Shown piece by piece: positions 1 through 33,031 of a stretch of 33,031 bases of DNA. The position numbers and the translations under genes are program-made. Position 1 is the first letter of the stretch. Every line of letters begins with the position of its first letter. The stretch covers positions 1 to 33,031 of the forward strand of contig CAIRTN010000407.1 of assembly GCA_903881515.1 (NCBI GenBank). The letters are read 5' to 3'. The stretch is from an uncultured Rhodospirillales bacterium. GTDB taxonomy: Bacteria; Pseudomonadota; Alphaproteobacteria; Acetobacterales; Acetobacteraceae. The notes beneath the pieces were generated by a model. It ran no database searches. It saw only the letters and a list, made by a program, of their open reading frames with translations, and had not been told where the DNA came from.

Positions 1-1248
1 ATTATAGGCCCACAGGAACAGGCTGAATTTCTGCTGCGCGGCCTGGCCGATGATGACGTTGAACGGCATGGAGACGACGCCGTTCATCTTCAGCCCGCCG
101 CGGGTGAACATCTGGCCGAGGGCCTGCAAATCGGCGCTGTCCTCGGGGAAACGGTCATTGGAAGAATGGATGGTCAGCCCAAAGCCCTGTGGGTAGCCGG
201 CCTCGGCCATCAACTTCTTCGCGGCGTCGAGGTCTTGGGTGTCGGGCAGCAGGTCTTCGGCATAACCGCCCTGGCCGGGGGGGACGATCTGGCCGGCGAG
301 CACGCCCTGACCGCCGGCGACACGCTCGACCAGTTGTTGGCGGTTGATCATCTTCGACAGCGCGCGGCGGACGCGAACATCGGCCAGTGGGTTTTTCGGC
401 AAAGGCGCGCCAGCCAGGTCAGTGGCAAACGGCGTGACGGCGCGCGGGCTGTCGAGGGCGAGGAAGGTGATGCGGTTGGTCAGGCCCGACCAGACGCGCA
501 GTTCCTTGCGGGTGGCGATGGTGGGGATGTCGTTGGGGGGCACGCCGTCGATCACATCCACGGAGCCTGCCATCAGGTCGGCAATGCGCGAGGCGGTGTT
601 CGGGATGAAGCGCAGCGTGACCTTGTCGAATTCCGGCTTGCCCTGCCAGTAATTCGGGTACGCGCGCAGTTCGACCCGGTCGCCGCGCTGCCAGGACACA
701 AACCGGTACGGCCCGGTGCCAATCGCCGCCTTGCCGGAATTGAAATCCTCGCTCTTGGCGCCCTCGGCAGCCTTCTTCGAGACCATGAACACATTGCCAA
801 TCTCGTCGATCAGCATCGGCTTCGGCGTTTTGGTGCGCACGATGACCGTGTTGGCATCGACGATATCGACGCCGGCCACCGACGCCACCGAGCGCGTCCA
901 CGGCGCCGCGGCGCCAACCAGATGGTTCGGGCGATCCAGCGTGAAGGCGACATCCTCGGGGCCAAAAGGCGAGCCGTCATGGAAGGTGACGCCCTGCCGC
1001 AGCTTGATCTCCCAGCGCAGCGGATCAAGCGCGCGCCAGAACGTCGCCAGCGCGGGGATCATCTCCTGCTTCGCATTCATCTCCACCAAGCGGTCATAGA
1101 TGTTCTGGTTGGTGGAAACGTCGTTGCCGGCATCGTTGAAATGCGGGTCAATCGAGGCGTGCTCGGTGCCACGGCCGAAGACGAGATCGGCGGCCTGGGC
1201 GGCGGGGGCGGCGAGCGCGGCGGCGAGGACGAGAGCGGAGATGCGCAT
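1..1248 (-). CDS. ABC transporter substrate-binding protein, peptide type (3' end outside window)
   Basis: Periplasmic binding protein of the SBP_bac_5 (DppA/OppA) family. 416 codons are visible and the reading frame is open to the window edge; the family is usually about 500-530 residues, so roughly 100 are missing. The ATG at 1248 gives a clean Sec signal peptide (MRISALVLAAALAAPAAQA, then ADLVFGRG). Family hallmarks follow: the LRQGVTFHDGSPF block, the GTGPYRF segment and the VRRALSKMINR helix. It is the last gene of the minus-strand transporter run but is separated from the upstream hydrolase gene by 192 bases containing a double-hairpin repeat, so it may have its own transcript. It is the second binding protein of the locus and not a close copy of the one at 6811-8589. 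The ligand cannot be read from sequence; this family carries peptides, but also sugars, opines and nickel. Confidence 0.93.
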   Translation of the reverse strand, partial: MRISALVLAAALAAPAAQAADLVFGRGTEHASIDPHFNDAGNDVSTNQNIYDRLVEMNAKQEMIPALATFWRALDPLRWEIKLRQGVTFHDGSPFGPEDVAFTLDRPNHLVGAAAPWTRSVASVAGVDIVDANTVIVRTKTPKPMLIDEIGNVFMVSKKAAEGAKSEDFNSGKAAIGTGPYRFVSWQRGDRVELRAYPNYWQGKPEFDKVTLRFIPNTASRIADLMAGSVDVIDGVPPNDIPTIATRKELRVWSGLTNRITFLALDSPRAVTPFATDLAGAPLPKNPLADVRVRRALSKMINRQQLVERVAGGQGVLAGQIVPPGQGGYAEDLLPDTQDLDAAKKLMAEAGYPQGFGLTIHSSNDRFPEDSADLQALGQMFTRGGLKMNGVVSMPFNVIIGQAAQQKFSLFLWAYN

Positions 1249-1293
1249 GATGGGGAGCCTGGAGTTGGAGAAGAAAAGATCAAAAAACAAGCC

Positions 1294-1424
1294 GGTTCTT
1301 TTTTGAAAAAAAGAACCAAAAAACTTTTTCCCCCCGCTTGCACAAGCGCTTGCCGCAAGTGACGAACGTTCGAATATGCGGAGGAAGAGAAGTTTTTTGC
1401 GTCGCTTTTTTTCAAAAAAGCGAC
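1294..1424. repeat. Double-hairpin T/A-rich intergenic repeat, copy A
   Basis: Two hairpins with T-run/A-run arms. Arm pairs are 1294-1303 with 1308-1317 (base GGTTC/GAACC) and 1401-1410 with 1415-1424 (base GTCGC/GCGAC). Inside them lie outward-mirrored motifs CAAAAAACTTTTT (1317-1329) and AAGTTTTTTGC (1390-1400), so the whole unit is an imperfect inverted repeat. It fills the gap between the hydrolase stop and the binding-protein start. Related copies lie at 4558-4680 and 18467-18581. It could act as a terminator in either direction or be a mobile REP-like unit. Confidence 0.8.
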
Positions 1425-1440
1425 CGCGTCCCTTCCCATC

Positions 1441-2925
1441 TCACGCCCCCGCCAGCACCGCGCCGAGCACGTCGTTGAGCGCAGCGAGGTCCATGGGATT
1501 GTCGGTCTCGTTGGACACCGCGAGCACGCGGTTGGCGCCGCGCAGGATGAAGACGCGTTGGTCTGACGCGCCGGAGAGCCAGGCGGCGTCGGGCGGGAGC
1601 GCGGGGAAGCGGCGGTCGGCGTTGGTCCAGACGGTGGCGGCGTAGCTGGTGCCGCCGTGCTGGCAGGCGAGTGCGTAGTCGGCCCAGCCGTCGGAGAGCA
1701 GGCGTTCGCCGTTCCAGACGCCGTTTTGCAGGTAGAGCACGGCGAGCTTGGACCAGTCGCGCAGGGTGGCGAAGGCGGCGCCGGAGGCGATCAGGTTGCC
1801 GGCGATGTCGCCGGACATGCGGTAGCTGGCCATGCCCAGGCGATCGGGGAGGAGGTCGTAGACGGTTTGCTGGTAGGGCAGGTTCTGGCGCTCGATGCGG
1901 TCGCGGATGATGGCGCCGAGCACGTTGATTCCGGCGTTGATGTAGCGGAAGACGTTGCCGGGGCGGGTGGCGACGATGTTGGCCTGGGCGGCGGCGAAGG
2001 CGTCGACGGCGTCGAAGTAGACGGCGGAGCCTTCGAAGCCGAGCGAGGGCGTGGTGCCATCGAGGCAGGGCATGGCGAGGCCGGAGCGCATGCGGAGCAG
2101 ATCGTCGAGCGTGATCAGGGAATGGATGCCGCGCGGGTCTCGCCAGGCGGGGGCTGGGGCGGGGGCGTAGGCGTTTTCCAGCCAGCCCAAATGCAGCAGG
2201 CGGCCGATCAGGGTGCCGGTCATCGATTTGTTCATCGACCAGGACGGGGTGACGCGATCGGGCGCGCCGCCGGCACCGTAGCGTTCGAACAAAACCCGGT
2301 CGGGACTGGCGATGAGCAGGCCGTAGACGCCTTTGGAGGCGGCGAAGAAGCGATCGACCGCGGCGGTGAGCGCGGCGCCGGCGGCGGGCGGGGTTTCGAC
2401 GGCGTCACCGAGCGGCCAGGGTTTGCCGGAGGCGGGGGCGCGGGGAATGGGGGTGGCGGTGATCGCGGCGGGGCTAGCGGTGCCGGTGACGATGCCGCCC
2501 CAGCCGATGGGCGCGGCGGCGCCGCCGGTGATCGGCGGGCCGAAGCTGGGGTCGGTCCAGGTCAGGCGGGTGGTGCGGGCGTTGGGGTCGCCGGTGATGG
2601 CGATTTCGCCGGCGGCCAGCGCCGCGTTGAGGCGCTGGCTGCGGGCGGCGCCGTTGGGCATGGCGTCGAGCCCGGTGGTGGGGGGAATGCCGCGCCAGCG
2701 CAGGCGGGCGAGCGCGTCCGCCCAGTCGAGCCCGCTGACGAAGGCCATGTCGGCCATGCGCTTGGCGGCGAAATTCATCTCCCTCAGGCGGAGGGCGGCT
2801 TCGCTGACGTCATAGACCAGCGGCGTGGGCAGGCCGGCGGGCGGCAAGGGGCGGCGGGAGTCGAGCGTGGTTTCGCCGCCGGGGGTGGCAGCCCAGGCGG
2901 GGTTGAACGCGGGGGCTTGGGTCAT
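1441..2925 (-). CDS. Cytoplasmic beta-lactamase-fold serine hydrolase (class C / NylB-like)
   Basis: 494 residues. The C-terminal part (about 185-494) is a beta-lactamase/transpeptidase-like domain with the SxxK motif SMNK (Ser230, Lys233) and the YxN motif YIN (Tyr328, Asn330); a GASDQRVF segment near residue 455 occupies the place of the third motif. No signal peptide is visible, so a cytoplasmic esterase or amidase is more likely than a true beta-lactamase. The first 180 residues are an extension that I do not recognise. The start ATG overlaps the stop of the upstream ABC ATPase gene (ATGA at 2922-2925), implying translational coupling and a role in processing the imported compound. The substrate is unknown; 6-aminohexanoate-oligomer hydrolases and various esterases share this fold. 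Confidence 0.88.
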   Translation of the reverse strand: MTQAPAFNPAWAATPGGETTLDSRRPLPPAGLPTPLVYDVSEAALRLREMNFAAKRMADMAFVSGLDWADALARLRWRGIPPTTGLDAMPNGAARSQRLNAALAAGEIAITGDPNARTTRLTWTDPSFGPPITGGAAAPIGWGGIVTGTASPAAITATPIPRAPASGKPWPLGDAVETPPAAGAALTAAVDRFFAASKGVYGLLIASPDRVLFERYGAGGAPDRVTPSWSMNKSMTGTLIGRLLHLGWLENAYAPAPAPAWRDPRGIHSLITLDDLLRMRSGLAMPCLDGTTPSLGFEGSAVYFDAVDAFAAAQANIVATRPGNVFRYINAGINVLGAIIRDRIERQNLPYQQTVYDLLPDRLGMASYRMSGDIAGNLIASGAAFATLRDWSKLAVLYLQNGVWNGERLLSDGWADYALACQHGGTSYAATVWTNADRRFPALPPDAAWLSGASDQRVFILRGANRVLAVSNETDNPMDLAALNDVLGAVLAGA

Positions 2926-4523
2926 GCGGCGGTGCTCCAGGGGCGGTCGGGGTCGGGCATCGGGATGCTGTCGAGCAGCAGGCGGGTGTATTGGTGCGAG
3001 GGGGCGCGTAGCACCTGATCGGGGTCGCCCTGTTCGACGACGTGGCCGCGTTCGAGCACCAGGATGTCGTCGCCGACGCGCCAGGCGGTGGCGAGGTCGT
3101 GGGTGATGTAGAGCACCGAGATGCCGTAGCGGTCGCGCAGATCCACCAGCAGATCGAGGATCGCGGCGCGCATGGAGGCATCGACCATTGAGACCGGTTC
3201 GTCGGCGACCAGCAGGCGGGGGCGCAGCATCAGCGCGCGGGCGACCATCAGGCGCTGACGCTGGCCGCCGCTGAGCTGGTGGGCGAAGCGGTCGAGCAGG
3301 CTGGGATCGAGGCCGACGGCGCGGCAGGACTCTTCCATCAAGGCGCGGGCGGCGTCGCCGGTGGCGAGACCGAAGCGGCGCAACGGCACGCTGAGCGCGT
3401 GGGCGACGCGGTAGAACGGGTTGAAGGTGCTGTACGGGTCCTGAAACACCGCCTGCACCTCGCGGCGGAAGGTTTGCGGCGGGGTGGCGGCGAGCGGCTG
3501 GCCGCGCCAGAGCACGCGGCCGGCGCTGGGGGCGAGCAGGCCGAGGGCGATCGAGCCGATGGTGGTCTTGCCGCTGCCGCTCTGGCCGACGATGGACAGA
3601 ATGCGCGGGGCGTCGGGCAGCACCAGATCGAGCTTGTGCAAAGCGGGGGCGGGCGGCGGGCCGAACAGCGATTTGCCGTAGCGCATTTCCACGCCGTCAA
3701 ACCGCAGCAGGTCGGCCGCGGCAGCCGGGGCGGCGGTGCCGGCGCGACGGTCCTGGCCGATCACCGGGACGGAGCGGATTAGCTCCGCCGTGTAGGGGGC
3801 TTCAGGCGCGTGGAACACGCGGCGGACCGGACCTTCCTCGACCAGCAGCCCGTCGCGCATCACCGCGACACGATCCACGCATTGCGCCATCAGCCCCATG
3901 TCGTGACCGATCAAAATCATCGCGCTGCCCAGACGATCCTGCGCCTGCCGCAACGTGGCCATCACCTGCTTCTGGGTGACGACATCGAGCGCGCTGGTCG
4001 GCTCGTCGGCAATGATCAGCCGCGGGCCGAGTGAGATGGCAATCGCAATGCACACGCGCTGCTTCATGCCGCCGGACAACTCGTGCGGGAAACGCCGCGC
4101 GACATCCGCGCCAAGCCCAACCTGTGCCAGCAGATCGGCAATGCGATTGGCGTCCGCCGGCGCGCCGTGATCGCGCAGCGCATGCGTGATGCTGTCGGAG
4201 ACCCGCAACACCGGGTTGAGCGCGTTCATCGCCCCCTGCGGCACATAGGCCACCCGAGCCAGCCGCAGCGCCGCAAACGCGCGGTCATCAAGACCGACGA
4301 GATCCTGTCCATCCAGGCGAATCTGCCCGCCCAGCACGCGCCCCGGCGCGCGCAGCAGGCCCATCACAGCCAACGCGGTGGTGGTCTTGCCGGAGCCGGA
4401 TTCACCGACCAAACCAAGCCGCTCGCCGGCGGCAAGGCTGAGCGAAAGATCGCGCACCGCGCTCAGCGTGCCGGCGGCTAGCTCGTAGCCTACGTGCAGG
4501 TTGTCGATTTCGAGGACGCTCAT
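2922..4523 (-). CDS. Peptide-type ABC transporter, fused double ATP-binding subunit (DppD-DppF fusion)
   Basis: 533 residues from the ATG at 4523. Two complete ABC ATPase domains lie in one chain. The first has Walker A GESGSGKTT (40-48), signature LSGGMKQR (149-156) and Walker B LIIADEP (169-175). The second has Walker A GQSGSGKTT (313-321), signature LSGGQRQR (417-424) and Walker B LLVADEP (437-443). Each domain is followed by an oligopeptide-type C-terminal segment (APYTAELI, HQYTRLLL). The subunit energises import through the two permeases just upstream. An ATG at 4574 would add 17 residues, but that extension reads into a repeat hairpin (copy B), so I reject it. No strong Shine-Dalgarno sequence precedes 4523. 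The stop overlaps the next gene by ATGA. Confidence 0.95.
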   Translation of the reverse strand: MSVLEIDNLHVGYELAAGTLSAVRDLSLSLAAGERLGLVGESGSGKTTTALAVMGLLRAPGRVLGGQIRLDGQDLVGLDDRAFAALRLARVAYVPQGAMNALNPVLRVSDSITHALRDHGAPADANRIADLLAQVGLGADVARRFPHELSGGMKQRVCIAIAISLGPRLIIADEPTSALDVVTQKQVMATLRQAQDRLGSAMILIGHDMGLMAQCVDRVAVMRDGLLVEEGPVRRVFHAPEAPYTAELIRSVPVIGQDRRAGTAAPAAAADLLRFDGVEMRYGKSLFGPPPAPALHKLDLVLPDAPRILSIVGQSGSGKTTIGSIALGLLAPSAGRVLWRGQPLAATPPQTFRREVQAVFQDPYSTFNPFYRVAHALSVPLRRFGLATGDAARALMEESCRAVGLDPSLLDRFAHQLSGGQRQRLMVARALMLRPRLLVADEPVSMVDASMRAAILDLLVDLRDRYGISVLYITHDLATAWRVGDDILVLERGHVVEQGDPDQVLRAPSHQYTRLLLDSIPMPDPDRPWSTAA

Positions 4524-4557
4524 GAGCGGGAAGATTTTCAGTTTAGGAAGGGAAGCA

Positions 4558-4680
4558 GTTCTTTTTGTGAACAAAAAGAACCAAAAAAACTTTTTGAATT
4601 GATGCCTTCGGGCTGCCTGGGCGTTTGACGCACGTGCAGAGGAAGGAGTTTTTTTGCTCCTTTTTTTGCAAAAAAAGGAG
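4558..4680. repeat. Double-hairpin T/A-rich intergenic repeat, copy B
   Basis: Same architecture as copy A. Hairpin 1 pairs 4558-4568 with 4571-4581 (base GTTC/GAAC); hairpin 2 pairs 4657-4667 with 4670-4680 (base CTCC/GGAG). The inner mirrored motifs CAAAAAAACTTTTT and AGTTTTTTTGC are retained. It sits inside the transporter run, between the permease and ATPase genes, so any terminator activity would lower ATPase expression relative to the permeases. Confidence 0.8.
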
Positions 4681-4716
4681 TGCTTGCCTTCACTTTTGCT
4701 TGCCTGCCTGCGCCGC

Positions 4717-5538
4717 TCATTTGAGGCTCCGCAGGCGGGGGTTGGCGAATTCGTCGAGGCCGATGACGACGAGGTACATGCCGACGAACAGGGCGACGAG
4801 GATGGTGACGGGTTCGACGATCCACCACCAGAGGCCGCGCAGGAAGGCGCCTTCGCTGATCATCCAGTAGATGGTCATGCCCAAAGTGGGCTCGTCGCGG
4901 GGGCCGAGGCCGAGGGCTTCGAGGCCGACGGAGGCGAGGATGGCCGCCGAGACGGAGGAGACCAGGGCGGCGCCGAGGTAGGGCATCAGGTTGGGCATCA
5001 TCTCCTGAAAGATGATGGCGAGGCTGCCTTGGCCGGAGAGGCGGGCCATGCGGACGTAGCCGGCTTCGCGCATGACGAGGACCTGGGCGCGGATTTGCCG
5101 TGTGGGTTCGCGCCAGGCGAGCAGGGCGATGACGAGGGCCATCAGGGTGGTGGTCATTTGCCCGGGCCAGGCGGAGGCGATGACGACGAGGACGAGCAGG
5201 CCGGGGACGGTGAGCAGCACGTCGACGGCGAAGCTGATGACGCGGTCGACCCAGCCGCCGTGATAGGCGGCGAGGAAGGCGAGTGTGGTGCCGACGGCGA
5301 TGCCGATCAGGCCGGCGAGCAGGCCGACCTTGGCGGTGAGCAGGGTGCCGACGACGAGGACGGCGGCGAGGTCTCGGCCGGCGGTGTCGGTGCCGAGGGG
5401 ATTGTCCCAGGAGGGGGGCTGGGCGACGTCGGCGGAGAGCGGGCGGGCGTCGTCGAGATCGACGGTGAGCGCGCCGAGGCAGGCGAGCAGGACGAGGAGG
5501 CCGAGCAGGGCGAGACCTGCGAGCAAGCGGCGGTTCAT
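4717..5538 (-). CDS. Peptide-type ABC transporter permease (DppC-like)
   Basis: 273 residues, inner-membrane subunit of the BPD_transp_1 family. An N-terminal helix (about 4-25) precedes the DppC-type segment PLGTDTAGRDL, then five further hydrophobic helices. The cytoplasmic EAA loop that docks on the ATPase is visible as EAGYVRMARLSG followed by HIL-type residues EMMPNLMPY. Its ATG overlaps the stop of the upstream permease by ATGA (5535-5538), so the two permeases are translationally coupled. Length is near the usual 270-300. Downstream, 193 bases containing a double-hairpin repeat separate it from the ATPase gene. Confidence 0.93.
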   Translation of the reverse strand: MNRRLLAGLALLGLLVLLACLGALTVDLDDARPLSADVAQPPSWDNPLGTDTAGRDLAAVLVVGTLLTAKVGLLAGLIGIAVGTTLAFLAAYHGGWVDRVISFAVDVLLTVPGLLVLVVIASAWPGQMTTTLMALVIALLAWREPTRQIRAQVLVMREAGYVRMARLSGQGSLAIIFQEMMPNLMPYLGAALVSSVSAAILASVGLEALGLGPRDEPTLGMTIYWMISEGAFLRGLWWWIVEPVTILVALFVGMYLVVIGLDEFANPRLRSLK

Positions 5539-6527
5539 CGGCGCACCCGCGGGTCGAGCAGGGGGTAGAGCATGTCGACGAGGAGCATGAGGACGGCGAT
5601 CATGACGACGAGGATGAACACCACGCCGTAGATCACGAAGTAGTCGTTCTGCTGGATGGCGGCGAACAGCAAATTGCCGAGGCCGGGGTATTGGAACACG
5701 CGCTCGACCAGCACGGAGCCGGCGGCGATGTAGCCGATATGCAGGGCAAGGCCGGTGACCTGTGGCAGCAGGGCGTTGCGCAGGCCGTAGCTGAAGAAAC
5801 GGCGCTGCACGGAGAGGCCGTTGGCTTCGGCGTAGGCCATGTAGTCCTCGCCTTGGACGGTGACCATCATGCCGCGCATCGCCAGTGCCCAGGTGCCGAC
5901 GGAGGCCAGCACGATGGAGGCGGCGGGGAGCAGGGAGTGGCGCAGGATGTCGAGCACGAAGTCCCAGCGCAGGCCGGGGATCGCCGTCATCTCAAAGCCG
6001 CCGCCGAGGGGGAGCAGGCGCCAGGAGAAGGCGAAGACGTAGATCAGCACAAGGCCGAGCAGATAATACGGCAGGGCGGCGAGCACCATGACGCCGGGGG
6101 CGAGCAGGCCGAGCAGCCTCGGCGCGCCCTCCCACGCCAGCAGGGCGCCGAGCACGGTGCCCAGCGCGAAGGCGATCAGGGTGGAGGTGAGCAGCAGGCC
6201 GATCGTCCAGGGCAGAGCGCGGCCGACGAGGTCGGTGACGCGGGCGGGGTAGAAGGCGATGGACTGGCCGAGATCGAGGCTGGCGGTGTCTTTGATGTAG
6301 GAGAGGTATTGCTCGGCCAGCGGCCGATCGAGGCCGAACTTGGCGCGATAGGCCTCGACCAGCCCCTTCATGTCGGTGAGCGCGCCGCCGGTTTCGGTGA
6401 GTTCTAAGAGCTTGGTCTCGATCGGGTCTTTCGGGGCGAGCTTGGGCAAGAGGAAGTTGAGGCTGGCCGCGGTGAAGATCACGGCGAGCATGAGCAGGAG
6501 GCGTTTGGTTAGGCGGAGGAGGAACAT
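5535..6527 (-). CDS. Peptide-type ABC transporter permease (DppB-like)
   Basis: 330 residues, the DppB-type partner permease. An N-terminal transmembrane segment (about 7-27) is followed by the family segment NFLLPKLAPKDPI, a large periplasmic loop and five more helices. The EAA-like loop is GEDYMAYAEANGLS followed by RRFFSYGLRNALLPQ. The C-terminus MLYPLLDPRVRR is typical of the family. It pairs with the permease at 4717-5538. The gene follows the binding-protein gene after 283 bases of repeat-rich spacer, so it is probably in the same transcription unit but expressed below the binding protein, a common arrangement in ABC importers. Confidence 0.94.
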   Translation of the reverse strand: MFLLRLTKRLLLMLAVIFTAASLNFLLPKLAPKDPIETKLLELTETGGALTDMKGLVEAYRAKFGLDRPLAEQYLSYIKDTASLDLGQSIAFYPARVTDLVGRALPWTIGLLLTSTLIAFALGTVLGALLAWEGAPRLLGLLAPGVMVLAALPYYLLGLVLIYVFAFSWRLLPLGGGFEMTAIPGLRWDFVLDILRHSLLPAASIVLASVGTWALAMRGMMVTVQGEDYMAYAEANGLSVQRRFFSYGLRNALLPQVTGLALHIGYIAAGSVLVERVFQYPGLGNLLFAAIQQNDYFVIYGVVFILVVMIAVLMLLVDMLYPLLDPRVRR

Positions 6528-6550
6528 TAGCTAGGCAAGGCGAAGGGGTA

Positions 6551-6787
6551 GGCCAGGGCTCTGCCCTGGACCCGCCAAAGGCCGAGGGCCTTTGGAAACC
6601 CATTCATTTGTGCGGTGGTTGATCGGTTGGCTCGGCGTTGGGCGTGGAGCGGCGGAGCCATCAAAAAATCTTTGGGCTTCGCCGCTGCACGGGCGTTGGT
6701 GCCTTTTGCGCATGAGTGTGGGGTCAAGGGGGGTGAGCCGCGAAGCGGATCGCCGTCCCCTTGCGGGTCCAGGGCAGAGCCCTGGCC
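6551..6787. repeat. GC-rich inverted repeat pair in the transporter operon
   Basis: A 23-base sequence at 6551-6573 recurs as an exact reverse complement at 6765-6787. Each arm itself contains a hairpin (CCAGGGC-TCT-GCCCTGG). The left arm is followed by another palindrome (CCAAAGGC/GCCTTTGG, 6575-6595). The right arm is preceded by a block (about 6735-6760) that reappears at 32889-32912. The roughly 190 bases between the arms encode nothing I can support; they include a hairpin-like GGCGGAGCC region next to an A-run (6664-6669). The element occupies the whole spacer between the binding-protein and permease genes. Confidence 0.75.
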
Positions 6788-6810
6788 TTGCCTTGTCGTA
6801 CCTTCCCCAC

Positions 6811-8589
6811 TTAAGCGCGCTTCAGCCCATGCACCACCAGCATCGTTGTCCAGTACGAGCAGGTCGGTGACTGGTACGGGTTGGCGGTCGTGGGCCAGCC
6901 GGTCCAGAGCGTCGTGTTGAACGGGATGCGGTGGTACCACTGGGCGATCGGGATTTCGACGACTTCTTCGGCCCAGATGCCGAGTGCTTCTTTCACGATC
7001 GGGCGGAGTTTGGGGTCGTTGATGGGGAGTTGGCCGACCTGGTCGGTGAGTTCGTCGAAGCGCTTGTTCTGGAAGCGGGCGAATCGGGAGGTGATCTCGC
7101 CGACCGGGCGGTAGAATTTGCTGTGGTAGAGCAGCAGGGTGTCTTCGGGGTCGAAGATGCCGCCGAGATGGCCGAAGAGGGTCATGTCGGTTTTGCCGCT
7201 GTAGATGACCTGGAGGTAGTCGGGCCGGCGGTTCCAGGCGACGTCGAAGCCTTGGCGGCGGAGTTGTTCGACGATGATCGGGGCCATGGCGTCGAGCGCG
7301 GAGGCCGAGGTGAGGGTCATCGACCAGCGCTCGCCGGATTTGGCCCAGAAGCCTTGGCTGTCTTTCTTGAAGCCGGCTTCGGTCATCAGGGCGGCGGATT
7401 GCTTGGCGTCGAACTTGCCGGTGCCCTTGGCCTTGGACTGGGGCTCGGCGTCGACGATGTAGTCGTGCAGGGCCTTGAAGTCGGGCAGGGGAAGGAAGGA
7501 CTGCTCGGCGGCGCCTTCATGGAAGATGTCGATGATCTGCTTGGCGTTGACGGCGTGCATCAGCGCTTTGCGGACGCGTTTGTCGGCGACTTTCGGGCTG
7601 TCGAAGTTGAACCAGACGGAGCTGGGCCACCAGTCGATGTAGCCGTAGGGGGGTGTGCGGTCGGTGAGGGTGGTGATGGCTTTGTTGTCGGCGAGCAGTT
7701 TTTTCATCATCGGCACTGGGGCCTCGACCATCCAGTCGATCTGGTCGGCGGCGAGGGCCTGCGCCATTTGCTGCTGTTCGCCGCGGGGCACGGTGATCAG
7801 GCGCTTGGGGGCGGGGAGTTTGGCGAAGTAGGCGCCGGGTTGCTTGCCCCAGATGCCGGGCTTGGCGCCCCACCAATCGTCCCGCCGGTCAAGCACGATG
7901 CGTTCGGGGGCGGCGAGGACGATTTTGTAGGGGCCGGTGCCGAGGGGCAGGCCCTTTTCGAGGTCGAAATTGGTGAAGGCGGCGACGTCGGGCGCGGCTT
8001 CGAAGATGTGCTTGGGGACGATGAAGATGCCGGTGTTGAACTTCACCGTGAGGTTGCGCAGCACGAAGCGGGGGTCGCGGCGCTTGAGGTTGAATTTGAC
8101 GGTGAGGTCATCGAGTTTCTCGGCCTTGGCGAGGACGGCGGCGACGTCGGCGGAGAGGAACAGGTCTTTTTTGCCTTCGCCGTTCTGGCGCAGCATTTCG
8201 AAGGTGAACACCACATCGTCGGCGGAGAAGGGTTTGCCGTCGGACCAGGTGACGCCTTGGCGGAGGGTTACAGTGACGGAGGTGTAGTCGTCGGCATACT
8301 TGTAGCCGGTGGCGAGGAACGGGATGTGTTCGGCTTTGAGGTTGTTCCAGAAGAACAGGGCCTCGTTGACGAAGACGATGTGATTGCGCGGGTCGTTGCC
8401 GACGGCGAAGGGGTTGAGGTTGGCGTAGTTCTTGTAGGTCGGGCCGGGGGGCCAGGCCTCGATGATCAGGGTGTCTTTGCGGTCGACGGCGTCCATGGCG
8501 CGGGCATGGCGGGGGAGCGCGGCGGCGGCGATGGTGCCGGCGGCGGAGAGGCCGAGGGTGCGGCGGGTCAGGCCATTTTTCTGGGTCAT
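6811..8589 (-). CDS. ABC transporter substrate-binding protein, peptide type, Tat signal
   Basis: 592 residues, SBP_bac_5 family, full length. The N-terminus has a twin-arginine motif, TRRTLGL (Arg9-Arg10), then a hydrophobic stretch ending in RHARA, so export through the Tat pathway in folded form is likely. Family blocks include VTLRQGVTWSDGKPFSADDV, LGTGPYKI and VRKALMHAVNAKQI. A Shine-Dalgarno-like AGGAAA lies 6 bases before the ATG at 8589. It is the first gene of the transporter unit and is transcribed divergently from the GntR regulator gene across an 89-base intergenic region with a candidate operator. The neighbouring sugar-acid genes suggest a sugar-acid-containing ligand rather than a plain dipeptide; that is inference. 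Confidence 0.95.
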   Translation of the reverse strand: MTQKNGLTRRTLGLSAAGTIAAAALPRHARAMDAVDRKDTLIIEAWPPGPTYKNYANLNPFAVGNDPRNHIVFVNEALFFWNNLKAEHIPFLATGYKYADDYTSVTVTLRQGVTWSDGKPFSADDVVFTFEMLRQNGEGKKDLFLSADVAAVLAKAEKLDDLTVKFNLKRRDPRFVLRNLTVKFNTGIFIVPKHIFEAAPDVAAFTNFDLEKGLPLGTGPYKIVLAAPERIVLDRRDDWWGAKPGIWGKQPGAYFAKLPAPKRLITVPRGEQQQMAQALAADQIDWMVEAPVPMMKKLLADNKAITTLTDRTPPYGYIDWWPSSVWFNFDSPKVADKRVRKALMHAVNAKQIIDIFHEGAAEQSFLPLPDFKALHDYIVDAEPQSKAKGTGKFDAKQSAALMTEAGFKKDSQGFWAKSGERWSMTLTSASALDAMAPIIVEQLRRQGFDVAWNRRPDYLQVIYSGKTDMTLFGHLGGIFDPEDTLLLYHSKFYRPVGEITSRFARFQNKRFDELTDQVGQLPINDPKLRPIVKEALGIWAEEVVEIPIAQWYHRIPFNTTLWTGWPTTANPYQSPTCSYWTTMLVVHGLKRA

Positions 8590-8633
8590 CGACGTTTCCT
8601 GGTTTTTTGCAGCCTTGGCACGGAGGGTTGCAA

Positions 8634-8665
8634 ATCATATCAAATCGGTCAACATCATATACGAT
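8634..8665. promoter_or_regulatory. Candidate GntR/FCD operator between divergent units
   Basis: Position 8654-8665 reads ATCATATACGAT, an imperfect 12-base palindrome of the ATnnTATAnnAT type often bound by FCD-class GntR regulators. A related half site, ATCATATCAAAT, lies at 8634-8645, exactly 20 bases (two helical turns) away on the same face. Outer arms AAATCnTAT (8632-8640) and ATAnGATTT (8659-8667) also form an inverted repeat. The site abuts the regulator's start and lies about 45 bases from the binding-protein start, so it could control both directions. Assignment to this regulator is inference from position. Confidence 0.55.
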
Positions 8666-8678
8666 TTAGGGTGGAGCC

Positions 8679-9365
8679 ATGTCAGAAGCCGCCTATCCCA
8701 TTGCGGCGGGCCGTTCCGAGGCGTTGACCGGGTATCGACGCGTGGCCGCGCAGTTGCGTCAGGATATTCTGGACGGCAGCGCGGCACCGGGGGCGTGGCT
8801 GCGGATGGCGGCGATTGCGCTGCGGTGCGGGGTGTCGGTGCAGCCGGTGCGCGAGGCGTTGCAGCAGTTGCAGGGCGAAGGGCTGGTGGAGATTTTTCCG
8901 AACCGGGGAGCGCGGGTGCGCGGGCTGGACCGGGTTCGGCTGCTGCATATCTACGAGATGCGCGAGGCGCTGGAGTCGTTCATGTCGCGGCGGTTTGCCG
9001 AAGAGGCGTCACTGTCGGACCTGACGCGGTTGGAGGCGTTGAAGGCGGAGCATGACGAAGCGATCGCGGCGGGGGATCTGCCGGGCGTGTCGCTGGCGAA
9101 CCGGGCGTTTCATGCGTTGATCAATGGACACGGCGGCAACGGCGATGTGGTCGAGCTGACGGCGCGGTATTCGGATCTGACGGTGATGTTGGCGCGGCGC
9201 GTGGGGCGCGGAGCGGCGTATTTCGCGCGGGTGCAGGGGGAGCATCATGCGTTGATGGATGCGTTTCGCCGGCGGGATGCCTCGGCGGCGGCGGATATCG
9301 GGGCGGCGCATGTGCGCGGCACCCGGGTTGAGGTGCTGAACCTGATTGAACGGAAACTGCCATGA
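8679..9365 (+). CDS. GntR family transcriptional regulator, FCD (FadR-like) subfamily
   Basis: 228 residues. An N-terminal winged helix-turn-helix (about 18-80) carries the GntR blocks [15 protein letters not shown] and [19 protein letters not shown]. The C-terminal all-helical FCD ligand domain (about 86-215) keeps the metal-site histidines His145, His189/190 and His211. Such regulators usually bind a sugar acid or organic acid and repress adjacent catabolic genes. The ATG at 8679 follows AGGGTGGAG. The stop overlaps the start of the dehydratase gene by ATGA, so regulator and enzyme are coupled. A D-mannonate-pathway metabolite is a reasonable effector guess from context only. Confidence 0.93.
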
Positions 9366-10552
9366 AGATTACCGCGGCAAGGGTGATTGTCTGCGCGCCG
9401 GGGCGCAATTTTGTCACGCTGAAGATCGAGACCGATGCGGGGATCCATGGCATCGGCGACGCCACGGTGAACGGGCGGGAATTGTCGGTGGTGTCGTATC
9501 TGCAGGATCACGTGGTGCCGACGCTGATTGGGCGGGATGCGCACGCGATCGAGGATATCTGGCAGATGCTGTACCGCGGCTGCTACTGGCGGCGCGGGCC
9601 GATCACCATGGCGGCGATTGCGGCGGTGGATGTGGCGCTGTGGGATATCAAGGCGAAGGCGGCGGGGATGCCGCTGTATCAGCTGCTGGGCGGGGCGTCG
9701 CGCAGCCGGATGCTGTGCTATCCGCATGCGCGGGGGACTGATCTGCCGGCGTTGCTGGAGCGGGTGGCGGCGTTGCGGGGCGAGGGGTATCGGGCGATCC
9801 GGTTGCAATGCGGGATTCCGGGGATTGGCGACAGCTATGGTGTGAAGCGGCAGGGACCGGGGCTGCCGGAGGAGCAGGTCTGGGATATCGGCAAATACAT
9901 GCGGTTTGCGCCGAAGATGCTGCAGGCGGTGCGCGATGCGGTGGGTGAGGAGGTCGAACTGCTGCACGACACGCATCACCGGATCACGCCGATTGATGCG
10001 GCGCGGCTGGCGAAAGAGGTGGAGCCGGTGAATTTGTACTGGCTGGAGGATCTGGTGCCGGCGGAGAACCAGGAGGTATATCGGCTGATCCGCCAGCACA
10101 GCGTGACGCGGCTGGCGCTGGGGGAGATTTTCAACTCGATTCATGATTGCCGGGAGCTGATCCAGGAACAGCTGATCGATTTCATCCGGGTGACGCCAGT
10201 GCATGCGGGGGGGATCACGCAGGTGCGGCGGATCGCGGATTTCGCGGCGTTGTGGCAGATCCGCACAGCGTGTCATGGGGCGGGGGATATGTCGCCGGTG
10301 ACGTTCGGGGCGGCGCTGCATTTCGGGCGCTGGGTGCCGAATTTCGGCATTCAGGAGTTTGCCGGGCATCCGCGCGAGGCGGCCGAAGTGTTCCGCTGTG
10401 CCTGGTCGTATGATGGCGATGGGCACCTGCTGTCTGGCGAGGCGCCGGGGCATGGGGTGGAGATCGACGAGGCGGCGGCGGAGCGGTTTCCGTATCGGCG
10501 GTCGTATCTGGGTAATGTGCGGCTCGAAGACGGCACGGCGTGGAACTATTGA
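9362..10552 (+). CDS. manD: D-mannonate dehydratase, ManD family (enolase superfamily, RspA-like)
   Basis: 396 residues. It dehydrates D-mannonate (in some members also D-gluconate) to 2-keto-3-deoxygluconate. The sequence aligns almost end to end with characterised ManD proteins as I recall them: Arg147 and Tyr159 fall at the same numbers as the catalytic residues, Asp203/His205 in LHDTHHR match the metal ligand and catalytic base, Glu229 (WLED) and Glu255 (GEIF) complete the Mg site, and His305 and Glu332 are present. The loop after Tyr159 is about seven residues shorter than in the protein I compare with, which may affect substrate choice. Coupled to the GntR gene by ATGA; the SDR gene follows after 11 bases. 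Efficiency on mannonate versus gluconate cannot be judged from sequence alone. Confidence 0.9.
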
Positions 10553-10563
10553 GCGGGGATGCG

Positions 10564-11379
10564 ATGAGCAGGACGGTTCTGATCACCGGGGCGAACGGCA
10601 ATATCGGGCGTAAGCTGCGGGCGCATTTTTCGGCATTGGGGTGGACGCTGCGGCTGCTGGATGTGAATGCCGCGGGCGACGGCGCGGTGCAGGAAGCCGA
10701 TCTGTCGGTGTGGGACGCGGCCTGGGTGGAGCGGTTTGCCGGGGTGGATGCGGTGATCCATCTCGCCGGGCGGCCGAGCCCGCGCACCTCTTGGGAGGAT
10801 GTGCAGCGCTACAACATCGACATGACGATGAATGTCTACGAAGCGGCGGCGCGGCAGGGGGCGAAGCGGCTGATCTTCGCCAGTTCGAACTGGACCATGG
10901 CCGGGCATCGCACGGCGGAGGGGCCGTTGACCACCGATCGGCCGGCCTATCCGGTGAATGCGTATGGGGTGTCCAAGCTGATCGGCGAGCGGCTGGGGCG
11001 GAACTATCACGAACGCTGGGGGCTGTCGGTGGTGTGTTTCCGCATCGGCTACCTGCAGCGCGACGAGAACCTGCCCGGAACGCAGATGGGGTGGAATTCC
11101 TGGGGCCAGGCGATGTGGCTGTCCAACCGCGATCTGTGCAGCGCGATGGAGCGGGCGGTGGTCGCCGACGGCGTGGGGTTCGTGGTGCTGAATCTGATGA
11201 GCGCCAATCCCGGGATGCGCTGGGACATGGCGCCGGCGCAGGGCGCGATCGGCTTCGTGCCGCAGGATGGCGTGGCACCGGTGCTGACCGAGGAGATGCG
11301 GCGCAACGAGGCCGAGGCACTCGACCTGCGCCGCATGGCCGAACGGCTGGACGACATTATCGGCGAGCGGCGCTGGTAG
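10564..11379 (+). CDS. NAD(P)-dependent extended SDR, uronate dehydrogenase-like
   Basis: 271 residues. The Rossmann motif TGANGNIG (Gly9, Gly12, Gly15) and an acidic Asp33 at the end of strand 2 point to NAD. The active-site motif is YGVSK (Tyr134, Lys138), preceded by the FASSNWT segment (about 105-111) that resembles the FASSNHT of uronate dehydrogenases, which oxidise D-glucuronate or D-galacturonate to aldarolactones. The start at 10564 is preferred over an ATG at 10540 because the protein then begins just before strand 1 (MSRTVLITG). It is last in the GntR-ManD-SDR unit and its stop directly abuts the stop of the convergent hydroxylase gene, leaving no spacer. It could instead act on another sugar or sugar acid. 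Confidence 0.85.
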   Translation: MSRTVLITGANGNIGRKLRAHFSALGWTLRLLDVNAAGDGAVQEADLSVWDAAWVERFAGVDAVIHLAGRPSPRTSWEDVQRYNIDMTMNVYEAAARQGAKRLIFASSNWTMAGHRTAEGPLTTDRPAYPVNAYGVSKLIGERLGRNYHERWGLSVVCFRIGYLQRDENLPGTQMGWNSWGQAMWLSNRDLCSAMERAVVADGVGFVVLNLMSANPGMRWDMAPAQGAIGFVPQDGVAPVLTEEMRRNEAEALDLRRMAERLDDIIGERRW

Positions 11380-13542
11380 TCAGGCCATCGCGGCCTTCAG
11401 CCGCGCAGGCGTAAGCGGGGCGCGGCGCAAGCGGATGCCGGTGGCGTCGAACACCGCGTTGGCCAGCGCGGCGGCAACCGGCGCGGCGGCGGCTTCGCCG
11501 GCGCCGAGCGGGCGCTCGTTGGGGCGGTCGATCAGGATGATGTCGAGCTTCGGCACGTCCGGCATGGTCAGGATTGGGTAGCTGGCCCAGTCCGTGCTGG
11601 TGACGCGGCCGCCGGTGTACGTGGTTTCCTCGAACAGGGTGCGGCTGAGGGTTTGCAGGATGCAGCCCTCGACCTGGGCGCGCACTGTGTCGGGATTGAT
11701 CATAAGGCCGCAATCATGGGCGCAGATCACGCGTTCGACACGGATGCCGCCGGTGCTGCGATCGACGGCGACCTGCATCGCCATGGCGACGAAGTTCTCC
11801 GCCTGCTTGTAGTGCACATAGGCAATGCCGCGGCCGCGCAGGGTTTTCGCGGTGGAGTCAGGCTGTTGCGGGGAGGGGCGGGATTGCCAGTCCATCGCCG
11901 CGCCGGCACGTCGCAGCACCTCGGCGCCGCGGGGGTGTTTCATCCGTGCCAGGCGGAATTGCAGCGGGTCGATCCCGGCGGCGGCGGCGAGTTCGTCGGT
12001 GAAGCTTTCGACGGCGAAAACATTGGCGATCTTGCCCGGCGCGCGCAGGTTGGACGGGCGCCACGGGGTGTCGTCGAGCCAGCGGATCAGGGTGCGATGC
12101 GCCGGAATGCTGTACGGCGGGTCGGCATTGCCGGCGAGCAGCCCGGCGCTGCGGCCCTGAGCCTGCGCCAGGCCGGCGGCGTCGACCGCCAGCAGCGGGA
12201 TGCCGGGCAGGCCGGGGGTGTTCATCGGCAGATAGGCGATGCTCTCCCAGGCGGTGAGGCTACCGGCGGCATCCAACGCGCCGGTGAGGTCGAGAATATG
12301 CGGCGGGCCTTTCGGGTCCCAACCCAGCTCGTCCTGACGCGACCACTGCACCCGCACCGGGGCACCGGCGGCACGCGACAGCAGGGCGGCGTCGGCCGCG
12401 GCATCGTCGTTGCCGTTGGTGCCGTAGCTGCCGGAGCCGTCCATGTAGATCACCCGCAGCTTCGAGGGCTCGAGGCCGAGGAAGCCGGCGAACAGCCGGC
12501 GCATACGGTGCGTGCCCTGCGATGCGGACCAGATGGTGCCGCCATCGGCCCGGATATCGGCCACCGCGCAGGACGGACCCATCGAGCCATGCGACTGCAC
12601 CGGCCATGCATAGCTGGCGCGCAGCACGCGGCCGGCAGCGAAATCCGGCGTGCCGTCGCCGCTGAGCCGTTCCTCGCGGATCACTGGGGTGGCGCGGATG
12701 TCAGTGTAGAGCGTGTCGGATGAGGCCTTGGTTTGGACTTCGCGCCAGGTAGTCTTCAGGTCGCGGGCGGCGCGAATGGCGTTCCACTCGGTTGCGGCGA
12801 CAACGCCGAGGAAGTTGCGGATGCGGATGACGCGGGCACCGGGAATTTCCGTTTCGCCCACACTGAGCAGTTCGGCGCCCTGCGAGGGCGGGCGGATGAC
12901 CCGGCCGTGCAGCATGCCGGGCACACGGTGGTCCTGGACGTAGCTGTGGGTGGCGGTGAACTTGGCGCGCACATCCGGGCGCGGCAGGGGTTTGCCGATG
13001 AAGCGGAACTCGGCGGGCGATTTCAGCTTCGCCTTCGGGTCGAGTTTCAGGTCGAGATCGGCGCCGGCGAGCAGGGCGGCGAAGGTGACCCCGGCGCCGC
13101 CAGCGCGCGGGCGGATTTCGCCGTCGATCGCCTCCAGCGCGTCGGCGGGCAGCGCGAGTTTGGCGGCGGCGAGGCCGAGTAGCTTCTCCCGCGCGGTGGC
13201 GGCGGCCTGGCGGATGGTCATGGCGCCCACCGGGATGCCGGTGCTGCCCCCGGTGCCGCCCTGGTCGGGGGTGAGCACCGTGTCGCCTTCGACCAGTGCG
13301 ATGCGGGCGATATCGGCACCAAGCTCGTCGGCGACAATCTGCGGCAGGGCGATGCGCGCGCCGGTGCCGAGATCGACCTTGCCGGCATAGATCGTCACCG
13401 CGCCGTCGGGGGCGATGGCGAGATAGGCGTCAACTTCGGCGGAGACAACGGTCTTGGTGCTGGCGCGCGCGGCGCGGGGCAGGGCGAACGCGACGGTGAG
13501 ACCGGTGGCGGTGCGCAGCAGGGTGCGGCGGGAGAGGCTCAT
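11380..13542 (-). CDS. Molybdopterin-binding hydroxylase large subunit (IorB-like, xanthine dehydrogenase family)
   Basis: 720 residues, large subunit of a two-subunit molybdenum hydroxylase of the isoquinoline 1-oxidoreductase/aldehyde dehydrogenase type. The N-terminus has a Tat signal, SRRTLLR (Arg5-Arg6) followed by a hydrophobic stretch to RAARA, as IorB-type subunits often do. Family segments include KVDLGTGARIALPQIVADELG-type residues near 55-75, GSYGTNGNDDAA, APGKIANVFAVE and, near the C-terminus, GAGEAAAAPV with Glu683 at the position of the catalytic glutamate. The start overlaps the stop of the [2Fe-2S] subunit gene by ATGA, indicating a 1:1 complex. No molybdenum-cofactor chaperone (XdhC) or cytochrome partner is in the window. 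The substrate, an N-heterocycle or aldehyde, cannot be assigned. Confidence 0.92.
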   Translation of the reverse strand: MSLSRRTLLRTATGLTVAFALPRAARASTKTVVSAEVDAYLAIAPDGAVTIYAGKVDLGTGARIALPQIVADELGADIARIALVEGDTVLTPDQGGTGGSTGIPVGAMTIRQAAATAREKLLGLAAAKLALPADALEAIDGEIRPRAGGAGVTFAALLAGADLDLKLDPKAKLKSPAEFRFIGKPLPRPDVRAKFTATHSYVQDHRVPGMLHGRVIRPPSQGAELLSVGETEIPGARVIRIRNFLGVVAATEWNAIRAARDLKTTWREVQTKASSDTLYTDIRATPVIREERLSGDGTPDFAAGRVLRASYAWPVQSHGSMGPSCAVADIRADGGTIWSASQGTHRMRRLFAGFLGLEPSKLRVIYMDGSGSYGTNGNDDAAADAALLSRAAGAPVRVQWSRQDELGWDPKGPPHILDLTGALDAAGSLTAWESIAYLPMNTPGLPGIPLLAVDAAGLAQAQGRSAGLLAGNADPPYSIPAHRTLIRWLDDTPWRPSNLRAPGKIANVFAVESFTDELAAAAGIDPLQFRLARMKHPRGAEVLRRAGAAMDWQSRPSPQQPDSTAKTLRGRGIAYVHYKQAENFVAMAMQVAVDRSTGGIRVERVICAHDCGLMINPDTVRAQVEGCILQTLSRTLFEETTYTGGRVTSTDWASYPILTMPDVPKLDIILIDRPNERPLGAGEAAAAPVAAALANAVFDATGIRLRRAPLTPARLKAAMA

Positions 13543-13997
13543 GCGCCGGCCCTCGCCACCGCGCGCAGGATTCGCTCATGCGCGCCGCAACGGCAGAGAT
13601 TATTGGCCAGTTCGCTGCGGATGGCCGCCTCGGTGGGGTGCGGGTCACGGGCGAGCAGGGCCGCCGCGGTCATGATCATGCCGTTGGCGCAGTAGCCGCA
13701 CTGGCCGGCCTGCTCGGCGATGAAGGCAGCCTGTACCTTGTGCGGCGCCTCCGGCGTGCCGAGGCCCTCCAGGGTGGTGATACGATGGCCCACGGCCTCG
13801 GCGGCGGGCAGCAGGCAGGAACGCACGGCCTCGCCATCGACATGCACGGTGCAGGCGCCGCACTGACCGAGGCCGCAGCCGAATTTAGGCCCCTTCAGCG
13901 CCAGCGTGTCGCGCAGCGCATAGAGCAGCGGCATGGCGTCGTCATCGAGCGGGACCGGCCGATCGATGCCGTTGACGTTGAGCGTGATGCTGCGCAT
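13539..13997 (-). CDS. (2Fe-2S)-binding subunit of molybdenum hydroxylase (IorA-like)
   Basis: 152 residues carrying two [2Fe-2S] clusters. The plant-ferredoxin-type N-terminal cluster uses Cys41, Cys46, Cys49 and Cys61 (CGLGQCGACTVHVDG). The C-terminal helical cluster uses Cys100, Cys103, Cys135 and Cys137 (GQCGYC and LCRC). It passes electrons from the molybdenum site of the downstream subunit to an external acceptor. The ATG at 13997 is chosen because GGGGAGG lies 8 bases upstream and the protein then has the usual family length; an ATG at 14054 would add 19 residues with no homology. The gene is divergent from the FNR-type regulator across 170 AT-rich bases. Confidence 0.93.
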   Translation of the reverse strand: MRSITLNVNGIDRPVPLDDDAMPLLYALRDTLALKGPKFGCGLGQCGACTVHVDGEAVRSCLLPAAEAVGHRITTLEGLGTPEAPHKVQAAFIAEQAGQCGYCANGMIMTAAALLARDPHPTEAAIRSELANNLCRCGAHERILRAVARAGA

Positions 13998-14114
13998 GCC
14001 GGCGGCCTCCCCTGTTGGCAGTGACACCGTAGGGGAAACCTGTCCGAGATGCACTTTTTGTTATTATTTTGCATCGTGTCGCTATTGTTCCGCCTTATTA
14101 AAACCTTGTCGCAT

Positions 14115-14130
14115 CACATTGGTAAATGTG
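14115..14130. promoter_or_regulatory. Perfect interrupted palindrome in fnr-iorA intergenic region
   Basis: CACATT-GGTA-AATGTG is a perfect 6+4+6 inverted repeat lying 38 bases upstream of the FNR-type start codon, in an AT-rich divergent promoter region. It does not match the FNR box (TTGAT-N4-ATCAA) or the CRP site. It may be an operator for an unidentified regulator. Confidence 0.35.
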
Positions 14131-14167
14131 CAATTCTGAATCTCAAATAAGCTTCAGGCGGCGAAAT

Positions 14168-14917
14168 ATGCGGGAAGTCCCTGAAAATAATCAATTTACG
14201 CCATACACTCACAGTCTGACGGTTGCAGGGCCCGCAGGCACATTCAGCACAAAATGTGCACGATGTGAGGCGCGGTTGCATACGGTCTGCGGTGCATTGC
14301 CGATCGAGGATTTGGGCCGGCTATCTGCGATTGCGGTGCCGCTGACGCTGCCGGCCGGCCGGCGTTTCATCACCGAGGGGGATGCAGCGGCGCATTTTTT
14401 CACCGTCTCGTCTGGGACCGCAATGCTGGTGAAAGGGCTGGCGGACGGACGGCGGCAGGTGACCGGATTCGCCGGGGTGGGACATTTCCTGGGGCTGGCG
14501 GTGGCCAATACCTATTCGTTCAGCGCCGAGGCGGTGGACGATACACGGGTATGCCGGTATTCGCGGGTGCAGCTCAATACGTTGCTGGCCGACGCGCCGG
14601 CGATGCGGCAGCGGATCATGGACATTGCCTCCAACGAGTTGGTGGCGGCACAGGCGCAGATGCTGCTGCTCGGCCGCAAGACCGCCCGCGAACGGCTGGC
14701 TACGTTCCTGACCGGATTGGCGCCGCGCGCGGATGGCGCGGTGGCAACGCCGATGACACGCAGGGATATCGCGGATTACCTGGGCCTGACCATCGAGACC
14801 GTGTGCCGGACGCTGACGCGGATGCAGCGCGAGGGGCTGATCCGGATGCAGGGGTCAGCACGGACCGTTATCGTGGATAGACCGGCCTTGCGGGCGCTGG
14901 CGGGAGACGAGGCGTAG
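14168..14917 (+). CDS. CRP/FNR family oxygen-responsive regulator (FnrN/FNR-like)
   Basis: 249 residues. The N-terminus holds C-x2-C-x7-C (Cys30, Cys33, Cys41) and a fourth Cys129 (RVCRYSR) in the position of FNR Cys122, so a [4Fe-4S] oxygen-sensing cluster is likely. A cyclic-nucleotide-like beta roll (about 48-135) is followed by a dimer helix and a winged helix-turn-helix (195-235). The recognition helix reads ETVCRT, with Cys213 where FNR/FixK proteins normally have Ser in ETVSR. The ATG at 14168 follows AGGCGG at a plausible spacing; an ATG at 14126 has no such signal and would add 14 residues. A membrane-protein gene follows 6 bases downstream. Confidence 0.9.
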   Translation: MREVPENNQFTPYTHSLTVAGPAGTFSTKCARCEARLHTVCGALPIEDLGRLSAIAVPLTLPAGRRFITEGDAAAHFFTVSSGTAMLVKGLADGRRQVTGFAGVGHFLGLAVANTYSFSAEAVDDTRVCRYSRVQLNTLLADAPAMRQRIMDIASNELVAAQAQMLLLGRKTARERLATFLTGLAPRADGAVATPMTRRDIADYLGLTIETVCRTLTRMQREGLIRMQGSARTVIVDRPALRALAGDEA

Positions 14918-14923
14918 CAGCGG

Positions 14924-15310
14924 ATGCGCATTCTGGCCGCCGCGTCACTGTATTTTGCGATCGTTTTTGCCTGCGGCTTCGTGCTCGGCCCGGTGCGGAT
15001 GTTCTGGCTTGAGCCGCTTCTGGGCGCGACGCTGGCGGTGGCGTGCGAGACGCCGTTGCTGATCGTGGCGATGTTTTTCGGCGCCCGCTTTGCCATAGGG
15101 AAGATCGGGTTGGACCGCGGATTTGTGGCCATGGGTTTGGTCGCGCTGGCCATGACGGAGGTCGCCGAAACCGGCCTGGGCTATCTGTTGCGCGGCCTGA
15201 GCCTGACCGCGCAGATGCAGCGCTTCGCCGCAGCACCGGGAATGATCTACGCCGCTGCGTTGCTGGTGTTCGCGGCGATGCCCGCGCTGCTCAACCGCCG
15301 CGCCGCCTGA
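14924..15310 (+). CDS. Small four-helix integral membrane protein of unknown function
   Basis: 128 residues, almost entirely hydrophobic, with four predicted membrane helices (about 4-22, 31-53, 64-88 and 100-122). Charged residues between the helices include a conserved-looking Glu-x-x-Glu-Thr (MTEVAETGLGY). I do not recognise the family. It begins 6 bases after the stop of the FNR-type gene and so is probably co-transcribed with it, which would make it an accessory membrane protein linked to redox or oxygen response. Its stop lies 4 bases from the stop of the convergent chemoreceptor gene. Codon use matches the neighbours. Confidence 0.75.
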   Translation: MRILAAASLYFAIVFACGFVLGPVRMFWLEPLLGATLAVACETPLLIVAMFFGARFAIGKIGLDRGFVAMGLVALAMTEVAETGLGYLLRGLSLTAQMQRFAAAPGMIYAAALLVFAAMPALLNRRAA

Positions 15311-15314
15311 TCGG

Positions 15315-17276
15315 TCACGCGGCGCGGATCTGCTCCAGGAACCGTTCGACATCGGCCTTCAAGCCATCGCCCTGCCGCGCAAGATCGCCGGCGATGTGCT
15401 CGACCTGGGCGGCGGTGCCGCCGGTTTCGCGTGTGACCCGGGCGATGCCGTCGACATGCAGGGCGACATTGTCGGTGCCGTGGGCGGCGTCGGCGATATT
15501 GCGGGCGATGTCGGTGGTGGCCGCGCCCTGCTGCTCGACGGCAGCGGCGATGGCGGTGCCGATGCGAGAGAGGTCGGCAACGGTGGTGCCGATCGCGGCG
15601 ATGCGGGTGACCGACAGGTTGGCCTTGTCCTGCATGTCCTTGATCTGGTGAGAGATCTCCTCGGTGGCGCGGGCGGTGCGGTTGGCCAGGCTTTTGACCT
15701 CGGAGGCCACAACGGCGAAGCCCTTGCCGGCCTCGCCGGCGCGGGCGGCCTCGATGGTGGCGTTCAAAGCCAGCAGGTTGGTTTGCGCCGCGATTTCGCC
15801 AATCAGGCTGACCACATTGTCGATGGTGCGAGCCATGGCGGACAGGTCCTGGATCGCGGCCGTGGTCGCGTCGGCTTCGGCGACCGCCTGACTGGTCACG
15901 GTGGTGGATTGCTGCATCTGCCGGCCGATCTCGGTGACGGAGGCGGACAACTCCTCGGTGGCGGCAGCGACGGTCTGCATGTTGCCGCTGGCCTGGCTGG
16001 AGGCGGCGGCAACCTCGGCGACGCTGGCGGTGGTACGGGTGGCGGCCTGAGTCATGTCACCAGCCGATGCCGTGAGCTCATGCGCGGCAGTGGCAACCGA
16101 TCGCACCGCGCTGGTCACCTGAGCTTCGAAACCGGCGATCAGCGCATCGATGGCGCGCGCGCGCTGACCGGCGGCATCGTGGGCCAACTGTTGTTCTGCA
16201 TGCAGGCGGCCGGTTTCCGCGAGGCTGTGTTTGAACTGGTGTACCACGCGCACCATGGTGCCGATCTCGTCGGTGCGCTCGTCTTCCGGCAAGGCCACGT
16301 TGAGATTGCCCGCGACCAGGGCTTCCATCGCGCCGGTCACCGCCACGATCGGGCGGGCGATGCCGCGGCCGATCAGCCAGGAGAGGCCGACGACAAGCAC
16401 GGCGATGAGGCCCGTCAGCAGCAAGACGATCCGTCCGGTCGCCACCTTCGCTGCCTCGCCGTCCTGGCGGGCGCTGGTCGCACGGTTCGCGAAGCTTGTG
16501 TGCAAGGCCTCCAGCCGCGGCTCAATATCAGCATAGGCGGTGCTCAGCCCTTTCACCGACTGCTGCTCAGCCAGGGTCTCCGTCAGGAAGCGGCCGAAGA
16601 TCGCCTGGTAGTCGTTCATTTTCGCCATCAGCTCCTCGCGCAACGCCGGCGCGAGGTTGGCGATGCCGGCGACGAAGTCAGGCAGCCGGGCTGCGAGCTC
16701 GGCTGCATATTTGGCGTCGTGGCGGGCGATGAAGTCCTTCTCATGCCGGCGCATCATCAACATGGCAATCTGCGCGCCTGGCGCTTCAACACCGTCGAGC
16801 TTCTCTTCCACCGCATGCACGCGCGCGCGCAGTTCGCCGAGCAGGCCGTGCGGCTCATCGAGGCCGACAGTCTGCGCCGCGGAGAGCACGGAACGGAAGG
16901 TGGCAGCGTACCGGTCGATCCCGGCGGTGACATCCGTCAGGTTCGCGCGCGCCTCCGGCAGATTGACGAGGCGGGTGGAGAGCGTGGCGTTAATGTTGGC
17001 GATGCTATCCATCGCGGCGGCATGCCGGCTCTGCGAGGCGGCATCACGGCGCAGCAGGAAATCCTTTTCATGCCGCCGGGCCTGCAGCAGCGCGGTCTGC
17101 AGGCTGGTCTCCAGCTCCGCCGCGTCGCGCGCCTCGGTCGCGGTCGCGGCGAAGCCGTCAACCTGGGCATTGCCCCAAAAGGTGACGGCCGCGACCAGCA
17201 GAAGACCGATAATGCCGACCGCGCCAAGGCTGGCGATCTGACAGGCGATGCGGCAGCGCGACAGCAGTTTTACCAA
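15315..17276 (-). CDS. Methyl-accepting chemotaxis protein with HBM-type sensor domain
   Basis: 653 residues. A membrane helix (about 12-33) is followed by a long helical periplasmic domain (40-278) with the twice-occurring motif RRHEKDF (67-73 and 176-182), the signature of the helical bimodular (HBM) sensor that in known receptors binds organic acids such as TCA-cycle intermediates. Then come a second helix (282-302), HAMP (303-355) and the cytoplasmic signalling coiled coil, with its tip around [20 protein letters not shown]. The start codon is TTG at 17276, supported by GGAGG six bases upstream. That Shine-Dalgarno sequence is the 3' arm of a 9-base-pair hairpin (see 17281-17308). No che genes are in the window, so it feeds a pathway encoded elsewhere. 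Confidence 0.94.
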
Positions 17277-17280
17277 GTGC

Positions 17281-17308
17281 GACCTCCGAAACCATGGGCT
17301 CGGAGGTC
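17281..17308 (-). promoter_or_regulatory. Hairpin sequestering the chemoreceptor ribosome-binding site
   Basis: On the minus strand GACCTCCGA (17308-17300) pairs perfectly with TCGGAGGTC (17289-17281) around a 10-base loop. The GGAGG Shine-Dalgarno sequence of the TTG-initiated chemoreceptor gene lies within the 3' arm, and the 5' arm carries the anti-Shine-Dalgarno-like CCTCC. Folding should block translation. On the plus strand the same hairpin is followed by GTTTT, but no plus-strand gene ends here. Confidence 0.65.
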
Positions 17309-17341
17309 GTTTTAACCGGGAACCGTAAATAATCGGTTATT

Positions 17342-17358
17342 GGAACGAGAAGCGTTCC
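17342..17358 (-). terminator. Possible terminator hairpin after gshB
   Basis: GGAACG and CGTTCC form a 6-base-pair stem with a 5-base loop, starting a few bases after the gshB stop at 17363. The following minus-strand sequence is AT-rich but lacks a clean T-run, so termination strength is doubtful. Confidence 0.4.
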
Positions 17359-17362
17359 TGAG

Positions 17363-18355
17363 TCAGCGCACCAGCTTGCCCTCGATCGCGTCCCAGATCT
17401 GGCTCGGCAGGTCGACCCCGTCGAAGCGGCCGATTTCCTGCAGCCCGGTCGGCGAGGTGACGTTGATCTCGGTGAGGTAGTCGCCGATCACGTCGATGCC
17501 GGTGAACAACAGGCCCTGCGCCTTCAGCGTCGGCCCAATGCGGGCGCAGATTTCGCGCTCGCGGTTGGTCAGGCCGGTCTTCTCCGGCCGGCCGCCGACA
17601 TGCATGTTGCTGCGCGCCTCGCCGGCGGCGGGCACGCGGTTGACGCCGCCGACCGGCTCGCCGTCGATCAGGATGATGCGCTTGTCGCCCTGGCGCACGG
17701 CGGGCTCGTAGCGCTGGATCATCAGCGGCTCGCGCGAGCGGGCGAAATGCATCTCCAGCAGCGAGGCCAGGTTCTCGTCGTCATGCTTGATGCGGAACAC
17801 GCCGGCTCCGCCATTGCCGAACAGCGGCTTGACGATGATGTCCTTGTGCGTGGCCCGGAAGCCGCGGATCGCATCGACATCCCAGGTCACCAGCGTCGGC
17901 GGCATCAGCTCGGGGAAATGCGTGACCAGGAGCTTCTCCGGCGCATTGCGCACCGAGGCGGGGTCGTTGACCACCAGCGTGCCGGTGCCGTCGGCGCGGT
18001 GCACATGCTCCAGCATATGGGTCGCGGTGATGTAAGCCATGTCGAACGGCGGGTCCTGACGCATCAGGATCACGTCCATGGTCGAGAGGTCGAGCAGCAC
18101 CGGATCGCCGAAGGTATAATGGTTGCCGCGCACGCGCTGCACGGTGACCGGCCGGGCACGGGCGAACAGACGGTCCTCCCGCTCGGCGGCCAGGCCGTTC
18201 ATGCCCTCGCGCAGCGACATGTGGCGAACCTCGTAGTGCCACAGGCTGTGCCCGCGTGCCTGGGCTGCAAGCATCAGCGCGAAGCTGGAATCGCCGTCGA
18301 TGTTGACGGTATCCATCGGGTCCATCTGGACGGCGACTTTCAGGGGGCCGGTCAT
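17363..18355 (-). CDS. gshB: Glutathione synthetase
   Basis: 330 residues. It joins gamma-glutamylcysteine and glycine using ATP to make glutathione in the cytosol. The prokaryotic GshB layout is complete: N-terminal substrate domain with the MDP(M/I)..N segment (11-18) and RQDPPFD (99-105), ATP-grasp domain with [12 protein letters not shown] (176-187), the DKRIIL segment (224-229), and metal/ATP-binding Asp288 and Glu297-Asn299 ([17 protein letters not shown]). Length is close to the usual 315-320. GGAG sits 7 bases before the ATG. The partner gene gshA is not in the window. The upstream spacer (18356-18609) holds repeat copy C. Confidence 0.97.
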
Positions 18356-18466
18356 GTCTGAACTCCTCGTTCTTGCCTCAGGACATGGCCCAGCGCGGGC
18401 CGCAGCGCAACTCCCCCCCGGAGGCGGTGAGCCGATGGGAAAAGGCCGGCCAGCGGCAGGAAGACT

Positions 18467-18581
18467 CTGCTTTTTTTGAAAAAAAGCAGCAAAAAACTTC
18501 TCTCCACAGGAACTGTGCGGTTCAACCGCAGGGCACTTATGAATAAAAGTCTTTTTGCTTCTTTTTCTGCAGAAAAAGAAG
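18467..18581. repeat. Double-hairpin T/A-rich intergenic repeat, copy C
   Basis: Third copy of the element seen at 1294 and 4558. Hairpin 1 spans 18467-18489 (base CTGC/GCAG) and hairpin 2 spans 18558-18581 (base CTTC/GAAG). The inner mirrored motifs CAAAAAACTT and AAGTCTTTTTGC are kept. The stem-base sequences differ from copies A and B on both sides of each stem in a compensatory way. It lies between the dehydrogenase stop and the gshB start, both on the minus strand. Confidence 0.8.
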
Positions 18582-18609
18582 ACTCTTTCTTGCTGTCGCT
18601 TGGCCGCCT

Positions 18610-19566
18610 TTAATGCGGTGTCACCAGATTGTCCGGTGTGCGGCCGCCGAGGATGGCGTCGATGCCGTCCAGCGCCAGCGCGCCCATCGCCGAGCGGGTT
18701 TCCACGGTGGAACTGCCCATATGCGGCAGCAGCACGACGTTCTCCAGGCCGAGATAGCCGGGGTTGACCCGTGGTTCGCCGTCATACACGTCGAGCCCCG
18801 CGGCGGCGATGTGGTGGCTGGCCAGGGCCGCGATCAGCGCGGCATCGTCCACCAGCGTGCCGCGGGCGGCGTTGACCACGATCGCACCGGGGCGCAGCAG
18901 GGACAGGCGGCGCGCGTTGAGCCAATGCCGTGTGCCCGCCCCGCCGGGGGCCATCAACACCAGGATGTCGATGGCGGCGAGGAATTCGTCGTCACTGGGA
19001 TGATAGATCGCGCCAGCCTCCAGCGGGCCATGCAGGCGGGCGCGGTTGCGGTAATGGATCTCCATATCGAAGCCGCGCGCCATCTTCGCCAGTTCGCGGC
19101 CGATACGGCCCATGCCGAAAATGCCCAGCCGCTTGCCGGACACCTGCGCGCCCAGCAACAGCGTCGGCGTCCAGCCCTGCCACTGCCCGGCGCGCACCAT
19201 CCGCTCGCCCTCTCCGGCGCGGCGGCATGCCATCATCACCAGCATCATGGCGATCTCGGCGGTGGCGACCGAGAGCACTTCAGGGGTGTTGACCACGGGC
19301 AGATTGCGCGCCGCCGCCGCGTGCAGATCGATATGGTCGGTGCCGACCGACAGCGTGGCCAGCACGCGCAGCGAGGCAGGCAGGGCCGCGATGGCGGCGG
19401 CGTCCATCCGGTCGGACGCGGTGCACAAAATGGCGTCGCAGCCCTGGGCCGCGGCGGCCAGGTCGAGCGGATCGTCGCCGGGCGCGCGCAGGGTGTAGTC
19501 CCGCGCGGCCCTTTCGGTGGTGGCAGCCGGCATGGTGTGGGTGAACAGCAGGACCGGCTTGCCCAT
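18610..19566 (-). CDS. D-2-hydroxyacid dehydrogenase (glyoxylate/hydroxypyruvate reductase type), copy 1
   Basis: 318 residues, NAD(P)-dependent D-isomer-specific 2-hydroxyacid dehydrogenase that reduces 2-keto acids such as glyoxylate or hydroxypyruvate. The Rossmann motif GMGRIG is at 151-156 and the catalytic triad is Arg235 (AARGTLV), Glu264 (DGEP) and His282 (LPHMGSST). The start at 19566 is chosen because it lies 2 bases after the stop of the upstream paralogue; an ATG at 19686 would add 40 residues read from the wrong frame of that gene. It is the second of two tandem paralogues in one transcript. Confidence 0.93.
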
Positions 19567-19568
19567 GA

Positions 19569-20531
19569 CTACGACCAGATCATGTCGGGCGCCGGGCGGC
19601 CGGCCAGCACGGCGGCGATGTTGTCCAGCGCGCGGAAGCCCATGGCGTTGCGGGTCTCCACCGTGGCGCTGCCCATGTGCGGGCACAGGAACACGTTGGG
19701 CAGGGCAGCGAAGCGCTTGTCGAAACCCGGCTCGCTGCGGAACACGTCGAGCCCGGCGGCGAACAGGTGCCCCGAGGTCAGTGCGTCAACCAGCGCATCC
19801 TCATCCACCAGCCCGCCGCGGGAGGCGTTGACGAACACCGCGCCCTTCGGCAGCAGCGCGAAGGTTTCGGCGTTCATGATGCCGGCGGTGCCGGCCCCGC
19901 CCGGCGCATGCAGGCTGAGCGCGTCGCAATGCGGCAGCATGGCGCGGAAATCGGCGAAGTATTCGGCGCCCTGTTCCAGATCCGGGGTCAGGCGGCGGGG
20001 TCCGCTATAGAGCACGCGCATGCCGAAGCCGCGGGCGCGCTGCGCCATCGCGCGGCCGATGCGCCCGAGGCCGAGAATGCCCAGCGTCTTGCCGGCGGCG
20101 CGCAGGCCGAGCATCTCGCCCAGGCCGTAGCCGCGCTTCCAGCCGTCGCGCATGATCGCGTCGTATTCATAGCCGCGGCGGAACGCGTTCAGCAGCAGCA
20201 TGAAAGCGAGATCGGCGGTGCATTCGGTCAGCACGTCGGGCGTGTTGGTGGCCGGCAGGCCGCGCGCCTTCAGCGCCGGGATCTCGAGGTGATCAGTGCC
20301 GACCGAACAGGTGGCCAGGATCTTCACGTGATCGGGAATGCGCGCGATGGCGGCCGCGTCCCATTTTACGTGGCTGGTGATCATCAGCGCGTCGGCCTTG
20401 TGCGCGGTCAACGCGGCGATGACGTCGTCGACGGTCATTTCCTTGCCTTCGTACGGACAGTCATATTCGGCATGGATGCGGTCGACGACGGCGGCCGCGA
20501 TCTGGCGGCTGACGATAAGGCGCGGCTTCAT
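19569..20531 (-). CDS. D-2-hydroxyacid dehydrogenase (glyoxylate/hydroxypyruvate reductase type), copy 2
   Basis: 320 residues, paralogue of the downstream dehydrogenase. The NAD(P) motif GLGRIG is at 154-159; Arg238 (NASRGGLV), Glu267 (SEP) and His285 (CPHMGSAT) form the active site. The N-terminal catalytic domain differs clearly from its neighbour, so the pair probably acts on different keto acids or with different cofactors rather than being a recent duplication. It is transcribed divergently from the M20 amidohydrolase gene across 109 bases, in which I see no clear operator. Confidence 0.93.
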   Translation of the reverse strand: MKPRLIVSRQIAAAVVDRIHAEYDCPYEGKEMTVDDVIAALTAHKADALMITSHVKWDAAAIARIPDHVKILATCSVGTDHLEIPALKARGLPATNTPDVLTECTADLAFMLLLNAFRRGYEYDAIMRDGWKRGYGLGEMLGLRAAGKTLGILGLGRIGRAMAQRARGFGMRVLYSGPRRLTPDLEQGAEYFADFRAMLPHCDALSLHAPGGAGTAGIMNAETFALLPKGAVFVNASRGGLVDEDALVDALTSGHLFAAGLDVFRSEPGFDKRFAALPNVFLCPHMGSATVETRNAMGFRALDNIAAVLAGRPAPDMIWS

Positions 20532-20640
20532 GGTGGTGATCCCCCGGGTGTTCGCTTACCCGCGTTATCGCGCGAATGGGGGCGATGGTGGAAGGGGGCC
20601 ACGTTCTGCGCCATGATCGGCGGGCAAGGGGAGCAGGGCG

Positions 20641-21906
20641 ATGCGCGCGAATTTGACGCCGGATATGGAATTGGCGGAACGGCTGCTGACCGGGCTGCAC
20701 GATGCGACGTTCGACGGTGTGGGCGTCACGCGGGAGGCCTATGGGCCGGGCGAACAGATCGGCCACGACATGGCCCGCGCGGCGGCCGAGGCGATGGGGC
20801 TGGAATGCCGGGTCGATGCTGCGGGCAACATGCTGATGACCCTGCCGGGCCGGGACCGCGCGGCGCCGCGCATCGTGCTGGGCAGTCACCTCGATTCGGT
20901 GCCGCAAGGCGGCGACTACGACGGTGCGGCCGGGGTGTTCGCCGGGCTTGCCGTGCTGTCCGGCCTGCAGCGCGGCGGGTTCCGCCCGGCGCGCGATGTC
21001 ACCGTGCTGGCGATCCGCGCCGAGGAAGGCGGCGCCTGGTTTCCCGCCGGGCTGCCGGGCAGCCGCGCGGCGCTGGGACGCCTGCCGGCCGAGGCGTTGC
21101 AGAGCCGGCGGCAGGATTCCGGGCGCACGATGGAAGACCATATGCGCGAGGCCGGTTTCGACCCCGACGCCGTCGCGCGGGGCGAGACCTTGCTGCCTCC
21201 CGCATCGATCGCGGCCTATCTGGAACTGCATATCGAGCAGGGCCCGGTGCTGGAGGCCGAGGGCATTCCGCTCGGCATCGTCACCGGTCTGCCCGGCGTG
21301 CGGCGGATGCGCGAGGGCCGGGTGAGCGGCGAGTACAACCATTCCGGCGCCACCCCGCGCAAATACCGCGCCGATGCGGGAATGGCGCTGGCCGAGCTGG
21401 CCTATAGGCTGGACGACTACTGGGCCAGGCTCGATGCGATGGGGCGCCGGCTGGTGGTGACGTTCTGCGTGATGGGCACCACCGAGGGCGCCGGCTTCAC
21501 CAAAGTTCCCGGCGAGGCCCGATTCCAACTGGATGTGCGCAGCGTTGAGCCCGAGAACCTCGAACGGGTGACAGCGGAACTGGATCGCCTGGTGGCGCAG
21601 ATCGAAGCCCGCCGCGGGGTGCAGTTCGATCTGGGCCCCCGGCTCGGCGGCAACGGTGCGCCGATGGCCCAGGCGGTGCGTGACGGCCTGGCGCGCGCGG
21701 CGGACGCAGTGGGCGTGGCCTGGCGCGCGATGCCCTCGGGCGGCGGGCATGACGCGGCGAGTTTCGCCAATGCCGGCGTGCCCAGCGGCATGCTGTTCGT
21801 GCGCAACCAGAACGGCAGCCACAACCCCGACGAGGCCATGCGGATGGACGATCTGGCCGCCGGCTGTTCCGTCATGCTGCGCTGGGTCGAAGACGTCGCG
21901 GTTTAG
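20641..21906 (+). CDS. M20 family Zn-dependent amidohydrolase (N-carbamoyl-L-amino acid / allantoate amidohydrolase type)
   Basis: 421 residues. It hydrolyses N-carbamoyl or ureido groups (N-carbamoyl amino acids, allantoate or ureidoglycolate in known members). Metal-binding motifs are visible: GSHLDSV (His83), GGDYDGAAG (Asp94), AEEGG (Glu128-Glu129), HIEQGPVLE (His197) and GSHNPDEAM (His394), plus the SGGGHDA segment. The usual EEEGSRF block is diverged here (EEGGAWF). A dimerisation lid domain lies at about 215-330. GGGGAG lies 7 bases before the ATG. Divergence from two keto-acid reductases would fit ureidoglycolate/glyoxylate metabolism, but no other purine-degradation gene is present. 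Confidence 0.9.
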   Translation: MRANLTPDMELAERLLTGLHDATFDGVGVTREAYGPGEQIGHDMARAAAEAMGLECRVDAAGNMLMTLPGRDRAAPRIVLGSHLDSVPQGGDYDGAAGVFAGLAVLSGLQRGGFRPARDVTVLAIRAEEGGAWFPAGLPGSRAALGRLPAEALQSRRQDSGRTMEDHMREAGFDPDAVARGETLLPPASIAAYLELHIEQGPVLEAEGIPLGIVTGLPGVRRMREGRVSGEYNHSGATPRKYRADAGMALAELAYRLDDYWARLDAMGRRLVVTFCVMGTTEGAGFTKVPGEARFQLDVRSVEPENLERVTAELDRLVAQIEARRGVQFDLGPRLGGNGAPMAQAVRDGLARAADAVGVAWRAMPSGGGHDAASFANAGVPSGMLFVRNQNGSHNPDEAMRMDDLAAGCSVMLRWVEDVAV

Positions 21907-21972
21907 GTGCGACCCTTGAAGGCCACGGCGAACGGACGCGGGAAAAAATTTTAATTTCTACGTATTTTTTCC

Positions 21973-22001
21973 TTGCATGAAATATAACACCATCGTATAA
22001 C
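21973..22001 (+). promoter_or_regulatory. Sigma-70-like promoter placing the start codon at +1
   Basis: TTGCAT (21973-21978), a 17-base spacer and TATAAC (21996-22001). The expected transcription start, about 7 bases on, coincides with the ATG at 22008, and no Shine-Dalgarno sequence is present, so the transcript is predicted to be leaderless. Confidence 0.55.
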
Positions 22002-22007
22002 GACGCC

Positions 22008-22565
22008 ATGAACACATGGGCACACATCATCTCCGGTCTGAAAGGAACTTTCGCCACCCCCTGGCGGAGCTGCGCCCGGATTCCCGAACTCCTGCTGTTC
22101 TGGCTGACCCTGAAGCGCCTCACCACCGCGCTCGACACCCTGTTCACCGCCTGGCGCGAAGGCACGCTCCCCCCGCCGCCTGCCCCCGCCGCAACACGCG
22201 CGGCGCCCAAGCCCCCCTGCCCTGCAGCCAACACGCCGCATCGCGCCACGCCACGCATCCGCAAGTCCCAAGCGCGCCCTGCGCAGGCCCGCATGCGCCC
22301 AGCACCCGGCATCCTCCTGCCCGCGGCGCCGCGAGTCCCGCCGGCGGCTGCGCCCTCCCCTGCCGATCCCCCCGGCACGCCGTCAACCGCGCAAACCGGT
22401 CAATCTCATTTTTTGGACATTTTGGAAACCATGCATCTGCACGCCTTATTTGTTACGATAACAGAACAATATATTTTGCCCGCTTGCAATCCACAGAAAA
22501 ATCCGCAAACCTCGGCCCATGAGCACGTCCTGCCCCGCCATTCGATTTTGGTACCGTCGGTATAA
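22008..22565 (+). CDS. Hypothetical proline/alanine-rich protein
   Basis: 185 residues. Residues 1-52 look like a folded or amphipathic region (WAHIISGLKG, PELLLFWLTLKRL); 53-130 are low-complexity Pro/Ala/Arg-rich, probably disordered and basic. GC at third codon positions is high through about codon 130, which supports real coding. The last 55 codons are AT-richer and overlap the promoter and leader peptide of the DAHP synthase gene, so the true C-terminus may lie earlier or the tail may be unconstrained. I do not know a function. A good promoter sits directly upstream with the ATG at the predicted +1. Confidence 0.55.
   Translation: MNTWAHIISGLKGTFATPWRSCARIPELLLFWLTLKRLTTALDTLFTAWREGTLPPPPAPAATRAAPKPPCPAANTPHRATPRIRKSQARPAQARMRPAPGILLPAAPRVPPAAAPSPADPPGTPSTAQTGQSHFLDILETMHLHALFVTITEQYILPACNPQKNPQTSAHEHVLPRHSILVPSV
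22450..22512 (+). promoter_or_regulatory. Candidate promoters for the aroG leader
   Basis: Two possibilities. TTGTTA (22450-22455), 16 bases, TATTTT (22472-22477) would start RNA near 22484 and give a 35-base untranslated leader with no Shine-Dalgarno sequence. TTGCAA (22484-22489), 17 bases, AAACCT (22507-22512) would start RNA at the leader-peptide ATG itself, with the same geometry as the 21973 promoter; its -10 is weak. Confidence 0.4.
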
Positions 22566-22578
22566 TCCGGCGGTCTAG
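22519..22578 (+). CDS. Aromatic leader peptide (Phe-Trp-Tyr-Arg-Arg-Tyr) of the aroG attenuator
   Basis: A 19-residue ORF, ATG 22519 to TAG 22576-22578, with the core RFWYRRY: TTT at 22546, TGG at 22549, TAC at 22552, CGT CGG, then TAT at 22561. Consecutive Phe, Trp and Tyr codons plus a second Tyr in so short a peptide, followed by a terminator hairpin and then the first gene of aromatic biosynthesis, are the hallmarks of a ribosome-stalling leader peptide. No Shine-Dalgarno sequence precedes it, so initiation may be leaderless. The first 47 bases overlap the end of the proline-rich ORF in another frame. Confidence 0.8.
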   Translation: MSTSCPAIRFWYRRYNPAV

Positions 22579-22671
22579 GGACGCACGCTTATTGCAAACC
22601 CCGAAGCCGCCTCACCCGGGCGGCTTTCGTGTTTCTTGATCTCTCGAATTCCACCCAGGTGCGGCGGCTTC
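22535..22671 (+). promoter_or_regulatory. Transcription attenuator controlling DAHP synthase
   Basis: Competing arms in order: 1, CCGCC 22535-22539 (in the peptide, upstream of the aromatic codons); 2, GGCGGT 22569-22574 (at the peptide's end); 3, GCCGCC 22606-22611; 4, GGCGGC 22619-22624. Arms 1:2 enclose the Phe-Trp-Tyr codons. Arms 2:3 form an antiterminator. Arms 3:4 form the terminator. A ribosome stalled on the aromatic codons covers arm 1 and frees arm 2; one reaching the stop codon covers arm 2 and lets the terminator form. A further segment, 22658-22671, can pair with 22603-22616 (13 of 14 bases), offering a second way to break the terminator. Confidence 0.7.
22604..22636 (+). terminator. 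Intrinsic terminator of the aroG leader
   Basis: AAGCCGCC (22604-22611) and GGCGGCTT (22619-22626) form an 8-base-pair GC-rich stem with a 7-base loop, followed by the T-rich tail TCGTGTTTCTT. It would also end transcripts from the upstream proline-rich ORF. Confidence 0.75.
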
Positions 22672-22690
22672 CCAACAAAGGAAGCCTGTC

Positions 22691-22759
22691 ATGTCTGACG
22701 ATTTCGACGTCATCACCGGTCCCACCCTCCCCGCCAAGCCCAAGGCGCAGCTCCGATGA
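22691..22759 (+). CDS. 22-codon ORF translationally coupled to aroG
   Basis: ATG 22691 to TGA 22757-22759 encodes [10 protein letters not shown] followed by [12 protein letters not shown]. The strong Shine-Dalgarno AAAGGAAG (22677-22684) lies six bases before its ATG. Its stop overlaps the DAHP synthase start as ATGA at 22756-22759. The enzyme's own start has no good Shine-Dalgarno sequence, so ribosomes probably reach it by reinitiation. It contains one Phe and no Trp or Tyr, so it is not itself an aromatic sensor. It is after the terminator, so only read-through RNA carries it. Confidence 0.6.
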
Positions 22760-24120
22760 GCCCACTGGATCTCACCCAAGGCTGGACTCCTGAGTCCTGG
22801 CGCGACCGCACGGCCGCGCAGATGCCGGTCTACACCGACCCGGCCAAGCTCGACGCCGCCGAACGCCGCCTGGCCAACCTGCCGCCGCTCGTCTTCGCCG
22901 GCGAGGCCCGCCGGCTGAAAGCGGCTCTGGCCAAGGTCGCCGCCGGCGAGGCGGTGCTGCTGCAAGGCGGCGATTGCGCCGAAAGCTTCTCCGAATTTCA
23001 CGCCAACCTGATCCGCGACACCTTCCGCGTATTGCTGCAAATGGCCGTCGTCATGGGCTGGGGCGCCGGCATGCCGGTGGTCAAACTCGGCCGCATGGCC
23101 GGCCAGTTCGCCAAGCCGCGCTCCTCGCCGACCGAGGTGCTGGATGGCGTCACCCTGCCGATCTATCGCGGCGACATCATCAACGGCCCCGAGCCCGACG
23201 CCCGCGAACCCGACCCGTCCCGGATGATCGACGCCTACCATCAAAGCGCCATCACCCTGAACCTGCTGCGCGCCTTCGCCCAAGGCGGCTTCGCCGATCT
23301 GCGCCGGGTCCAGGCCTGGACCCAGGATTTCGTCGCCGGCTCCCCCGCCGCCGCGCGCTATCGCGAAGTCTCCGCGCGGATCGACGAAAGCCTGACCTTC
23401 ATGCAGGCGGTCGGCCTCGGCGAGAGCCGGGCGATTGCGGAGACCAGTTTCTGGACCAGCCACGAGGCGCTGCTGCTGCCCTATGAGCAGGCACTGACCC
23501 GCATCGACAGCACCTCGGGCGCCGCCTACGACTGCTCGGCGCATCTGCTGTGGATCGGCGATCGCACACGGCAGGTCGATGGCGCGCATGTCGAGTTCCT
23601 GCGCGGCGTCGGCAACCCGCTTGGCCTGAAATGCGGCCCCAGCCTGGGGGCGGACGAGTTGCTGCGGCTGATCGACATCCTCAACCCGAAGAACGAGCCA
23701 GGCCGGCTGACCCTGATCGCCCGCATGGGGGCAGAAAAGCTGGATGAGCATCTGCCGAAGCTGCTGCGCGCGGTAAAGGCGGAGGGGCGCAGCGTGGTCT
23801 GGATCAGCGATCCGATGCACGGCAACACGGTGAAGTCGCCCTCCGGCTACAAGACGCGGGATTTCGCCGCGATCCTGGCCGAGCTGCGCGCCTTCTTCGC
23901 CATCCACCGCGCCGAAGGCACCCATGCCGGCGGCGTGCATGTCGAGATGACCGGCAAGGACGTCACCGAATGCACCGGTGGCACCCAGGCGATCACCGAT
24001 GACGACCTCGCTGCCCGCTATCACACCCAGTGCGACCCGCGCCTGAACGGGGCACAGGCGATCGAGCTGGCGTTCCTGGTGGCGGAAGAACTGAAGGCCA
24101 GCCGAACCGGCTTGGCTTGA
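22756..24120 (+). CDS. aroG: 3-deoxy-7-phosphoheptulonate (DAHP) synthase, class II
   Basis: 454 residues. It condenses phosphoenolpyruvate and erythrose 4-phosphate to DAHP, the committed first step to chorismate and so to Phe, Tyr and Trp. Class II signatures include [11 protein letters not shown] (68-78, metal-binding Cys74), [26 protein letters not shown] (metal His), HVEMTG (metal Glu) and QCDPRLNG (metal Asp). Length matches the family (about 450-465). The start overlaps a 22-codon upstream ORF by ATGA. Expression is probably set by the aromatic attenuator at 22519-22640. The symbol is also written aroF or aroA2 in some genomes. Confidence 0.96.
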
Positions 24121-24163
24121 TCGCGGTTTCCGGCGAAGGTCACGCCTTCGCCGGAGCACCCCC

Positions 24164-25192
24164 ATGTTCAAGACCGCCGTCGCCTTTGCCGAAGCCAACG
24201 AGACCAAGTGGTTGCGCGATATCCAGGCGCAGCTGGAAGCCGGCAATTTCGAACCGCCACCGGACAACGAAATCATCGGCCCTACCGCCCCGCGCGGCGG
24301 GCCGAACGGGGTGATCCTGCGTGGCGGCGTCGAGGTCGCGCAGTGGGGCAACCCGTTGCAGGTCGACATGACGTTCAGCGTGGCAAAATCCTACCTGTCG
24401 ATCCTGGCCGGCATCGCGGTCGGCGACGGCCTGATCACCGATCTCGATCAGCCCGTCGGCGCCACGGTGCGCGATGGCGGTTTCGACGGCCCGCATAACG
24501 GCGCGATCACGTGGCGGCACCTGCTGCAACAGACCTCGGAATGGGAAGGCACGCTGTTCGGCAAAGCGGACCAGATCGACCGCTACCGCAGCTTGGCCAC
24601 CGAGTTCGCCGGCCAACCGGGCAAGAAAAAGGGCAACCCACGGCCGTTGCAGGCGCCGGGCAGCTATTGGGAATACAACGACGTGCGGGTGAACCGGCTG
24701 AGCCTGGCGCTGCTGCGCCGCTTCGGCCGGCCGCTGCCGGAGGTGTTCGCCGAACGGATCATGCGCCCGATCGGCGCGTCGGACAGCTGGCACTGGCACG
24801 GCTATTTCAACTCCACCGTCGAGGTGAACGGCGCTCCGATCGAAAGCGTCTCCGGCGGCGGGCACTGGGGCGGCGGCGTTTTCATCCATGCGCGCGATCA
24901 GGCCCTGGTCGGCCAGCTGATGCTGCAAGGCGGAAGTTGGGGCGGCACGCAGATCCTGCCGCAGGGCTGGGTCGATCTGTCGGTGACGCCGTGTGCGATC
25001 AAGCCGGATTACGGCCTGCTGTGGTGGTTGCAGCCGAATCAGCCGGCCGCCCCCGCCGGCAGCTATTTCGCGGTCGGCGCCGGCGGCAATATCACCTGGA
25101 TCGATCCGGCGCATGATCTGGTGGCCGTGCTGCGCTGGATCGACAACGCGCAGCTTGGCCGCTTCATCGCCTTGGTGTGCGAGGCGCTGTGA
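24164..25192 (+). CDS. Beta-lactamase-fold serine hydrolase (class C type, cytoplasmic)
   Basis: 342 residues with the SxxK motif SVAK (Ser72, Lys75; FSVAKSYLSILAG) and a tyrosine motif YND (Tyr171) in PGSYWEYNDVRVN. A GAGGN segment near 315 stands at the third-motif position. There is no signal peptide. It is probably an esterase or amidase, as for most such soluble proteins; resistance to antibiotics is not implied. It follows the DAHP synthase gene after 43 bases and its stop overlaps the GTG start of the SDR gene, so the hydrolase and SDR are coupled and likely act on the same compound. It is distinct from the 494-residue hydrolase at 1441-2925, lacking that protein's long N-terminal extension. 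Confidence 0.9.
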   Translation: MFKTAVAFAEANETKWLRDIQAQLEAGNFEPPPDNEIIGPTAPRGGPNGVILRGGVEVAQWGNPLQVDMTFSVAKSYLSILAGIAVGDGLITDLDQPVGATVRDGGFDGPHNGAITWRHLLQQTSEWEGTLFGKADQIDRYRSLATEFAGQPGKKKGNPRPLQAPGSYWEYNDVRVNRLSLALLRRFGRPLPEVFAERIMRPIGASDSWHWHGYFNSTVEVNGAPIESVSGGGHWGGGVFIHARDQALVGQLMLQGGSWGGTQILPQGWVDLSVTPCAIKPDYGLLWWLQPNQPAAPAGSYFAVGAGGNITWIDPAHDLVAVLRWIDNAQLGRFIALVCEAL

Positions 25193-25872
25193 ACCGGGTC
25201 GCGCTGGTCACCGGGGCGGCGCGCGGCATCGGCGCGGCGATCGCCGCCCGGTTGCGGCGCGACGGCTACACGGTGATCGGCGCCGATCGGCAGGCCGCTG
25301 AGGGCTGCATCCTCGCCGATGTCGCCGACCCCACCGCGGTGCAGGCGCTGATCGAAGAGATCGACGCCAGCCACGGGCGGCTCGATGCGCTGGTCTGCAA
25401 TGCCGGATTCATGATCCGCAAGGGCATCGAGGAGCTGAGTCTCGCCGAATGGTCGTCGGTGTTAGCGACCAACCTGACCTCGACCTTCCTGCTGGTGAAA
25501 CAGGCGCTGCCGCTGCTGCGCGCGGCGCGCGGCGCGGTGGTCACCATCGCCTCGACCCGGGCGCACCAGTCGGAGCCGGATACCGAGTGCTATGCGGCGT
25601 CCAAGGGCGGCCTGGTGGCGCTGACCCATGCCCTGGCGGCGAGCCTGGGGCCGGAGGTACGGGTGAACTGCATTTCTCCGGGCTGGATCGACACAAGCAA
25701 CAGCACATTGTCGCTGGAAGACCACGCCCAACATTTCACCGGTCGGGTGGGCGTGCCCAACGATATCGCGGGCATGGCGGCGTATCTGCTGGGCCCCGAG
25801 GCGGGTTTCATCACCGGGGCGGAATTCATCATCGACGGCGGGATGACGCGAAAGATGATCTACGTCCCGTAA
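25189..25872 (+). CDS. Short-chain dehydrogenase/reductase
   Basis: 227 residues, classical SDR. TGAARGIG (8-15) binds the cofactor, NAG (71-73) stabilises the core, and Ser122, Tyr135 and Lys139 (YAASK) form the active site. The C-terminal IDGGMT is typical of FabG-like members. I take the GTG at 25189, where GTGA overlaps the preceding stop and GAGG lies 5 bases upstream; a GTG at 25177 would add four residues. The family is too broad to name a substrate. It is coupled to the serine hydrolase. Confidence 0.9.
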   Translation: MNRVALVTGAARGIGAAIAARLRRDGYTVIGADRQAAEGCILADVADPTAVQALIEEIDASHGRLDALVCNAGFMIRKGIEELSLAEWSSVLATNLTSTFLLVKQALPLLRAARGAVVTIASTRAHQSEPDTECYAASKGGLVALTHALAASLGPEVRVNCISPGWIDTSNSTLSLEDHAQHFTGRVGVPNDIAGMAAYLLGPEAGFITGAEFIIDGGMTRKMIYVP

Positions 25873-25910
25873 GCATCTTGTTGTACGGTTGGTCGTTAGG
25901 AAATCGAGAC

Positions 25911-27779
25911 ATGGCATTTCAGAACGGCATGATAACCAGAGCCCTGATATTGCTCGCGCTGCTGCTGGGCGCCACGCCAGCGCAGGCCGAGATCGTCACC
26001 CACGCCCGGTTCGATCGCAACGTCCTCGAATACACGCTGCACCGCGACCTCACCTGGGAGCTGGAGCAAAGCATCGACATCACGCTGCTGACCGGCGCGA
26101 TGGTGCGCGGCTTCGACCGGCTGGCGGCGTCGTATTACCCGGACAAGCAGACGCTGGGGGTGAAGGAAGCCTGGGTCGATCAACCCGACGGCACGCGGGT
26201 GCCGGTGCCGGCCAGCGGCATGGTGACGCGGCAGAGCCAGGCAGCGCAGAACGCGCCGGGCTTCGTCTCCTCGATGACCATCACCGTGCTGCTGCCGCAT
26301 CTGCGCGAAGGCAGCCGGGTACATGTGGTCTGGCTGCGCACGCAGAAGATCCCGGCATTGCTGGGCTTCAGCGCCTATAGCGTCGGCGCCATCGACGGCA
26401 TCGAGATCGTCACCAACGAGGTCCATATCGACGCCCCTGAGGACGTCACCCTGCGCTGGGCAACCCGCGGCGCGGTGGCGGTGCAGTCGGTGGTGGCCGA
26501 TGGCGTGCGCCACGTGATCGCCCGGTTGCCGCACGGCCGAGTGCGGATGGGCGAGCGGGCGGCGGTGAGCAACCGGGATTTCGAACCGATGTTCGTTGCC
26601 TCCAGCCTGGCCCGGCCGGAGGAGATTGGCGCGCTGATCTACAAGGCGTCGGAAGGCACCGGCACGGTCACGCCGGAAATCTCGGCGCTGGCCGCCCAGA
26701 TCGTCGGGTCGGCCGAGGGACTGGACGCGGCCCGCGCCGTGCACGCCTGGATCGCCAGCAATATCCGCTACATCGCGGTCTATCTGAACCCCGATGACGG
26801 GCTGGTGCCGCACCGCGCATCCGATGTGCTGAAGGCCGGCTACGGCGACTGCAAGGATTATACGGTGCTGATGCAGGCACTGCTCGCGGCACGCGGCGTC
26901 AGGGTGGTGCCGGCCATCCTTGACTGGGGCACGCAATACGCCGAACCGCCGCTGATCACCGGCTATTACGGCAACCACGAGATCGTCTACCTGCCGGATT
27001 ACGACCACTACGTGAACCCGACCGACCGCAACGCCCCGTTCGACGCGTTGGACCGGCGACTGTCCGGCAAGGCGGTCGTGCTGGTGACGCCGGAAGGGCA
27101 GGTGGTGCATACGCCGGCCTCGACGCCCGATGCCAATCTTTACCGCTATCGCGCGCAGTTGAGCCTGGACGAAGAGGGTACGATTCGTGGCACGGCGAAC
27201 TATAAAATGTCGGCTAATACCGAGATCGGCGCCCGCGCGGCGCTGACCGGGGCGCCGTCAATGGAAGAACTGAGCCGGCACGTGCTGAACGGAACGCGCG
27301 AAGGCGGCTTCGGCGTAGTCAGCGGCTCCGACCCGCGTGACTTGCTGCGGCCGTTGAACCTGACTGCAAGCTGGGAGAGCCCGATGGCGGTGAACCGCCA
27401 AGGCCGGGAGATCTATCTGCGCGTGCCGCAGGGGATGGACCTGTTCCCGCCGTCACTGCACAGGGAGAAGCTGCTGCACGTCGGCACGCGGACCTCGCCG
27501 GTGCTGGCCGATGCGGCGGATCTGGATTGGGAAACCGAAATCGCGCTGCCGGCCGGGCTGAAGCCGGCATTGCTGCCGCCGAATGTCGATCTGGTGACGG
27601 CGGTAGGGCGCTACAGCGCGCAGTACCGGATGAACGGCCGCGCGATCATGGTGTCGCGCAACCTCGTGATCGACCGCGACGTCGTGCAACCCGGCGATTA
27701 CGCCGCGCTGCAACGGCTGCTGACCGCCCCGGTGACCGACGCGCGATCGGTGATCGTGCTGACCGCGGCGGGAGAGTAA
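25911..27779 (+). CDS. Secreted DUF3857/transglutaminase-like cysteine protein
   Basis: 622 residues. A Sec signal peptide (about 1-26, ending ATPAQA) precedes a DUF3857 beta-rich domain (30-240) and a transglutaminase-core domain (about 265-385) with an intact triad: Cys314 in GYGDCKDY, His356 in GNHEIVYLP and Asp372 in NPTDRN. The C-terminal 200 residues are beta-rich (DUF2569/3858-like layout). Known proteins of this build are periplasmic and mostly uncharacterised; peptide or amide cleavage or cross-linking is the likely chemistry. AGGAAA lies upstream of the ATG at 25911. The next gene is a paralogue starting 4 bases after this stop. Confidence 0.88.
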   Translation: MAFQNGMITRALILLALLLGATPAQAEIVTHARFDRNVLEYTLHRDLTWELEQSIDITLLTGAMVRGFDRLAASYYPDKQTLGVKEAWVDQPDGTRVPVPASGMVTRQSQAAQNAPGFVSSMTITVLLPHLREGSRVHVVWLRTQKIPALLGFSAYSVGAIDGIEIVTNEVHIDAPEDVTLRWATRGAVAVQSVVADGVRHVIARLPHGRVRMGERAAVSNRDFEPMFVASSLARPEEIGALIYKASEGTGTVTPEISALAAQIVGSAEGLDAARAVHAWIASNIRYIAVYLNPDDGLVPHRASDVLKAGYGDCKDYTVLMQALLAARGVRVVPAILDWGTQYAEPPLITGYYGNHEIVYLPDYDHYVNPTDRNAPFDALDRRLSGKAVVLVTPEGQVVHTPASTPDANLYRYRAQLSLDEEGTIRGTANYKMSANTEIGARAALTGAPSMEELSRHVLNGTREGGFGVVSGSDPRDLLRPLNLTASWESPMAVNRQGREIYLRVPQGMDLFPPSLHREKLLHVGTRTSPVLADAADLDWETEIALPAGLKPALLPPNVDLVTAVGRYSAQYRMNGRAIMVSRNLVIDRDVVQPGDYAALQRLLTAPVTDARSVIVLTAAGE

Positions 27780-27783
27780 GGCG

Positions 27784-29646
27784 ATGCGGGTGTGGCTCGC
27801 GCTGCTGCTGATGCTGGCGACGCATCTGGCACAGGCACAGGCGGTGGTGCATGCCCGGATCGACCGCGACGTGCTGGACTACACGCTCAACGCCGATTTC
27901 ACCTACACGATGACCCAGACCACCGACCAGACCTTGCTCACCCGCCGCGGGTTGCAGGCGCTGGACCGCGCGACCTTCACCTTCGCGCCGGATAAGCAAA
28001 GCCTGGAGGTCGCCGAAGCCTGGGTCGACCAACCCGACGGCACCCGGGTCACCGTGCCGCCAGGTTCGATCTTCACCCGGCCCAGCCGGGAGGCACAGGC
28101 CGCTCCGGCGTTCCTGAACACCGTCACCACCACCGTGCTGTTTCCGCAACTGCGCGAGGGCAGCCGGACGCATGTGGTGTTCCGGATGCTGCGCACCGTG
28201 CCGCACCGTCTGGGCTTCAGCGTCAGCTACAATGCCTGGCTGGAGTGGGACGCCGCGGCGCAGGACATCATCGTCAACCTGCCGGCAAGCATGACTTTCC
28301 GCTGGGCCCAGCGTGGGGGCGTCGCGGTGGAGGACAAGGTCGAAGGCACGACCCGGCGCGTGATCGCGCATATGCCGCCCTCCCAGCGGCACGACGCCGA
28401 GCCGGCGATGGTAAGCCCCCGCGACGTACTGCCGGTGTTCCTGGCCACCACCCTGCCCTCGGCCGAGGCAATCGGCGCAATGCTGTACCGTGATTCAGCT
28501 GGCTCCGCGGCAGTCACCCCCGAGATCGCGTCACTGGCCGGGAGAATCGCCGGCGACCGCATCGGGGAAGACGCGGCGCGGGCGATCCACGCCTGGGTGG
28601 CGGCAAACATTCGCTACGTGCCCGTGCAGTTGAACACGCTGAGTGATTTCGTCGGTCACACCGCGGCCGAGGTGCTGAAGGCCGGCTTCGGCGACAGCCG
28701 CGATTTCGTGGCCCTCTGCCGCGGCCTGCTGGCCGCACGCGGCATCGACGGCCAGGCAGCCTTGGTGGAGGCGGGCACCCGCTACGCCGACCCGGTGCTG
28801 GTAACACCGCACTTCGCCGATCACGAGATCCTGTATCTGCCAGCCTTCGACCGCTGGCTGAACCCGGTGGACCGCAACACGCCGTATGACGGGCTGGACC
28901 GCCGGCTGTCCGGCAAGCTCGTCGTGCTGATCACCCAAGGCGGCAAGGTGACGCACACCCCGCCTTCAACACCCGCCGCGCATCGCTATGTCTATACAGC
29001 GCAGCTGAACCTGGACGAGGGTGGGTCGGTGCACGGCACCGGGCGCTACAGCTTCTCAACGACAGCCGAAAGCGGCATGCGCCGGGCGCTGGCGAACGCG
29101 ATGTCGATGTCGGCCCTGGCCGCGGATTCCCTCGGCGCGTCTGGCGAGAGCGGCTTCGGCAGCTTCTCCGCCTCCGATCCGAAAAACCTGCTGCAACCAC
29201 TGAAGCTGACCTCGCGGTGGGACAGCCCCAACATGGTGAACCACGAAGGCGAACGGATCTATCTCAGTGTGCCGCAAGGGCTCGATCTGGCGCCCGCCTT
29301 ATCGCAACGCTCCAAGCTCGCCCCGCGCAGCGAACGGCTCTGGCCAGCGCTCGCCGACGCATCTGACCTGACCTGGAACAACGAAATTTTCCTGGCCGGT
29401 GGGCTCAAGGTGGCGCAATTGCCACCGAATGTTGAGGTTGAAACCGCGGCCGGACGATACTCAGCAACCTATAGTGAAAAAGAGGGAACGATATCGGTGA
29501 TCCGGCACCTTGTGATCGCCACCGACGTGGTGCCGGCCGCCGATTATGCCGGTCTGCGTCGGCTGCTTTACGCCGCGGTCGTCGACGCGCGCGCTGTACT
29601 CGCGTTGGAAACCGCAGGCCCGGCAGATGCGGAGATCGTCCCTTAA
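27784..29646 (+). CDS. DUF3857/transglutaminase-like paralogue with Ser in place of catalytic Cys
   Basis: 620 residues, paralogue of the preceding gene over its whole length: signal peptide (1-19, ending AQAQA), DUF3857 domain, transglutaminase-like core and C-terminal beta domain. His347 (DHEILYLP) and Asp363 (NPVDRN) of the triad are kept, but the nucleophile position in GFGDSRDF is Ser305 (AGC at 28696-28698). The protein is therefore either inactive as a cysteine enzyme, perhaps a binding partner or regulator of its neighbour, or uses serine. The frame is intact and codon use normal, so it is not decaying. Its stop is 16 bases from the probable original stop of the convergent chemoreceptor gene. 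Confidence 0.88.
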
Positions 29647-31869
29647 ACCCTGCCCGCTAAGTCTAGGCAGCCTTTGGCAAGCGTGTGTCGATCTCCGCAT
29701 CCACGGCGGCCTGTGTTGGGCGTCCAGGGTAAACTGCAGCCGGATTGTGCCATCGACAGTCTCAACCACGTGTCCGCTCAGCGGAGCAGATGTGAGGCCA
29801 GCCACGGTTATCTGCGCACCGGCGGGTAGCTCAAGCGAAGCGCGGATGGCCGCACCACCGTGCCCAAGATCGATGATGGTGGCCGAATGAGATACCCCAT
29901 CCGGCAAATGGAGGGTGACCGGCTGCAGCAGCTTGATGCGAAGCCAGCGGCGACGCTCGCCCGCCGTAGCCATGGCCGCGAGGAAATGCTGCACCTGTTC
30001 ACGCAGCCCACCCGCCTGGTCTGACAGCCCTGCTGCGGAGGTGAGCAGGCTGTCGGAAACCCCACGGGTCCCGGTGGCATCGCTCCGAAGCGCATCTGCC
30101 CCCTCAGAGACCACCCCGGCACATCGCGCCGCTTCGGCAACGGACCGGCTGATTTCGGCCGTCGCGGCCCCCTGCTGCGTGATCGTGGCTGCAATCGCTC
30201 CTGTGCTATCGCGCAGATCACCGATGCGATCGGCGACCTCCTGAATGATCCCCGCGGTCCGCCCAGCCGTGTTGCGCACCGCCTCGATCCGCGCCGCGAT
30301 ATCCCCGGTCGCCCGCGCGGTCTGGCTGGCCAGCGTCTTCACCTCCTGCGCCACAACCGCGAACCCACGCCCCGCCTCGCCGGCCCGCGCCGCCTCGATG
30401 GTCGCGTTCAACGCCAGCAGGTTGGTCTTCGCTGCAATCTGGCTGATCAGATCGACAACTGCGGTCGTCGTGGCGGCCACATCGGTCAGCTCGCTGACCA
30501 ACGACCGGGCAGCGTCAGACCGCGTCGCCACATCGGCGATCGCAGCGGTGGAGCGGCTGATCTGATCGGCAATCTCCCGGCTGGATGCCGCCAATTCCTC
30601 AGTTGCGGCAGCGACGAGTCCGGCATTGCGCGAGGCGATATCCGAACTGTCCTGCACATCCCCGGCGCGCTCGAGCGTGCGCACGGCGCTGCCCGACAAC
30701 GCCTCGGCAATTCCGCGCAGGCCAGTAGCCGCGGTGGCGACGGTGGCGAGCTGGCCGCTCACCGCAATGTTGAAATCACGCGCCAGTCGCTCCTGGGCAA
30801 CCTGCCGCTCGCTACTATAGGCGGCACTGCGCTCACGTGCGGCTTCAAGCTCATGATTGCGTTGCAACGCGGCCTTGAACACCATCAGCGTCTGCGCAAG
30901 ATCGGCCAACTCGTCGCGGGTCGAAATAATGGGAATCGCGGTGTCCAGCGCGCCTCCGGCCAAGCCGGACGTCGCGACCGTCAGCGCCCGCAGCGGACGA
31001 ATAACGGTGCGCAGCGCCCCCCAGATCATCAGCCCAAGCGCGAGCACAAGCAGCATGGTCGTTCCGGCCGCCTCCGCCAGCTCGGCGGTGCGCAGCGCGT
31101 CACGGCGGGCGGCAAGCAATCGCTCCAGTTCGGTGCCGCCTATAGCCGCAAAGCGAATGGTCTCAGCAATCGTTGCCTCTGCTACCGTGCCGGCGTTATC
31201 GTGGGAAAGTGCCTCGACATACAGACCAATCTGGCGGGCGAAACTGGCGGCTGGTTCGCTCAGTCGCGCTCGCAACGAACCATCTGCATTATTGGCGATC
31301 GAGGACGCGACCGATTCCGAAATGCCGCTGAGCAGCGTCGTCATCGCCCCGGCGCCGGCAAGCAGACGGGCACGGGCCTCCGCGTCGGTGCCCGCGCTCA
31401 GCCTCGCAGTGGCGGCAATCTGCGCCAGCACATCTGGCACACGGTTCAACACCGCATCGGTCAGGTAATAGGTCTGCAGCACATTATCGAGTATCAGGCC
31501 CGAGCTGTCCCCAACCCGAGTGATCAGCTCGTGCAACGGTGCGAGTGCAGGCTGCGCTGCCCCGGCGCGCAAGGCCGAGACCGCTGCGTTGGTGGCTTCG
31601 GCCGTATCAACCTGCCCCAGATGCGCCGCTTGCAGCGCCAGAACCGCATCAACCGTACCAGGCTTGACCGGCCGCCCCGAGAGCGTCGCCTGGACCGTGC
31701 CGGCATAGTGCCCGACCAGGCTGGCAAGATACTGAATCCCGCCAATCTCGCGCCTGACAACCTCGATTCCCTCCTCCTGCTGCGCAATCAGCAGCGTGAG
31801 GATGAAGCCGATCGGCACAGCAAAACCCAAAGCCAGCAATGCGAGCTTATGTACGATGCGAAGCGTCAT
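29461..31869 (-). CDS. Methyl-accepting chemotaxis protein with C-terminal PilZ domain (probable 3' frameshift)
   Basis: 802 codons as read. Membrane helices at about 9-30 and 270-288 flank a helical periplasmic sensor. HAMP (289-345) is followed by the signalling coiled coil with tip [17 protein letters not shown] (478-494) and a PilZ domain (638-718) with RxxxR (Arg640, Arg644) and a diverged second motif IDLGHGG, suggesting c-di-GMP input. After residue 718 the frame reads 84 residues of nonsense-like sequence antisense to the transglutaminase paralogue. Moving one base near 29716 gives a natural end, [15 protein letters not shown] then TAG at 29665-29663, just past the convergent stop. 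I infer a one-base deletion, real or a sequencing error; the original gene probably spanned 29663-31869. Confidence 0.88.
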
Positions 31870-31925
31870 GGACCGTTCTTACGTTGTCACGGCCCGCATT
31901 TTACCGGCAAGCCGTTGCGTAACGG

Positions 31926-32612
31926 TTAACCACCGGCGCCGCCAAACACCTCCTGCCACGCCGCCCGCAACGCCACATCCGCGTCATACAGCGTCGCCGG
32001 AATTCCCAGCGCCGCCAGGCTGGTCACCCCATGCTCGCGAATGCCGCAGGGCACGATGCCGCCGAAATGCCCCAGATCCGGCTCCACATTCAGCGAAACC
32101 CCGTGCCAACTCACCCAGCGCGTCACCCGCACCCCGATCGCACCGATTTTCGCCTCGGTCCCCGACGCCCGATCCGCCACCCAGATGCCAACCCGCCCCT
32201 CGCGCCGCTCGCCCTTCACATTGAACCGGTCCAACGCGCGGATCAGCCATTCCTCCAGCCCATGCACATAGCTGCGCACGTCGCGCGGCCGAACCATGCC
32301 ATGCGCCTGCGTAAGGTCGAGCATGACATAGCCAACCCGCTGCCCCGGCCCGTGATACGTCCATTGCCCGCCCCGCCCGGCATCGAACGTCGGAAACCGG
32401 CCAGGTTCCTGCAAATCCTGCCGATCCGCCGAGGTTCCGGCGGTGTACAGGGGCGGATGCTCCACCAGCCATACACGCTGCCCCGCCGTCCCCGCACGAA
32501 TTCCGGCCACCCGCGCCTGCATCGCCGCCATCGCATCCGGATAGGCGGTCAGCCCATCGCTCACCACCCATTCGATATCCTGTCCAGCAGGCGTTGATAT
32601 GGCCGCACTCAT
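31926..32612 (-). CDS. lipB: Octanoyltransferase (lipoyl-ACP:protein transferase)
   Basis: 228 residues. It moves octanoate from acyl carrier protein to the lipoyl domains of 2-oxoacid dehydrogenases and the glycine cleavage H protein. The acyl-enzyme Cys189 (IVPCGI) and the activating Lys155 ([11 protein letters not shown]) are present, as are the YHGPGQ motif (His87) and [11 protein letters not shown] (51-61). Length is usual for the family. The partner gene lipA is not in the window. It is divergent from the tRNA-Leu gene 26 bases away. No strong Shine-Dalgarno sequence precedes the ATG at 32612. Confidence 0.96.
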
Positions 32613-32638
32613 CGGCTATAGCCCGCCGTCTGCCCGGT

Positions 32639-32724
32639 GCGGTCGTGGCGGAATGGTAGACGCGCAAGCTTGAGGTGCTTGTGGGGGTAACCTCGTGGAA
32701 GTTCGAGTCTTCTCGACCGCACCA
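32639..32724 (+). tRNA. tRNA-Leu (anticodon GAG)
   Basis: An 86-base class II tRNA with encoded CCA. The acceptor stem is GCGGTCG/CGACCGC, the anticodon arm is CAAGC-TTGAGGT-GCTTG giving anticodon GAG, the variable arm is long as in leucine tRNAs, and the T arm contains GTTCGAGTC. It reads CUC and CUU codons. A TTTTT run at 32726-32730 follows directly. Confidence 0.95.
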
Positions 32725-32834
32725 ATTTTTCTCCTGACAGCACGGCCGAATCTAGGCGCGCGGTAACGCGATTGCCAGCAAGCCCGCGTGGTGTTCATGC
32801 CTCACTGAAAACGCGCGAGCAGGCTGGTGAAAGA

Positions 32835-32912
32835 GCAAGGCCAGGGCTCTGCCGTCATGCGCCAGCGTGCTTCGCACGACGACCCGCATGGGGACGGCGA
32901 TCCGCTTCGCGG
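32835..32912. repeat. Third copy of the GC-rich palindromic repeat
   Basis: GCAAGGCCAGGGCTCTGCC (32835-32853) and GGGGACGGCGATCCGCTTCGCGG (in the 32881-32912 block) match, in reverse complement, the right arm of the element at 6735-6790. Between them about 27 bases forming a small hairpin (GTGC-TTC-GCAC, 32867-32877) replace the central palindrome. The rest of the 278-base gap 32725-33002 shows nothing else I can support. Confidence 0.7.
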
Positions 32913-33002
32913 CCACGGGAATCGCATTAGGAATCTGGCCGATGTGTTGCGGCGCGGCCACGTGATGGATTCTGTTGTCGGCTCTTCTGCAAGGAGGGTG
33001 CG

Positions 33003-33031
33003 ATGGCATGGTTTGCGAGTTGTTTCACGGA
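33003..33031 (+). CDS. Start of an unidentified gene (truncated by window end)
   Basis: An excellent Shine-Dalgarno sequence, AAGGAGGG, at 32991-32998 lies 4 bases before an ATG at 33003 that opens MAWFASCFT. Only nine full codons are visible, so the product cannot be named. Confidence 0.5.

Follow-up and report, generated by a model that had tools for sequence, protein, structure and literature searches.

Within the 33,031-nucleotide stretch of DNA analysed here (the window), a class II DAHP synthase gene (aroG) lies behind a short leader peptide ORF, an intrinsic terminator, a second hairpin and a small ORF coding for a microprotein, all on the same strand; coordinates are listed in Table 1. 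The initial annotation of this DNA identified the aroG product correctly, its score lying above the TIGR01358 cut-off, and the 19-residue ORF containing Phe-Trp-Tyr that it reported is confirmed by translation. This is the single ATG-initiated ORF of 10 to 30 codons in the window with four aromatic residues within seven; dinucleotide shuffles of the window (n = 20) give a mean of 0.3 such ORFs. Its Phe codon is the rare one, the ten window ORFs using TTC 120 times and TTT 12 times.

Table 1. Features of the region upstream of and including aroG, with positions in the window.
Feature	Position	Strand	Basis
Predicted promoter; -35 TTGCAA (22484-22489), weak -10 (~22506-22511)	22484-22511	+	Aligned elements
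Leader peptide ORF, MSTSCPAIRFWYRRYNPAV, 19 aa	22519-22578	+	ORF translation; core common to 26 genera
Control codons TTT TGG TAC (Phe-Trp-Tyr)	22546-22554	+	Masked-ribosome folding
Arm 1 of pause hairpin (partner 22567-22574)	22553-22560	+	~90% of cells paired, 93 distinct sequences
Arm 2; partner of arm 1 in the pause hairpin, of arm 3 in the antiterminator (via 22569-22574)	22567-22574	+	Pairing conservation
Intrinsic terminator hairpin followed by T-rich tail; arm 3 (5') 22604-22611, arm 4 (3') 22619-22626	22603-22627	+	Terminator scan
Second hairpin, GGCTTCC...GGAAGCC, over the small-ORF Shine-Dalgarno	22666-22686	+	Arms 22666-22672 and 22680-22686 covary
Microprotein ORF, stop overlapping the aroG start (ATGA)	22691-22759	+	Counterpart in 113 of 131 elements
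Class II DAHP synthase (aroG), controlled gene	22756-24120	+	PF01474, E 2.5e-205; TIGR01358, 708 bits (cut-off 615)

The sole match in the window above the Rfam 15 threshold is a tRNA gene (32639-32721, + strand). No Rfam 15 family matches the leader and terminator region (the element) above its gathering score, and the element has no match among PLSDB plasmids. A weak match to RF00624 (Pseudomonas sRNA P9) at 22544-22628, with 19.5 bits against a cut-off of 43, is likely due to chance or to a shared terminator-leader shape. Two adjacent ORFs with DUF3857, transglutaminase-like and DUF3858 domains occupy positions 25449-29646.

Two class II DAHP synthases are encoded in the genome from which the window comes (477 contigs), one in the window and one on contig C49. 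In a genus-mate and six other genomes of the family the enzyme is 71-77% identical to that of the window, and all have the leader, the terminator and the small ORF. The check proposed with the initial annotation, a search for the peptide and terminator upstream of related genes, thus had a positive outcome, with the leader present at 8/8 of the DAHP synthases of this clade first inspected; the other class II loci first fetched, including the C49 copy, have no such leader in any upstream region. Through exact matches to a 14-base motif, the leader was also found upstream of trpG in other genera; with one mismatch allowed the motif is too unspecific to serve as a family survey. A covariance model (R1) gave strong matches (E<=1.7e-8) in 92 of 397 family genomes, representing 26 of 102 genera. 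With a second model (R2), matches across the order fell inside the window's family only, while across the class there were matches in other families, with convincing leaders in f37, f51, f56, f122 and f145. A pattern scan of named genomes matched Belnapia, Roseicella, Paracraurococcus, Siccirubricoccus, Dankookia, Caldovatus and Limobrevibacterium, as well as Azospirillum (A. brasilense and others), Dongia and Acetobacteraceae MAGs. By these sequence comparisons the element is conserved in many alphaproteobacteria.

Alignment of the leaders reveals a strikingly conserved peptide core, RFWYRWY.PAA, and an N-terminal half that varies between genera. The triplet reads FWY in 103 of 129 elements, and among matched triplets Phe is encoded by TTT in 104 of 105. 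The window leader has one Trp codon whereas most leaders have two, and some aroG leaders carry FYY or FYR in place of FWY. A weak match was seen in family f145 (L191, 1501-1601), where a GTG-start leader with Tyr-Tyr (GLYYAAS) precedes a gene that by eye resembles prephenate dehydrogenase; it is possibly a Tyr attenuator.

The RNA structures are conserved along with the peptide. A terminator is recognised in 128/131 elements, in the window at the place where it had been proposed, and the three pairings 1:2, 2:3 and 3:4 are kept in 89 to 99% of cells. The arm 2 (22569-22574) and arm 3 (22606-22611) of the initial annotation pair in 97.8% of cells across 93 distinct sequences. Its arm 1 (22535-22539) fares less well: it can pair, yet only 78% of cells are kept and 43 of the 93 sequences are broken at one pair. 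The better arm 1 lies within the control codons, as in Table 1. The 2:3 antiterminator is not proven by covariation, because its arms are so conserved that no compensatory change is seen, which counts against the attenuator model.

We folded the RNA of 105 elements with 30 bases masked at successive codons, the size of this ribosome footprint being an assumption. Before arm 4 has been made, the mean probability of the 2:3 pairing is 0.94, 0.93 and 0.92 for a ribosome stalled at the F, W and Y codons, respectively, and falls beyond the triplet to 0.87 at the next codon, 0.49 at the second W, 0.07 at the second Y and 0.01 at the stop codon; with no ribosome it is 0.17 (median 0.04). In the window the antiterminator has a probability of 0.96-0.97 at FWY, against 0.00 both for a ribosome on the stop codon and for RNA with none. 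All three aromatic codons are thus placed so as to allow antitermination in silico. The proposal that the aromatic codons act as sensors is therefore supported for the triplet (and the following Arg), although the second Tyr is predicted not to be antiterminating. In the complete RNA at equilibrium the terminator is preferred in all states (P(3:4) of 0.76-0.93 with a stalled ribosome, 1.0 in the window), and the switch must therefore be a kinetic one.

Aligned on the leader ATG, 129 elements share a TTG at -35 to -37 and a T/A-rich stretch at -13 to -11; the -35 was used as a weak tie-breaker in choosing the ATG, so that its signal is somewhat inflated, while the -10 is unaffected. A Shine-Dalgarno-like motif precedes the leader ATG in only 5/129. 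Because of this conserved promoter spacing, the message is predicted to be leaderless, with transcription starting at or next to the leader ATG. A scan of the window found no consensus promoter, and its own -10 box is poor, which we count against an attenuator.

Codons for the end products of the pathway thus lie in a short ORF, a terminator stands between this ORF and the structural gene, and in silico a mutually exclusive antiterminator is set by the position of the ribosome on the control codons. We regard it as highly probable, from the comparison and the folding, that the element before aroG is a ribosome-mediated transcription attenuator, and likely that it senses all three aromatic amino acids; this much of the initial annotation has strong support. 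In the model that we infer, transcription would begin at, or right next to, the leader ATG, and ribosomes would make the peptide from this leaderless message. With Phe-, Trp- and Tyr-tRNA all present in charged form, the ribosome would reach the stop codon and mask arm 2, and the terminator would form. When any one of the three is short, the ribosome would stall at the control codons and mask arm 1, arm 2 would pair with arm 3, the terminator would be pre-empted, and the microprotein ORF and aroG would be transcribed. Without translation, the hairpin of arms 1 and 2 would form and transcription would end. Translation of the microprotein would start from the Shine-Dalgarno held in the second hairpin; the ATGA overlap probably couples the translation of aroG to it.

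The small ORF, which like the second hairpin had been missed earlier, encodes ~20-70 amino acids with a core (F/Y)DFDV..GP, in which D-F-D-V is nearly invariant, and a Pro/Ala-rich tail (28% Pro, 19% Ala) almost free of aromatic residues. A pN/pS of about 0.21 in the core supports selection on the protein. The window product has no Pfam or NCBIfam match, and in Azospirillum thermophilum the CDS under the matching DNA (an Azospirillum plasmid record) is annotated as 'hypothetical protein' only. At trpG loci the small ORF overlaps the gene start by four bases in 19/25 cases, and at DAHP synthase loci it is mostly within 25 bases of the gene start; where present, aroG or trpG thus usually appears tightly coupled to it. 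The gene that comes next can be on the opposite strand in Azospirillum and Dongia, and therefore the small ORF stands alone there; a second terminator after such stand-alone ORFs is no commoner than in shuffles.

Three side observations concern this ORF. In genus g57 (L140, L148, L153, L154, L155 and L160) it appears to continue in frame into a larger protein (LSTLGLMGALQ...) resembling a solute-binding-type protein without a signal peptide, which may hint at function. In the Roseomonas-like genus g102 (L126, L205 and others) a stand-alone microprotein ORF is followed by a conserved ORF of ~98 amino acids, MRPADWNLLSDDVQLTLSREALRRAAETLA... In genus g76 (L146 and L165) its N-terminus is longer (MTRLIFRYTPRDTVDFDVCSGP), and the next gene resembles beta-N-acetylhexosaminidase.

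The genes that follow are more varied. The next same-strand gene is a class II DAHP synthase at 33 of the 131 elements, trpG at 26, trpS at three and none of these at 58, the contig ending at the other 11. The small ORF is kept at 54 of those 58, and from these positions it often seems to be the only visible target of the element. It is missing where the element is fused directly to aroG, as in f56, f122 and a few members of the family. In a tree of 56 DAHP synthases the label 'with leader' has to change at least twice, and the association therefore arose or was lost more than once. In the window's genome the C49 synthase and a trpG (C353) have no such leader, so the switch would control one isozyme and not the pathway; trpE (PF04715) was not found in this genome, which is ~90% complete. 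The suggestion of a single control on the whole pathway therefore does not stand, given also the 26 trpG loci, the three trpS loci with W-only variants, the 58 with neither these nor aroG, and a microprotein ORF behind the terminator in 113 of 131. Nor is aroG supported as the purpose of the element, the microprotein being its more constant neighbour. One genome thus combines a DAHP synthase isozyme behind the switch with another that lacks it. At L167, L169 and L170 (genus g76), weaker relatives of the element, without the microprotein ORF, lie before tryptophanyl-tRNA synthetase with the Trp-only leaders RLWRRWRH, LWRRWQH and SWRRWHP; W is kept (LWRRW, SWRRW) and F-Y is missing, so that the composition of the sensor follows the target gene.

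We propose tentatively, and with slightly more doubt than belief, that the microprotein is the main and ancestral output of the element, made only in shortage of any aromatic amino acid, and that aroG and trpG are later, repeated, coupled additions. If so, the microprotein would act when aromatic amino acids run out, as a regulator or partner not yet described, across Rhodospirillales-like alphaproteobacteria. The predicted logic of its expression points to a role in such shortage, and the survey exposes a widespread, conserved and undescribed microprotein gene in organisms with workable genetics, such as Azospirillum brasilense.

The second hairpin covers the Shine-Dalgarno of the small ORF or, where this ORF is missing, that of aroG. 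Its arms vary in concert between genera (GGCTTCC/GGAAGCC, GGTTTCC/GGAAACC, CGGTCTC/GAGACCG, CCTTGG/CCAAGG and others) and score 13.5 with their own partners against 10.8 when swapped (z ~5.8), with 0/400 permutations reaching the own-arm score in each set reported; the listing of arms was not blind to pairing, although the permutation test took the arm by position. This hairpin would keep the Shine-Dalgarno closed even in an antiterminated transcript, which counts against the attenuator model, since the model leaves the closure unexplained. In the lowest-energy fold of the window the terminator 5' arm is paired with the upstream arm of the second hairpin and the Shine-Dalgarno is freed, so the two hairpins may be linked.

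The same sequences bear on whether the terminated short RNA or the leader peptide also acts in trans, like rnTrpL and peTrpL of S. meliloti. The leaderless start and the length of ~110-120 nt predicted for the terminated RNA resemble S. meliloti trpL (PMC7298713), and the anti-Shine-Dalgarno arm is a repeat of the terminator 3' arm (GGCGGCTTC, GGCGGCTTT), which could let it pair with the terminator 5' arm. Against this, the peptide N-termini differ between genera. We think such action unlikely, and it would be compatible with attenuation in cis.

A second alternative is that a Trp attenuator has been recruited to aroG, with only the Trp codons mattering and Phe and Tyr as passengers. The two Trp codons of most leaders and the trpG and trpS neighbours would fit, but the prevalence of FWY with a rare Phe codon does not, and the folding predicts that stalls at F, W and Y act equally, one at the second Trp having only half the effect. 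Furthermore, the single Trp codon of the window contrasts with this reading, the aroG leader MHKMIDIGRFYYRPDYLPAA (L007) has no Trp codon at all, and Trp-only leaders, such as RLWRRWRH before trpS, look different. We consider this reading quite improbable.

It is more doubtful still, and in our judgement very improbable, that the peptide is a nascent-chain arrest peptide whose aromatic residues sense a small molecule rather than charged tRNA. Conservation of the flanks (R before, R-W-Y after and the terminal PAA) equals that of the triplet, which would fit an arrest peptide, but R-W-Y and P-A-A are conserved because their codons are the bases of arms 1 and 2. The N-terminal half is not conserved, and the residues vary with the target (W-only at trpS, FYY or FYR in some aroG leaders), as codon sensing expects. 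Finally, although GC-rich DNA commonly holds short ORFs, the peptide, the arms and the spacing are so strongly conserved across 26 genera and several families that a chance ORF ahead of an ordinary terminator is ruled out. Attenuation by ribosome stalling at the aromatic codons remains the reading that we favour.

The trpL, pheL and pheST attenuator leaders of E. coli sense one amino acid each and have a Shine-Dalgarno sequence, and to our knowledge the attenuators known so far read one amino acid or two; we know of no homology between the aroR leader of Corynebacterium glutamicum and the element described here. A search of open-licence literature returned no description of the element or its microprotein. 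That an aromatic leader can attenuate DAHP synthase is itself already known. In C. glutamicum an operon that includes a DAHP synthase gene is attenuated by AroR, a Phe-Tyr-Phe leader before aroF (PMC11802643, citing Neshat et al. 2014); the principle is alike, but as summarized there AroR reads Phe and Tyr, whereas here Phe, Trp and Tyr stand in a row in an alphaproteobacterial leader peptide whose message is predicted to be leaderless, with a conserved microprotein ORF and a Shine-Dalgarno hairpin downstream. The uORFC-13-1 motif of Acholeplasma (24 representatives; PMC8632094) likewise places a uORF with Phe codons, at least one being noted, together with an intrinsic terminator ahead of the DAHP synthase gene aroF; it differs in lineage, in having a ribosome binding site and in that the cited account of the motif describes no microprotein. 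Closer in lineage is the ribosome-dependent trpLE(G) attenuator of Sinorhizobium meliloti, another alphaproteobacterial system, in which the RNA starts at the leader ATG (PMC7298713), as is predicted here; it reads consecutive Trp codons before trpE(G), in contrast to FWY before the microprotein, aroG or trpG. The stalling and the alternative 1:2, 2:3 and 3:4 pairings predicted here are those of E. coli trpL, pheL and pheST as outlined in a published account (PMC11802643). The element described here is predicted to respond when any one of three amino acids runs short.
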